A stretch of 64,000 nucleotides of DNA. Source: an uncultured Actinomycetes bacterium (lineage in GTDB: Bacteria; Actinomycetota; Actinomycetes; Nanopelagicales; Nanopelagicaceae). The notes under the pieces are model-generated. The model was not told the DNA's origin and did no database searches. It saw nothing but the letters and a program-made list of their open reading frames with translations. The stretch covers positions 149,933 to 213,932 of the forward strand of contig CALEGP010000038.1 in the NCBI GenBank assembly GCA_937876245.1, given 5' to 3'. Shown piece by piece: positions 1 to 64,000 of the stretch. How positions within the stretch are numbered: the stretch's first letter is position 1; each line of letters opens with the position of its first letter. The translations under genes were made by a program, and so were the position numbers.

Positions 1-1
1 T

Positions 2-883
2 GTAAAGATTGAAGGCGGCTATCACGGAAGCTATGACCCACTGACAGTTTCATCTAAACCAGACCTCAAACTTGCTGGCGATCCAGAAGCACCAAATTCG
101 GTTTCCTCGCCAGGCATTAGTGCTGGGGTGGTTTTCGTAGCGCCATACAACAACCTTGTGGCCCTCGAGAGGATTTTTCGCCAAAACAAAGATTCAATCG
201 CCTGCTTTATCCTAGAACCAGTTCTCGAGAATCTTGGGATAGTTCTGCCAGATGCTGGTTATTTGGCTGGGGTTCGCAAACTCTGTACCGAATATGGAAT
301 TGTCTTGATCTTTGATGAAGTCAAAACTGGTTTAACTGCCGGACCTCAAGGTGCTGCTCATCGTATTGGCGTTCAGCCAGATCTTATTTGCCTTGCTAAA
401 TCGATTGGTGGCGGACTTCCGCTGGCAGCATTTGGCGGTAAAGCAGAGATTATGAAGGTAGTTGCCGAAAATAAGATGGCACACTTTGGAACCTTTAACG
501 GCAATCCACTTGCGATGGCAGGACTTCGCGCTATGGATCGCTTGTGCACTGTCGAAGCGCTGGCTAAAGCCGAAGCCTTAAATATCCAGGCGTTAGCTCG
601 AATCTCGGAAATAATTGCGGAGTTTCAAATCCCGGCGCACACTGTTGGGTTTGGCGTAAAAGGATGCATTACTTGGTCGAAAGACCCAGTTCGCAACTAC
701 CGTGACTATAAGAAGACGGATCTTGCCCTTGCTGAACTCTCTTGGCTCTGGTCAATGAACCGCGGAATCATCACGCCTCCAGGGTTAGATGAACAATGGT
801 TGATTTCACTTGCTCATGGCCAGAAGGAGATTGACCTTTTAGTTGAGAACTTCCGTCAACTTGCGGTTGCTCTTCGTTCTTAG
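2..883 (+). CDS. Class III PLP aminotransferase, glutamate-1-semialdehyde 2,1-aminomutase-like (5' truncated by window edge)
   Basis: Frame stays open upstream of the track ORF to base 2 (VKIEGGYHGSYDPL...), with the GSA-AM-like EGGYHGSYD motif, FDEVKTG, and PLP-Lys region CLAKSIGGGLPLAAFGG. Confidence 0.8.
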   Translation, partial: VKIEGGYHGSYDPLTVSSKPDLKLAGDPEAPNSVSSPGISAGVVFVAPYNNLVALERIFRQNKDSIACFILEPVLENLGIVLPDAGYLAGVRKLCTEYGIVLIFDEVKTGLTAGPQGAAHRIGVQPDLICLAKSIGGGLPLAAFGGKAEIMKVVAENKMAHFGTFNGNPLAMAGLRAMDRLCTVEALAKAEALNIQALARISEIIAEFQIPAHTVGFGVKGCITWSKDPVRNYRDYKKTDLALAELSWLWSMNRGIITPPGLDEQWLISLAHGQKEIDLLVENFRQLAVALRS

Positions 884-914
884 CTTCCGATAGTTTCCAC
901 TAGCAAGTCTGATC

Positions 915-2534
915 TTATTCGAGGGCAATCAGTTCAAAGTACTGGTTGCCCCATAGATCCTCATCACCATCTGGTAGTAACAAAACTCTTTCTGGTTTCA
1001 GTGCCGCTACTGCTCCAACATCGTGACTTACCAAAACAACCGCTCCTTGATATTCACCAAGCGCAGCTAGAATCTCATCTCGAGAAGCTGGATCTAAGTT
1101 GTTAGTTGGTTCATCCAAAAGTAGAACATTGGCTGAACCCACAACTAAAGTAGCCAGGGCCAGCCTTGTACGTTCACCGCCACTTAAGACTTTTACCGGC
1201 TTATATACATCGTCGCCAGAAAAAAGAAATGAACCAAGAGTCTGGCGAGCTTGCTGCTCACTAATTTTTTCGCCAGAGGAGAGCATATTTTCCAGGACAG
1301 TTCTCTCGAAGTCTAGGGATTCGTGCTCCTGGGTGTAGTAACCAATCTTTAGACCGTGACCCGGAAGAATTTCTCCAGTATCAGCAGTATTCGTTCCACC
1401 TAAAATGCTGAGCAAAGTAGTTTTCCCCGCACCGTTTAGCCCTAAAATCACGACTCGTGAGGAACGATCGATTGCTAGATCAACGTCAGTGAAAATTTCG
1501 AGTGAGCCATACGATTTGCTTAAGCCAGTTGCCATGAGTGGCGTCTTGCCACATGGAGCTGGGGTAGGGAAGCGAAGCTTGGCCACCTTGTCAGATTTAC
1601 GAACATCTTCAAGATTCGAAATAAGTGACTCTGCGCGACGGAGCATTCCTTGGGCAGCGGTGGCTTTGGAAGCTTTGGCCCGCATTTTCTCGCCCTGCTT
1701 TTGCAAAATTTCAGCCTTCTTCTCGGCGTTAGCTCGTTCCTTCTTGCGACGGTGCTCATCTGCTTCACGTTGTAGAAGATACTTTTTCCAGCCCATGTTA
1801 TAGACATCGATTACATTTCGGTTTGCATCTATATAGAAGACCTTATTTACAACAGTTTCAATTAGCGCCACGTCGTGAGAGATAACCACGAGTCCACCAG
1901 AATACTTTGTTAAATAATCGCGCAACCAATTAATAGATTCGGCATCTAAATGGTTTGTTGGCTCATCGAGCAACAGAGTTTCAGCTCCACTAAACAGTAA
2001 CCGAGCAAGTTCAACTCTGCGACGTTGGCCACCGGATAGAACTTGGATAGGTTCCTCGAATAAGCGCTCTGGCAGGCCAAGGTTTGTCGCAATAGATTCG
2101 GCTTCGGCCGATGCACCGTATCCGCCAGCCGCATTGAATTCACTATCCACTCGGGAATAGCGCTCAAGTGCAATTTCTAATTCTTCTGGCGTCGCGGTAG
2201 CCATTGCTTCCTCGGCTTTTCGCATGCGTATAACTATTTGGTCTAGGCCACGTGCCGAAAGAATGCGATTAATTACGCTCTCTTCTTGGTCACCAGTTCG
2301 AGGATCCTGAGGGAGATAGCCAATAGATCCGGTGCGAGTTATTTGGCCACCAGCTGGAAGAGTTTCACCAGCCAAACATTTAGCAAGTGTTGATTTGCCT
2401 GCGCCGTTTCGGCCAACGAAGCCAATTCGATCACCACTGTTAATTCGGACCGCAACATCTTTTACTAATAGTCGCGCTCCAGCTCGGAGTTCAACGCTTT
2501 GAGTGGCAATCACTGAGGGATACTCCCACAGCAA
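915..2534 (-). CDS. ABC-F family ATP-binding protein (duplicated ABC ATPase)
   Basis: Two Walker A motifs (GRNGAGKST, GLNGAGKTT), two LSGG signatures, no TM domain, charged linker between domains. Confidence 0.9.
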   Translation of the reverse strand: MLWEYPSVIATQSVELRAGARLLVKDVAVRINSGDRIGFVGRNGAGKSTLAKCLAGETLPAGGQITRTGSIGYLPQDPRTGDQEESVINRILSARGLDQIVIRMRKAEEAMATATPEELEIALERYSRVDSEFNAAGGYGASAEAESIATNLGLPERLFEEPIQVLSGGQRRRVELARLLFSGAETLLLDEPTNHLDAESINWLRDYLTKYSGGLVVISHDVALIETVVNKVFYIDANRNVIDVYNMGWKKYLLQREADEHRRKKERANAEKKAEILQKQGEKMRAKASKATAAQGMLRRAESLISNLEDVRKSDKVAKLRFPTPAPCGKTPLMATGLSKSYGSLEIFTDVDLAIDRSSRVVILGLNGAGKTTLLSILGGTNTADTGEILPGHGLKIGYYTQEHESLDFERTVLENMLSSGEKISEQQARQTLGSFLFSGDDVYKPVKVLSGGERTRLALATLVVGSANVLLLDEPTNNLDPASRDEILAALGEYQGAVVLVSHDVGAVAALKPERVLLLPDGDEDLWGNQYFELIALE

Positions 2535-2557
2535 AGAGGGATATAACTAATCCGCAT

Positions 2558-3790
2558 TTAGTCGATTTTGAATCCATCTTTGATCGCGCCAAGTTCGATA
2601 CCAGCAGCCACGTGGTCGCTTACCTCGCCGCGTGCTAGTTGGTCAGCATGAGCTTTATCATGCCAGCGTTCCTCAATTCTTCCGTATTTCCAAATTAGAA
2701 GAGCCAAAGACCAAACGACTACAAAAGCTGCAACAATTATATAACCAGCGGAATTAAGATTGAAGTTATTTGCATAGTTCCAAAAGCCACCCGATAAATT
2801 AAGTTGGCTCGAAATTACCTGCAAAATTTCTAACCCTCCGACATAGAAAGCAACCCCAACGGATAATCCTGTTATCACGATGTTGTAATAAACTTTACGA
2901 ACCGGCTTAGAAAATGCCCACCCATAAGCAAAATTCATGAAAGAGCCATCAATTGTATCTAGCAGGCTCATGCCACCTGCAAAGAAGAGTGGGAGTGAAA
3001 GAATTGCCCACCACGGTAATCCGGCAATAACTGAAGTCCCGGCAAGAACCAATAGGCCAACTTCAGTTGCAGTGTCAAAACCAAGGCCGAAAAGGATTCC
3101 AAGTGGGTACATTTTCCAACTCGTATCTATTCTTCTAGCAATCGGTCCAAAAAAACGCATTAATAAGCCGCGCGAATTTAGGTGCTTTTCCAGTTCTTCT
3201 TCGCTATACATACCTCGACGCATCTGAGAAAAAACCTGGACTATTGAAATAAGTACAATTAAGTTGAGTATTGCAATAAGCATTAAAAATGTTCCGCTAA
3301 CGGTGGTGCCAATGAGCCCGGTGTAGTGGTGCAGGGAGGAGTTTTCATCTTTGAGTTGGGAGCCGAGCGCCTTTATCCCAAAGTTCAGTAGAAGTGCTAG
3401 GAAGGCAACAACTGATGAATGTCCTAGTGAGAAGAAAAAACCGACAGCAAGAGGCCGCTGACCTTCCGACATCAACTTTCTTGTCGTGTTATCGATTGCG
3501 CTGATGTGATCGGCATCGAAAGCATGACGCATTCCAAGGGTGTAGGCCAGAGCGGCTGTTCCCCAACCAAAGAGGGCTCCATCGCCCAATTCATATCTCC
3601 CCGAGACAGCAAGTGCCATAAGAAGAAAACCGGCGATGTGTAAAAAGGCTATACAGCCGAACATGGCCGCCATTCGTCGCCATTCATCCCTTGTAAGGCG
3701 ATCTCTAAGAGAAATACGCTCTGGCAAGGGAACTGGCTTATTCAATCGGCCCTCCAGATAGAGTAGTTGCGAGCAATTTGCAAGTAGCAA
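2558..3790 (-). CDS. HoxN/HupN/NixA-family nickel/cobalt transporter
   Basis: Multi-TM protein with signature HAFDADHISAIDNTTRKL (HX4DH) and GFDTATEVGLL. Confidence 0.88.
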   Translation of the reverse strand: MLLANCSQLLYLEGRLNKPVPLPERISLRDRLTRDEWRRMAAMFGCIAFLHIAGFLLMALAVSGRYELGDGALFGWGTAALAYTLGMRHAFDADHISAIDNTTRKLMSEGQRPLAVGFFFSLGHSSVVAFLALLLNFGIKALGSQLKDENSSLHHYTGLIGTTVSGTFLMLIAILNLIVLISIVQVFSQMRRGMYSEEELEKHLNSRGLLMRFFGPIARRIDTSWKMYPLGILFGLGFDTATEVGLLVLAGTSVIAGLPWWAILSLPLFFAGGMSLLDTIDGSFMNFAYGWAFSKPVRKVYYNIVITGLSVGVAFYVGGLEILQVISSQLNLSGGFWNYANNFNLNSAGYIIVAAFVVVWSLALLIWKYGRIEERWHDKAHADQLARGEVSDHVAAGIELGAIKDGFKID

Positions 3791-3857
3791 AATACCTCAA
3801 ATGCGCCCTTGGCGCTATTTGAAATCGCTTTTCTAGAGGCTGAAAACCGGAGAGATG

Positions 3858-3947
3858 AAAGAGTCGATTTCCTGGCCTCTGTGCGAATCGAGCAGACACT
3901 TAGTAAAAGTCTTCCCGCAATATTTGGCTAGTAATTGCGCCAACTCA
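3858..3947 (-). ncRNA. Putative cobalamin-type riboswitch/structured leader upstream of the Ni/Co transporter
   Basis: On the minus strand: GAGTTGG...GCGGGAA...AGGCCAGGAAATCGACTC. A GGGAA segment and a B12-box-like GCCAGGAAATC are enclosed by a possible P1 helix (GAGTTGG/TCGACTC with wobbles), about 70 nt before the start codon. Shorter and more divergent than the copy at 21182. Confidence 0.4.
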
Positions 3948-4046
3948 CGATCTTATGTAAATGCTTGGGAATCCCCTACGATTTGCACCTTAATCACCTA
4001 CTATTCCAATATTATTGCAAGAATTACGTAAAAAATCGGAGGATGA

Positions 4047-4268
4047 GTGGCAAAAGTAAATCATAAAAGATCACTAGCTAAGGCTTTTACTTGGCGAATC
4101 ACCGGCACTATAGATACTTTCGTGCTCTCTATCTTAATCACCAAACAAATAAAGTTTGCACTGGCAATTTCAGGGACCGAACTAGTAACCAAAATTCTTC
4201 TTTATTACTTCCACGAGCGAGTCTGGGAGAAAGTAAGTTGGGGAGAGCAAGAAGTTACTACCGATTAG
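4047..4268 (+). CDS. DUF2061 small membrane protein
   Basis: 73 aa; RSLAKAFTWRITGTIDTFVLS...ELVTKILLYYFHERVWEKV is typical of the family. Confidence 0.85.
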   Translation: MAKVNHKRSLAKAFTWRITGTIDTFVLSILITKQIKFALAISGTELVTKILLYYFHERVWEKVSWGEQEVTTD

Positions 4269-4326
4269 ATCCTTCTCTTCTGTTGAACTATTGTTTAATT
4301 GAAAGAGCTAAAATAATTGCATAAAC

Positions 4327-4360
4327 AAGAAGGGCCCTCGTTTGATTGGGGGCCCTTCTT
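4327..4360. terminator. Bidirectional intrinsic terminator between DUF2061 gene and glnA
   Basis: Inverted repeat AAGAAGGGCCC / GGGCCCTTCTT (11-bp stem) between convergent gene ends. Confidence 0.85.
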
Positions 4361-4374
4361 GAGTTGGGCATTAA

Positions 4375-5805
4375 TTAGAGATCGAAATAGAGCTCGAACT
4401 CTGCTGGATGAGGACGTAGTCGAACATAATCTACTTCCTCTTTACGCTTCCAAGTAATCCAAGTTTCTATAAGATCCTTAGTAAAGACTCCGCCCTTTAG
4501 CAAAAATTCATGATCTGCTTCGAGATTATCTAGAACGGCATCTAGTGAACCGGGAACTTGCTGGATTGCTGCGGCTTCATCACCTTCCAACTCATATAGA
4601 TCTTTATCAACTGGCTTAGGTGGTTCGATCCTATTTTGAATTCCATCGAGTCCAGCCATAAGCATGGCCGCGAAGGCCAGATATGGGTTGGATGAAGGAT
4701 CTGGACAGCGGAATTCAATGCGCTTTGCTTTTGGATTTGATCCAGTAATTGGGATTCGAATACATGCAGAACGATTTCGAGCAGAGTAGACAAGGTTTAC
4801 TGGGGCTTCATAACCTGGAACTAAACGACGATACGAGTTAACCGTCGGGTTAGTGAAGGCGAGCAAGGAAGGCGCATGCTTAAGTAAGCCACCGACATAC
4901 CAGCGAGCCATATCTGAAAGGTCGCCATACCCGTCGCCGAAGAAGAGAGGCTTGCCATCTTTCCAAAGTGATTGGTGAACATGCATGCCCGATCCATTGT
5001 CACCGAACAGTGGCTTTGGCATGAAGGTTGCTGTTTTTCCCGCTTCCCATGCAGTGTTCTTAATAATGTATTTGAATTTCATTACATCATCACCAGCAGA
5101 GAGAATGTCGGAGAAACGATAGTTGATCTCCATTTGACCTGCAGTACCAACTTCATGGTGTGAGCGTTCGACGAGCAAACCTGCCTCACCAAGCTTCATG
5201 ACCATTTGGTCGCGAAGATCAGCAAACTGATCTGTGGGAGAAACCGGAAAGTAGCCGCCCTTAATACGTGTGCGATAGCCACGGTTTGGCGTGCCATCAG
5301 GATCGTATTCAACGCCAGTGTTCCAAGCGCCTTCGTAGGAATCGATATGATGAAATGACTCGTTCATTCCAGTTTTAAAGCGAACGGCGTCAAAGACATA
5401 GAACTCAGCTTCTGGTGCGAAGAACGCAGTGTCGGCAATTCCAGTTCCCTTCAAATATTCAACCGCCTTTGCTACAACTCCGCGAGGGTCTCGTGAATAA
5501 GGGGAGCCGTCTATTGGATTGTGCACTGAGAAGAGAATTACCAAAGTTTTTACATCGCGAAATGGATCGATAAATGCTGATTCCGGAACAGGCAGTAGTT
5601 TCATATCTGATTCATGTATTGCTTGGAAACCACGAATCGAAGAGCCATCAAACATCAGACCATCAGTAAATACAGCTTCATCAAATGATTCGACTGGCAC
5701 ATTGAAGTGGTGTTGAATACCTGGAAGATCAATAAAGCGAACATCGATAAGCTTTATATCTTCCTTCTTAATAAAAGCAAAAATCTCAGTAGAATTCTTG
5801 AACAT
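4375..5805 (-). CDS. glnA: Glutamine synthetase type I
   Basis: 476 aa; [22 protein letters not shown], and adenylylation-region-like ...PVDKDLYEL motifs. Confidence 0.96.
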
Positions 5806-5985
5806 TTCTCTCCCGGTGTAGGACCTGACCTCTTGTTGGGCGCTTCGCCGAGCCCGCCAATGGGGTTGTTGATGGGTCAGAATATAGGCGCCTAAGGTAA
5901 AAAAGCGTTAACCGACTTGTTACATTTATGTTTCACGACGCAATAAATGGGGATTGTGCGCTTAATGCTGCGCTACCACTAGCCT

Positions 5986-6330
5986 GTGTGGATGGAAATT
6001 GCTGGCATGGGTCGCAGATTTTTGGCCCTCATGATCGATTGGACAATGTGTTCAATAATCGCAAATTTTGGCGGATTTGAATCTAAGTCGCTCAGCATTT
6101 TAGCTATATTTTTTATCGAAGTCATCGTCCTGACCACCCTTGCGCAGGCCTCGGCTGGTCAGAGAATTTTGAGATTGAAAATAGTTGATTTTACAGATGA
6201 AGGAGTAGTTCGCCCGGTTCGCATACTGCTTCGAACAACTCTTATTTGTTTAGTGTTACCGGCAATTTTTACTCGTGAAGGACGCGGTCTTCACGATTGG
6301 GCAGCTAATTCTAAGGTCGTAAGGATTTAA
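5986..6330 (+). CDS. RDD family membrane protein
   Basis: 114 aa, GRRFLALMIDWTMC N-terminal pattern, divergent from glnA. Confidence 0.8.
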   Translation: MWMEIAGMGRRFLALMIDWTMCSIIANFGGFESKSLSILAIFFIEVIVLTTLAQASAGQRILRLKIVDFTDEGVVRPVRILLRTTLICLVLPAIFTREGRGLHDWAANSKVVRI

Positions 6331-7025
6331 CGTTTAGGAATCTTGGCATTCCTATTCATAGCCATCGGCCCTTTAGGAATTGGCATGCTCAGTCCGCCGA
6401 CAGCTTTCAAGCGATTACGAACCTCTCGTACCTGATCCTTACTTAATTTTTTTGGCAGTTTCTTTAAATGGCCCTGTAATTTGCGAAGAGGTACTTGACC
6501 GGAGAGCTCACCAACAATTACTTCAGTTAGGGCAACACCAGGAACGAAGCGTTCCATTTTGCGACGCTCGTCCTGCAATAGTGAACGAACTGCAGGAGTT
6601 CCTTCACCAACTAAAACTATTCCGGCACGACCAACGCTGCGATGCACCATATCTTGGTTGCGTGAAACGTTGACTGCAGGTGTAGTTGTGAAGCCTTTTC
6701 TAATTGCCATTAATACTGACGCACCAGCGCCCATCTGATCCTGAATCGAGAGAAATGCGGCCGTGTTGGCTTGGCGAGTGAAAATAAAAAATGCGACCAA
6801 TATTGCAAGAGGCAAAGAGATTAGTGTGAAATAAACTGGGTGATCCAAACTTGTTCCGATGATTATGCCAACACATAGAACAGTTGCAAATGAGAGCATC
6901 ATCCAGAGGAAAGCTATCGGCTTATGCTTTCTGGTTAGGCCGAAGGCATCTTTCAAAACTTGTAGTTGACCTTGTTTTTCGCCAGCTACTGGTTCGGGCT
7001 TATTTTTTCTCTTAAACAGTGACAT
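6327..7025 (-). CDS. DUF4191 domain membrane protein
   Basis: 232 aa with two TM segments, adjacent to lipA as commonly seen in Actinobacteria. Confidence 0.75.
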   Translation of the reverse strand: MSLFKRKNKPEPVAGEKQGQLQVLKDAFGLTRKHKPIAFLWMMLSFATVLCVGIIIGTSLDHPVYFTLISLPLAILVAFFIFTRQANTAAFLSIQDQMGAGASVLMAIRKGFTTTPAVNVSRNQDMVHRSVGRAGIVLVGEGTPAVRSLLQDERRKMERFVPGVALTEVIVGELSGQVPLRKLQGHLKKLPKKLSKDQVREVRNRLKAVGGLSMPIPKGPMAMNRNAKIPKR

Positions 7026-7789
7026 TATTTTTTCTCCTCGTTGCGGGATTTTTCAGATAACTCTTGTAAATGCTCGGCCCACTCTATTTCAACTTGCTCA
7101 GGCGTTGGTGCAGTCCCACCTAAGCGTGCTGGCGCCCAGCGTTGGCCCTCGTAGGAATCTGGATATTCACTCTGTACTTTAGCCAAGAGCTCCTTCATAA
7201 GTCGGCGTAGCTCCAACTCGGCAGCATCGACATCTTGGCCCTTTTCAACGATTAGCGGTCTGCCGAATGCGACACTGATCGGAAATTTATTGCGCTTCCA
7301 ATTAGCTTTAACTTTCTTGGTGAAGATTCGCTGACTTCCCCAAACAACGGTAGGAATAATCGGGGTATTAGAGCCCATCGCTAATCGGACAGCGCCGGTC
7401 TTTAACTCTTTGATCTCAAAACTACGACTGATTGTCGCTTCAGGAAAAATCCCCACAATTTCTCCAGCACGAAGGTAGCGGAGTGCCGCAACAAATGAAC
7501 TCGATCCATTAGAACGATCAACGCATATGTGGTGCATGCCGCGCATCAATGGCCCCGCAAGTTTGTGATCAAAAATTTCCTTTTTAGCCATAAATCTGAC
7601 GTAGCGCTTGCTAGGCAAGGCCGCAGTTCCGGCAAGAGCGAAATCTAGGTAGCCAATATGATTGATAGCCAGAATTGCGCCACCTTTTTGTGGAATATTT
7701 TCAATCCCGATGAAATTAAATTTAAGCCCTAGATAGCGCCAAAGAGTTTTAAGTACGGCTACTACGGGCGGATAAACCAGATCTCGCAC
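7025..7789 (-). CDS. PlsC-type lysophospholipid (1-acylglycerol-3-phosphate) acyltransferase
   Basis: Motif NHIGYLDFA (HxxxxD-like context) and FPEATISRS. Confidence 0.87.
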   Translation of the reverse strand: MRDLVYPPVVAVLKTLWRYLGLKFNFIGIENIPQKGGAILAINHIGYLDFALAGTAALPSKRYVRFMAKKEIFDHKLAGPLMRGMHHICVDRSNGSSSFVAALRYLRAGEIVGIFPEATISRSFEIKELKTGAVRLAMGSNTPIIPTVVWGSQRIFTKKVKANWKRNKFPISVAFGRPLIVEKGQDVDAAELELRRLMKELLAKVQSEYPDSYEGQRWAPARLGGTAPTPEQVEIEWAEHLQELSEKSRNEEKK

Positions 7790-8718
7790 TATATTTTCGC
7801 TCGTTTTTCTTGGGCCTGCTTGTATAGACGACCCGCGCGATAACTTGAACGAACCAAAGGACCACTCATGACGCCAGCGAAACCGATTTCTGCAGCCTCA
7901 GTACTTAACTCGACAAATTCGTGAGGCTTTACCCACCGCTCAACAGGGTGATGTTTTGGCGTTGGTCGTAGGTACTGGGTAATTGTTATTAGGTCACAAC
8001 CTGCAGTGTGTAAGTCGACTAGTGCTTGAGTTACCTCATCGCGGGTTTCTCCTAGCCCCAAAATCAAATTGGATTTTGTGATTAAGCCAAATGCGCGAGC
8101 CTGAGAAATTACGTCCAGTGAACGCTCATACCTGAAAGCGGGACGAATTGTCTTAAATATGCGAGGCACAGTTTCCAGATTGTGAGCAAAAACTTCCGGC
8201 CGAGTTTCGAAAACTTCATTCAACAAATGTGATTTCCCGCTGAAATCAGGGGCCAACATTTCGACTCCGGTTCCAGGATTCAATTCATGAACGGCCCGAA
8301 TAGTTTCGGCGTATAACCAGGCACCTTCATCAGGTAAGTCATCGCGCGTAACACCGGTGATGGTCGCATACTTAAGTGCCATTGTTTTCACTGATTCTGC
8401 AACACGCCTTGGTTCATCACGATCAAGTGGTCCCGGTTTTCCCGTATCAATATTGCAAAAATCACAACGTCGAGTACAGCGTTCGCCACCAATTAAGAAT
8501 GTTGCCTCTCGATCTTCCCAGCACTCAAAGATATTTGGACAGGCAGCCTCTTGGCATACGGTGTGCAATCCTTCCCGAGATACCAATGAGCGAAGAGCCG
8601 TATATTCCGGACCCATGTTGGCACGAGTTTTTATCCATTCAGGTTTTCGTTCAATTGGAACCGCAGCATTTCGAGCTTCAATACGAAGTAATGGTCGGCC
8701 TTCTGGGGCTAGAGTCAT
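7789..8718 (-). CDS. lipA: Lipoyl synthase (radical SAM)
   Basis: [13 protein letters not shown] and [11 protein letters not shown] cluster motifs. Confidence 0.96.
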
Positions 8719-9377
8719 TTTGATATCCGATCTAGTGCGATCAATATTTTAGCCTCAACTACTGGTAAAACTTCAGCTACAGAAATTTTGCTACCCAACT
8801 CTTTCGATATTGAAGTTACTCCTGTATCGGTGAACCCGCAGGCAGAGATGCGATCGAAAGCGGTCATGTCGGGGTCTACATTTAGAGCAAAGCCGTGCAT
8901 CGTTACTCCTTTAGCAACACGAATTCCGATTGCTGCGAGTTTACGGTCGCCTTTCTCATCTCTGATCCAGACGCCACTTCTTTCGCAGTATCTCTCACTT
9001 TTCAATCCTATTTCTGCACACGCCTCGATAAGAGCAGATTCAATTTCACGGACAAAGCCAACAACGTCATTGGGATTGCTCAACTTAATAATTGGGTAGC
9101 CAACTAATTGCCCTTCGCCATGCCAGGTAATTTTTCCACCGCGATCCACATCAATCACCGGAGTACCATCGAGCGGCCGTTCGTGTGTTTGGGTACGACG
9201 CCCGGCTGTATAAACCGATGGGTGTTCGAGTAGAATTAAAGTGTTCGAACCGCGATTTTCAATGACATTGGCCTGAACTTCCCGTTGGTAATCCCAGGCA
9301 GCTTGATATTCAACAAGACCCAAATGTTCAACAACTGTAGGGTTTGACTTAACCCGCAGGCTCGAATACATAGGCAT
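8715..9377 (-). CDS. lipB: Octanoyltransferase
   Basis: [29 protein letters not shown]; adjacent to lipA. Confidence 0.95.
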
Positions 9378-9434
9378 GAGCCTAAGGTAACCTACAGTTC
9401 TAGGCGAATTGAGCTCTGACCCAGACCCGAAAGG

Positions 9435-11657
9435 ATGGGCATGTCCACTGAGAAAAGTTCAAAAATCCGAGGCCGTAAGCCGCTTTGGCTAGCAATAGTT
9501 GTCGTCATTGTTTGGCTGTCAATTTCTGGATTCACCGGCCCGCTCTTTGGCAAACTTTCAACGGTTCAAGAGAACAACAACTCTTCTTTCTTGCCTCCAG
9601 ATTCTGAAGCAACTCGAGCCGCTGATGCAATAGCCAAATTTTCAGATAGCGCCAATGACCAAATTCCAGCGCTTGTTTTATTCGCGGGGACAGTTACTCC
9701 AGAGAAGATTGTGTCCTCGCAAGCATTTACTCAAAGTTTAGCTGCCAAATCTTTAGTGCATCCCGATGGAAAATTAATTACAGATAAAAATGGTAATGAG
9801 ATTTCGATCCCAATCGGTAACTACTTTATTGAGAATGGGGATATCAGAGCATTTCCAGCACCAGATGGAGAGGCGATTCTGGCAAGTTTTCCCATTAGCG
9901 TCCAAATCGCAACAGAGCTGCTTCCCGATGGAAAAGAACCAGCGCTTCTAGGCGTAGTTGATTCAATTCGATTTTATGCAGGTGAGTATGCAGATGCGAA
10001 TGGTTTTAAAACTCATACAACAGGTTTTGCTGGCATTCTCGCAGATCTTTTTGGGGCATTTGGAAGTATTGACTCTACACTTTTATTGACGACCGGCAGC
10101 GTAGTTGCACTTATCCTAATTGTGGTCTATCGCTCTCCGATTCTATGGATTCTGCCTTTAATGTCCGCTGGATTGGCTTTAACTCTTTCGGGTGGGGTGA
10201 TCTATATTCTTGCGAAGAACAATTTAATTACCTTGGATGGCCAATCACAAGGGATTCTTTCTGTACTAGTTCTCGGCGCAGCAACCGATTATGCGCTGCT
10301 GTTAATTGCAAGATATCGCGAAGAGCTACATTTGCATGAATCTCGCTTTGATGCGATGAAAATTGCTTGGCGCGGCGTAGTTGAGCCAATTATTGCCTCA
10401 GGAAGCACTGTTACTTTGGGACTTCTAGTTTTACTACTTAGCGAATTGAATAATAATCGAAGTTTGGGCCCAATTGGAGCGATCGGAATTGTTTGCTCAA
10501 TGATCACAGTCTTAACACTCCTGCCTGCTCTTTTAGTTATTTTTGGTCGTTGGATATTCTGGCCAAAAGTAGCGCGCTTTGGCGGTGCCGACGAAAAGCT
10601 GACTGGAAGTTGGGCGAAAGTCGCCGCGGCAACCGCAAGAAAACCACGCAAATATTGGATTGGTGCGACGGCTATTTTAATTCTATTGGCTGGATTTTCC
10701 TCAACGCTAAATGCAACTGGGCTTTCAACTATTGATTCCTTTACGAAACGTACTGATTCTATTATCGGCCAAGAGGAACTTTTGAAGCATTTTCCAGGCG
10801 GACAGGGACAACCTACGCAAATTATTTTGAAGCAAGAGCTAATGCAAGAGGCGGTAGCTACATTAAGAGCTAATCCTGGAATTGATTCAGTTCTTCCAAT
10901 GCCAGAGGGACAAATTGTTCAAGGGGCGAGCATGCCACCAGTAAAAGTTGTGAATGGTTATGTAATTATAAATGCCACGCTGAAATTTGCTCCAGATTCA
11001 GAGGAGGCGATTGCTCTTATTCCAGGAATTAGGGCTGATATGGAGTCAATTGATGCGACGATTTTAGTTGGTGGGTTTACTTCAGTTAATTACGATGTAA
11101 ATAAGGCCTCTGAGCGGGATCGCAATTTAATTATTCCGATCGTTTTATTATTGATTGCCATAATCCTAGGATTTTTGCTACGTTCGATATATGCGGCATT
11201 CCTCTTGCTGGGTACTGTTGTTATCTCCTTTATTGCCACGCTAGGGGCATGTGCGATTGTGTTCAATCATATTTTTCATTTCAAAGGCGCAGATCCTTCC
11301 TTCCCGCTCTTCGCATTTATATTCCTTGTAGCTCTTGGAATTGATTACAATATTTTCTTGATGACTCGGGTCCGAGAAGAGAGTCAGAAAATGGGAACTC
11401 GCGCCGGAATGACTAAAGCTCTGACTGTTACCGGGGGAGTTATTACATCTGCCGGAATTGTTCTAGCCGCGACATTCGCTGTGCTTGGAATTCTGCCGCT
11501 GGTATTTTTGGCAGAACTTGGTTTTGCTGTTGCTTTCGGCGTACTTCTAGACACTATGTTAGTTCGATCGATTTTGGTTCCAGCGCTAGTCCATGAAATT
11601 GGACCAAAAGTTTGGTGGCCATCGAAGCTACAGCATGATGGCAAGGAATTGCGTTAA
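9435..11657 (+). CDS. MMPL/RND family transporter
   Basis: 740 aa, two 6-TM repeats with [18 protein letters not shown] and [15 protein letters not shown]. Confidence 0.9.
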
Positions 11658-11672
11658 GGGAAATTTGTTTTA

Positions 11673-12578
11673 CTAAAAATCGAAAGCGGTGAGGGCCTGT
11701 AGGGCTGTTGTTGGTTGTGGGTAATCAAATATAAACCCATCGTTCAATAGAGCTTCAGGCAATACCCGCTTTGATCCCAAAATTTCAGTCGCAAATCCAC
11801 CTAGAGCTAATTTCAGAGCAATACTGGGCGCCGGGAACAGAGCTGGGCGCCGGAGCGCTCTTGCTAGTGCGGCCGTGAATTCATGATTTGTAGCTGGATT
11901 GGGTGAAGTTAAATTCACCGGCCCTGATATTTTTGATTCCATCAGATGGCAGATAGCGCGAATTTCATCGTGCAAAGTTATCCAGGACCACCACTGTTTT
12001 CCGCTTCCCAATTTACCGCCTAACCCCAATTTGAAAAGTGGAATCATCCGGCCGAGTGCTCCTCCAGTGGGATCAAGGATCAATCCAGTTCGAAGTTTTA
12101 CAGTTCTGACATCGCCTGCTAAATCTGCAGCACCTTCCCATTCACGACATACAGCAGCAAGGAAATCATCACCTCCGCGGTCAGATTCGTTGACTGCTCG
12201 ATTTCCAGTCTCGCCATACCAACCAATTGCGCTGGCAGAAATAAAAACGGATGGCTTAATTATGGAAACAGCGTTAGCTATTGCTGTTGTTCCAAGTAAA
12301 CGAGAGTTTAAAATGGTGGAACGGTATTTTTTAGTCCAACGTTTCTCACCGACGCCAGCTCCGGCAAGGTGAATAACTGCGTCTGTACCTTCGAGGGCGG
12401 AAAGATCCACGCTACCTGCGATTGGGTCCCAGGAAATCTCATCCCGAGAAATTGCTGCTCGGCGAACAAACTTTTGGACCGTGTGTCCTTCAGAACGTAG
12501 GTGACCAACCAGGGCTGTGCCTACCAAGCCCGATGCCCCTGTTACCGCAACTCGTTGTGGCGGTAAGCGGAATGTCAT
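11673..12578 (-). CDS. TIGR01777-family NAD(P)-dependent epimerase/SDR
   Basis: VAVTGASGLVGTALVGHL, SASAIGWYGETGNRAVNE. Confidence 0.9.
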   Translation of the reverse strand: MTFRLPPQRVAVTGASGLVGTALVGHLRSEGHTVQKFVRRAAISRDEISWDPIAGSVDLSALEGTDAVIHLAGAGVGEKRWTKKYRSTILNSRLLGTTAIANAVSIIKPSVFISASAIGWYGETGNRAVNESDRGGDDFLAAVCREWEGAADLAGDVRTVKLRTGLILDPTGGALGRMIPLFKLGLGGKLGSGKQWWSWITLHDEIRAICHLMESKISGPVNLTSPNPATNHEFTAALARALRRPALFPAPSIALKLALGGFATEILGSKRVLPEALLNDGFIFDYPQPTTALQALTAFDF

Positions 12579-12580
12579 TT

Positions 12581-14218
12581 TTAGGAAAGACCTAAATCAG
12601 ATTCAAAGCGACCGCCTTCTAAGCGATTTTTAAGTGTTACTAAGAAGCGAGCGGCCTCTGCCCCATCCACAATTCGATGATCGTAAGAGAGCGCCAGATA
12701 AACCATGGAACGAACTGCGATCGTCTCGCCACCATCGGTTCCCTTCATGACTACTGGACGCTTCACAACAGCACCAAGGCCAAGTATTGCAACTTGTGGC
12801 TGATTAATAATTGGGGTGTCAAAAAGTGCACCGCGACTTCCAGTATTTGTAATTGTGAATGTGCCACCACCCAATTCGTCGGGGGAGATCTTATTATTAC
12901 GAGTTCTAGCTGCAACATCCGCAATTTTCCGCGCCACGCCACCCATATTTAAATCGCCTGCATCACGAATCACTGGAACGAGAAGTCCGCGCTCAGTGTC
13001 AACGGCAATACCTAGGTGTTCAGCGCCGTGATAGGTAATTTGATCTCCAGAAACTGAAGAATTCAAAACAGGATGTTGTTTTAACGCCTCACATACAGCG
13101 ACAGCAAAGAATGGTAAGAATGAAAGTTTGGTTCCTTCACGAGCCTCAAAAGTCTCCTTCGCGCGGGTGCGAAGTCGAGCTACTGCTGTGACATCCACTT
13201 CTACAACTGTCGTGAGTTGGGCGCTTACTTGTAGGGATTCCAACATACGCGCCGCGATAACTTTGCGAAGTCGCGACATGGTAACCGTTGTGCCTCGAAG
13301 TGGAGAGACCGAGATTGGGACAGTAAGTACTTTTGTAGCATCAGAATTAGTTTGTGCGGCCGTCACCTCAGATACTGGTGCACTCTTTGGTGCGGCAGCT
13401 AAGACATCTTCCTTGCGGATTCGGCCACCTATTCCCGTGCCTTTAACTTTCGAGAGATCTACCCCGTTTTCTGATGCATATTTTCTAACAATGGGAGTTA
13501 CGTAGGCGTCAATATTCTGGTGGGCAGCAACAGGGGCAGCAACAGGGGCAGCAACAGGGGCAGCAACAGGGGCAGCAACAGGGGCAGCAACAGGGGCACC
13601 GGCACTACCAATCATCGCTAATCGGGCTCCAACTGGAACGGTTGCATCGATTTCAACATCAATTGAGAGAAGAGTTCCGGATGCAGGTGATGGAATTTCG
13701 GTATCCACTTTGTCGGTCGAAACCTCAAGTAGCGCCTCATCAACAGTTATCTCCTCGCCAACTTTTTTCAGCCAACGAGTGACAGTGCCTTCAGTTACCG
13801 ATTCACCTAGAGCAGGCATAGTCACGATCGTACCTGAAGCAGATTCGACAGCAACTGGAGTAAGCGCAGCAACAGATTCGACAGCAACTGGGATAACGGG
13901 AGCGGCAGGAGTTGGCGTTGGAACAACGGCAGCCACAACTGGAACAACTGGTGCAATAGTCGGTGGTGTTTGGCCAGGTGCGCCCTCCGCAATTACAGCT
14001 AGTTCAGCGCCAACCTCAACGGTTTGATCAATGCCCACAACTATTTTCTGAAGGACTCCGGCGACCGGTGACGGAATTTCGGTATCCACTTTGTCGGTGG
14101 AAACTTCTAGGAGCGGCTCGTCAACTGCGATGACATCGCCCTCATTTTTCAGCCAACGGGTCACGGTTCCTTCTGTGACAGATTCGCCAAGCGCTGGCAT
14201 AGTTAAAGAAAAGGTCAT
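12581..14218 (-). CDS. sucB: Dihydrolipoamide acyltransferase (E2; 2-oxoglutarate dehydrogenase type), two lipoyl domains
   Basis: Two lipoyl domains ([16 protein letters not shown] twice), E3-binding domain, catalytic [15 protein letters not shown]. Confidence 0.93.
13521..13598 (-). repeat. 12-bp in-frame tandem repeat encoding the (PVAA)n interdomain linker of SucB
   Basis: GGGGCAGCAACA repeated in tandem (five full units plus partials); minus strand encodes PVAAPVAA... Confidence 0.95.
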
Positions 14219-14230
14219 TTTTTTCTCCCG

Positions 14231-15598
14231 TTACCCGTGTGAATGTAGTGGTTTACCAGCAAGAGCTAAATGCGCTTCACCAACAGCTTCAGAAAGCGTC
14301 GGATGAGCATGGATCAATGCAGCAACATCAGATGCTTCTGCTTCCCAATTAAATATCAATTGTGCTTCCGCCAGCAATTCGCCGACACGTGCACCCACCA
14401 TGTGAATTCCAATCACCGGACCATTTTTTTCGGAAACCAATTTAACTGCACCGGCAGTTTTTAAAATTTGTGCCTTGCCATTGCCAGCTAAATCATAATT
14501 TAATTCCACAATATCCAAGCCGCGCTCTTTTGCTTGCGCCGAAGTTAGACCCACGGAAGCTACTTCAGGTTCGGAATATGTTACCCGGGGGACGCCATCA
14601 TAATTAATCGGACGGGGGTTTAATCCGGCAATTTCTTCGGCAACCAAGATCCCTTCAGCAAAGCCAACATGCGCAAGTTGCAAGGTAGGAATAAGATCGC
14701 CAACCGCCCAAATACCTTTCACATTCGTGCGACATTTATCGTCAACTAGGACATAGCCACGATCCATCACAAGCCCAGACTCTTCATATCCTAGATTCGC
14801 CGAAACAGGTCCGCGGCCCACCGCGACCAACAAAATATCTGCGGTGAAGGTTTTCCCATCTTCTAGGGTGACGCTCACGCCATCTGCGCTGTTGGTTGCG
14901 GACTTGAACCTTGTCCCAAGTTCAAAATCTATTCCTCGTTTGCGAAAGGCACGTTCTAACTGCTTACTTGAAGATTCATCTTCTAGGGCAACTAAGTGAG
15001 GCAAAGCTTCAATAATTCTTACTTCGGCGCCGAAGGATTTCCAAACCGATGCGAATTCACATCCGATTACTCCACCACCAAGAACCATAACGCTCTTTGG
15101 GAGGTAATCCATGGCAATAGCATGCTCACTAGTAATTATTTGAACGCCATCAATTTCTAGACCGGGCAGAGACTTGGGATAAGAGCCAGTTGCCAGAACG
15201 ATATTTTTGCCAGAATACTTTACGCCGTTGACTTCAACTTCATTTATCGAAGTTAGGCGACCATGGCCCTCGATGTAAGTAATATTTCGAGATTTCACTA
15301 ATCCCTGGAGGCCTTTATGTAACTTCGAAACCACGCCATCCTTGTAAGCATTCACTGCCAACATATCAATACCGATGAATTGAGTATTAACGCCAAAATC
15401 AGATGAGTGACGCGAATTGTCAGCCACTTCACCAGCATGCAGCAAAGCTTTGGTTGGAATGCACCCGCGATGTAGGCACGTGCCTCCGAGTTTATTCTCC
15501 TCGACTAAGGCAACAGATAAACCAAGTTGCGATGCACGCAGGGCGCAGGCGTAACCGCCGCTGCCTCCACCCAGAATTACAACATCAAATTGCGACAC
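14231..15598 (-). CDS. lpdA: Dihydrolipoyl dehydrogenase (E3)
   Basis: DVVILGGGSGGYACALRASQLG, GGTCLHRGCIPTKALL redox CxxxxC, C-terminal HAHPTLSE. GTG start at 15598 preceded by AGAAAGG is preferred over the longer track ORF. Confidence 0.93.
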   Translation of the reverse strand: MSQFDVVILGGGSGGYACALRASQLGLSVALVEENKLGGTCLHRGCIPTKALLHAGEVADNSRHSSDFGVNTQFIGIDMLAVNAYKDGVVSKLHKGLQGLVKSRNITYIEGHGRLTSINEVEVNGVKYSGKNIVLATGSYPKSLPGLEIDGVQIITSEHAIAMDYLPKSVMVLGGGVIGCEFASVWKSFGAEVRIIEALPHLVALEDESSSKQLERAFRKRGIDFELGTRFKSATNSADGVSVTLEDGKTFTADILLVAVGRGPVSANLGYEESGLVMDRGYVLVDDKCRTNVKGIWAVGDLIPTLQLAHVGFAEGILVAEEIAGLNPRPINYDGVPRVTYSEPEVASVGLTSAQAKERGLDIVELNYDLAGNGKAQILKTAGAVKLVSEKNGPVIGIHMVGARVGELLAEAQLIFNWEAEASDVAALIHAHPTLSEAVGEAHLALAGKPLHSHG

Positions 15599-15713
15599 AG
15601 AGCGCCTTTCTTGTAACCGGTATGAACCTTGCTGAACCTTGCTGAACCTTAATCTTGCCACGAAAACTCGCTGAGCCTAATTCGAAACAGGGCCCAATTT
15701 AAGCTCTAAGCCT

Positions 15714-17207
15714 TTATCTACTAGGAGGTTGTGACGAAGCCGACTCAATTAGGGTCAGAAGCGAGCGAAGTGCGATCCCTGTTCCGCCTACGGGCGTATA
15801 GCCATGTGCAGTGGATTCATTGTATGAGGGGCCGGCGATATCCAAATGTAGCCAAGGAAGGTCTGGATCTATGAATTCCTTCAGAAAAAGCCCAGCAACC
15901 AACATGCCGCCCATTCGATCACCAATATTTGCCAGATCGGCGACAGGTGAGTCTAGAGAAGCGCGCAATTCATCGGGTAGAGGCATTGGCCAGAAAGATT
16001 CGCCAGCTTTTATCGCCGCGGCAAGGAATTGATTTGAGAAGGCCAAATCGTTAGTCATAACCGCGCTTGTCCGAGTTCCAAGTGCTACCACTTGGGCCCC
16101 GGTAAGGGTTGCAACGTCGATGATGCCATCTAACCCGCCAGCTTTTGTGGCAAACTCCTGCGCTCGCACTAGTGCATCGGCCAAAACCAATCTACCTTCT
16201 GCATCTGGATTCAAAACTTCAACACTTTTGCCGCCGTAGATACTTATTATATCTCCGGGACGCGTTGCATTTTCGCTCACCATGTTTTCTGCAAGTGGCG
16301 CCCATGCATCAACTGCAATTGGCAACTTTAATTCTGCAATTGCAAAAATTGTGGCAATTACGGCGGCGGCACCGCTCATATCACTTTTCATCGCCTCCAT
16401 ACCGTTGGCGCCCTTGAGTGCAAGCCCGCCGGTATCAAAAGTAATTCCCTTACCAACAAATGCGTAGCGTTTTTTTGCCTTGTGAGGGAGATAAGAAATG
16501 CGCAGAAGTCTAGGCGGATTAACTGAACCTTGGCCTACGCTAATAATTCCGCCAAAGCCTTGAGCTCTCAAGGTTGATTCATTTAGTATCTCAACTTTTA
16601 AACCCAAAGGAGTAGCAATCTTTTTCATTCTTGCACAAAAAGAATCCGGAGTTAAATGGCTGGGAGGAGTATTGATTAGGTCTCGAACAGTCGCGGTGTG
16701 ACGGGCAATTATTTCTGCGCGAACTAAGGCACGTTTAACTGCCGAGTCAGAAGGTGACTTGGTAAAAATAATAATTTGACCAAGAGGTTCCCTAAAATCT
16801 GGTTTCGTACTGCTTCTAAATTCATTGAAAGCATAAGCACCAAGCGCCCCACCCTCTGCTACAGCTGCAATTTCGCTCACTGAGGTGGCAGGTAAAGCAA
16901 ATGTGGCACTGGACTGTCCGGCCAGTGCTCGTGAAGCGGCTCCTGCAGCACGACGCAGTGTCTCAGCTTCGTAGCTCTTCTGTGTTTGACCAAGGCCCGT
17001 AAAGTAAATTGTTTTCGGTGTTGAAAAGGGCACCTTTATGATTTCGTCAATCTTTCCAGTCGCACCCAAATTTCTAAGGATTTCGAGTAACGATTTCTTA
17101 TCTATTTCAGCAGAACCCGATTCGATTTTTAACTTGCCCTTGGCCGTCGAGAGGCCAATAACAGCGTACGGAGTCGTGATTGTGGATGTTAACTTCAACG
17201 CTTTCAT
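15714..17207 (-). CDS. pepA: Leucyl aminopeptidase (M17)
   Basis: NPDAEGRLVLADAL signature, KGITFDTGGLALK. Confidence 0.95.
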   Translation of the reverse strand: MKALKLTSTITTPYAVIGLSTAKGKLKIESGSAEIDKKSLLEILRNLGATGKIDEIIKVPFSTPKTIYFTGLGQTQKSYEAETLRRAAGAASRALAGQSSATFALPATSVSEIAAVAEGGALGAYAFNEFRSSTKPDFREPLGQIIIFTKSPSDSAVKRALVRAEIIARHTATVRDLINTPPSHLTPDSFCARMKKIATPLGLKVEILNESTLRAQGFGGIISVGQGSVNPPRLLRISYLPHKAKKRYAFVGKGITFDTGGLALKGANGMEAMKSDMSGAAAVIATIFAIAELKLPIAVDAWAPLAENMVSENATRPGDIISIYGGKSVEVLNPDAEGRLVLADALVRAQEFATKAGGLDGIIDVATLTGAQVVALGTRTSAVMTNDLAFSNQFLAAAIKAGESFWPMPLPDELRASLDSPVADLANIGDRMGGMLVAGLFLKEFIDPDLPWLHLDIAGPSYNESTAHGYTPVGGTGIALRSLLTLIESASSQPPSR

Positions 17208-17264
17208 GAAACCTCCGAAATAATTTAGGAGAAGAGTAGCGAACTATTATTGATTACCGAATAA

Positions 17265-18419
17265 ATGGCGAAAGATTATGCAACTTCCGATAAGTTTAGC
17301 GTTATGAAATCTCCGTTATACGACTGGCATCGTGCAGTATCTGCAAAAATGGCAGATTTTGGGGGCTGGGAAATGCCCATCGAATACCCGAAAGGAGTGA
17401 ACGGATTTAGTGGTGGAACTTTGTCAGAACATTACGCGGTACGCGAGCGAGTGGGAATTTTTGATGTTTCGCACTTGGGGAAAATAAGCGTTTCAGGTGC
17501 GGGTGCCAAGGATTTTGTAAATACTATGGTTACAAATGATCTAGCCAAAATTGCAGCGGGGAGCGCTCAATATAATTTATTTTGTAACCACGATGGCGGT
17601 GTGATTGACGATTTAATCATCTATGAGTTTTCAGAGGATAAAATATTTATTATTCCCAATGCGGCAAATTGTGAGCAAGTCTTTTTGGACTTGGCGGGCA
17701 AGGCGCCTAGCCAAATTGTCGTAAAGAATATTCACCAAGATTATGCGGTCTTTGCAATTCAGGGTCCTGATTCCAGAAGAGTCATTGCGAAACTAGGTTT
17801 GGAGCTTGATCTTGGCTATATGGAATTCACGAAGATTGCACTACCTAGTTTTCCAGAATTTGGAGAAATAATTATTTGTCGGACCGGTTACACCGGAGAG
17901 TTCGGGTATGAACTGCTTCCAGAATGGGATAGCGCAGAAAAGCTTTGGCAAGTTCTAGTAAATGAGATTTCTGAGTTCGACGGTCGTGTTTGTGGGCTCG
18001 GTGCACGTGATACGTTGCGAACCGAAATGGGTTATCCGCTCCATGGCCATGAGTTGTCATTAGAAATTTCACCGGTACAGGCAAGTGTCAATTGGGCTGT
18101 GGTTTACGAGAAAGACGATTTTGTCGGCAAGAGGGCGCTCGAAAAAGAAAAACAAGTAGGCCCAAAACAGATATCACGGGCGCTTAAATGCGAGGATCGA
18201 GGGATTCCGAGAGCTGGCATGAAGGTCCTAAACCTTGAGGGTGAAGTTATTGGTCAAGTTACAAGTGGAACTTTCTCGCCGACCTTGAAAGTTGGAATAG
18301 CCCTTGCATTACTCAAACCCGAATACAAGGTGAGCGGCAAAGTGCAAATCGATGTTAGGGGGCGTTTAAGCAACGCAACCATTGTGAAGGCGCCATTCAT
18401 CCCATCACGAGTTCGCTAG
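17265..18419 (+). CDS. gcvT: Glycine cleavage system aminomethyltransferase (T protein)
   Basis: SPLYDWHRAVSAKMADFGGWEMPIEY, RTGYTGEFGYEL, LGARDTLRTEMGYPLHGHEL. Confidence 0.95.
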   Translation: MAKDYATSDKFSVMKSPLYDWHRAVSAKMADFGGWEMPIEYPKGVNGFSGGTLSEHYAVRERVGIFDVSHLGKISVSGAGAKDFVNTMVTNDLAKIAAGSAQYNLFCNHDGGVIDDLIIYEFSEDKIFIIPNAANCEQVFLDLAGKAPSQIVVKNIHQDYAVFAIQGPDSRRVIAKLGLELDLGYMEFTKIALPSFPEFGEIIICRTGYTGEFGYELLPEWDSAEKLWQVLVNEISEFDGRVCGLGARDTLRTEMGYPLHGHELSLEISPVQASVNWAVVYEKDDFVGKRALEKEKQVGPKQISRALKCEDRGIPRAGMKVLNLEGEVIGQVTSGTFSPTLKVGIALALLKPEYKVSGKVQIDVRGRLSNATIVKAPFIPSRVR

Positions 18420-19174
18420 TTAATCAAATCTTTCTTTGCCACGATGACTGGCCTGCCTGATTCTAAAGTGAAGACATTAATTCGATTCTCGAAAGCTGTC
18501 TTTAGCTCTTCAGAATGAATAACAAAATCTGAAGTGCCATTGAGAAGTACGCGACCCTCCTTCATCACGATCAATTTTTCAGCGTACATAGCCGCAAGAG
18601 TAATGTCATGCATGGTTGAAATAATTGTTACACCACGCTCTTTCAATAACTCAATATTGTTTAGGACCGCTATTTGGTGATGAAGATCCAATGCACTTGT
18701 CGGCTCATCAAGAAGAATTAAAGTTGGCTCTTGAACAAGCGCCCTAGCAATAAGTGCGCGCTGGGTTTCACCACCGGATAAATGGGAGACAAACTGGTTT
18801 TGCATTCCGAATAGCCCCGTAAGTTTTAGTACTTCGGCAACCATATTTCTACTCTTTTTACTTTCGTTTCCCCATCCGTCGCGCTTAGAGCGGCCCAACA
18901 TGACATATTCGGCAACACGCATCCCGATGGGAATTTGCGGCTGTTGCGGAACAAAAGCCACATTTCTCCCGTGGTTTTTAAATACTTCAACAGAGCCATC
19001 CGTGATTGATCCAGAGTAGGCGAGCGAACCGAGAAGAGCTTTTAAGAACGTAGTTTTTCCAGCGCCATTTGGTCCAACAAGGCATGTCCATTTTGCATCC
19101 TCGATCTCAACGTTAATTTCCTTTAGAATATCTCGGTCACCAAGTCGAACGCCTAGATCTTGAACTCTTATCAC
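18416..19174 (-). CDS. btuD: Cobalamin/siderophore-type ABC transporter ATPase
   Basis: GPNGAGKTTFLKALLG, LSGGETQRALIARALVQEP; operon with BtuC/BtuF-like genes behind a cobalamin riboswitch. Confidence 0.82.
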   Translation of the reverse strand: MIRVQDLGVRLGDRDILKEINVEIEDAKWTCLVGPNGAGKTTFLKALLGSLAYSGSITDGSVEVFKNHGRNVAFVPQQPQIPIGMRVAEYVMLGRSKRDGWGNESKKSRNMVAEVLKLTGLFGMQNQFVSHLSGGETQRALIARALVQEPTLILLDEPTSALDLHHQIAVLNNIELLKERGVTIISTMHDITLAAMYAEKLIVMKEGRVLLNGTSDFVIHSEELKTAFENRINVFTLESGRPVIVAKKDLIN

Positions 19175-20190
19175 TTGGCCACCAACCTCTTTTTGCGAAG
19201 AACTACTAGGAAAAACGGGGCACCGACAAATGCAGTTATAACTCCTATTGGGAGTTCGGCCGGGGAGAGCAAGGTGCGGGCGCCCAAATCAGCTAAAACT
19301 AAAAAGCTCGCTCCAACTAGCGCAATGGTGAGCAAGCTGCGGTTGGTAACTCGGCGCGTGATTCCGCGAACCAAGTGCGGAACAACAATTCCTACGAAGC
19401 CAATCAACCCACTTGCCGAAACAGCAGTTGCGGTAGCTAGCGTTGCGGCGATAACAGCAATGATTCGCAATCTATTTGGGTTAATACCAAGAGAGTAGGC
19501 CTCTTCATCGGTGAGCATTAGGCCATCTAATTGCTTGGATACGGTTATCAGAATTACTAGAGCTATCATGATGTAAATGGATGACCTGGAAACTACTTGC
19601 CAATTTGCCACTGTTAACTCGCCAAGTATCCAGGAATAAACCGGCCTAAGCGAGGAGCTATGGCGCTGTTGCAAATAGGTCTGAACTGCTGTGGCGAAAG
19701 ATCCGACTGCGATTCCAGACAAAAGTAAGGAATTTGGTTCTGCAAAAAATTTTCCGGAAATAAAAAAACTAGTTAACACTGCAAAAATTGCACCGCAGAA
19801 AGAAAAAATAGGTAGCAGGCTATATAAATTTGCCCCGGAACTTGTTAATGCGATTGTTGCCCCAAGCCCTGCTCCAGCAGCCACTCCAAGAAGATACGGG
19901 TCTGCTAATGGATTTCTAAAAACTGTCTGATAGACAGCGCCACTAGTTGCGAGCGCGGCACCAACAAGTGCACCAAGTAAAACTCTGGGGAGGCGTAAAT
20001 CGATAAGCAAAGTTCGCTCTTGGCCAGTTAACCCTCCGGGTAGTGCGAAGAGGGTGCGAAGGATTTTTGAAAAATCAAGAGAGACTGGCCCAAAGCTGAC
20101 TGCAAGGATTGAAACAAAAAAGAGAAGCCCAAATGAGAGGCCAGTTATACGCCAGTTCCAAATCGGCGACAAACTATTTTCCTGTTTCAT
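19171..20190 (-). CDS. btuC: FecCD/BtuC-family ABC permease
   Basis: RLPRVLLGALVGAALATSGAVYQTVFRNPLADPYLLGVAAGAGLGA signature. Confidence 0.85.
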   Translation of the reverse strand: MKQENSLSPIWNWRITGLSFGLLFFVSILAVSFGPVSLDFSKILRTLFALPGGLTGQERTLLIDLRLPRVLLGALVGAALATSGAVYQTVFRNPLADPYLLGVAAGAGLGATIALTSSGANLYSLLPIFSFCGAIFAVLTSFFISGKFFAEPNSLLLSGIAVGSFATAVQTYLQQRHSSSLRPVYSWILGELTVANWQVVSRSSIYIMIALVILITVSKQLDGLMLTDEEAYSLGINPNRLRIIAVIAATLATATAVSASGLIGFVGIVVPHLVRGITRRVTNRSLLTIALVGASFLVLADLGARTLLSPAELPIGVITAFVGAPFFLVVLRKKRLVAK

Positions 20191-20203
20191 GGCTATCGAT
20201 TTA

Positions 20204-21103
20204 CTACTTTATATTCTCGATGGAGCTCGCTATGAATTCATAGAAATCTACTAAACGCGGCCCCCATCTTGATGGAATATCTTCGGGAAGGGCAATTACC
20301 TGGTTTCTCTTAATGGCAGCTACATCACTCCACCCAGGCCGCTGAGCGAGAGTCGTAAGTGATTCCCCATATTGAGCATCAGAGAGAAATATAATTTTTG
20401 GATTGGCCTTAATAACATATTCAGATTGCAGCTGTGGATACCCGGCAGAATCAGCCGAGGCTGCTTTATCTGCGATGTTTCTTAAATTAAAATCCTTGTA
20501 AACCTTTCCAATAAAGGTCTCCGAAGTTGCGGTATAGAGGGTGTTATCCAATTCGTGGAAGAACTTAATTTTTTTGCTAACACTTGCCCTCTTAACTGCA
20601 GCGGCGATTTTTACTTTCATATCGGAAATCACGGTTTGAGCTGCGGAAATGTTTCCGGTGGCCCTGCCTAGGGCTGTGATTTCGAAATAAGCTTGCTTTA
20701 AATTCTTCGGCGCATGTTCTAGAAAGACGTCGATATTTAACTTCTCAAGAGCTGATTTGATTTCCAGTGCCTTATTCGCGTCGGCATTTAGTACGATTAA
20801 ATCTGGTTTGTAATTAAAAAGTGCTTCAACGCTTGGGCTAAATGCCGAGAGTTTAGAGGCCGGAGCATCGCTTGGAAAGTTTGAGTAATCGTCTACAGCT
20901 ATTACCTGGCTGCCCGCATCGATCGCAAAAAGTATTTCAGTAGCGCTCGGAGATAATGAAATAATTCGCTTAGGAATTTTATTGCTGGCGTTGGCTGGTG
21001 CACCACCGATAAGTGAATTGACGGCTATAAGGCAAGATATGGCCGTACCAAGTGCCAAGAGCTTTTTTAATACTTTTTTCGTGAACATAAAAATCTCCCT
21101 CAA
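20204..21103 (-). CDS. btuF: Periplasmic B12-type substrate-binding protein
   Basis: Signal peptide; KRIISLSPSATEILFAIDAG...VAVDDYSNFP pattern of BtuF-like binding proteins. Confidence 0.85.
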   Translation of the reverse strand: MREIFMFTKKVLKKLLALGTAISCLIAVNSLIGGAPANASNKIPKRIISLSPSATEILFAIDAGSQVIAVDDYSNFPSDAPASKLSAFSPSVEALFNYKPDLIVLNADANKALEIKSALEKLNIDVFLEHAPKNLKQAYFEITALGRATGNISAAQTVISDMKVKIAAAVKRASVSKKIKFFHELDNTLYTATSETFIGKVYKDFNLRNIADKAASADSAGYPQLQSEYVIKANPKIIFLSDAQYGESLTTLAQRPGWSDVAAIKRNQVIALPEDIPSRWGPRLVDFYEFIASSIENIK

Positions 21104-21153
21104 GAGTTTTGAGAGAGGAAGTTTGGGCGAAAAGAAAATTACTTTCTTGAGGC

Positions 21154-21174
21154 CCGACCTTCCTCCGAGGTCGG
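21154..21174 (-). promoter_or_regulatory. Expression-platform hairpin downstream of cobalamin riboswitch
   Basis: CCGACCT...AGGTCGG inverted repeat between aptamer and btuF. Confidence 0.55.
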
Positions 21175-21181
21175 ATACTTC

Positions 21182-21288
21182 AGTAATGAATTAGGCGACC
21201 TGGCTCGAATTCATCTCCAGTTAGGAGAGAATCTTTACAGTTGCGGGACAGCGCCGGAATTTAACCGGACTTCGCTAAACGCATTACT
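21182..21288 (-). ncRNA. Cobalamin riboswitch
   Basis: Minus strand contains CCGGTTAAATTCCGGCGCTGTCCCGCAACTGTAA and GAGCCAGGTCGCC (B12 box). Perfect P1 helix AGTAATG/CATTACT at 21282-21288 and 21182-21188; directly upstream of btuF. Confidence 0.93.
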
Positions 21289-21335
21289 CTCTGAAAAGCT
21301 ATGAAGCGATTCAGTGGGGGAAAGTTAGCACTACT

Positions 21336-21554
21336 TCAGCTCTTTTTACGAGATCTGCGTCCGACAGTGAAGGCGATTCCAAGTGCGAGAACTATTGCCG
21401 CCCCTGCTGCTAATAGTTCGGCGCCTTCAATTCCTTCGTGGGCTTCAGAAATTCTGTGCTCAGGCTCATTGTCCTCATTGCCATCAGCAAAAGAGTTTGC
21501 TGGAAGGAGGGCCAGCCCAATTGCGAAAAGAGTTGCAATTAATCTTTGTCTCAT
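21336..21554 (-). CDS. Small secreted/membrane-anchored protein (72 aa)
   Basis: Start at MRQRLIATLFAIGLALLPANSFA (signal-like), acidic middle, C-terminal TM followed by RRSRKKS. Confidence 0.6.
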   Translation of the reverse strand: MRQRLIATLFAIGLALLPANSFADGNEDNEPEHRISEAHEGIEGAELLAAGAAIVLALGIAFTVGRRSRKKS

Positions 21555-21590
21555 AGGCAGAGAGTACGCCTGCGGAGTATTCTTTTCTAC

Positions 21591-22592
21591 ATGGAATATC
21601 GTCGTCTTGGCAGTAGCGGAATGTATGTCTCTGAAATTTCTTATGGGAATTGGATTACTCATGGTTCTCAGGTAGAGCAGGAGGCTGCCATCAAATGCGT
21701 GCATGCGGCTCTGGATGCTGGAATCACTACTTTTGATACAGCTGATGTTTATGCGGGCACGAAGGCTGAGACCGTGCTTGGTAAGGCTCTAAAGGGCGTC
21801 AAGCGAGAGAGCTATGAGTTATTTACCAAGGTTTATTGGCCGACTGGCACTGGCAAAAATGATCGAGGACTTTCACGCAAGCATATTATGGAGTCGGTAG
21901 ATGCCTCAATGAGGCGTTTAAATACCGACCATATCGACCTTTATCAGATGCACCGGTTTGATTATGAAACCCCGCTTGAGGAATCACTTAGAGCCTTCGA
22001 TGATCTAATCCGCCAAGGAAAAGTTCACTACATTGGATTTTCCGAATGGCGAGCCGAGGAGATTGCCCAAGGGTTAGAAATCCAAAAGAAGAGCGGTTTC
22101 GATCGATTTATTTCCAGTCAACCACAGTATTCAGCGCTATGGCGCGTCATTGAAGCGAAAGTTATTCCACTTTGCGAAAGTGAAGGTATTGGGCAAATTG
22201 TCTGGTCACCGCTTGCTCAGGGCGTCTTAACTGGCAAATATCTGCCTGGTAAAAAACCACCGTCTGGGTCAAGGGCTACAGATAAAAAGAGTGGCGCTGA
22301 AATGATTTCTAGGTGGATGCGCGAAGAAGTGCTGGCTGCAGTGGGGAAGTTAAAGCCAATTGCCGAATCTTTAAATCTTTCGATGTCGCAACTAGGACTC
22401 GCTTGGGCGCTTTCAAATCCAAATGTATCTTCAGTGATTATGGGAGCAACAAAAGCTTCGCAAGTTAAAGAGAATGTCAGGGCATCGGGAGTAAAACTTT
22501 CAGTAGAGGTTCTCGCTCAAATAGATGAAGCCCTCGGTTCAATTCCAGAAACTGATCCGGAGCGAACTGAGAGCCCTAAGCCACGAGCTTAA
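21591..22592 (+). CDS. Aldo/keto reductase
   Basis: MEYRRLGSSGMYVSEISYGNW, TFDTADVY, DLYQMHRFD; ATG at 21591 fits family N-terminus. Confidence 0.92.
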   Translation: MEYRRLGSSGMYVSEISYGNWITHGSQVEQEAAIKCVHAALDAGITTFDTADVYAGTKAETVLGKALKGVKRESYELFTKVYWPTGTGKNDRGLSRKHIMESVDASMRRLNTDHIDLYQMHRFDYETPLEESLRAFDDLIRQGKVHYIGFSEWRAEEIAQGLEIQKKSGFDRFISSQPQYSALWRVIEAKVIPLCESEGIGQIVWSPLAQGVLTGKYLPGKKPPSGSRATDKKSGAEMISRWMREEVLAAVGKLKPIAESLNLSMSQLGLAWALSNPNVSSVIMGATKASQVKENVRASGVKLSVEVLAQIDEALGSIPETDPERTESPKPRA

Positions 22593-22599
22593 TTTCTAG

Positions 22600-23151
22600 T
22601 TAAATTGTGTCGCCAAGTTTTTTCTGCGGAGATGGTGCGCGTAAGCGGCGCATCTGAGTAGAGCGAAGCCAGCCGTATAGCGCGACGCCTTTAGTAGATT
22701 CACCTGGAAACTTTTCTGAGACAAGTTTTTTGATTCTGCGGCCAACAAATACTCCATAGATTATTGAGTAACCCATTGCTGAGTACATCAAGATTATTGC
22801 TAGGAATCGAATCTCAACTGAAGGAACCAAGGTAAGCATCAAAACTGCAACCATTAGTGGCAGGAAGTATTCACCGAGTGAACGACGTGAATCTATGTAA
22901 TCACGTACAAATTTTTTAACTGGCCCACGATCTCGGATCGGAAGCGCATCTTGATCGCCTCTCATATAAGCAGCTCTTGAGGCGGTACGGGCGTTCTTAG
23001 CTGCCTCTCTAGATTTTGCTCGATCCGCTTTTGTGACTGGTGCGGTTATCGAATTGATCTTGTTTTTGGCTACCGCATCTTTACGCTTGGGCGTCGCCTT
23101 TCCCTTTTTATCGATATTTCTCTCTGGATTACTTTCAGGTGTTTTACTCAT
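22600..23151 (-). CDS. DUF3043 family membrane protein
   Basis: Basic N-terminus, DQDALPIRDRGPVKKFVRDYIDSRRSLGEYFLPLMV pattern; internal ATG at 23151 likely true start. Confidence 0.85.
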   Translation of the reverse strand: MSKTPESNPERNIDKKGKATPKRKDAVAKNKINSITAPVTKADRAKSREAAKNARTASRAAYMRGDQDALPIRDRGPVKKFVRDYIDSRRSLGEYFLPLMVAVLMLTLVPSVEIRFLAIILMYSAMGYSIIYGVFVGRRIKKLVSEKFPGESTKGVALYGWLRSTQMRRLRAPSPQKKLGDTI

Positions 23152-23155
23152 GTGG

Positions 23156-24313
23156 CTAAGGTAGGGCGAGCATTCGCTCGAGCGCAACTTTTGCGTATTT
23201 TGCCGTCTCTGACTCGACACTAATCTGATTAACCAAGCGTCCCTTGGCCAGCGACTCCATCGCCCAAACCAGATGTGGCAGGTCGATTCGGTTCATCGTC
23301 GAGCAGTAGCAGACCGTCTTATCTAGAAAGTGAATCTCACGATCCGAGAAGCGATTGGCTAAGCGCTGAACGAGATTGAGCTCGGTTCCGATAGCCCATT
23401 TACTTCCGACGGGGGAGGCCTCGATTGTTTTGATAATCATTTCTGTACTTCCAACAAAATCTGAGTTTTGAACGACTTCATGTTGACATTCGGGATGAAC
23501 CAAAATTTTGACCCCTGGCAACTTGGTCCGCATCTGATCGATATTTTCTAATGTGAATCGACCGTGAACCGAGCAGTGGCCACGCCATAAAATAACTTTT
23601 GCTGCCAAAATTTCGGAATCGAGCAACCCCCCATTTTTCTTCCAAGGATTCCAAGTAACGCAATCTTCCAATTTTAATCCGAGGTTTAATACTGCGGTAT
23701 TACGGCCCAAGTGTTGGTCGGGAAGAAAGAGAATCTTCTCGCCCTTTTCAAACGCCCATTTCATTGCACGCTCGGCATTAGAAGATGTGCAAACAGTGCC
23801 ACCATTTTTTCCAGTGAAAGATTTAATAGCTGCCGAGGAATTCATATAGGTAACTGGAATTGTTTTGCTTGCGACACCAACTTTTTCTAGTGCAGCCCAA
23901 CAATCGTTAACCTGGTTGGCTGTTGCCATGTCGGCCATTGAGCAGCCAGCTGCCAAATCGGGGAGGATTACCTTCTGCTTGGCCGAAGTTAAAATATCGG
24001 CGCTTTCTGCCATGAAGTGCACGCCACAAAAGAAGATGAGCTCAGCCGAAGTATTACTCTCAGCCTCTTGTGCCAGTTTGAAAGAGTCACCAGTGATATC
24101 AGCAAATTGAATTACTTCATCTCGCTGATAGTGATGGCCCAAAATCATTGCTCGCTCACCTAGGGACTTTCTAGCAGCGTGCGCTCTCGCTACGAGAGCA
24201 GGGTCGCTGGCCTCTGGAAGCTCACCATCGCAAGAAACCCCTCGCTCACTCTTGGGATCAGATTCCTGGCCCAGAAGGAGCAACGCGGATAGATTAGATG
24301 AGCCCATAGGCAC
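23156..24313 (-). CDS. nadA: Quinolinate synthase
   Basis: ILGHHYQRDEVIQFADITGDS, VTYMNSSAAIKSF, VHPECQHEV. Confidence 0.95.
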   Translation of the reverse strand: MPMGSSNLSALLLLGQESDPKSERGVSCDGELPEASDPALVARAHAARKSLGERAMILGHHYQRDEVIQFADITGDSFKLAQEAESNTSAELIFFCGVHFMAESADILTSAKQKVILPDLAAGCSMADMATANQVNDCWAALEKVGVASKTIPVTYMNSSAAIKSFTGKNGGTVCTSSNAERAMKWAFEKGEKILFLPDQHLGRNTAVLNLGLKLEDCVTWNPWKKNGGLLDSEILAAKVILWRGHCSVHGRFTLENIDQMRTKLPGVKILVHPECQHEVVQNSDFVGSTEMIIKTIEASPVGSKWAIGTELNLVQRLANRFSDREIHFLDKTVCYCSTMNRIDLPHLVWAMESLAKGRLVNQISVESETAKYAKVALERMLALP

Positions 24314-24369
24314 ATTATGGAGTAGCCTTAGCTCAATAACGAATTGAAATTTAACTTTTTAGGAGAGAA

Positions 24370-24741
24370 ATGAGTACAGAAACTTCTCAGGACGTCACGA
24401 TTGATACCGCTCCTTCTGCAGGAATTGGCTTGAGCGATGTGGCAGCGACTAAAGTTTCCGCCCTTTTAACACAAGAGGGTCGCGATGATTTAAGTCTTCG
24501 GGTCGCAGTCCAACCAGGTGGATGTTCTGGGCTTAAGTACCAGCTTTATTTTGATGACCGGGAACTCGATGGCGATACAGTTACAGAATTCGGATCAGTC
24601 AAGGTTGTTACCGACAAGATGAGCACCCCCTATTTAATGGGAGCTTCAATTGATTTTGTCGACACAATTGAGAAGCAAGGTTTCACGATAGATAATCCAA
24701 ATGCACAGGGTTCTTGCGCCTGTGGCGATTCATTTAATTAA
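24370..24741 (+). CDS. erpA: HesB/IscA-type iron-sulfur cluster insertion protein (ErpA-like)
   Basis: GGCSGLKYQLYFDD and C-terminal GSCACGDSF. Confidence 0.92.
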   Translation: MSTETSQDVTIDTAPSAGIGLSDVAATKVSALLTQEGRDDLSLRVAVQPGGCSGLKYQLYFDDRELDGDTVTEFGSVKVVTDKMSTPYLMGASIDFVDTIEKQGFTIDNPNAQGSCACGDSFN

Positions 24742-24762
24742 ATTCCTTCTACCTAGATAACT

Positions 24763-25752
24763 ATGAAAATTGCTTGTGCTGGTTCTGTTGGGCGCGATCA
24801 TTTAATGACATTTCCGGGTAAATTTACTGATTCTCTGGTGGCCGGGTCTCTAGACAAAGTATCGCTCTCATTTTTGGTTGATGGCTTAGATATTAGGCGT
24901 GGCGGAACGGCTGCAAATATTGCCTTTGGACTCGGCGCTCTGGGCCTTGATCCACTTTTGATTGCCTCGGTCGGAACGGATTGGGCTGACTACGATTCCT
25001 GGCTCAAAAGGCACGGTGTAGAAACGTGCTATGTAAAAATTTCAAAAGAGCTTTTAACTGCCTCGTTTATGGTCACTACTGATCAAGATTTGAATCAAAT
25101 TGCATCCTTCTTTCCAGGAGCAATGAGTGAGGCGCGAGAGATCGAGCTGCCTGCGATTATTGAGAAAAGTGGAAAATTCGATCTTCTAATAATTTCACCA
25201 GATGATCCAGAGGCAATGATCAGCCACAGTGAATATGCGAGAACTCTAGGGATTCCATTTGTTGCTGATCCGTCCCAACAACTCGCCCGAATGGACGGGG
25301 AGTCAATAAAGTTATTGATTGAAGGAGCTGATTACTTATTCCTAAATGAGTATGAACTTGCTCTCACGATTCAAAAGACTGGTTGGAGCGATGCTGAAAT
25401 ATTTAACAAAGTTAAGGTGCGAGTAATTACTCTTGGTTCAAGGGGTGCTCTTGTCGAGGAGCATGGTAAAGATTCGATTGAAGTTGGCGTGCCTAAGGAA
25501 ATAGCAAAGCTTGATCCAACTGGCGTCGGTGATTGCTTCCGAGCAGGTTTTGTCTCAGGGTTAGCATGGGGTTTAGGACATGAACGGTGTGCGCAGATTG
25601 GGTCGATGCTGGCGACTTTCTGCATTGAGACCAAGGGAACGCAGGAGTATCGATTTACGAAAGATGAATTCATCGCCCGCTTCACTGAGGCATATGGCGT
25701 TCAGGCCGCTAATGAAATTGGTAGAAAAATCGAGCCACGTTTAGCTAGTTAA
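24763..25752 (+). CDS. PfkB-family carbohydrate (adenosine kinase-like) kinase
   Basis: GGTAANIAFGLGALG and DPTGVGDCFRAGFVSGL motifs. Confidence 0.9.
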   Translation: MKIACAGSVGRDHLMTFPGKFTDSLVAGSLDKVSLSFLVDGLDIRRGGTAANIAFGLGALGLDPLLIASVGTDWADYDSWLKRHGVETCYVKISKELLTASFMVTTDQDLNQIASFFPGAMSEAREIELPAIIEKSGKFDLLIISPDDPEAMISHSEYARTLGIPFVADPSQQLARMDGESIKLLIEGADYLFLNEYELALTIQKTGWSDAEIFNKVKVRVITLGSRGALVEEHGKDSIEVGVPKEIAKLDPTGVGDCFRAGFVSGLAWGLGHERCAQIGSMLATFCIETKGTQEYRFTKDEFIARFTEAYGVQAANEIGRKIEPRLAS

Positions 25753-25953
25753 TTTAGTAATCTCAAAGGTATTTACTGCCAAATTTTTTACCTTGTTTTT
25801 TGTCATACGCGCCCATGCTCGCAAATCTGGCTCGGTTGCTGGGTCATCGCTAAGTAGGACAAGGCGGTATCCGATCTTTTGGCTCGTAAGTTTCTTGGCT
25901 AATTCGATAATGGGCAGTGGACAACATTTCCCCAGGCAATCTAGATAGTCCAT
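25741..25953 (-). CDS. TusA-family sulfurtransferase
   Basis: 70 aa, LDCLGKCCPLPIIELAKKL (CPxP motif); overlaps cysteine desulfurase start by 1 nt. Confidence 0.88.
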   Translation of the reverse strand: MDYLDCLGKCCPLPIIELAKKLTSQKIGYRLVLLSDDPATEPDLRAWARMTKNKVKNLAVNTFEITKLTS

Positions 25954-26999
25954 TAAGAACGCAATTCCGTGACAGTTTCGGTTAAGGTTTTGAGGAAATC
26001 ATCTATTTGTTCGAAAGTGGTTGAGTGGTGAATCGTTAGGCGAATATTTCCATGCGTGAGAATTCCCAAAGCTGCCAATACGTGACTGGGCGCCATATTT
26101 GCCGCGCTACAAGCCGAACCAGAGTCGACGGCAAATCCCTTATCAGCCAACCTTGTCACTAGCTGTTCAGCATTTACATATAAAAATGAGGCGCTTAACA
26201 AGTGCTCTGCTCCGCCCGGAGCTAGGTCAGCATCTGGGATATTGGTTGAAATAAAAGTACGAATCTCGCGGTTAATTTTACTAATTTTAGCGGCCAGATT
26301 TTTCTCGTCTGCAGTCCAGCTATCAATCGCCAAGGCACTTGCGACAATTAAAGGTAGCGAAGTTGGCCCAGGGTTTACTCGAGCATCCATGTGAGGAAGT
26401 GGATTGCGCCAAGCCGTTTTTTTCGAGAGGGCAAAAATTCCAAGACCACCTGGTCCGGCCCAAGAGGTGGAGTCCCATAGCGCAGTACTCCAATTTTCAG
26501 GAAGCGGTATTCGAACTCCTGACGCCGTGGCATCTACAAAAAGGTTACTACCCTCGATCTGGCTATTTCTCTGAATAATTCCCGTTTCACGATTACAGAG
26601 TTGTAATGAAACGACATCATTTCCGCCATATTTTCCAAACTCAATCTGTCCGTTCCCCTCAACTTTAATCTGGAGATTCTTAACTTTCTCGGCAATTGCA
26701 AAAACTTCCATGCGATCGACATTGCTATAAATTAGGGTGCTTTCGGGAGTCAGCAACCCTGAAATTCCGAGGTGAAAACCCAGATTTGGCTCTCCCAGAA
26801 AATGTAGCTCATCGCCGCGGACGCCTAGATGGCTAGCGAATGTCTCTCTGGCCTCATTTAGGAGGATAGAGGCCGATTTAGAGTCGATTCCAAGTTTTGT
26901 TGAATCGGGCCAGCAAACCTCAAATATGTGAGGAAGCGCCATCCGGGCGGCATCGTGAAGCCGAGGTTCTGATTGGAAGTTAGGGGTGATGGAAACCAC
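25953..26999 (-). CDS. Cysteine desulfurase/class V aminotransferase
   Basis: C-terminal active-site loop SGSACSAANMAPSHVLAALG. Confidence 0.88.
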   Translation of the reverse strand: MVSITPNFQSEPRLHDAARMALPHIFEVCWPDSTKLGIDSKSASILLNEARETFASHLGVRGDELHFLGEPNLGFHLGISGLLTPESTLIYSNVDRMEVFAIAEKVKNLQIKVEGNGQIEFGKYGGNDVVSLQLCNRETGIIQRNSQIEGSNLFVDATASGVRIPLPENWSTALWDSTSWAGPGGLGIFALSKKTAWRNPLPHMDARVNPGPTSLPLIVASALAIDSWTADEKNLAAKISKINREIRTFISTNIPDADLAPGGAEHLLSASFLYVNAEQLVTRLADKGFAVDSGSACSAANMAPSHVLAALGILTHGNIRLTIHHSTTFEQIDDFLKTLTETVTELRS

Positions 27000-27057
27000 G
27001 CCTACAACGCTACTCCCACTTGGTTCCCAGAGTGAAACTGGGGGATATTCTTAGCCA

Positions 27058-27813
27058 ATGAAATTTAAGCCCAGAAGGAAAATGCTTGGCGCAACGCTGC
27101 TTTCGATTGTCCCGGTTGCTCTCCTCTCCTCTTGCTCAACAGAGAACATTTCAGGAATGGGCTTTCCAAAGAACGTTTCGAGCGTAAATGACATTTCTCT
27201 GCCGCTCTGGCAAGGCGCATGGATTACAGCGGGGATAGTAGGCGTCCTAACTGCGATCCTGATTATGTGGCCAGCTTTTCGCCATCGTCGCAAGGGTGAT
27301 GAAGTACCTAAGCAGACTCAGTACAACGTTCCGGTAGAGATCGCATACACCCTGATCCCCTTTTTGATTGTTGCAGTTCTCTTCTACTTCACTGCAGTAA
27401 AAGAAAGTGCAATCACTAAAGTTTCGGCTTCGGATGAAATTAGTCACGTCATTGACGTGAATGGAATTCAATGGTCTTGGCAATTCACCTATCAAGATTC
27501 GCCGCTCTCGCCCACCGTTACTGGGACACCAGCAAAACCTCCAGTGCTGGTTATTCCAAAGGGAGAGAGAGTTCGTTTTAATTTAACAGCTTCAGATGTA
27601 GTGCATGGTTTTTGGATTCCAGCTTTTATGATTCAAATGCAGACATTGCCAGGAGTGGAAAATCATCTAGAGTTCACGGCAAATAAAATTGGCTCATACC
27701 CAGGGCGCTGCAATATTCTCTGCGGTCGCGATCATTCGAAGATGCTTTTCACGGTAAAAGTTGTTTCTCCCAGTGCTTATCAGAAATATATATCTAACTT
27801 GAAGGCGGCATAA
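27058..27813 (+). CDS. ctaC: Cytochrome c oxidase subunit II
   Basis: Lipoprotein signal (LLSSCS), two TM, CuA site [14 protein letters not shown]. Confidence 0.95.
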
Positions 27814-29471
27814 TGACTACTTTTGCAGAGCGTACTAATACTGCGACCAACGATAAATCAGTAGCCAAGAGCAGCAAGGGGCGACTGTTCGTAAAAATCA
27901 TTACTTCTACTGATCACAAGATGATTGGGTATATGTACCTAGTTACTACATTTGCTTGGTTCTTGATTGGCGGCTTATTGGCGTTAATCCTCAGGGCGGA
28001 ATTAGCGAGACCTGGATTGCAATTCGTTTCAAATGAACAGTACAACCAAGTTTTCACAATGCATGGAACGATAATGTTGTTGCTGTTCGCAACTCCATTG
28101 TTTGTTGGGTTTGCGAATGTGATAATGCCCTTGCAAATTGGCGCAGCGGATGTCGCCTTTCCTCGAATGAATATGCTTTCCTTCTGGCTATTTCTCTTCG
28201 GTGGAATTATGGCATTCACAGGATTCCTGACGCCAGGAGGAGCAGCGTCTTTCGGTTGGACCGCATATGCACCGCTGGCTAACTCACAATATTCTCCCGG
28301 AATTGGTGGCGATCTTTGGGTAATCGGTCTTGCTATGGGAGGTATCGGGACAATTCTTGGTGGCGTAAATTTCATCACAACAATTTTGACGATGCGCGCA
28401 CCGGGCATGACAATGTTTAGAATGTCTATTTTCAGTTGGAATGTTCTTCTAACTTCCATTTTGGTTCTTCTCGCATTTCCACCACTTGCAGCGGCATTCC
28501 TAGGCCTTGAATCGGACCGACTCTTTGGTTCGCATCTGTTCGATCCAGCTAATGGTGGCGCGATGCTTTGGCAACATCTCTTCTGGTTTTTTGGCCATCC
28601 CGAGGTGTACATCTTGGCACTGCCATTTTTTGGTATCGCTACAGAAATTCTTCCTGTTTTTAGCAGGAAACCAGTTTTCGGATACAAGGGATTGATCGCA
28701 GCAACCATTGCGATCGCAGCTCTCTCGGTTTCTGTCTGGGCACACCACATGTTTGCCAGCGGGCAAGTCTTGCTACCGTTTTTCTCCTTTATGACCTTTT
28801 TGATTGGTATTCCAACAGGAGTTAAATTTTTTAATTGGATTGGAACGATGTGGCGCGGGAGTGTCTCCTTTGAAACACCGATGCTTTGGGTGATGGGTTT
28901 CTTAATCACATTCTTATTCGGCGGTTTAACTGGAATTATCTTGGCTTCACCACCACTTGATTTTGCAGTATCTGCTTCCTACTTTATTGTTGCTCACTTC
29001 CATTACGTCCTCTTTGGGACAGTGGTATTCGCAATGTTTGCTGGATTCTATTTCTGGTGGCCAAAGATGACTGGACGCATGCTAAATGAACGCCTAGGAA
29101 AAATTCACTTCTGGACAACATTTTTAGGTTTTCATTTAACTTTCTTAATACAACATTGGCTAGGAATAAAGGGAATGCCTCGGCGTTATGCTGATTACTT
29201 ATCAACCGATGGTTTCACAAACATGAATACAATTTCGACTATTGGTTCGACCTTATTGGCTTTCTCTATGATTCCATTTTTAGTTAACGTGTGGATCACT
29301 AGAAAATCGCCATTAGTAGGAGTTGATGATCCTTGGGGTTATGGCGGCTCACTTGAATGGGCGACATCTTGCCCACCGCCTCGTCATAACTTCACTTCGA
29401 TGCCAAGAATTCGCAGTGAACGACCAGCATTTGATCTGCATTACCCACACATTAAGACAGAGGGTCACTAG
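27813..29471 (+). CDS. ctaD: Cytochrome c oxidase subunit I
   Basis: [30 protein letters not shown], heme-ligand HFHYVLFG. Confidence 0.98.
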
Positions 29472-29473
29472 AG

Positions 29474-29875
29474 ATGAAAACAGGTTGGATTTTATTTACC
29501 GGACTTGCTGTTTTTTATGCACTAGTTACAGTGATTTACTGGTTGGTCGGCGGTGAGGCAGTTGGAATCACTGCTCTTGGATTGTCGGGTGGGCTCGCAG
29601 CGTTAATTGGTTTTTATCTCTGGTTCACAAATAAACAACTTAGCAACGTTCTACCAGAAGACAATATAAAGGCAGAGATCTCGGATTCCGCTGGAGAATT
29701 AGGTTTCTACTCACCGCATTCTTGGTGGCCACTGCCTCTCGCATTCACCATGACAATGGCAGGAGTTGGGCTGCTGGTAGGTTGGTGGCTTACGCTGATC
29801 GCAGTTGGAGCACTGTTAATCAGTATTCTTGGGTTTGTTCTCGAATATGAAAAACCTGTTAGGAGTTCACACTAA
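29474..29875 (+). CDS. ctaF: Cytochrome c oxidase subunit IV (actinobacterial)
   Basis: 133 aa multi-TM protein immediately after ctaD; LGFYSPHSWWPLPLA. Confidence 0.9.
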   Translation: MKTGWILFTGLAVFYALVTVIYWLVGGEAVGITALGLSGGLAALIGFYLWFTNKQLSNVLPEDNIKAEISDSAGELGFYSPHSWWPLPLAFTMTMAGVGLLVGWWLTLIAVGALLISILGFVLEYEKPVRSSH

Positions 29876-31161
29876 TGTCAATGGAGATGCTGATCGCTGT
29901 TGCGATTTTTGTAATGGCATATATTGCAATTGCCACTGAGAAGATTAGTCGAATTGCGATAGTTCTTACTGGTGCGGCTGCCATGATAATAGTTGGAGCA
30001 ACAGATGCCAACAAGGCTTTTTATAGCCATGAGACGGGTATCGATTGGAATGTGATCTTTCTACTCTTGGGAATGATGATAATTGTTAGCGTTATTCACA
30101 AAACTGGGCTTTTTGAATTTTTAGCTGTTAAAGCGATAAAGAAATCTAAGGGCAATCCAAAGGTTGCCATTGTCTATTTGATGGTCTTAACAGCGCTAGC
30201 TTCGGCCATTTTGGATAATGTGACTACGATTTTGTTGGCTGTTCCAATGACCATAATTGTGTGTAAACACCTCAATGTCTCGCCAACCGCTTTTATCTTG
30301 TCGGAAGTTTTTGTTTCCAATATTGGCGGAGCGGCCACTTTGGTAGGTGACCCACCAAATATTATTATTGCCAGCCGGGCTGGCTTAAGTTACAACTCAT
30401 TTTTGGTACACATGGCGCCAATGGTCATGGTTGTCTTGGTAGTAATTATTCCGCTACTAGTCGGGCTATTTCGAAGAGAATTAGTTAATTCAAAGGCTGA
30501 CCGCGCCCTCGTTATGAAATTAGATGAGCGATCATTTATCCAGGATGTGGGCTTACTCAAAAAGAGCCTGGTCGTCCTTTTCGCCGTCATGGTTGCCTTT
30601 GGTTTGCATTCTGTTATTAGTATCGAACCCGCCGTAGTTGCATTATTTGGTGCGGGAATTTTGGTTGGAATCAGTGGACTCAAGCCGCGTGATTATGTAA
30701 AAGATATTGAGTGGAATACGCTGATTTTTTTTGCTGGGCTTTTCATAATGGTAGGAGCCTTGGTAAATGTTGGGGCGCTTGAGGAATTTGCAATATTTCT
30801 TAAGGAGCTTTTTGGTGGAGATACTAAGTTGGCTGCAGGTAGCATCTTAGGTATCTCTGCAGTATTTTCTGGCTTGATAGATAACATTCCATTTGTAGCA
30901 TCTATGAGTCCGGTCGTGGCAGAGCTCAGCCAGGGTCTCGTTGGCAGACAAGAGCATGTTCTCTGGTGGGGGCTAGCTTTTGGAGCTGATTTCGGTGGTA
31001 ACGCCACAATTATTGGTGCTAGCGCTAACGTTGTTGCAATTGGTTTAGCAGCTAAAGCTGGGGTTCGAATTTCGTTCTGGAAATTCTCAAAATACGGAAT
31101 CCTCGTTACCTTGGTAAGCGTTGCAATGATTTATCCGTATTTGCTTCTCTTCTACTTCTAG
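29875..31161 (+). CDS. ArsB/NhaD/SLC13-superfamily ion transporter
   Basis: 428 aa; SAILDNVTTILLAVPMTI, NIGGAATLVGDPPNIIIASRAGLSY, SGLIDNIPFVASMSPVV. Confidence 0.88.
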   Translation: MSMEMLIAVAIFVMAYIAIATEKISRIAIVLTGAAAMIIVGATDANKAFYSHETGIDWNVIFLLLGMMIIVSVIHKTGLFEFLAVKAIKKSKGNPKVAIVYLMVLTALASAILDNVTTILLAVPMTIIVCKHLNVSPTAFILSEVFVSNIGGAATLVGDPPNIIIASRAGLSYNSFLVHMAPMVMVVLVVIIPLLVGLFRRELVNSKADRALVMKLDERSFIQDVGLLKKSLVVLFAVMVAFGLHSVISIEPAVVALFGAGILVGISGLKPRDYVKDIEWNTLIFFAGLFIMVGALVNVGALEEFAIFLKELFGGDTKLAAGSILGISAVFSGLIDNIPFVASMSPVVAELSQGLVGRQEHVLWWGLAFGADFGGNATIIGASANVVAIGLAAKAGVRISFWKFSKYGILVTLVSVAMIYPYLLLFYF

Positions 31162-32765
31162 TGACCGCCTTCTTCTAAGGCTTTTACGTCTGCTTCGCTA
31201 GGTGCAGGCACTTGCTCAACATGAGCCTGACTAAAGCGGGCCCGCAACTTCTGCTTCAAGTGATTGGGGTTGGTAACTCCGTTGCTGTCACTCTGTTCGA
31301 CTTCCAGAGCCCTTGGCTGTTCGTGTTGGGTAAGAGTGAACTTTTCTTCAGCCGTTAATTCTTCATGTACTTCGACGAACTCACCGTGAGGAAGCATGAC
31401 CAGGCGTCCGGTTTCTCGGCCGTGTAGCACCTTCTCGCGATCTGCGCGCTGAAGGGATAAGCAGATTCTTTTAGTTAGAACGAAAACCAACGGGGGCACA
31501 AGAATTACAGCGATACGCGTGAACCACATGATTTGATTGATCGTCAGATGGAAATTTGTTGCAATGATGTCATTTCCGCCATTTAATGTAACAACAATGA
31601 TAAACGATAACGACATTGCCCCGATCGCAGTGCGGTTGGGATTATTTCTTGGCCGATCTAACAAGTGATGCTCTTTCTTATCCCCAGTCATCCAAGACTC
31701 AATGAAAGGATAGAGCGCCATTAGCGTGAAGAGGATTCCCGGAATGATTAATCCTGGTATCAAAATATTCCACGAGACGGTATGGCCGAAGGCATGAGTT
31801 TCAATTGGGGGAGCCATCCGGACTAAGCCATCTAGCCAACCCATATAAAAGTCGGGTTGTGACCCAGCGGAAATTTGCCCAGGGTTATATGGCCCATATA
31901 GCCAGATCGGGTTAATCGAAGCAAGAGCCCCAAGAAGTGCGGTAATTCCGAAAACAATGAAGAAGAAGCCGCCTGCTTTTGCCATATATATTGGCATTAG
32001 AGGATAGCCGACTACGTTTTTCTCACTACGTCCTGGCCCTGGATATTGAGTATGTTTTTGGTACCAAACTAACATCAAGTGGATTGTGATCAGCGCTAGG
32101 AAAATTCCTGGCAAGAGAAGTACATGGACAGTAAATATTCTTGGAATGAACACATGGCCAGGGAATGCGCCACCGAATGCGAAGAAGGCGAGATATGAGC
32201 CAATCACGGGCATGGCCTGAATTATTGCTTCAGCAATACGAATTCCTGTTCCGGAAAGCAAATCATCGGGAAGGGAATAACCAAGGAATCCCTCAACAAT
32301 TCCAAGCGTTACAAGCCCAACGCCGATTAACCAGTTTGCTTCTCTTGGTTTACGAAATGCCCCGGTAAAGAAAACACGCATCAAGTGGGCGATCATTCCA
32401 GCCATAAATATAAGTGCTGCCCAGTGATGTATTTGGCGCATTAATAGGCCACCGCGAACATCAAAAGAGATGTGAAGAGTTGAGGCGTAGGAGGCGGACA
32501 TTTCAATATTCTGTAGCGGCTCATAACTGCCCTGATAAATAACATCGCGCTGTGATGGATCGAACCAGAAAGTCAGAAAAGTTCCAGACAATAACAGGAT
32601 AATAAAGGAATAAAGAACTATTTCACCTAGCATGAAGGACCAATGATCAGGAAATACTTTCGTCAAATTTTTCCGTAACCACTTGGCCGCACCCGTACGG
32701 TCATCTATATATCCAGCTACGCTTCCACCAATTTTTTCTGCCTTTTTCATGACGAGCGCTCCCAA
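31158..32765 (-). CDS. qcrB: Cytochrome bc1 complex cytochrome b subunit
   Basis: HHWAALIFMAGMIAHLMRVFFTGAFRKPRE, GYSLPDDLLSGTG. Confidence 0.96.
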   Translation of the reverse strand: MGALVMKKAEKIGGSVAGYIDDRTGAAKWLRKNLTKVFPDHWSFMLGEIVLYSFIILLLSGTFLTFWFDPSQRDVIYQGSYEPLQNIEMSASYASTLHISFDVRGGLLMRQIHHWAALIFMAGMIAHLMRVFFTGAFRKPREANWLIGVGLVTLGIVEGFLGYSLPDDLLSGTGIRIAEAIIQAMPVIGSYLAFFAFGGAFPGHVFIPRIFTVHVLLLPGIFLALITIHLMLVWYQKHTQYPGPGRSEKNVVGYPLMPIYMAKAGGFFFIVFGITALLGALASINPIWLYGPYNPGQISAGSQPDFYMGWLDGLVRMAPPIETHAFGHTVSWNILIPGLIIPGILFTLMALYPFIESWMTGDKKEHHLLDRPRNNPNRTAIGAMSLSFIIVVTLNGGNDIIATNFHLTINQIMWFTRIAVILVPPLVFVLTKRICLSLQRADREKVLHGRETGRLVMLPHGEFVEVHEELTAEEKFTLTQHEQPRALEVEQSDSNGVTNPNHLKQKLRARFSQAHVEQVPAPSEADVKALEEGGH

Positions 32766-33739
32766 TAGCTAGGTCCAACCGATTCAGTAAATGGTTGCTG
32801 TGCAACTAGATATCCCTGTGCATCAACAGTGATCGCAAGTTGAGGAAGTGGTCGGGCAGATGGCCCGAAAATAACTTTAGCAGCGCGAGTTACATCGAAG
32901 GTGGATTGGTGACATGGACAAAGCAGATGCTTAGTCTGTTGTTCATAGAGTGCAACAGCGCAACCCATGTGAGAACATATCTTGGAAAATGCAATTATCC
33001 CATCGTGCGTCCAGGAAAGTCGTTCAGCATCTAGTTGAAACTCAGATGGGCGCAATCGAATTAGGAGAACTGCATCCTTTCCAATGTCCGAGAGTGTCCG
33101 GTCTTGCCCGACGGCTAACTCAGGGAGTACTTGGGCGACGGCACCAACCTCTAAATCCTCAGGGCGAATTGGTCGGTCTCCTGGATCAGTAACTAAGCGA
33201 GTTCCCTTTTTCCAGGAAGTGGTTTCTAAATCTTTTTTTGGCAGAGGCCCTAGATCGCGCAGCAGTACCAATGGCGTAAGAGCCGATATTCCGAGCGCCA
33301 GGCCAAGAGTCCGCTTAATTAATGAACGACGCCCAAGTCCAGCATCGGCAGCCTGTTCTTTAACTGTTGCGACGAAATCATTTCGATCTTCTTCAGGTGA
33401 TCTAAATTCATGACGCTCTTGAATAATTTCAGTATCTGGCATAAGAGTTTTTGCCCAATGAACTAAGCCAAGTCCGATAAATAGAAGGGCAAAAGCCATT
33501 CCAAGCCCCAGGCCAAGTTGGTGGGCATTGGTGTCACCCATAATTGGGATAAAGAAGAAAAGATCATCTTTAACGAAGATGTAAGAATAAATTGCCAATA
33601 CGGTTGAAAGCGCCGATAGGACGAAAAGTATCGCTACTTGCCGCTCGGCACGGTCAGCTGCTTTGGGATCTGTGTCAGTTTTGCGGTGCACATGTGCGGG
33701 CAATCCTGGATCTTCAAATTTTCGAATTTCGTTAGACAT
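32747..33739 (-). CDS. qcrA: Rieske iron-sulfur subunit of cytochrome bc1
   Basis: CSHMGCAV...CPCHQSTFD Rieske motifs; start at MSNEIRKF (33739) preferred over the longer ORF. Confidence 0.95.
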   Translation of the reverse strand: MSNEIRKFEDPGLPAHVHRKTDTDPKAADRAERQVAILFVLSALSTVLAIYSYIFVKDDLFFFIPIMGDTNAHQLGLGLGMAFALLFIGLGLVHWAKTLMPDTEIIQERHEFRSPEEDRNDFVATVKEQAADAGLGRRSLIKRTLGLALGISALTPLVLLRDLGPLPKKDLETTSWKKGTRLVTDPGDRPIRPEDLEVGAVAQVLPELAVGQDRTLSDIGKDAVLLIRLRPSEFQLDAERLSWTHDGIIAFSKICSHMGCAVALYEQQTKHLLCPCHQSTFDVTRAAKVIFGPSARPLPQLAITVDAQGYLVAQQPFTESVGPSYWERSS

Positions 33740-33741
33740 AT

Positions 33742-34563
33742 CTATCTCGCCTTCGCAGTTAGCCATACAGAGATACCAATCAATAGGCCCAAGCCAAGTG
33801 TCCAAACTAAGAGCCCCTCAGTTACCGGGCCAACCCGACCAAGTGAAGCGCCTCCCAAGTTTGGTTCATTCTCGGCTGCCTTAATCCACTTAATGATTGA
33901 AAGTTTTTCCTCCGGCGTAATAGTTTTATCGCTAAACACCGGCATCGATTGTGGCCCGGTAATCATGGCTTCGTAAATATATTTCGCATCGACTCCCATA
34001 AGTGTTGGAGCATATTTACCTCGAGTAAGAGCGCCCCCTTGGCCAGCGAAGTTATGACACATTGCGCAATTGGTGCGGAAGAGTTGGCCGCCCTCTGCAG
34101 TATTGCCATCACGTTCAAATGCTATTTGTGCTTCGTTGATCGAATCTGGCCCCGGCGCAAGAGAAGCAACGTATGCAGCGAGAGCAGCGGTTTGCTCAGC
34201 GTTATAAATAGGCGTTTTGCGCATTGCCTGCTGACTCATATCAGCCATGGGCATCCGCCCAGTTCCTACTTGGAAATCAACTGAAGCTGCGCCAACACCG
34301 ATAAGCGCAGGGGCGATTGATGATCCTTCAGCGTTCAAACCATGGCAAGAAGAGCAACCTTGGTTAAAAATTCTCTTTCCTTCTTTTATTAAAGTTGATT
34401 GGACAGTTGTCTCCATCCGAGAAGGACCAGGTAGGGCGCTTGCCACTTGAAAGGTAGTCCCAAGAGTGATCAGCGCAACAATCAAGAGCGCAGGTCCTGC
34501 AAAGCGATGCCTGCGGTATTTGGAAAGTTTTCTAAGGGCCTGGTTCATTTTGGATTGATTCAC
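33742..34563 (-). CDS. qcrC: Diheme cytochrome c subunit of cytochrome bc1
   Basis: Two CxxCH motifs (CSSCHG, CAMCHN), C-terminal TM. Confidence 0.95.
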   Translation of the reverse strand: MNQSKMNQALRKLSKYRRHRFAGPALLIVALITLGTTFQVASALPGPSRMETTVQSTLIKEGKRIFNQGCSSCHGLNAEGSSIAPALIGVGAASVDFQVGTGRMPMADMSQQAMRKTPIYNAEQTAALAAYVASLAPGPDSINEAQIAFERDGNTAEGGQLFRTNCAMCHNFAGQGGALTRGKYAPTLMGVDAKYIYEAMITGPQSMPVFSDKTITPEEKLSIIKWIKAAENEPNLGGASLGRVGPVTEGLLVWTLGLGLLIGISVWLTAKAR

Positions 34564-34570
34564 CTAACTA

Positions 34571-35230
34571 TTATTTAATTAAGTAGATCGCAGAGAAGAG
34601 CGCGATCCAAACGATGTCGACGAAGTGCCAATAATAAGAGACAACAATTGCAGTAGTTGCCTGAGAATGCCCAAACTTCTTTGCGCGAAATACTCGCAAC
34701 ATCACAATTAAGAAGGCAATTAGTCCGCCAGTAACGTGCATTCCATGGAAGCCAGTTGTGATGTAAAAGACTGAGCCATATGCATTCGAGGAGAGAGTCA
34801 GGCTTTCGCTAACTAAAGTTGCATATTCATAAATTTGGCCACCAACAAAGAAGGCTCCCATCAAAAAAGTTAGCGCAAACCACTCCCGCATTCCCCATTT
34901 TTGTATCTGAAAGAGGGTGCCAGAGCGTTTTGCTTGGAAGCGTTCAGCAGCAAATACTCCGAACTGACAGGTAACCGATGAGAGAACTAAGACAGTGGTA
35001 TTGGCGGCGGCAAATGGAATATTTAGTAGGCCGGTAGATTCAAGCCAAATTTCTGGACCCTGCACGGCGCGGGTTGTGAAATACATTGCGAAGAGCGCGG
35101 CAAAGAACATGAGCTCACTGGACAGCCAGACGATCGTTCCAACGGCAACAATGTTAGGGCGATTTACCTTTGCTGGGTTGGATTGCTCGGTTTGGCGAGA
35201 AGCTGATGGATTCGAGACGTGAGATGTCAT
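34571..35230 (-). CDS. ctaE: Cytochrome c oxidase subunit III
   Basis: [46 protein letters not shown]; start at MTSHVSN (35230). Confidence 0.95.
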
Positions 35231-35348
35231 TTCCCTATTATTCCTGATTTTCGGGAGAATGTTGGCATCCGGACCTGCCATATTCACGGCTCTTGGGGTG
35301 AAACTCATCACGCAGAAAAAGATGGCTTTGGGCGTTAGACTCACTGGT

Positions 35349-35759
35349 ATGGCGCCGAAAGAGAAGCTAATAATTGCCCTGTATTCAGATGATTCCTCGG
35401 TTCGCTCTTCAGTGATCACAGCATTGGGTAGCAGGGTGTCAAAAGATTTACCAGAGCATAAAATAGCCGAATTCGCGACTGGACCAGCTCTTCGCCTCTA
35501 TCTGGATTCAAAGGGAGCGATTGATCTTTTCATCCTAGATGGCGAAGCAACTCCTGAAGGCGGTCTTGGCTTAGCTCGGCAACTTAAAGATGAAGTATTT
35601 AATTGCCCACCAATTTTGGTTATAACTGGCCGGGTTCAAGACAATTGGTTGGCTTCATGGTCAAAAGCCGATGGCGTGGTACTTCACCCGATCGATCCAT
35701 TTACTTTAGCCTCGCAAGTCGCTGCTCTTTTACAAGATAAAACTGTAGTTACGGCCTAA
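35349..35759 (+). CDS. Response-regulator receiver-like protein
   Basis: [24 protein letters not shown]...[20 protein letters not shown]; divergent from ctaE; ATG at 35349 likely start. Confidence 0.6.
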
Positions 35760-36408
35760 TTCGATTTCCTGGTCGGGACTTCATAAATTCTTTTAGTTCG
35801 CCACTAGTAAATACGCCAAATCCCGATAATCTCTCAAATAGATGGTGCATTACTTCGACCGTTGTCTTTACATCGTCAAGCGCGCGATGTGTTGGTGGCG
35901 TTGTAGTCTGGAAAAACTGCGAAAGTGTGGAAAGTTTATAATTAAACACTTCTGAGCTATCGATAACTAGTCGAGCCAAACGAACTGTATCTATCACTTC
36001 GAAATTTGGCCAAGGTAAAGTCAGTTGGCCTGCGGCAGCCTTGAGAAAACCGATATCAAAGGGTGCGTTGTGAGCCACGATCTGAACCTGGTCATGAGGA
36101 GCAAGAAATTCCATCAACTGAGGAAAAATTTCTGCGATTTCTGGCGCGTTCGCAAGCATTTGATCGGTAATGCCAGTCAAATTTGTAATGTATTGCGGAA
36201 TCGGAACCATCGGGTTTACAAAACTTGAAAATTCGCCAAGTACCTTTCCGCCACATACTTTTATTGCACCAATCTCAGTAATCCCAGATCCATCTTTGGG
36301 TGAAGCGCCAGTTGTTTCTAAGTCTAAAACGACAAAAATCGTCTCATGAAGAGCGCTGGGATCCAGGCTCGAATTTTTCGATTGGTTTCCAGATTTCGGA
36401 GTGAGCAT
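35749..36408 (-). CDS. DnaQ-like 3'-5' exonuclease (DNA polymerase III epsilon-type)
   Basis: FVVLDLETTGASPKDGSGITEIGAIKV, HNAPFDIGFL, HRALDDVKTT. Confidence 0.92.
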   Translation of the reverse strand: MLTPKSGNQSKNSSLDPSALHETIFVVLDLETTGASPKDGSGITEIGAIKVCGGKVLGEFSSFVNPMVPIPQYITNLTGITDQMLANAPEIAEIFPQLMEFLAPHDQVQIVAHNAPFDIGFLKAAAGQLTLPWPNFEVIDTVRLARLVIDSSEVFNYKLSTLSQFFQTTTPPTHRALDDVKTTVEVMHHLFERLSGFGVFTSGELKEFMKSRPGNRIRP

Positions 36409-36630
36409 CGCTCAAGGTTAAGGTAAATGACTGACATTTTTTTCGTTCGTGAATCACGCTTGAATTTTTGCAATCTCGGGAAAATGATGGGCGCTAAATT
36501 GCGCTAAAGACTGAAGTTCAAGTTGAGAGTTCTGTGATGTCTAAATCCAGAAGGGAACTTGATTAATGCGCCCTCATCTATAGGCTAATCCCACATCAAT
36601 CCCTTTTAAAGGGTTAAACCAGGAGGCACT

Positions 36631-37686
36631 TTGAAAAAGTCATTAAAGCTTATTGCGGCAGCCGCATCTCTAACACTTATTACAGGTGTTGCAGTTGCTC
36701 CTTCAGCACAAGCAGCAAAAATTAAGCTTTGTCTCGCCCTAGATACAGGTGGCGTAGATGATCACTCATTCAATCAAGGAGCCTGGACTGGCGCTCAAGA
36801 ATCCCGAGTTTCAAATGCGGAATATCTACCAGCCTCGTCATCAGCAGATTTTGCACCTAACATCAAAACATTCGTGGACAAAGGTTGCCAATTAATCGTC
36901 GGCGTAGGCTTTGCAATTTCAGCTGAAATTGTTAAATCTGCGAAGGCTAACCCTAAGATTTCTTATGCAGTCGTTGATGATGCTGGACTAGATTGCGACG
37001 CGAACTGGAATTGCAGCCCTGTGTCAAACGTTAAAGGCTTAACTTTCAAGACAGATGATGCAGCTTTCCAAGCTGGTTACCTTGCAGCAGGAATGTCAAA
37101 AACTAAAAAAGTTGCTACTTACGGAGGAATGGCTTTCCCTACGGTAACAATCTTTATGGATGGCTTCGCGCGTGGCGTTGCTTATTGGAATCAGAACAAG
37201 AAAAAGCAAGTAGAAGTTCTAGGCTGGGATATTTCTAATCCTGATGCTGGAACTTTCGTTGGAAATTTCTCTGACCAGAATAAAGCCCTCACAATTTCAA
37301 AGGGTTTTGAGCAGCAGGGCGCAGATATAATCATGCCTGTTGCTGGAAACCTTGGAAGTGCTTATGCAGCCGCCTCTGAGAAGAGCAAGAAATCGCTTAC
37401 AATCTGGGTTGACTCAGATGGATTTTACAATTTGACTGCGGGTAAAGATATTGTTCTTACCACCGTTGTTAAGGAGATCGGAGCTTCGATTAAGTCTGTT
37501 GCAGCTGATGTTGCAGCTAAGAAGTTTACAAACGATTCCTACGTAGGAACGCTCAAGAACAAAGGCGTTTCTATTGCTCCGTACCACAAGTTAGCTTCAA
37601 AAGTCCGAGGAAAATTGAAGAGTGAAGTTCTTAGAATTAAGAATGACATCATCAAGGGCAATTTGGACATCAGCACTATCAAGTAG
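36631..37686 (+). CDS. BMP-family nucleoside ABC transporter substrate-binding protein
   Basis: TTG start after AGGAGG; signal peptide; DDHSFNQGAWTGAQ, VGGMAFP-like segments of BmpA/Med family. Confidence 0.92.
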   Translation: MKKSLKLIAAAASLTLITGVAVAPSAQAAKIKLCLALDTGGVDDHSFNQGAWTGAQESRVSNAEYLPASSSADFAPNIKTFVDKGCQLIVGVGFAISAEIVKSAKANPKISYAVVDDAGLDCDANWNCSPVSNVKGLTFKTDDAAFQAGYLAAGMSKTKKVATYGGMAFPTVTIFMDGFARGVAYWNQNKKKQVEVLGWDISNPDAGTFVGNFSDQNKALTISKGFEQQGADIIMPVAGNLGSAYAAASEKSKKSLTIWVDSDGFYNLTAGKDIVLTTVVKEIGASIKSVAADVAAKKFTNDSYVGTLKNKGVSIAPYHKLASKVRGKLKSEVLRIKNDIIKGNLDISTIK

Positions 37687-37698
37687 ATATCTCGGCAT

Positions 37699-37734
37699 AA
37701 CAGGAGGTCTGAGTAATCAGGCCTCCTGTTTTTT
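37699..37734 (+). terminator. Intrinsic terminator/attenuator after the substrate-binding protein gene
   Basis: AACAGGAGG ... CCTCCTGTT stem followed by T-run; lies between binding-protein and ATPase genes. Confidence 0.85.
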
Positions 37735-37760
37735 GTAAATCTTTGGAATAGGATAGGGAT

Positions 37761-39275
37761 ATGTCATTAGAACTTCGCGGAATAACGAAAGCTTTTGGCT
37801 CATTGACTGTGAATGATTCAATCGACTTGAAGGTTGAAGCTGGTCAGATCCATGCAATTCTTGGCGAAAATGGTGCTGGCAAATCAACTCTCATGAATAT
37901 CGTCTATGGATTGCTGAAAGCTGATTCTGGCGAAATTTTCGTGGATGGGAAAATTCAGAATATTTCCGAACCAAGCGATGCCTTGAGCGCAGGAATCGGT
38001 ATGGTTCATCAACATTTTATGTTGATTCCAGTTTTCACGGTTGCAGAAAATATCGTTCTTGGCCATGAGAAAATTGGAAAATTTGGAGTTCTGGATATTG
38101 AAAGTGCTCGAGAGGCAATTATTAGAGTGTCAAAAGACTTTGGCTTCTCGGTTGATCCTGACGCGATAGTCGAAACTCTGCCCGTTGGTATTCAACAAAA
38201 AGTTGAAATTATTAGGGCTTTGATTTACGAGGCAAAGGTACTGATTCTTGATGAACCAACCGCGGTGTTGACGCCGCAAGAGACAGACGAATTATTGAAG
38301 ACGATGCAAGAGTTGAAAAGTAAAGGAACAGCGATAATTTTCATAACTCACAAGTTGCGTGAGGTGCGTGAAGTTGCCGATCAGATTACGATAATTCGCA
38401 GGGGCAAGGTTGTGGGTTTGGTGTCTCCAGATACATCCGAAGGCGAACTGGCATCCTTGATGGTTGGCCGCGAAGTAGATTTAGCGCCAGAAAAACATAA
38501 ACATGAAATTGGCAATCCGATACTCATTGCTAAGAATCTCTCTGTACGAGATGCAATGGGCACAGAGGTTGTTAAGAGGATTAATTTTGAACTTAGAGCC
38601 GGTGAAGTATTGGCAGTCGCTGGTGTGCAGGGAAATGGACAATCTGAATTGGCGCGTGCGATTGTTAATCTCGAGGACCATATTGAAGGCTCATTATTAT
38701 TGGATGGTAAGGAAATTCGTGGTCTGAGTATTTATGACTCTCTACATGCTGGAATAGCCTTCATCCCGGAATCACGAGAGTTAGATGGACTTGTTGGCAG
38801 TTTCTCAATTGCCGAGAACTTGATTTTGGATTTACACGACCAAGCACCGTACGCCAAGGGAATAAACCTTTCAGTCCAGGTTGTTTCTGAGCAAGCAGAG
38901 AAACGTGTTAAAGAGTTTGATATCAGATTGCAATCAGTATCTGATGCCGTGTCCACGCTCTCAGGTGGAAATAAGCAAAAAGTGGTGATCGCTAGAGAAC
39001 TATCGAGGCCGATAAAAGTTTTGGTGGCATCCCAACCGACTCGCGGACTTGATGTTGGTTCAATTGAATTCGTTCACGAAAGAATTCTTAGTGAACGAGA
39101 TGCTGGGCGCGGGGTAATTTTATTCAGTACCGAGTTAGAAGAAGTTCTAGCGCTTGCCGATCGAATCGCAGTTATGTATCGAGGAGAAATTATTGAAATC
39201 GTTGACTCCAAGGTTTCGAAGGAAGAGCTTGGTCTTTTGATGGCCGGCGTAGTAAAGAGTAAGGCAGGTTCATAA
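37761..39275 (+). CDS. Nucleoside ABC transporter ATPase (duplicated ATPase)
   Basis: GENGAGKSTLMNIVYG, second half LSGGNKQKVVIARELSRP, typical of BMP-type nucleoside importers. Confidence 0.92.
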   Translation: MSLELRGITKAFGSLTVNDSIDLKVEAGQIHAILGENGAGKSTLMNIVYGLLKADSGEIFVDGKIQNISEPSDALSAGIGMVHQHFMLIPVFTVAENIVLGHEKIGKFGVLDIESAREAIIRVSKDFGFSVDPDAIVETLPVGIQQKVEIIRALIYEAKVLILDEPTAVLTPQETDELLKTMQELKSKGTAIIFITHKLREVREVADQITIIRRGKVVGLVSPDTSEGELASLMVGREVDLAPEKHKHEIGNPILIAKNLSVRDAMGTEVVKRINFELRAGEVLAVAGVQGNGQSELARAIVNLEDHIEGSLLLDGKEIRGLSIYDSLHAGIAFIPESRELDGLVGSFSIAENLILDLHDQAPYAKGINLSVQVVSEQAEKRVKEFDIRLQSVSDAVSTLSGGNKQKVVIARELSRPIKVLVASQPTRGLDVGSIEFVHERILSERDAGRGVILFSTELEEVLALADRIAVMYRGEIIEIVDSKVSKEELGLLMAGVVKSKAGS

Positions 39276-40447
39276 TGAAAAATTTGGTCAGTAAATTTGG
39301 TCAGACAGCTAAGTTGCCAGCGCTCTCTTTCGCCCTGGCCTTCTCCATAACAGGACTCCTAATTGCTTTTTCTGACTCAAAAGTTCTGGCGAAAATTGGG
39401 TCACCGATTGAATTCATAAAGAGCGGACTGGCAACGATTGGAAATGCATACCTTGCTCTATTCCAAGGTTCTATTTTCGATATCAATTTGGCAAGGGGGA
39501 ATAGTTTTTTTCAGGGGTTTTATCCGTTGTCTGAGACGATAGTGACGGCTACACCATTGATTTTGACTGGGTTATCAGTTGCCCTGGCCTTTAGATCTGG
39601 GCTTTTTAATATTGGCGCTCAAGGTCAATTTATTTTTGGAGCAATCGGAGCATCATATGTCGGATTTCATTTTAATCTTCCAACGGTGATACATATTCTT
39701 TTCGCTGCACTTGCAGGAATTGTGCTCGCGGCCATTTGGGGTGGAATCGTCGGAATCCTAAAGGCGAAAACAGGGGCACATGAAGTAATTTTGACGATTA
39801 TGATGAATTACATCGCCGGCTATTTCATTTTGTGGATTCTTAAAACAAAACCATTTCTCAGGCCTGGGCGAATTGATCCAATTGCCCCGGAAGTAGGACT
39901 CAGTGCTCGCTTGCCTCTTTTGGCGGGCGAAAATTTACGAATTCACGCGGGAATTTTTATTGCCCTTGCGTCCGCTCTCTTCGTATGGTGGTTACTTGCA
40001 AAAACTACTATTGGCTTTAAGTTTAGAGCAGTAGGTGCAAACAGTCAGGCAGCTAGAACTGCTGGGATATCTGTCCCTTTCGTTGTTACCTCTACGATGG
40101 CAATTTGTGGTGGACTCGCTGGTTTGGGAGGTGCGGTCCATGTTATGGGAAGTGCTCACGCTCTAAATACAGATGTTGCAGGATCTTTCGGTTTCGATGC
40201 CATAACCGTTGCGCTCCTCGGCCGTGCGCAACCGCTTGGTACGGTTTTCGCAGCTCTATTGTTTGGGGCTTTGCGCGCCGGCGGACGCACTATGCAATCG
40301 AATACTGGGACGCCGCTGGATATTGTTTTGGTGACACAAGCCCTTATCGTTCTCTTCATTGCAGCACCAACTTTTGTGCGATTCATATTTAGATTGAAGA
40401 AACTCAGTTCATCAGCATCTTTAACTTCGAAAGGTTGGAATGGATGA
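39275..40447 (+). CDS. Nucleoside ABC transporter permease 1
   Basis: FRSGLFNIGAQGQFIFGAIGA, NYIAGYFILWILKT; branched-chain/nucleoside permease family. Confidence 0.9.
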   Translation: MKNLVSKFGQTAKLPALSFALAFSITGLLIAFSDSKVLAKIGSPIEFIKSGLATIGNAYLALFQGSIFDINLARGNSFFQGFYPLSETIVTATPLILTGLSVALAFRSGLFNIGAQGQFIFGAIGASYVGFHFNLPTVIHILFAALAGIVLAAIWGGIVGILKAKTGAHEVILTIMMNYIAGYFILWILKTKPFLRPGRIDPIAPEVGLSARLPLLAGENLRIHAGIFIALASALFVWWLLAKTTIGFKFRAVGANSQAARTAGISVPFVVTSTMAICGGLAGLGGAVHVMGSAHALNTDVAGSFGFDAITVALLGRAQPLGTVFAALLFGALRAGGRTMQSNTGTPLDIVLVTQALIVLFIAAPTFVRFIFRLKKLSSSASLTSKGWNG

Positions 40448-41706
40448 GCGAGATTAGAACTAGTGTAGAAAAACGCCGAATCCGAGGCATTGGTGTCCTA
40501 TCTATATTTTCCGCGGCTTCATTTATTTATTTTGGATTACTCAATTCGGCGAGTGAGAAGACGACTTTTGGGTTTGTGTTAGATAACGAGTGGGTAATTA
40601 TGAAGGAGTGGGTTATTTCTTCAGCGAGTGGGTCAAGAATATTTTCCACTCTCGCGATTTTGGCGAGCATTTCCGCGATTTTGGCTTATCGCAAGAAAAT
40701 AGCGGTCACAATTCCTGCCTCTGTTGCGACTTTTGGGATATTCATGTCATTCTTAACATGGATCGCAGCAGGCAAATTTATTCCGCTGACTGGCTTACTT
40801 CAGGGAGCTCTATTGTTGGCCGTTCCCTTAGTTTTCGGTTCAATGTCAGGCTTAATTTGTGAACGATCCGGTGTTATTAATATTGCTATCGAGGGGCAAT
40901 TATTGGCTAGCGCCTTTGTATCTGGGGTTGTTGCTAGTTTGACGCATAAGTCAATTTGGGGGTTAATAGCCGCTCCAATTGCTGGGGCAGCGATTTCATT
41001 CTTGCTTGCCACATTTGCGATCAAGTTTTCAGTTGATCAAGTTATCCTAGGCTTTGTAATCAATGTACTTGTGATTGGTTTAACAAACTTTTTATATAAA
41101 AAATTGCTCATTCCCTATCAATCTACTTGGAATACAGCGCCTACATTTGAACATATCAAAATTCCAATTCTTTCCAAAATTCCAATAATTGGCCCGATTC
41201 TATTTAGCCAATCAATAGTGGTGTATTTGATGTATGTGATTGTTGCTGGAATAACTTTCGCTCTCTATAAGACTAAATGGGGGCTTCGTACCCGGGCAAT
41301 TGGCGAGCACCCAACGGCTGCAGACACAGTCGGTATTGATGTTAATAGGATGCGCTTCAAAAATGTACTGATTGCGGGGCTAGTTGCTGGAGTTGGTGGC
41401 GCTTATTTCACGGTTGGATCAGTTGGCTCTTTTGGCAAAGAGATGACCGCTGGAGCTGGCTTTATCGCTTTAGCTGCGCTCATCTTTGGAAAGTGGAGCC
41501 CAATTGGCGCACTTATGGCGGCACTACTCTTTGGATTTGCCGATAATTTACAGAGCACATTAACAATCATCGGAGTATCTATCCCTTCCGAATTTATGTT
41601 GATGGTTCCCTATATAGCAACAATCATCGCGGTGACTGGCTTGGTCGGAAGAGTTCGAGCGCCGGCAGCAGATGGAATTCCCTATTTGCGTGGCGGAGCA
41701 CACTAA
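40444..41706 (+). CDS. Nucleoside ABC transporter permease 2
   Basis: CERSGVINIAIEGQLLASAF, GENP-type EHPTAADTVGIDVNRMR. Confidence 0.9.
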   Translation: MSEIRTSVEKRRIRGIGVLSIFSAASFIYFGLLNSASEKTTFGFVLDNEWVIMKEWVISSASGSRIFSTLAILASISAILAYRKKIAVTIPASVATFGIFMSFLTWIAAGKFIPLTGLLQGALLLAVPLVFGSMSGLICERSGVINIAIEGQLLASAFVSGVVASLTHKSIWGLIAAPIAGAAISFLLATFAIKFSVDQVILGFVINVLVIGLTNFLYKKLLIPYQSTWNTAPTFEHIKIPILSKIPIIGPILFSQSIVVYLMYVIVAGITFALYKTKWGLRTRAIGEHPTAADTVGIDVNRMRFKNVLIAGLVAGVGGAYFTVGSVGSFGKEMTAGAGFIALAALIFGKWSPIGALMAALLFGFADNLQSTLTIIGVSIPSEFMLMVPYIATIIAVTGLVGRVRAPAADGIPYLRGGAH

Positions 41707-41708
41707 CC

Positions 41709-42098
41709 ATGCAGATTGAATGGGACTCACTGCACGAGCAAGCAAAGATCGCGATGGCAAAGGCGTATGCGCCTTATTCGAAATTTCCAGTGGGCGTTGC
41801 AGCATTGATAAGTGATGGTCGGATTATTTCAGGTTGCAATGTAGAAAATGCTAGCTACGGCCTTGGGTTATGCGCCGAATGCGGTTTAGTTTCAAATTTG
41901 ATTGCATCGGGTGGAGGGCGGTTAATCGCTGCAGTCTGCGTCGGGGCAGATGGAAATTTTTTATCACCGTGTGGTAGATGTCGCCAGTTACTCTTTGAAC
42001 ATGGCGGCAATGATTTACTCTTCATGACACCAGATGGGCCAGCGCCTATGTCAAAACTCTTGCCATGGGCTTTTGGGCCGGATGATTTAACTCAATGA
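41709..42098 (+). CDS. cdd: Cytidine deaminase
   Basis: AYAPYSKFPVGVAAL, NVENASYGLGLCAE, PCGRCRQ. Confidence 0.95.
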   Translation: MQIEWDSLHEQAKIAMAKAYAPYSKFPVGVAALISDGRIISGCNVENASYGLGLCAECGLVSNLIASGGGRLIAAVCVGADGNFLSPCGRCRQLLFEHGGNDLLFMTPDGPAPMSKLLPWAFGPDDLTQ

Positions 42099-43390
42099 TT
42101 AATTCTTTTGATGCCGTTGAAATAATTACTGCCAAACGAGATCGCAATGAGTTAAGCGATCCGCAGATTGATTGGATTATTGACGCCTACACAAAGGGCG
42201 TAGTGGCCGATGAGCAAATGTCAGCTCTGCTAATGGCAATATTGTTAAATGGCATGAATGCTCGAGAAGTATCGCGCTGGACTGATGCAATGATTAGCAG
42301 TGGCGAACGCATGGAATGGTCGATGCTCGATCGTAAAACTGTAGATAAGCATTCAACAGGGGGAGTTGGGGATAAAATAACTTTGCCACTTGCGCCACTT
42401 GTTGCAGCATGTGGTGGCGCTGTTCCCCAGCTATCTGGACGCGGTCTTGGGCATACCGGCGGTACTTTGGATAAATTGGAATCAATTCCGGGCTGGCGAG
42501 CATCGCTTACAAATGAAGAGATGTTGGATGTCTTAAAATCTTGCGGGGCGGTAATTTGTGCTGCAGGTGCTGGATTAGCTCCAGCAGATAAAAAACTTTA
42601 TGCGCTGCGTGATGTGACGGGGACTGTGCCGGCGATCCCGCTAATAGCATCGAGCATTATGAGCAAGAAGATTGCTGAGGGTACAAGCGCCTTAATTTTG
42701 GATGTTAAAACTGGCTCAGGTGCATTTATGACTGACCCAAAGAAGGCTGGTGAACTTGCGAGAATAATGGTGGAGCTGGGCACTCGTGCTGGCGTTAAAA
42801 CTCGGGCGTTGGTAACTGCCATGGATGTTCCTCTGGGTTTAACCGCAGGGAATGCTCTGGAAGTTCGCGAATCGGTTGAAGTATTGGCTGGCGGAGGACC
42901 GGAAGATATTGTGGAATTAACTTTAGTTTTAGCTCGCGAAATGTTGGATGCTGCGGGGATTAAACAACTTATGGATCCAGCTGACGCACTTAACAATGGT
43001 AAGGCTATGGATAGTTGGAAAGCAATGATTCGGGCGCAAGGTGGCGATCCAGATGCGAAACTACCAGTGGCAAAAGAGCAGATATCCGTGATTGCAGATG
43101 AGAGTGGAGTTCTATCTTCTATGGATGCAATGAGCGTTGGAATTGCAGCATGGCGATTGGGTGCGGGTCGATCAAAACAGGGCGAAGCCGTCTCCTTCGG
43201 CGCGGGAATTGAAATTCATGCAAAACCGGGTGCAAAAGTTGCCAAGGGGGATGTCATTTATACCTTGCATGCCGATGAGCCATTGCGATTTGAACGGACA
43301 AAGAGCGCGCTAGAAAATTCATTTACGATCAGCCAAGATGGCTCACAAATTGAACGTTTGCCCCTGATTATTGAAAGAATCGAAGGTTAA
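42095..43390 (+). CDS. deoA: Thymidine phosphorylase
   Basis: [49 protein letters not shown]. Confidence 0.95.
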
Positions 43391-43391
43391 T

Positions 43392-44483
43392 ATGGCGCTG
43401 AGCGGTATTCCCACAGCCGAACAGATCAAAAGACTTCCAAAGGCGGTCATACATGATCATCTTGATGGCGGACTTCGACCACAGACGATTATCGATTTGG
43501 CAAAGGAAATTGATTATATTTTGCCGACCAATGATGCAGGAGAGCTTGCCGATTGGTTCTATGAAGCTTGCAATTCGGGTTCGTTGGTTCGTTATATCGA
43601 AACTTTTGAGCACACGATTGCTGTCATGCAAACTAAGGAATCCATTATTCGAGTTGCCAAGGAATGTGCTCTGGATTTGGCAAGAGATGGTGTTGTCTAT
43701 GCCGAAGTACGTGGCGCACCCGAACTCTTCACTCGGGGCGGGCTATCGCTTGATGAAATTATTGAAGCAACTATTGCGGGTTATCGCCTCGGTGAAATTG
43801 AGGCTAAAGCAGAAGGATTTAATATCCGGGTGGAGTCCCTACTTTGCGCTCTTCGCCAAAATATGTTTGCCCAAGAAGTAGCAGAAAAAGTTGTCAAGTA
43901 TCGCGATCTGGGCGTTGTTGGCTTTGATATCGCAGGACCAGAGGATGGCTTTCCACCTACCAATCAACTGGATACTTTTAATTACTTGCGTCAGGAAGAT
44001 GCGCATTTCACAATTCATGCGGGCGAAGCATATGGTCTGCCATCTATTTGGCAGGCAATTCAAATATGTGGCGCTGAGCGCCTCGGGCATGGCGTTCGCA
44101 TCGTAGAAGATATTGATTTTTCCGCCACAAATCCCAAACTTGGAAGATTATCCTCATACATTAGAGATCGAAGAATACCTCTTGAACTTTGTCCAACTTC
44201 AAATCTGCAAACTGGAGCGGCAAAAGATATTGCCTCTCATCCGATTGGAATACTTGCAAAGCTGCGTTTTAGAGTAACTATTAATACAGATAATCGATTA
44301 ATGAGTAGAACGTCGATGACACACGAGATGGTTGAAGTAGTCAACGCCTTTGCTTGGACTTTTCAGGACTTGCAGCGTGTGACGATTAACGCGCTAAAAA
44401 GCTCCTTTATTCCCTTCGAAGAGCGTCTGGCTATTATCGAAGAGATAGTAAAGCCTGGTTATTTAGCTGTAGCTAGCGAATAA
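43392..44483 (+). CDS. add: Adenosine deaminase
   Basis: [49 protein letters not shown] at 43392. Confidence 0.95.
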
Positions 44484-46079
44484 TTTCCTGATCTCTGTCT
44501 TAAGGTTTTCGACCAAGGCGTCGGCTTCATCATTAACTCCGATAACCTCGATATAAGTTTTTAATTTAGGTTCGGTGCCGCTTGGTCTAATAATTATCCG
44601 TATTTCATCGCCGCACCAAATTCGTAGGCCATTTGTGGGTGTTTCTGAACTCAACAGGTCTTGAAATCTTGTAACAACTTTGCCGCCAATTTCTTTCCAT
44701 GGGTTTGCTCGCAGATCAGAGAGCGCCCTAGCAATAAGGTCCAAATCATTAACTCGAATCGAAAGTTGATCAGTGCGGTGATATCCGATGGACTGCCAAA
44801 TCTCATCCAGATATTCGAATAGGGTCGAATTCTTTGCTGCCAAACTAGAAGCTATTTCGGTGATCTTTATTGCCGCAGATATTCCATCCTTATCATTCAC
44901 AGAGCATGGATCAACGCAATATCCGATTGCCTCTTCGTAGCCATATGCCAAATTCTCGACTTTGGATAGCCACTTGAATCCAGTTAGCGTCTGGTGATAT
45001 TGAATACCGAATTTCGCAGCAATTTTTCCGAGCGCACTTGAGGAAACAATTGTGGTTGCAAATGCTTGCCCGGTTTTCTGAGAGTTAGCAGCGATATAGA
45101 ATCCAAAGATTGTTCCCAATTCGTCGCCGCGAAGCATTCGCCACTGGCCATCTGGAGTTAGCGCTGCAACTGCGCATCGATCAGCATCTGGGTCATTGGC
45201 AATTACCAAATCTGCGCTCTCACTTTTGGCTAGTGCGATTGCTAAATCGATTGCCCCAGCCTCTTCTGGATTTGGGAAGGCAACAGTTGGAAAATCTGGA
45301 TCCGGCTTCGCTTGCTCGGTGACTAAAATAGGAGACGCGAAGTTCGCTGCTCTAAATGTGGCATTAATGGTCTCAGTACCGACACCGTGCAGAGCGGTGT
45401 ATACGATTCGTAATGGTTTGGCTTGAGTTCTTCCAGCCACAGCTTGGGAAATATATTTGGAAATAAGTTTCTCGCCGACAATACTCCAGCTTGAACCGCG
45501 AGGTCCTAGTGTGCGAATCTTGGCTATTTCTGCGGCAATTTGCGCATCTGCAGGGGGAATAATTTGGCTGCCTCGGTATGTGATTGCATCAATGCTCTTT
45601 CCCAAGTAAACCTTGTACCCATTATCGATCGCTGGGTTGTGACTGGCGGTAACCATAATGCCGCAGTCCATACCCAATTCATTTACGGCGTAAGCCAGAA
45701 CTGGAGTGGGCAATTCTCGGGGGAGTAGGTGGACTTCCATACCTGCCCCGGAAAATATCTCGGCACTTTCCTGCATAAATTCTTTTGACCCGTGCCTGGC
45801 ATCCCTACCGATAACTACTTTACTTAAGCCACGGGACTTCAAATATGAAGCAATGCCTGCAGCCGTTCTGCCAACCACAGCGCGATTCATGCCCGAAGGA
45901 CCAGGGCGAACGGGGCCCCGCAGTCCAGCTGTTCCGAATTCTAAGAAACCGTTAAAGGATTTACGCAGTTCATTCTCACTGCCCTCTTCAAGCCACTTGC
46001 TTAAGAGACTTGCCGAATCTGGATCTGGATCATTTGCAATCCAGTCAAGAATCTCCATTCGGAATTGTTCATCGATCAC
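44463..46079 (-). CDS. Phosphoglucomutase/phosphomannomutase-family phospho-sugar mutase
   Basis: [42 protein letters not shown]. Confidence 0.93.
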
Positions 46080-46894
46080 AGTTGTTTTAAGACCTTAGCG
46101 AGCAATTCGCCCATTCGTCCGGCTGCGGCTTTGCCGGCTTCCATAACCTCGATGTGGTTCAATTTTTCACCAGTAACCCCAGCTGCGGCATTGGTAACTA
46201 GCGAAATTCCGAGTACTTCTGCGCCCAGCGCATGAGCTGCTATTGCTTCAGGAACTGTTGACATGCCAACTAGGTCCCCGCCCATAATGCGCATCATATT
46301 TATTTCTGCAGGAGTCTCATAGGCAGGACCTCGCCAATGTATGTAAACGCCCTCGACAAGCGTTGGGTCTTCTTTCTTTACTAACTCACGAATTCGCTTG
46401 CTGTATAAATCAGTTAAATCAACAAAGTCGGCGCCAATCAATGGGCTAGTGGCCGTCATTGAAATATGATCGCGAATCAACACTGGTTGCCCAACCTGAT
46501 ATTCACGATTAATGCCACCACAAGCATTAGTTAAAACAACAACTTTGCATCCTGCCTTAACGGCAGTTCGGACCCCATGCACAACTGGTTCGAGACCTTT
46601 ACCTTCGTATAAGTGCGTGCGGCCAAGAAAGACGAGCGCATGAATTTTCCCATTTGCCCCATCTATCTCGTAAGAGCGAAACAAGCCGCCATGTCCTGCG
46701 ACAGTAGGAGCCGGAAAACCGGGCAGGTCAGTTATTGCGAATTCATGGGTCGGCTTACCAAGTGCTTGAGTCGCCGGCATCCAACCTGAGCCCATAACGA
46801 GAGCCACTTCATGTTTTACTTTACCGGTTAACTCGGCAATTTTTTCGGCGGCCAAAATTGCCGTCGCCATTGGGTCAGAATATAAGTCGCTCAT
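46076..46894 (-). CDS. punA: Purine nucleoside phosphorylase
   Basis: LVFLGRTHLYEGKGLEPVVHGVR, VLTNACGGIN, GVYIHWRGPAYETPAE, VGMSTVPEAIAA. Confidence 0.95.
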   Translation of the reverse strand: MSDLYSDPMATAILAAEKIAELTGKVKHEVALVMGSGWMPATQALGKPTHEFAITDLPGFPAPTVAGHGGLFRSYEIDGANGKIHALVFLGRTHLYEGKGLEPVVHGVRTAVKAGCKVVVLTNACGGINREYQVGQPVLIRDHISMTATSPLIGADFVDLTDLYSKRIRELVKKEDPTLVEGVYIHWRGPAYETPAEINMMRIMGGDLVGMSTVPEAIAAHALGAEVLGISLVTNAAAGVTGEKLNHIEVMEAGKAAAGRMGELLAKVLKQL

Positions 46895-47508
46895 TGTGCT
46901 AACTTATCGTGATTCTTAGAGTTCATATTCGCCATGTGGTGCTTGCGACAGAGGACTTCGTAGGAAATTTCATTTTCTGGTGCGGTGTCACCGGGAAGAA
47001 GTTGATCACCTTCACGGACCATTTTGCCACCGACTATTCGTGCATTGTGGGTGGCCCGTAGCCCACACCAACAGAGCGCTTCGACTTGCAGCGGATTAAC
47101 TCGGTCAGCAAGTTCAACCAGTCGCATTGATCCTGGAAAGAGAGAAGTTCTAAAATCACTCAGAATACCAAAGGCAAAAACATCCACGTTAAGAATGTCC
47201 ACTACGCGTGCCAACTGATCGATCTGCTCGCTCTCATAGAATTGCGCTTCATCAAAAATTAAGTAGTCAAGTCGACCCTTGTCTTTCTGATGAGTTTCAA
47301 CAAAGGAATAAATGTCCATTCCCGTGGAAATCTCTATCGCTGGGCTTTGCAATCCAAGTCGAGAGGAAATAATTCCCTCACCGGCACGATCTTTGTTCGT
47401 GAATACCAGGCCATGTCGACCGCGGCTCTCATAGTTGTGCGCGGTTTGAAGTGCAAGAGTGGATTTACCGCTGTCCATAGTTCCGCAATAATAAATAAGT
47501 TGGGCCAT
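46891..47508 (-). CDS. tdk: Thymidine kinase
   Basis: CGTMDSGKSTLALQ, DEAQFYE, FGILSDFRTSLFPGSMRL. Confidence 0.95.
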   Translation of the reverse strand: MAQLIYYCGTMDSGKSTLALQTAHNYESRGRHGLVFTNKDRAGEGIISSRLGLQSPAIEISTGMDIYSFVETHQKDKGRLDYLIFDEAQFYESEQIDQLARVVDILNVDVFAFGILSDFRTSLFPGSMRLVELADRVNPLQVEALCWCGLRATHNARIVGGKMVREGDQLLPGDTAPENEISYEVLCRKHHMANMNSKNHDKLAQ

Positions 47509-47541
47509 GGCGGTAGTTTGTCATAGCCGTGGAGATTATTT

Positions 47542-48972
47542 TTAATGCACATCGTGCAAATAATCCAAAACTTCAAGCGCGCTCCAGCCGTTCGGATAAT
47601 CTTTAACGAGCTCCTTGGCGCCAACCAAATCTGACCCCAGAGTCACTAGTGGCAGCTCAGAAGAGCCGTCAGCTCTAATTTGAGCCAGTCCAATATCCGC
47701 CATCAATGAATTACAGAGGCATTTTGATCTTTCTGCATCGAGAGCTAACCCCTCCTTGAACTCGTAGGTTGCAATTGGCTCACCCGGGCAGCGATATCCG
47801 AGACCGCCCTTTTCACGTTCGAAAGGTGTGCGTAGATATCCGAGATCGCAATTTCTACTTCGATCAAGAAACTTGCCTTGTTCTGAGAGAGTTCCCGTGA
47901 TTTCAACAACCTTAAATGGGAAGCCAGTAGGCGAGGTATATGGATCGGTGCGAACACTGAGTGAACCTGTTCGGATCTGATCCAATAACTCATCCTTGAT
48001 CTCTCGTGTGAAGCCCGACTCGTTAGCAAGTGCAAAAAGCGATCCGACCTGAATTCCAACTGCGCCGAGTTCCTTAGCCTTAATTAAGTTGTCTGGGGTT
48101 CCATATCCACCGGCCAGCCAAAAGGGCAGCCCAGTCTTGGCAACCTTCGATAAATCTGCTTCATCGAGAGCGCCAAATTTACTCTGGCCATCGCCACCAA
48201 TCGAGTCCTTACTTCTTGGTGGCGCGTTGTGGCCACCTGCGGTAAATCCTTCGACAATAAATCCGTGGGGGCGCGTCTTTTCGTCTTTGGCCAAATATGC
48301 AGCGAGGGCATGAGAAGAGATAATTGCCAAGAATTTCGGGTTCGATAATTTGGCGTCAGGTGCTGCTATTAATCCTGGATCGAAATTTAGGAGATACTCC
48401 TTTTTCGCTGAGGCGACATCGACCGAAATTTTGACAAATCTTTTCGCTGCCAGCTCACGGAGCATTTCTGGAATCTGCGTTGGTATACCAGCGCCCATTA
48501 AAACGTAATCGACACCTCCCAGCATTGCGCCATACAAGGTCGCAGGGGTTGCAAGTTGAATTTTCTCCAATGCATTTATGCCGACGGCTCCTGTGTGGCC
48601 TTCCTTTGCCAGCCAAACTTCACTGAAAGCGCTAATGACTAAAAGTTTCACACTTAGCGCATTTGGCTTAAGACTCAGCTTGGGGACATCGAGGTATGGT
48701 ATTTCTGGCTCTTTGCCACCATCAATAAAATAAGAGTTCAGAATTTCTGAAGCAATATTTTGATTAGGAAAATGTGCGAAGGCGCGCCTGATGTCTCCGA
48801 GCTGGTCACCATCCTGCAATCTGCGAGCGATTACGGAATCTATTGCGGTAGCGGATACAACCCCCAGTCCACCATTTGTAGAAACTTGCTTAGCCAATTG
48901 CCATGTTGAAACGGCAATGCCCATCCCTCCTTGGATTACATCTGGGAATGGACTTAGTTCGATTGAAGGCAT
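47542..48972 (-). CDS. Nitronate monooxygenase/2-nitropropane dioxygenase-like flavoprotein
   Basis: VIQGGMGIAVSTWQLAKQVSTNGGLGVVSATA, FIVEGFTAGGHNAPPR, LAGGYGTPDNLIKAKELGAVGIQVGSLFALANESG. Confidence 0.85.
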   Translation of the reverse strand: MPSIELSPFPDVIQGGMGIAVSTWQLAKQVSTNGGLGVVSATAIDSVIARRLQDGDQLGDIRRAFAHFPNQNIASEILNSYFIDGGKEPEIPYLDVPKLSLKPNALSVKLLVISAFSEVWLAKEGHTGAVGINALEKIQLATPATLYGAMLGGVDYVLMGAGIPTQIPEMLRELAAKRFVKISVDVASAKKEYLLNFDPGLIAAPDAKLSNPKFLAIISSHALAAYLAKDEKTRPHGFIVEGFTAGGHNAPPRSKDSIGGDGQSKFGALDEADLSKVAKTGLPFWLAGGYGTPDNLIKAKELGAVGIQVGSLFALANESGFTREIKDELLDQIRTGSLSVRTDPYTSPTGFPFKVVEITGTLSEQGKFLDRSRNCDLGYLRTPFEREKGGLGYRCPGEPIATYEFKEGLALDAERSKCLCNSLMADIGLAQIRADGSSELPLVTLGSDLVGAKELVKDYPNGWSALEVLDYLHDVH

Positions 48973-49038
48973 TGGCTGAGTTTAAGTGTTCAAGTTTCGC
49001 CCACTTCTAATTAGGGGGAGAGGTGGCACTCAAGAAAG

Positions 49039-49869
49039 CTATTTAACGCGAAGAAGTGGCGCTGTTAAGCAAGTAGGTCCACCATCTCCTTTGACCGCAA
49101 CATTCTCACCAGCAAAAAGGTGGACTTCAATTCCTGCTCTGCGAAGTTTGCCCTCGATCTCTGGATTTCCTGAGGCCAGGATCACGACATTTGGTTTGAT
49201 CGCCAAAATATTGCTTCCCTGCGTCAACATTTCTTTTTCGCTTACCGTAAACCAGGATATTCCTCGGGATCTTAAAAATTCTAGGAGCCTTACTGGCGCA
49301 AGTGGCTCATAAACAACAGCTTTGTCATAGGCAATAGGTGAGAGAACGCTCATCAGATGCAAGACCGCAGCCGGACCCTCATAGTGGGGAAGATCGAAGT
49401 CGAAAACTTCAATACCAAAGGGCGAAAGCAATTCGCGAATTTGAGAAATTCCCGATTCATTGGTCCGATACCCATGGCCAATTAAAAGAGTTTTCTCATC
49501 TAACCAGACTTTATCGCCACCGTCGGCGAAGGCGGGCGCAGTTAACTCCCCAAGAATCGGAACACCTAGTCGTTCTAGAACTTTACGAAACTGATCGGGT
49601 TCATCAGATCTTATGGACTTAGCCATCCTCAACAATATGGCACCGTGCGGCGTCATGATCATTGGATCATGCATATAGAGCGAATCGACAAGCCCCTCGA
49701 TGCTTTCCGCGATATCCACCTGAGCCCCAAGGGATTCCAATAATTGAGTAAATGATTTGTGCTCGGCGAGTAACTTCTCGACATCTGGTTCGCGCCAAAA
49801 ACCTTCTGAAACAAAATTTCCGACTGTTGTCGGAGTTCGAACCAATACGCGGATGAGTGGGGAGACCAT
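49039..49869 (-). CDS. Dimethylarginine dimethylaminohydrolase/amidinotransferase-like
   Basis: Likely start MVSPLIRVLVRTPTTVGN (49869); FADGGDKVWLDEKTLLIGHGYRTNESG; C-terminal GGPTCLTAPLLR. Confidence 0.8.
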   Translation of the reverse strand: MVSPLIRVLVRTPTTVGNFVSEGFWREPDVEKLLAEHKSFTQLLESLGAQVDIAESIEGLVDSLYMHDPMIMTPHGAILLRMAKSIRSDEPDQFRKVLERLGVPILGELTAPAFADGGDKVWLDEKTLLIGHGYRTNESGISQIRELLSPFGIEVFDFDLPHYEGPAAVLHLMSVLSPIAYDKAVVYEPLAPVRLLEFLRSRGISWFTVSEKEMLTQGSNILAIKPNVVILASGNPEIEGKLRRAGIEVHLFAGENVAVKGDGGPTCLTAPLLRVK

Positions 49870-49897
49870 ATCTGGTGTTCCCCAACTTTCATTAGCG

Positions 49898-51250
49898 CTA
49901 TTCACCTGTGTAATACTTTGCAATTTCACCAAGCGACTTATCCAAGATTTCTAGACCCAACTTGGCATCTGCTGCAGAGATATTACATGGCGGACATAAG
50001 TGGATTCGGTTGAAATTTGTAAATGGCATCATTCCATTTGCTTTGCAGGCTGCAACCAACTCGTTCATCGCTGGGCTTGAACCACCATATGGCGCAAGAG
50101 GAGCTCGTGATTTACGATCGCTGACCAAGTCAACGCCCCAGAAAACACCGGTACCGCGTATTTCGCCGATCACTTTATGCTTCTTTGCTAATTCATGCAG
50201 GCCAGGGCCAAGTATCTTCTCGCCAATCGCCGTGGCGTTCTCAAGCATCTTCTCTTCTTTCATTACATCGATGGTTGCAACTGCAGCAGCTGACGCCAAG
50301 GGATGCCCCATATAGGTAAGTCCGCCAGGAAAAACTTGCTCATCGAATGTTTTTGAAATATTTGCATTGATCACAACTCCGCCAAGCGGAACATAACCAG
50401 AGGTCACTCCTTTAGCAAAAGTAATTAAGTCAGGAGCCACTTTGCTGCTTTGAAAGGCGAACCACTTTCCCGTCCGACCGAAACCAGCCATAACTTCATC
50501 AGCAATCCAGATGATTTCATATTTATCACAAAGTGCGCGAACTCCCTCTAAGTAACCAGTAGGAGGAGTGAGAACGCCCGCAGTTCCAGGAACTGTTTCG
50601 AGTAAAATTGCGGCAATCGTTTTTGGACCTTCAAAGATAATTGTCTGTTCTAGATGTTCTAGGGCCCTGGAGCACTCTTCAGCTTCACTGGCTGACCAAA
50701 ATGATGAACGATAAAAATATGGTCCCCAAAAATGCACATGCCCAGTTGCGAATTCATTTGGGAAACGCCTTGGATCTCCTGTCGCATTTATAGCCGCTCC
50801 GGTATTTCCATGGTAGGAGCGGTATGTTGAAAGGACTTTATGTTTGCGAGTGTGAATACGAGCCATACGAATCGCATTTTCAATCGCATCGGCGCCGCCA
50901 TTTGTAAAAAATACTTTTGCAAAATTAGGTCCGGCGAGATCAACAATTCGTTCGGCTGCTTCATTTCTAATTTCACTGGCATGTTGCGGCGCCAAAGCGG
51001 TCAGAGTCTGGGCCTGCTTTTGAATAGCTGCGACCACTTTCGGATGCTGGTGGCCAATATTTGTGAAAACAAGCTGGGAGGAAAAGTCTAAGTATTCTTT
51101 GCCCGCATAGTCCCAGAATCGTGAGCCCGAACTTTTGGCTACGGGAATCGGTGATATTGCTCCTTGGGCTGACCAAGAATGAAAGACATATTTGTGGTCG
51201 GCGCAGCTGACTTCCTCATTTGTACTTTGCTCTGACTTACTTGCACTCAT
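49898..51250 (-). CDS. Class III omega-amino acid aminotransferase
   Basis: FTNGGADAIENAIRMARIHTRKHKVLSTYRSYHG, WIADEVMAGFGRTG, TFAKGVTSGYVPLGGV. Confidence 0.92.
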   Translation of the reverse strand: MSASKSEQSTNEEVSCADHKYVFHSWSAQGAISPIPVAKSSGSRFWDYAGKEYLDFSSQLVFTNIGHQHPKVVAAIQKQAQTLTALAPQHASEIRNEAAERIVDLAGPNFAKVFFTNGGADAIENAIRMARIHTRKHKVLSTYRSYHGNTGAAINATGDPRRFPNEFATGHVHFWGPYFYRSSFWSASEAEECSRALEHLEQTIIFEGPKTIAAILLETVPGTAGVLTPPTGYLEGVRALCDKYEIIWIADEVMAGFGRTGKWFAFQSSKVAPDLITFAKGVTSGYVPLGGVVINANISKTFDEQVFPGGLTYMGHPLASAAAVATIDVMKEEKMLENATAIGEKILGPGLHELAKKHKVIGEIRGTGVFWGVDLVSDRKSRAPLAPYGGSSPAMNELVAACKANGMMPFTNFNRIHLCPPCNISAADAKLGLEILDKSLGEIAKYYTGE

Positions 51251-51332
51251 TTTGAGCCCCTTGGTAAATTGGACGGTCTTGGACAGTTCTGTAAACTGGC
51301 GTCATCCTAATGCTCTAGCGTAGATTGCCGCT

Positions 51333-52817
51333 ATGAATCAGATAACGCATTGGATTAATGGCGCCCTAGATACCCAAAAAGTAGAACGTTCGGGCGAGAT
51401 TTTCAATCCCGCGACTGGAAAAGTTACAGCAGGTGTAGCCCTGGCAGATGGTGCAACAGTTGATCGCGCAGTGGATGCAGCGACTATTGCCTTTGCCAGC
51501 TGGCGCCACAGTTCGCTAACTAAACGGACGCAGATTCTTTTTACATTTCGCGAACTAGTTCTCCAGAATAAGGAAAGGATCGCAGCGCTAATCACCGAAC
51601 AACATGGAAAAGTATTGAGCGATGCGGCCGGGGAAGTTACACGTGGTTTAGAAGTTGTGGAATTCGCTTGTGGTATTCCTCATTTGTTAAAGGGTGGATT
51701 TTCAGAGGAAGTTTCGACGGGCGTGGATGTTTATTCGATTCGTCAACCACTTGGGCCTGTTGCGATAATTTCTCCCTTTAACTTTCCAGCAATGGTTCCG
51801 ATGTGGTTTTTCCCAATCGCGATTGCGTGTGGCAACACCGTTATTCTTAAACCTTCCGAAAAAGATCCCAGTGCGGCCATGTTCATGGCCGATCTTTGGA
51901 AGCAAGCAGGGTTACCAGATGGCGTTTTCAACGTAGTTCATGGCGATAAGGAATCCGTGGATGCGCTATTGAACCACCCGGGTATTAAATCAGTTTCATT
52001 TGTTGGTTCTACTCCCATCGCAAAATATGTTTATGAGACAGGCACAAAGGCTGGCAAACGAGTCCAAGCTCTTGGCGGGGCGAAGAACCATATGGTTGTT
52101 CTTCCCGACTCTGATTTAGAACTTGCCGCTGATGCCGCTATTAATGCCGGGTTTGGTTCTGCCGGTGAACGCTGCATGGCGATTTCTGCAATCGTGGCCG
52201 TTGAACCTATTGCAAGCGCACTTGTCGCGCGTATTAAATCTCGAATGGCAGATATCAAGACTGGAGATGGCGCGAAGGGCGCAGATATGGGACCTTTGGT
52301 TACAGCGGTTCATCGCGACAAAGTTGCTTCATATATTGATGCTGGTGAAAAAGCTGGGGCGACTCTGGTTGTTGATGGTCGCGACGTAAAAGTTGATGGC
52401 GATGGATTCTTTCTAGGGCCGACACTTTTCGACAATGTGACTCCCGAAATGACAATCTATAAAGAGGAAATTTTCGGACCGGTATTGAGTATTTTAAGAG
52501 TCAATAGCTATGAAGAAGCGCTGCAATTAGTAAATAGCCATCCTTACGGAAATGGCACTGCAATATTTACAAACGATGGTGGAGCTGCGCGCAGATATCA
52601 AAATGAAGTTGAAGTCGGAATGGTGGGTATCAACGTACCAATTCCAGTTCCAATGGCTTACTTCTCCTTTGGCGGCTGGAAGAATTCACTATTCGGCGAC
52701 ACGCATGCTCATGGAACCGAGGGCGTCAGCTTCTTTACTCGAGGAAAAGTTGTTACAAGTCGCTGGCTTGATCCAAGCCATGGCGGCATTAACTTAGGTT
52801 TCCCACAGAACGACTAA
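51333..52817 (+). CDS. mmsA: CoA-acylating methylmalonate-semialdehyde dehydrogenase
   Basis: GPVAIISPFNFPAMVPMWFFPIAIACGNTVILKPSEKDPS, AGERCMAIS active-site Cys. Confidence 0.95.
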   Translation: MNQITHWINGALDTQKVERSGEIFNPATGKVTAGVALADGATVDRAVDAATIAFASWRHSSLTKRTQILFTFRELVLQNKERIAALITEQHGKVLSDAAGEVTRGLEVVEFACGIPHLLKGGFSEEVSTGVDVYSIRQPLGPVAIISPFNFPAMVPMWFFPIAIACGNTVILKPSEKDPSAAMFMADLWKQAGLPDGVFNVVHGDKESVDALLNHPGIKSVSFVGSTPIAKYVYETGTKAGKRVQALGGAKNHMVVLPDSDLELAADAAINAGFGSAGERCMAISAIVAVEPIASALVARIKSRMADIKTGDGAKGADMGPLVTAVHRDKVASYIDAGEKAGATLVVDGRDVKVDGDGFFLGPTLFDNVTPEMTIYKEEIFGPVLSILRVNSYEEALQLVNSHPYGNGTAIFTNDGGAARRYQNEVEVGMVGINVPIPVPMAYFSFGGWKNSLFGDTHAHGTEGVSFFTRGKVVTSRWLDPSHGGINLGFPQND

Positions 52818-52950
52818 GCTCGCTAATTCTTGAAATGGAGTTTACCGTCTGGGATAGAGCCATCTTCGAAAATTTTTAACAGCGCTAAAGTCTCGATGCG
52901 GGATATGCGGGATCGGGTGGGCGAGGTTTTGTATTGGCGAATCGCATTTA

Positions 52951-53553
52951 TTAAAATTTATAGAAGGCAAGGAAGAGTGCAATTGAGAACATGATTACAG
53001 TGATGATGGAATCTAGAATCTTCCAAAAAATGGGCTTTGACATAAAATGGGAGATTGATTTAGCCCCAAAACCAATTGTAGTGAACCAAAGGACGCTTCC
53101 CAGTGAGGCACCTGCTGCGAAAAACCATTTGTCGTTACCGAATTGATTACTGATACTTCCTAGCAGAATTACAGTGTCTAGATAAACATGGGGATTTAAA
53201 AAGGTTAAGGCCAGTACTGTGGTGATTACGCTCCTCCGATTGCCGGAAGCTTCTCCTGCGGTTGTCAAAATCTGGCTCCGAAAAGCTGATCTAATACTTT
53301 TTATTCCAAACCAAATCAGATAGCAAACGCCAAACCACCTAATTACTTCTAGGACGGAAGTATTGGATTTTATTAATGCACCTAGCCCGCTGGCACCGAG
53401 TGCGATGAGGATTGCATCAGAGAGGGCACAGATAAATACAGTTAAGAACACATATTTCTTAGTAAGGCCCTGGCGGATTACAAAAGCATTCTGAGCACCT
53501 ATTGCAATAATCAGAGAGAGCCCGGTAAGCAATCCTGGGATGAAGGCGAGCAT
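52951..53553 (-). CDS. LysE/ArgO family amino acid exporter
   Basis: GLSLIIAIGAQNAFVIRQGL, FLNPHVYLDTVILLG; start at MLAFIPG (53553) preferred. Confidence 0.92.
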   Translation of the reverse strand: MLAFIPGLLTGLSLIIAIGAQNAFVIRQGLTKKYVFLTVFICALSDAILIALGASGLGALIKSNTSVLEVIRWFGVCYLIWFGIKSIRSAFRSQILTTAGEASGNRRSVITTVLALTFLNPHVYLDTVILLGSISNQFGNDKWFFAAGASLGSVLWFTTIGFGAKSISHFMSKPIFWKILDSIITVIMFSIALFLAFYKF

Positions 53554-53675
53554 TGGGTGAGGATACTTGAGTGCCAGCCCTGCAAAAAAACGGCCAATTT
53601 TCATGCGCGGCATAGAAGAATTCGAGCCATAAGACAGATTGCAGCAGGTGACAGGTTGAAGTCGGAGAGAAGGTA

Positions 53676-54248
53676 TTGATGTTTCAGATTCGCATTCATG
53701 GCCGGGGTGGTCAAGGTGTTGTTACCGCAGCGGAATTATTGGCACAAGCTGGGTTTAGTGAGAAGAAGCATGCTCAAGCTTTTCCTAGTTTCGGTTCAGA
53801 ACGTACGGGAGCCCCTGTAGTCGCATTTTGTCGGATCTCAGAGAATTCAATAAGAGCACGTGAGCCCATTTCTCATCCCGATGCACTTATTGTGCAAGAC
53901 GCAACTCTTCTGCGACAGATTGATGTTTTCGCTGGTTTGGTTCCCAACGGTTATGTTCTGATTAATTCGAAGTCAACCCGCGAGGAACTTGGGATTTCCG
54001 ATGGAGTGATTTCAAATTCCCGGACACTAATTGTGCCTGCTACCGAAATAGCTATGGAACACCTCGGGAAACCAGTTCCAAATGCTGTATTACTTGGTGC
54101 ATTCTCGGCATTTACGGAGATGATTTCGATCGAGTCTGTTGTTAATTCTATTAATGAAAAGTTCAAGCCCAAGGTGGCACAAAGCAACGCAAAAGCAGCC
54201 CAGGAAGCTTTTGATTATGTGAAGAAAATGGTGGCAGCGAATGCTTAA
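53676..54248 (+). CDS. 2-oxoacid:acceptor oxidoreductase gamma subunit
   Basis: IRIHGRGGQGVVTAAELLAQAGF, FPSFGSERTGAPV. Confidence 0.92.
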   Translation: MMFQIRIHGRGGQGVVTAAELLAQAGFSEKKHAQAFPSFGSERTGAPVVAFCRISENSIRAREPISHPDALIVQDATLLRQIDVFAGLVPNGYVLINSKSTREELGISDGVISNSRTLIVPATEIAMEHLGKPVPNAVLLGAFSAFTEMISIESVVNSINEKFKPKVAQSNAKAAQEAFDYVKKMVAANA

Positions 54249-55431
54249 ACAAGTTGAGGGTTCGCGGGCAGTGGCTGAGGTCGTTGCTGCATGCAGGCCA
54301 GAGGTAATTTGTGCCTATCCGATTTCACCGCAGACTCACATCGTGGAAGGACTAAGTCAACTGGTGAAGAATGGAGATTTGCTCGGGTGTGAATTCATAA
54401 ATGTAGAATCCGAATTCTCCGCGATGTCAGTGGCAATTGGTGCCAGCGCGACTGGAGCAAGGACCTATACCGCAACTGCCAGTCAGGGTTTGCTCTATAT
54501 GGTGGAGGCCGTTTACAACGCTTCCGGACTCGGACTCCCGATTGTCATGACGATTGCTAATCGCGCAATTGGTGGGCCAATAAATATTTGGAATGACCAC
54601 AGTGATTCCATGTCCCAGCGCGATAGTGGATGGATTCAACTGTATGCGGAAAGTAACCAAGAGGCGGTTGATTTGCACGTCCAAGCTTTTCGGATCGCCG
54701 AAGAAATGTCATTGCCGGTGATGGTCTGCATGGATGGCTTTATTTTGACACATGCATTTGAAGAGATTGATATTCCAACGCAAGATGAGGTTGGTGCTTA
54801 TCTTCCAACATTTAGACCCCGCCAAGTTTTGGATCCAGGAGATCCAGTTTCGATTGGTGCGATGGTAGGACCAGAGGCATTTATGGAAGTTAAATATATG
54901 GCTCACGCCCGAATGATTGAGTCAGCTGATCACATCGCGAGGGCCGCAATTGATTTCAAGGAAGCATTCGGTCGTGATTCCGGCGGGCTGGTGCGCTCCT
55001 ACAAAATTGAGCGTGCTCAAACAGTGGTGATCGCTCTCGGATCAATTCTTGGCACTCTAAAAGACCTCATTGACCAGATGCAAGACGAGGGAATATCCAT
55101 TGGAGTTGTTGGAATCACTTCGTTTAGGCCATTTCCGGTGAATGAACTGCGCGACGCGTTAAAGAACTGCAAGCGAGTAATAGTTCTCGAAAAAGCCTTT
55201 CAAACAGGAATTGGCGGAATTGTCACAGAAGATGTTGATCGCTCGCTACGAGGTTTAGGAGTAGAGCGCTCAACGTTGATTGCAGGCCTTGGTGGCAGAC
55301 CCATCTCGACGCAGTCGCTGCGTTCATATTTAGTTAAGGCGATAGACAGCGGAGTCGAGGAACTAACTTTTCTGGATTTAGAGATCGACACTGTTGAGAG
55401 CGAATTGGCTCGTGAAAGGAATTCGCGATGA
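54241..55431 (+). CDS. 2-oxoacid:acceptor oxidoreductase alpha subunit
   Basis: GSRAVAEVVAACRPEVICAYPISPQTHIVEGL, TATASQGLLYMVEAVYNASGLGLPIVMTIANRAIGGPINIWNDHSDSM. Confidence 0.92.
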   Translation: MLKQVEGSRAVAEVVAACRPEVICAYPISPQTHIVEGLSQLVKNGDLLGCEFINVESEFSAMSVAIGASATGARTYTATASQGLLYMVEAVYNASGLGLPIVMTIANRAIGGPINIWNDHSDSMSQRDSGWIQLYAESNQEAVDLHVQAFRIAEEMSLPVMVCMDGFILTHAFEEIDIPTQDEVGAYLPTFRPRQVLDPGDPVSIGAMVGPEAFMEVKYMAHARMIESADHIARAAIDFKEAFGRDSGGLVRSYKIERAQTVVIALGSILGTLKDLIDQMQDEGISIGVVGITSFRPFPVNELRDALKNCKRVIVLEKAFQTGIGGIVTEDVDRSLRGLGVERSTLIAGLGGRPISTQSLRSYLVKAIDSGVEELTFLDLEIDTVESELARERNSR

Positions 55432-56423
55432 CCCCCACGCCACTAAAGTTCTATCAGATTGGCAGTTTTGCAGTAGGCAATCGGCTCGTTACAGCTGATG
55501 AGAGGTCTAACCAATCAGATCCAGAGCGAACAAACGCATTAACATCTGGGCATCGAGCTTGCCAGGGGTGCGGTGAAGCTCTAGGTGCACGATATGCCCT
55601 TGATATGGCAATGCGCGCAACTAATGACCAAATAATTGCAGTGAATGCAACTGGGTGCTTGGAAGTATTTTCCACTCCTTATCCGGAAAGCTCATGGCGA
55701 ATTGCGTGGCTGCACTCACTCTTTGGAAATGCCCCTGCAGTTGCTTCAGGAGTTGCTGCGGCGCTGCGCGCCAAAGGGAAAACGGATATTCGCGTAGTTG
55801 GGCAAGGCGGGGATGGCGCGAGCGTTGATATCGGATTCGGTGCATTATCCGGAATGTTCGAACGCAATGACGATGTTCTATATATTTGTTATGACAATGA
55901 GGCTTATATGAATACCGGAGTTCAGCGTTCCGGTGCAACGCCACCAGCTGCTCGTACGGCAACGACACAAGCCGTGGGCGAAACTCCGGGAAATGTTTTC
56001 GGTCAGGGAAAGTTTTTACCGCGCATAGCTATGGCGCATGAGATTCCATACGTCGCGACTGCATCAATTTCAGACTTGCGAGATCTAGAGGCAAAAGTTC
56101 TTCGTGCTATGGAATTTCGCGGAGCTCGCTATTTGCATATATTTGTTCCCTGCCCATTGGGATGGGGATCTGCTTCGTGTGACACGATAAAAATTGCCAG
56201 ACTTGCTACGCAATCTGGGCTATTCCCGCTATTTGAGGCCGTTAACGGGGAGTTGATTACCTCGACTCCGATTCGCAAGAAGGTTCAAGTCGAAGAGTAT
56301 CTGAAACTACAGGGAAGGTACGCCCACCTATTTTCACCAACTCGACGGGATGATGTGATCGCAAATTTGCAAAGGATCGCTGATCGAAACATCGATCGAT
56401 ATAACTTGATGGGAGCAGAGTGA
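55428..56423 (+). CDS. 2-oxoacid:acceptor oxidoreductase beta (TPP) subunit
   Basis: CQGCGEALGARYAL, GGDGASVDIGFGALSG...YDNEAYMNTGVQRSG TPP motif. Confidence 0.92.
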   Translation: MTPTPLKFYQIGSFAVGNRLVTADERSNQSDPERTNALTSGHRACQGCGEALGARYALDMAMRATNDQIIAVNATGCLEVFSTPYPESSWRIAWLHSLFGNAPAVASGVAAALRAKGKTDIRVVGQGGDGASVDIGFGALSGMFERNDDVLYICYDNEAYMNTGVQRSGATPPAARTATTQAVGETPGNVFGQGKFLPRIAMAHEIPYVATASISDLRDLEAKVLRAMEFRGARYLHIFVPCPLGWGSASCDTIKIARLATQSGLFPLFEAVNGELITSTPIRKKVQVEEYLKLQGRYAHLFSPTRRDDVIANLQRIADRNIDRYNLMGAE

Positions 56424-58039
56424 TGGAAAGACCATTCGCAATTACTTTAGGCGTTGGCTCGAGTCTTGCCAATCACACTGGGTCTTGGCGCGTAGAGCAT
56501 CCGGAGTATGTACATCGAATGCCTCCATGTAACGCGGCTTGTCCAGCAGGCGAAAATATCCAGAATTGGTTATACATCGCCGAGGACGGGTCATATGAGC
56601 CAGCATGGCAAGAATTGATAAAGGAAAATCCCTTTCCAGCGATCATGGGCCGGGTTTGTTATCACCCATGTGAAAATGTTTGCAATCGTGGCGAATTAGA
56701 CGAGGCCGTCGGGATCAATTCGATAGAAAGGTTTTTGGGGGACTACGCGATAGAGCACGGTTGGAGAATACCCGGCCCAACTAGTGAATCTGGTTTCAAA
56801 GTTTTAGTTGTCGGTGCAGGACCAGCTGGTTTATCTGCTGCTTACCATTTGAGGAGGTCGGGACATGCCGTAGTTATAAAAGATGCCACACATGCCCCGG
56901 GCGGAATGATGCGATACGGAATCCCAAAGTATCGCCTTCCTCGGGAAATTTTGGATGCTGAAATCGATCGAATCGCTGGAATGGGTGTGCAATTTCAACT
57001 CAATACGAGAGTAGAAGATGTCCATGATGAAATGGATTCTTTCGACGCCGTCTTTCTCGCAATTGGAGCGCAGTTAAGTAAGCGAGCATATATTCCTGCC
57101 GGGGAGAGTGCGAAAATTCTTGATGCCATATCGGTTCTGAGCGACGTAGAGAATGGAACGCCTCCTTCGCTTGGCAGGCGCGTTGTTATTTATGGCGGTG
57201 GCAATACTGCAATGGATGTTGCGAGAACTGCCAAACGTCTTGGAGCCGATGAGGCGATAATTGTTTATCGCCGGACGCGAGATAAAGCTCCGGCCAATGA
57301 TGTCGAAGTTACCGAGGCGCTAGAGGAAGGCATTCTTATCAAGTGGCTTTCCACTGTCAGTAATATGGATGGCGAGAAATTAACGGTGGAGAAGATGGAG
57401 TTGGACGAGAGAGGATTTCCGCAGCCCACTGGGGAATTTGAAGACCTAGAGGCAGATTCATTGATTCTGGCCCTAGGTCAGGAAGTTGATTTTTCACTAC
57501 TGGGAAATAGTGCGGATCTAGATGTTACAAATGGAACTATTGCTGTCGATAGGGCAATGATGACATCACACCCCGGTATTTTTGCTGGGGGTGACATGGT
57601 TTTCGCGGACCGCACTGTGACAACGAGTATCGGGCACGGCAAGAAAGCTGCTCGCAATATTGACGCTTGGTTACGTGGCTCTGATTTCAAGTCGAGTGAG
57701 GAAAAAGTTCCTGTGACAATAGATGAGCTAAATACTTGGTATTACACGGATGCTCCTCATGTAATCAGTGAAAAATTGGAGGCCGCTCGACGCGTACAGG
57801 ATTTCAGTGAGATTGTTAAAGGATTAGATGAGTCGACTGCCTTATATGAAGCACGGCGTTGCATGTCGTGTGGAAATTGCTTCGAGTGCGATAACTGCTT
57901 CGGAGTTTGTCCGGATAATGCGATAAAGAGGCTCGGGCCAGGATTGGGATATGAAATTGATTTGGATTATTGCAAGGGATGTGGAATCTGTGTTTCAGAA
58001 TGTCCTGCGAGTGCACTCCAAATGTTTCCGGATGCCTAG
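56420..58039 (+). CDS. GltD-like FAD/NAD(P) oxidoreductase fused to C-terminal 2x[4Fe-4S] ferredoxin domain
   Basis: CNAACPAGENIQNWL, VVGAGPAGLSAAYHLRRSGH, YGGGNTAMDVARTAKRLG, C-terminal CMSCGNCFECDNCFGVCP and CKGCGICVSECP. Confidence 0.92.
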   Translation: MMERPFAITLGVGSSLANHTGSWRVEHPEYVHRMPPCNAACPAGENIQNWLYIAEDGSYEPAWQELIKENPFPAIMGRVCYHPCENVCNRGELDEAVGINSIERFLGDYAIEHGWRIPGPTSESGFKVLVVGAGPAGLSAAYHLRRSGHAVVIKDATHAPGGMMRYGIPKYRLPREILDAEIDRIAGMGVQFQLNTRVEDVHDEMDSFDAVFLAIGAQLSKRAYIPAGESAKILDAISVLSDVENGTPPSLGRRVVIYGGGNTAMDVARTAKRLGADEAIIVYRRTRDKAPANDVEVTEALEEGILIKWLSTVSNMDGEKLTVEKMELDERGFPQPTGEFEDLEADSLILALGQEVDFSLLGNSADLDVTNGTIAVDRAMMTSHPGIFAGGDMVFADRTVTTSIGHGKKAARNIDAWLRGSDFKSSEEKVPVTIDELNTWYYTDAPHVISEKLEAARRVQDFSEIVKGLDESTALYEARRCMSCGNCFECDNCFGVCPDNAIKRLGPGLGYEIDLDYCKGCGICVSECPASALQMFPDA

Positions 58040-58078
58040 ATTACTTAATTCTGGACAGGTTCTGGGTATATTTCTGCC

Positions 58079-58534
58079 ATGCCTTTGATTCGGGAGCTAA
58101 AAGAGAGTGACAAACTTGCTTGGTCAAAACTTTGGGACGGCTATCTGTTGTTTTATGAGACAGAACTTTCCGCCGAACAGAGTGGGTTAACTTGGAAGCG
58201 TTTATTGGATTCGAACTTCAATATGTATGGACTTGTGGCAGAAGTTGATGGGGTAGTACTAGGTATTACGCACTATTCTTTTCAGAACTCTACTTGGGCG
58301 CCAGTTAACCACTGTTACCTCGAGGATCTTTTCGTCGCAACTAATTCGCGAGGTCAAGGTCTAGGCCGCTTGTTAATCGAAGGGGTGAAGAAAGTTGCAA
58401 TAGTCGCGGGATCTTCTAGGCTTTATTGGAATACAGATTCTACAAATGCTACTGCTCGTAAACTCTACGACTCTTATACCCATGACTCGGGAAAAGTTCA
58501 GTATCGGATTCCACTTTCACCGAACGATCCATAA
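58079..58534 (+). CDS. GNAT-family N-acetyltransferase
   Basis: YLEDLFVATNSRGQGLGRLLIEGV acetyl-CoA-binding motif. Confidence 0.9.
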   Translation: MPLIRELKESDKLAWSKLWDGYLLFYETELSAEQSGLTWKRLLDSNFNMYGLVAEVDGVVLGITHYSFQNSTWAPVNHCYLEDLFVATNSRGQGLGRLLIEGVKKVAIVAGSSRLYWNTDSTNATARKLYDSYTHDSGKVQYRIPLSPNDP

Positions 58535-58571
58535 AGATCAAAGCCCTTAACTGGAGCATGAAAAACGTAGG

Positions 58572-59996
58572 TTAACTAGGAAATTGACCGCCCAACTTCT
58601 TGTGAATTGCGCTGCTCATCTGGTTCATGCCAATAATCTCAACTTTTTTGTTGTGGTGTGCGTATTTGTTTGTTATCGCATCGAGAGCCGCAACCGATGA
58701 GGCATCCCAAATATGAGCGTCAGAGAAATCGATGGTCACCTGGTCCGCGACTGTGTTGTAATCAAATTGATAGTACAAATCATTGCTGCTCGCAAAGAAG
58801 AGTTCACCATAAACGCGATACTCCATTATTCCGGAGTCGGGGTTGAGTTGGCCCTCGACTTCAACGACGTGAGCCACACGTCTGACGAAGAGCACTGCCT
58901 CAATAAATACCCCAGCGATTACGCCATAGGCAAGATTATGAGTTATGACTACAACGATTACTGTACAAACCATTACGAAAGTTTCACTCTTAGGCATTCT
59001 CTTTAAAGTAGCTGGTGCCATTGAGTGCCAATCAAAAGTTAAGAAAGAAACCATAAACATGACTGCCACCAGGGCAGCCATCGGGATGACTGATACTAAA
59101 TCCCCAGCAGATACGACTAGAAGTAGAAGGAAGACACCGGCAAGAAATGTAGAGAGCCTGGTGCGAGCACCAGATGCTTTTACGTTGATCATCGTTTGAC
59201 CTATCATCGCGCAGCCACCCATGCCGCCAAAGAGGCCGGTAACTATATTGGCAATTCCCTGACCAGCGGATTCTCTAACTTTGTTTGACTTTGTATCAGT
59301 TATGTCGTCGACCAGTTTAGCGGTCAACAGAGACTCGATTAAGCCCACCATGGCGATTCCCATCGCGAAGGGTGCGATTACTGACAAAGTCTTCAAAGTG
59401 AATGGAACCGAAGGAATACCAAAAATCGGGAATCCAGAGGGAAGCTCGCCTTCGTCGCCGACTGTTGGTATAGAAATATTTGTGAAATAAGTCAAGGCGG
59501 TGATGGCAAATATTGCAATCAGGGGAGCAGGGATAGTTTTGGTCAATCTTGGTGCAAGAACAATGATTCCCAAACCGAGTCCAGTCAACCACCAAACGGA
59601 AAACGTCCTACCGAGCAAGTGTGGAAGTTGAGCGGAGAAAATCAAAATACCCAAGGAATTAACAAATCCGACCATTACGCTTCTCGGAATAAATCGCATT
59701 AACTTAACTACGCCAATAAATGCCAGAACGATCTGGATAATGCCACCTAGAATTACCGCTGCAACCAAGTATTCGATGCCATGGGATTTAACCAATGGCG
59801 CTATTACGAGCGCTATTGCGCCGGTAGCTGCCGAAATCATTGCCCGTCTTCCGCCAGTGATTGAGATGGTGACGGCCATAGTGAAGGAAGCGAATAGACC
59901 AACTTTTGGATCTACGCCTGCAAGAATCGAAAACGAAATCGCCTCTGGGATTAAAGCAAGGGCAACAACTAACCCTGCCAAGATTTCAGTAATCAA
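58572..59996 (-). CDS. SulP-family inorganic anion transporter with C-terminal STAS domain
   Basis: GLVVALALIPEAISFSILAGVDPKVGLFASF, FGGMGGCAMIGQTMINVKASGARTRLSTFLAG, STAS-like VTIDFSDAHIWDASSVAALD. Confidence 0.9.
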   Translation of the reverse strand: MITEILAGLVVALALIPEAISFSILAGVDPKVGLFASFTMAVTISITGGRRAMISAATGAIALVIAPLVKSHGIEYLVAAVILGGIIQIVLAFIGVVKLMRFIPRSVMVGFVNSLGILIFSAQLPHLLGRTFSVWWLTGLGLGIIVLAPRLTKTIPAPLIAIFAITALTYFTNISIPTVGDEGELPSGFPIFGIPSVPFTLKTLSVIAPFAMGIAMVGLIESLLTAKLVDDITDTKSNKVRESAGQGIANIVTGLFGGMGGCAMIGQTMINVKASGARTRLSTFLAGVFLLLLVVSAGDLVSVIPMAALVAVMFMVSFLTFDWHSMAPATLKRMPKSETFVMVCTVIVVVITHNLAYGVIAGVFIEAVLFVRRVAHVVEVEGQLNPDSGIMEYRVYGELFFASSNDLYYQFDYNTVADQVTIDFSDAHIWDASSVAALDAITNKYAHHNKKVEIIGMNQMSSAIHKKLGGQFPS

Positions 59997-60074
59997 AATT
60001 CTCTTAGTGAAATTAAATGGATTAGGAATGTGCAGCTCGTTTCGTAGGTTTTAAATCAAATCAACAGAAGTGAA

Positions 60075-60986
60075 TCACTTGCCAGTAAGTCTAACACCGG
60101 TAGCCTGCTCGAATCGCTCCTCAATCTCCTCCGGATTTGGGAAGTCTCTTCGCCAGCGGTTTTCATGAAGTTTTTCAGCAAGCATTTCCTTGTCAAAGAA
60201 GTTTCTAATTATTTCTTCATCTTTAATATTGAGAAAATCGAGCAATTTTGCATAGGAATTTTCCCGGTCGTGAATAATCAGATCTTCTAATTTAAGTATG
60301 AATTTCTGTTCCTCTGGAATTTGCACCATTGAAGCCTCGGCCATCGATGTGCGACGTAGCCACCATGCCATTGCACTATCAAAGTCGTTGGGTCCCCATG
60401 GCTCGCGAATTACCGAAGCAATAGTGTCTAATGGGTTGCGTTGCATCTCGATAAATTTTGCGCCTGGTAAAAGTCTATAAATAGAGCTGGCATGCATAAT
60501 ATTTGGTGGACTAGTGTCCATCCAGTTAGGTTCGCCGAGGTACTGTCTCTGAGCGTTGACAAACCCGTAAAAAAATTGGCGACTTGCCCCTTCGAGATCT
60601 TGGCTTGCCCCATCGTGTAACTCGCGAAGTAGGATCTTGATTTTCTTTTTGGATATACCCAAATGCAATCCACTATCCTGGTCAAGCCTATTTTTTCTCT
60701 CATACCATTCGTTGAGCATCTTTCCGGAAAATTTCTTTAGTCTTGGCTCATACTTACCAAGTGGCATAAAGTGGAGATAAAGCCGGCTCTTTTTGGAAAT
60801 CTCTTGACTAGAAAAATCTCTCATTCCGAAGGCGAGATCGGTCAGCGAGAATACATCCGTCAAAAATTTTATCTCATATGGCTTGCCGCATTTAATCTTT
60901 GAGTGCCTACCGAGCAATTTTCCTACGATAGTTGTACCGCTTCTTCCTGTGCCTCCAGAAAAAATGGGCAAAAAAGAGTCATTCAT
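60075..60986 (-). CDS. Sulfotransferase family protein
   Basis: SGGTGRSGTTIVGKLLGRHSKIKCGKPYEIKFL (PAPS 5'-PSB loop-like), PGAKFIEMQRNPLDTIASV. Confidence 0.82.
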   Translation of the reverse strand: MNDSFLPIFSGGTGRSGTTIVGKLLGRHSKIKCGKPYEIKFLTDVFSLTDLAFGMRDFSSQEISKKSRLYLHFMPLGKYEPRLKKFSGKMLNEWYERKNRLDQDSGLHLGISKKKIKILLRELHDGASQDLEGASRQFFYGFVNAQRQYLGEPNWMDTSPPNIMHASSIYRLLPGAKFIEMQRNPLDTIASVIREPWGPNDFDSAMAWWLRRTSMAEASMVQIPEEQKFILKLEDLIIHDRENSYAKLLDFLNIKDEEIIRNFFDKEMLAEKLHENRWRRDFPNPEEIEERFEQATGVRLTGK

Positions 60987-61131
60987 AAGCAGAAAATATC
61001 GTGCTCGAGGGTAAGCACCAAGGACCTAAACGTTGTGTTCTCCAACAATCGAAGATATTGCGGCCCAATGCTGACTATGTACTCAATTTTCAGCGGATAC
61101 GGAGAACTACTTTCTGATATAAAATTTGGTC

Positions 61132-61917
61132 ATGAGCAATGAATCGAATTTAGCTAGGACAGCGCTTATTACAGGGGCAGGGAATTCGAAGGGGATCGGT
61201 TTCGCAACAGCGAAAGCGTTGGGATTACTTGGTTATCGAATTGGGATTACTTCGACTAGTGATCGAATTCGGGATCGTGTGAAAGAGTTGGAAATTTCGG
61301 GTATCGAAGCATTTGGTTACGTTGCTGATTTAACATTCGAAGAAGAGGCAGAGGCTCTGGTCAATGCCGTTGTTGAACGTTTTAACTCGCTGGACGTCTT
61401 GGTTAACAATGCAGGAATGACAAGCATTAGCGATCCGGCGGAAGACGGTGAAGGCCCGCTGGAGAATTACACGTTACCTAGTTGGCAATTAGCCATTTCG
61501 CGAAATTTGGACACGACAATGTTAGCCAGTAAGGCGGCTATGCCATTTCTCAAGAAGAGTGCAGCCGGCAGAGTTATAAATGTTGCAAGCGCTACCGGCC
61601 CAGTTTTGGTGATGCGAGATACGGTTGCATATGCGACCGCAAAGACAGCACTGATAGGTTTCACGAGAGCCGTCGCCCTAGATTATGCGCACTTTCCTTT
61701 GACGGTAAATGCCGTTGCCCCTGGTTGGATAGCAAGTTCGACTGACTCCGAGCACGAGATTCGCCAAGGTGCAGCTGTCCCGATGAGGCGTCGTGGAACT
61801 TCCGATGAAGTGGCGAGCGCAATCGTTTGGCTGTCCAGTCCTGGTGCTTCTTACATTACGGGACAGTGCATAGTTTTGGACGGTGGTAATGCTTTACCTG
61901 AAGAACGTGACAGCTAA
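61132..61917 (+). CDS. SDR-family oxidoreductase (FabG-like)
   Basis: ALITGAGNSKGIGFATAKALG, VNNAG, Yx3K context YATAKTALIGFTRAVALDY, C-terminal SYITGQCIVLDGGNALP. Confidence 0.92.
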   Translation: MSNESNLARTALITGAGNSKGIGFATAKALGLLGYRIGITSTSDRIRDRVKELEISGIEAFGYVADLTFEEEAEALVNAVVERFNSLDVLVNNAGMTSISDPAEDGEGPLENYTLPSWQLAISRNLDTTMLASKAAMPFLKKSAAGRVINVASATGPVLVMRDTVAYATAKTALIGFTRAVALDYAHFPLTVNAVAPGWIASSTDSEHEIRQGAAVPMRRRGTSDEVASAIVWLSSPGASYITGQCIVLDGGNALPEERDS

Positions 61918-62058
61918 TGAATCGTATTTTCAAAAGGCGTAGCAATTTTGGCAAGAATGGTCTCAAAAGTTTTTAGTAAAGTACGAAAATAGAAAGATTC
62001 GAAGTAAAAGGTGGATTGTGACGGGTTCGAGCCTACGACCTCAGCCTCTTCTCTTTCG

Positions 62059-62241
62059 AGTGTGCGTATGTTCTCACCAGAGCCTGTCCCACGAGAGTTG
62101 ATCGAGATTGCAGTTAGGAGTGCCAATACTGCACCACGCCCTTATATTTTTTTCCCAGTTGGCTATTTAGCTGAAGATTGCACCGTGCCGGATCTAGAAC
62201 GAAAAGAACTCAGCAAGATTTTGAAGATATATTATCTATGA
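62059..62241 (+). pseudogene. Nitroreductase-family remnant with large internal deletion
   Basis: SVRMFSPEPVPRELIEIAVRSANTAP (nitroreductase N-terminus) joined directly to RPYIFFPVGYLAEDCTVPDLERKELSKIL (nitroreductase C-terminus); central domain missing. Confidence 0.65.
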
Positions 62242-62351
62242 TGATCTTCTCGCAGCGCACAGGCTCGTTTAGGCGCAAATCTGGAGCTATCGGCGAGAGA
62301 TAGCTAGAAAAGACTGGTAGATACTCACCCTAAAAAAACTACAATCAATGT

Positions 62352-63482
62352 ATGAAACCACGAATAATAGGAGTTTTGGCCATTCTCACCTTATCCATAA
62401 GTGCTACCGCTATGCCAGTAAGTGCTGCAGTCAAAGTAGGAGCAAAGTGCAAAGTAGTTGGGCAAATAAAAGCGAAGAATAGTAAGGAATTTATTTGCAT
62501 AGCCAAAGGTAAGAAGTTGGTCTGGAGTAAAGATAAAACGGTGAAAAAAGTAGTTCCTCAAGTAACACCAACACCAACACCAACGACAGCACAGGCCAGT
62601 TTTTCATTCAAATACAACATTGATAAGAGCGTGCCTAAAGATTATGCGATTAAGTTCAGAGATACTATGAAAATTTTGGGCGAAGTAATTCCTATAGATT
62701 CGAAGATAGGCGAAAATGCCGAAATATCAAAGGAGTCAGGGAATCCTTTCATGAATATTTATGTGGCGAGGGAGGGAGCGAATGCGTGGCCAGTTACTGT
62801 CACTCGACACGGAGAGAATTGCATATGTGGTAATGGGCGAGAGACCTGGATGAATTTAACACTCTACAACTATGACATTGAGAGCAACAACGTTAGCTTT
62901 CTCGATGGATTGGTCGCACATGAGTACTTCCATGTGTATCAGAAATCACTGTCAAAAGATGTTCTGCGACCTAAATGGCTGACTGAGGGTACAGCTACTG
63001 CCATATCAGATCTGTATACGAATCAGTATTACGGTCAATGGGATTTGGAGTGGAAAATTCAGAATGATTCGTCAAAGTTCATTTTTACTAATCCTAAGTT
63101 ATTTGAAAAATTTGAGTCATCAGAAGAAGACTCCACAGGAAAGGCGATGGATAGTAATTACGGCAGCTCAGTATTTATGGTTTTAGCCTTGGTGAAGGAA
63201 TTGCAGAAACAGGGAATCTCCGAGCAGAGAGCTTTTGAAATGGTATTCAAAGATTTTTGGGTTGAGAATGCTCAGTTACCCCAGTTTATTGAGCTAGATG
63301 GTGGCAACGAAAAGAACGCTGTAGATTGGCAAAAAACATTTAAATCTCTCTTTAAAATGGATGTAAAGACCTTTTACGCACACTTACAAAGTGAGTATTC
63401 TCTTACAGATTACAAGGCAGACTACAAAAAGGTACTCCCAAGTAAGTCTTTAAAAATCCAAGATATCTTCGTAAGCAAGTAG
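62352..63482 (+). CDS. Secreted protein: N-terminal two-Cys module, PT linker, putative HExxH zinc metallopeptidase domain
   Basis: Signal peptide; VGAKCKVVGQIKAKNSKEFICIAKGKKLVWSK; TPTPTPTTA linker; VAHEYFHVYQK...PKWLTEGTATAISD (HExxH plus downstream E). Confidence 0.8.
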   Translation: MKPRIIGVLAILTLSISATAMPVSAAVKVGAKCKVVGQIKAKNSKEFICIAKGKKLVWSKDKTVKKVVPQVTPTPTPTTAQASFSFKYNIDKSVPKDYAIKFRDTMKILGEVIPIDSKIGENAEISKESGNPFMNIYVAREGANAWPVTVTRHGENCICGNGRETWMNLTLYNYDIESNNVSFLDGLVAHEYFHVYQKSLSKDVLRPKWLTEGTATAISDLYTNQYYGQWDLEWKIQNDSSKFIFTNPKLFEKFESSEEDSTGKAMDSNYGSSVFMVLALVKELQKQGISEQRAFEMVFKDFWVENAQLPQFIELDGGNEKNAVDWQKTFKSLFKMDVKTFYAHLQSEYSLTDYKADYKKVLPSKSLKIQDIFVSK

Positions 63483-63512
63483 CACCTGCGTAATTAAGGT
63501 TCAGTTTTATAC

Positions 63513-63557
63513 TAGTGGACGATACTGGGATCGAACCAGTGACCCCCACAATGTCAA
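63513..63557 (-). other. 3' half of a tRNA (anticodon loop to discriminator, GAC/Val-like), 5' half not recognisable
   Basis: Minus strand TTGACAT-TGTGG-GGGTC-ACTGG-TTCGATC-CCAGT-ATCGTCC-A. Perfect 5-bp T-stem with TTCGATC loop; U33-GAC-A37; no canonical D arm or 5' acceptor strand adjacent. Confidence 0.6.
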
Positions 63558-63742
63558 TCTGTCTCGGTAAGTTTTTCAGCGTGTTGTCCAGTGCATTACG
63601 TTCAAACTTCTTGCTTATTTACGCGTGAAATACTTTCTCGGACTTAGACGATACCCGATGGAAAGTAGCAAGAAAGTAGCAAGAGATAGCTAGGAAAGGC
63701 AAAGGGGGTAGACAATGCACCTTAAAAAACTATTATCAACGT

Positions 63743-64000
63743 ATGAAGTTACGCCTAATAGGAGTTCTGACCATTCTCGTCTTGTCCGTAAGTGCGACGG
63801 CTGTGCCGGTAAGCGCTGCGGTTAAAGCTGGAGCTAAATGCAAAGTAGTTGGACAGATAAAAGTTAAGAAGAATAAGGAATTTACTTGCACAGCCAAAGG
63901 CAAGAAGTTGGTATGGAGTCGAGGCCAGGTAAAATTCATTACACCAAATGAATTGGCACCTCAGCCTGAATTGGCACCTCAGCCTGAATTGGCACCTCAG
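63743..64000 (+). CDS. Secreted protein paralogous at N-terminus to 62352..63482, truncated by window end
   Basis: Open frame not in the ORF track: MKLRLIGVLTILVLSVSATAVPVSAAVKAGAKCKVVGQIKVKKNKEFTCTAKGKKLVWSRGQVKFITPNELAPQPELAPQPELAPQ... Confidence 0.8.
   Translation, partial: MKLRLIGVLTILVLSVSATAVPVSAAVKAGAKCKVVGQIKVKKNKEFTCTAKGKKLVWSRGQVKFITPNELAPQPELAPQPELAPQ
63950..64000 (+). repeat. 18-bp in-frame tandem repeat (GAATTGGCACCTCAGCCT), encodes ELAPQP; continues past window
   Basis: Two complete identical units plus a 15-nt partial third at the window edge. Confidence 0.95.

Follow-up and report, generated by a model that had tools for sequence, protein, structure and literature searches.

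A Two-Cysteine Module with Apparently Exchangeable Payloads in Secreted Proteins Often Encoded at tRNA Genes

Two Genes at the End of a Contig

The window, by which we mean the whole stretch of 64,000 nucleotides that was analysed, stops at position 64000 together with its contig (C38), one of the 39 contigs of a draft genome of 1.52 Mb (G000). Its last part carries a complete gene for a secreted protein, here called A, and the beginning of a second one, B, the features of which are collected in table 1.

Table 1. Features of genes A and B and of the unit in which B lies, with positions in the window.
Feature	Positions	Strand	Remarks
5' flank of gene A	62293..62351	+	Recurs upstream of gene B; repeat search agrees
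Gene A	62352..63482	+	376 aa, secreted module-plus-gluzincin protein; ORF
Signal peptide of A (residues 1-25)	62352..62426	+	AxA-type end; from sequence; predicted helix 4-17
Two-cysteine module of A (residues 26-60)	62427..62531	+	Alignment of 26 modules
PT-rich linker of A (residues 61-83)	62532..62600	+	From sequence; low pLDDT
Payload of A (residues 84-376)	62601..63479	+	Gluzincin-like; HExxH at 62919-62933
47-bp copy of tRNA-Val(GAC) 3' end	63515..63561	-	Left boundary of inserted unit
Leader of inserted unit	63562..63742	+	63679-63742 repeats the 5' flank of A
Gene B, first 258 bases	63743..64000	+	Remainder is contig C10, bases 53-1237
Signal peptide and module of B	63743..63916	+	Near-identical to a gene with unrelated payload on C9
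ELAPQP linker repeat of B	63950..64000	+	18-bp tandem repeat; copy number uncertain at contig break

Gene A encodes a signal peptide, whose cleavage site was placed by eye, then a module with two cysteines, a PT-rich linker and a payload that begins where module-free relatives start to match, from residues 79-84 onward. The linker and the HExxH site which a sequence-only reading of this DNA had described for A are both present in the sequence. The motif of the payload is HExxH..Q..E (residues H190, E191, H194, and E212) and includes the second glutamate after HExxH that is found in gluzincins; across the 32 sequences of the gluzincin group both glutamates are 90-100% conserved, that of HExxH being invariant and the second one, in an EG motif, nearly so. 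The payload nevertheless stays below the cut-offs of named families (22.3 bits versus 25 for DUF5700, 22.5 versus 140 for MXAN_6640_HExxH), and a fold search with the model of gene A gave a single weak match to M61 amid chance hits. No relative of this type of payload was found in phage or plasmid records.

Gene B is interrupted by the end of the contig within the repeat encoding ELAPQP. Contig C10 of the same genome starts with an exact 52-bp overlap with the end of C38, inside that repeat, and the two contigs were joined on the basis of this overlap within a repeat, of the reading frame and of the synteny with the locus of a relative, L227. The joined B has 481 residues and bears an HExxH site, the C10 part supplying HEVLHSHGFSGHFP. 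The sequence-only reading had taken the ELAPQP repeat as the C-terminal part of B; the repeat is indeed there, but it is only a linker, since C10 completes the gene and adds an HExxH payload behind it. This payload, for which no Pfam match was found, is from its sequence a putative M6-like HExxH metallopeptidase. Over its whole length, joined B aligns with the family member L023 (30% identity, E 1e-73), which has a B-like payload; the likeness to M6 immune inhibitor A lies in the predicted fold of L023, which resembles immune inhibitor A2 (4yu6, E 2e-6), and in matches to TIGR03296, whereas the sequence identity to 4yu6 is as low as 8%.

As the earlier reading had stated, A and B have upstream DNA, signal peptide and module in common and then diverge. 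Positions 62293-62528 and 63679-63919 are 79% identical in an alignment of 241 bp (E 5e-56), and this repeat takes in the 5' flank (GAGATAGCTAG(A/G)AAAG) as well as signal peptide and module. The two proteins are 63% identical in their first 84 residues, with no meaningful alignment beyond the linker even after B was completed; their payloads are putative metallopeptidases from different families. Upstream of this pair, at 62085-62241, there is the remnant of a nitroreductase-like gene, with its start joined to its end and the middle gone; the relative G002 has an intact nitroreductase-like gene of 218 aa (L086:1225-1881) with the same neighbours on both sides.

The Module behind the Signal Peptide

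The module spans about 35 residues, is basic, contains two cysteines and is usually followed by a Pro-rich linker. One glycine, the two cysteines and one tryptophan are invariant in the 26 aligned modules of the genus, and no Pfam family matches the module beyond chance. The two cysteines, C33 and C49, may form a disulfide. In the AlphaFold2 prediction for gene A, residues 39-59 contain three strands, in blocks with a pLDDT of about 86-91, and the prediction for L023 has the same three strands. The nearest named relative is a Candidatus Planktophila, one of a group of bacteria that are abundant in fresh water and have very small genomes. Among the genomes sampled from the class, the module occurs in 25 of the 28 that belong to the family, with one to eight module genes per genome, but in only 7 of the 269 others, so that it is largely restricted to this family of streamlined Actinobacteria; a sample of the phylum contained one genome only with the module, apart from that of the window. 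The module is hence present well beyond genes A and B, and in every member examined it stands right behind the signal peptide, as it does in the cassette that the sequence-only reading had proposed (start at residue 9 to 51, median 24, in 83 proteins).

The same 83 module proteins provide the features that bear on function: the median pI of the module is 10.1, none of the proteins has an LPXTG motif, and a possible C-terminal membrane stretch is found in only three of them. A profile search of PDB returned one weak match, to the chitin-binding domain of chitinase A1 (1ed7), a domain of CBM12. This likeness to a CBM5/12-like domain covers 17 positions (module 11-27) with an E value of 0.037 only, and leaves the first cysteine and the final tryptophan outside. 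Because no other anchor is seen, because the pI is near 10, and because a related payload elsewhere has a peptidoglycan-binding domain at the module's position, the module may tether the secreted enzyme to the envelope, through a wall polymer or a polysaccharide, which would be the cell-wall or surface attachment considered in the sequence-only reading; the non-significant match to the chitin-binding domain is a further hint in the same direction, to be taken as a lead only. We advance this reading tentatively, as a little short of evenly balanced.

Diversity of the Payloads

With linkers masked and a filter for coverage, the C-termini behind the module form 16 sequence clusters, mostly of metallopeptidases. 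The largest clusters are gluzincin-like (34 members, including A) and M6-like (21 members, including B); the others comprise Rieske (8) and cytochrome b5 (4) proteins, M23-type groups and singletons. Family scans identified TIGR03296 of M6 in 18 proteins (B itself lying outside that scan), Rieske in 8, Cyt-b5 in 4, Peptidase_M23 in 4 and a copper monooxygenase in 1, and HExxH occurs in 52 of the 83 module proteins. Four module proteins are encoded in the genome of the window: A, B, an HExxH protein on contig C9 and a cytochrome-b5-like protein on contig C11. As for the members with a Rieske domain (L028, L038, L043, L119, L127, L136, L145, and L152), the three that belong to the genus have a module without both cysteines, while the remaining pattern is kept.

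A Single-Gene Unit Inserted at tRNA-Val

Behind gene B, contig C10 carries an intact tRNA-Val(GAC) at 1363-1435, and its bases 1363-1409 recur between A and B, at 63515-63561, with 46 of the 47 positions identical (98%). The sequence-only reading contains no mention of this tRNA copy, which is visible by direct comparison alone, since Rfam at a lax threshold detects no RNA in 60000-64000. A second tRNA fragment near 62011-62050 was considered and dropped, being a weak match only.

Locus L227, which belongs to a Candidatus Planktophila relative, has a homolog of gene A (84% identical) and, 31 bp later, an intact tRNA-Val, without any B; beyond this tRNA follow tRNA-Cys, tRNA-Gly and further genes in the order of C10. 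The boundaries of the match with L227 are exact, the window side ending at 63561 and the C10 side beginning at 1363, and this empty site with its exact junctions defines an inserted unit of about 1.8 kb that contains gene B alone. From such a comparison, gene B appears to have come as a unit inserted at tRNA-Val and to be no simple local duplicate, so that the word duplicated, by which the pair had been accounted for, does not describe it best. The unit is without an integrase; the draft genome encodes no more than two tyrosine recombinases, which are probably XerC and XerD, and with only these two the unit would need an enzyme that acted in trans or has since been lost.

The same tRNA cluster shows a second difference between this genome and L227, namely a lyase-like gene (L010) between tRNA-Val and tRNA-Cys (G000:C10 1435-3379), which is absent there in L227. 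Genes that lack the module also end directly at 3' fragments of tRNA-Val in G002 (L086:3144-3738) and G011 (L085:9180-9689), one being CopC-like by eye and the other an unknown of 149 aa; hence, the tRNA-Val island takes other cargo too.

Association with tRNA Genes across the Family

A convergent tRNA 3' end lies within 200 bp of 10 of the 55 module genes versus 3 of 588 control genes, which were taken from 33 sampled 20-kb regions; the corresponding p of 2e-9 is approximate, since orthologs at one tRNA and related genomes are not independent. Within 500 bp, and with fragments included, the figures become 24 of 82 module genes versus 5 of 588 control genes, while partial tRNA copies are found behind five module genes versus none of the controls. 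The 3' end of the gene faces the 3' end of the tRNA, which in ten cases from complete genomes starts 1 to 147 bp past the stop codon. For the remaining 58 of the 82 module genes, the 500 bp that follow the stop codon are free of tRNA sequence, and insertion at tRNA genes is therefore not the sole route by which these genes reached their places.

The tRNAs involved are Val-GAC, Val-TAC, Lys-CTT, Lys-TTT, Ser-GGA, Arg-ACG, and Met. Different payload types occur at the same tRNA across genomes (Lys-CTT, Val-TAC, and Arg-ACG), and a single payload type, with the motif HETTHTIQ, occurs at both Lys-CTT and Arg-ACG. The layout of the window is found again in G009 at tRNA-Ser, with a gene, a 20-bp tRNA copy, another gene and the intact tRNA. 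G013 has at tRNA-Arg an element of 3.04 kb with 48-bp repeats, which contains a tyrosine integrase (N-terminus missing in frame), a piece of purH and a secreted protein similar to the gluzincin group, the module of which has diverged. Besides the two recombinases found in the genome of the window, a third type, associated with tRNAs, is seen in G013 and G009.

Different Payloads at Fixed Loci

Three pairs of genes at the same locus (L133/L149, L121/L142, and A with its counterpart in G002) have kept flank and signal peptide while differing in payload. L133 and L149 are 96% identical over 4.1 kb that reach as far as the module, and 93% identical over 2.8 kb that start 25 or 178 bp past the stop codon; their payloads give no DNA alignment, and the module also differs in part. 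L121 and L142 match over 2.5 kb at 91% through the module, after which one has a gluzincin payload and the other an M6-like one; from the 3' end of tRNA-Lys onward, L121 matches L143. Between gene A and its G002 counterpart, identity is about 92% in the upstream DNA and 90% in signal peptide and module versus 46% in the payload. An alphaproteobacterium (L228) has a payload with 63% identity to that of G002, in a protein that carries PG_binding_1 (E 1e-10) where the module would be. A search of viral contigs found no relative of the G002 protein or of the N-terminus of B.

The exchange points lie at the module or shortly after it. Within the genome of the window, gene B and the module gene on C9 are identical in 183 of 187 bp, from -13 to +174, with one of the differences falling in coding sequence, and their payloads are unrelated; signal peptide and module were, to judge from this stretch, apparently copied to an unrelated payload. 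Together with the 16 clusters and the three pairs at fixed loci, this copying bears out the exchangeable C-terminal payloads that the sequence-only reading had proposed.

Relation to Known Systems

Integron gene cassettes are tandem single-gene units in one orientation, with a recombination site on their 3' side. The module units have the same tandem single-gene layout, but their sites are the 3' ends of tRNAs.

Additive flexible genomic islands at tRNA genes have been described in Ca. Methylopumilus (fGI-2, PMC10872708) and in Ca. Actinomarinales (fGI1, PMC7771536), streamlined aquatic bacteria in which gene cassettes are targeted to tRNAs and cargo has entered one site in succession, each insertion being marked by a repeat of the tRNA 3' end (PMC10872708, PMC7771536), the cargo of the Methylopumilus island ranging in size down to single genes (PMC10872708). 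The B unit resembles them in its direct repeat of a tRNA 3' end and in the empty site of a relative, and the module genes in general do so in the cargo that varies between genomes at one tRNA; the difference is that one family of secreted enzymes sharing a module is involved, at no fewer than seven tRNA genes and with payload differences within genes. Tycheposons, as they are described in PMC10872708, are elements of 4-200 kb with cargo and a tyrosine recombinase, the integration of which is linked to tRNAs; the B unit, with 1.8 kb, gene B alone and no recombinase, does not belong to them. Polymorphic toxins, a class marked by a linked immunity gene (PMC3482391), similarly have a common N-terminus and an exchangeable C-terminus (16 clusters here), including metallopeptidase payloads, whereas module genes with a tRNA close behind them are without an adjacent immunity gene and several of their payloads are not toxin-like. 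Insertion at tRNA sites is, in sum, of an already known kind. Two things seem new, to judge from the open literature that was searched: a single-gene unit that comes from a family sharing a module and has payload differences within the gene, and the module itself, which seems undescribed.

How the Payloads May Have Been Exchanged

In evolutionary terms, a question arises: By which route did one export segment come to precede C-termini of so many kinds? We consider it probable that the module defines a family with exchangeable payloads, the members of which insert at tRNA sites, have their payloads replaced in frame and act at the envelope. The distribution of the module, the enrichment near tRNAs, the B unit with its empty site and the payload differences at fixed loci can be read from the sequences themselves; the mechanism that we infer from them would start with a tyrosine integrase, acting in trans or lost since, that inserts single-gene units in tandem at tRNA attachment sites. 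Homologous recombination in the similar 5' flank and module would then replace payloads in frame. Where two copies lie in tandem and have 240 bp of similar 5' sequence, as A and B do, deletion could produce a hybrid gene, although no such hybrid was traced. The module, finally, would hold the exported enzyme at the envelope, so that the system would renew the set of surface enzymes, a step which has less support than the others.

The two-step exchange as such, in which tandem units at tRNA sites come first and recombination in the flank and the signal-peptide-module segment then swaps the payload, is a possibility that we put forward with some doubt. If true, it would amount to integron-like domain swapping behind a fixed export-and-anchor module, with tRNA 3' ends serving as attachment sites. 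The exchanges would be explicable too by ordinary homologous recombination with imported DNA. Under that explanation, the DNA would come from relatives, tRNA loci would be hot spots for any cargo and the module would have no role in the exchange. The module-free genes at tRNA-Val fragments in G002 and G011 are compatible with it, and the two-sided replacement in L133/L149 is what a double crossover within the flanks would give; however, the exchange points lie at or just past the module in several pairs, and what B shares with the C9 gene is the 5' segment only, with no flanking homology. We thus regard ordinary recombination alone as somewhat unlikely.

For the module itself, the main alternative to envelope anchoring is that it acts as a propeptide, or as a segment resembling an export chaperone, which is removed after secretion. 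In all members it occupies the place directly behind the signal peptide and before the linker, which is where the propeptides of secreted proteases lie. Yet payloads that are not proteases (Rieske, cytochrome b5) carry the module as well, and its pattern of Gly, Cys, and Trp is strongly conserved, as in a folded domain, so that a removable segment looks rather improbable to us.

Returning to the origin of the pair, plain tandem duplication would make B a local copy of A whose C-terminus has drifted beyond recognition, with the export segment held by selection. It would suit two adjacent genes on the same strand with 240 bp in common, including non-coding 5' flank, but it is contradicted by payloads from different metallopeptidase families and by the presence in L227 of A and an intact tRNA-Val without B. 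It also leaves the 47-bp tRNA copy between the genes unexplained and is at odds with a 5' segment of B whose identity is 98% with the C9 gene and about 80% with A, for which reasons we hold it to be very unlikely. More improbable still is a system like polymorphic toxins, with a constant N-terminus that delivers exchangeable toxin domains against competitors: A variable C-terminus behind a constant N-terminus would suit it, and metallopeptidase toxin domains and cassette recombination are known in that class (PMC3482391), but wherever a tRNA starts so close to the stop codon there is no room for an immunity gene, Rieske, cytochrome b5, and M23 domains are found among the payloads, and a scan of 82 members with defence models gave one weak match.

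If our preferred explanation, a module family with exchangeable payloads, is true, it names an undescribed mini-domain for export or attachment and shows a streamlined genome renewing its secreted enzymes, which would be exchangeable piece by piece. The precise junctions (the empty site, the attachment repeats, and the exchange points) would then make insertion at tRNA sites and payload exchange testable in metagenomes and cultured strains.

Other Genes beside tRNAs

A few further arrangements were seen at tRNA genes. Contig C9 ends within a tRNA-Gly (G000:C9 104473-104525), about 390 bp upstream of its module gene. In the alphaproteobacterial single-cell genome, the payload gene (L228:1645-2970) is convergent with the 3' end of a tRNA-Ser. 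Another secreted-looking family, with the motif SLN.GAPVEFGQGV, forms three tandem genes beside tRNA-Leu in G006 (L233:1592-5660), with a 28-bp tRNA-like repeat at this locus, and has relatives in G011 and on contig C11 of the genome of the window.
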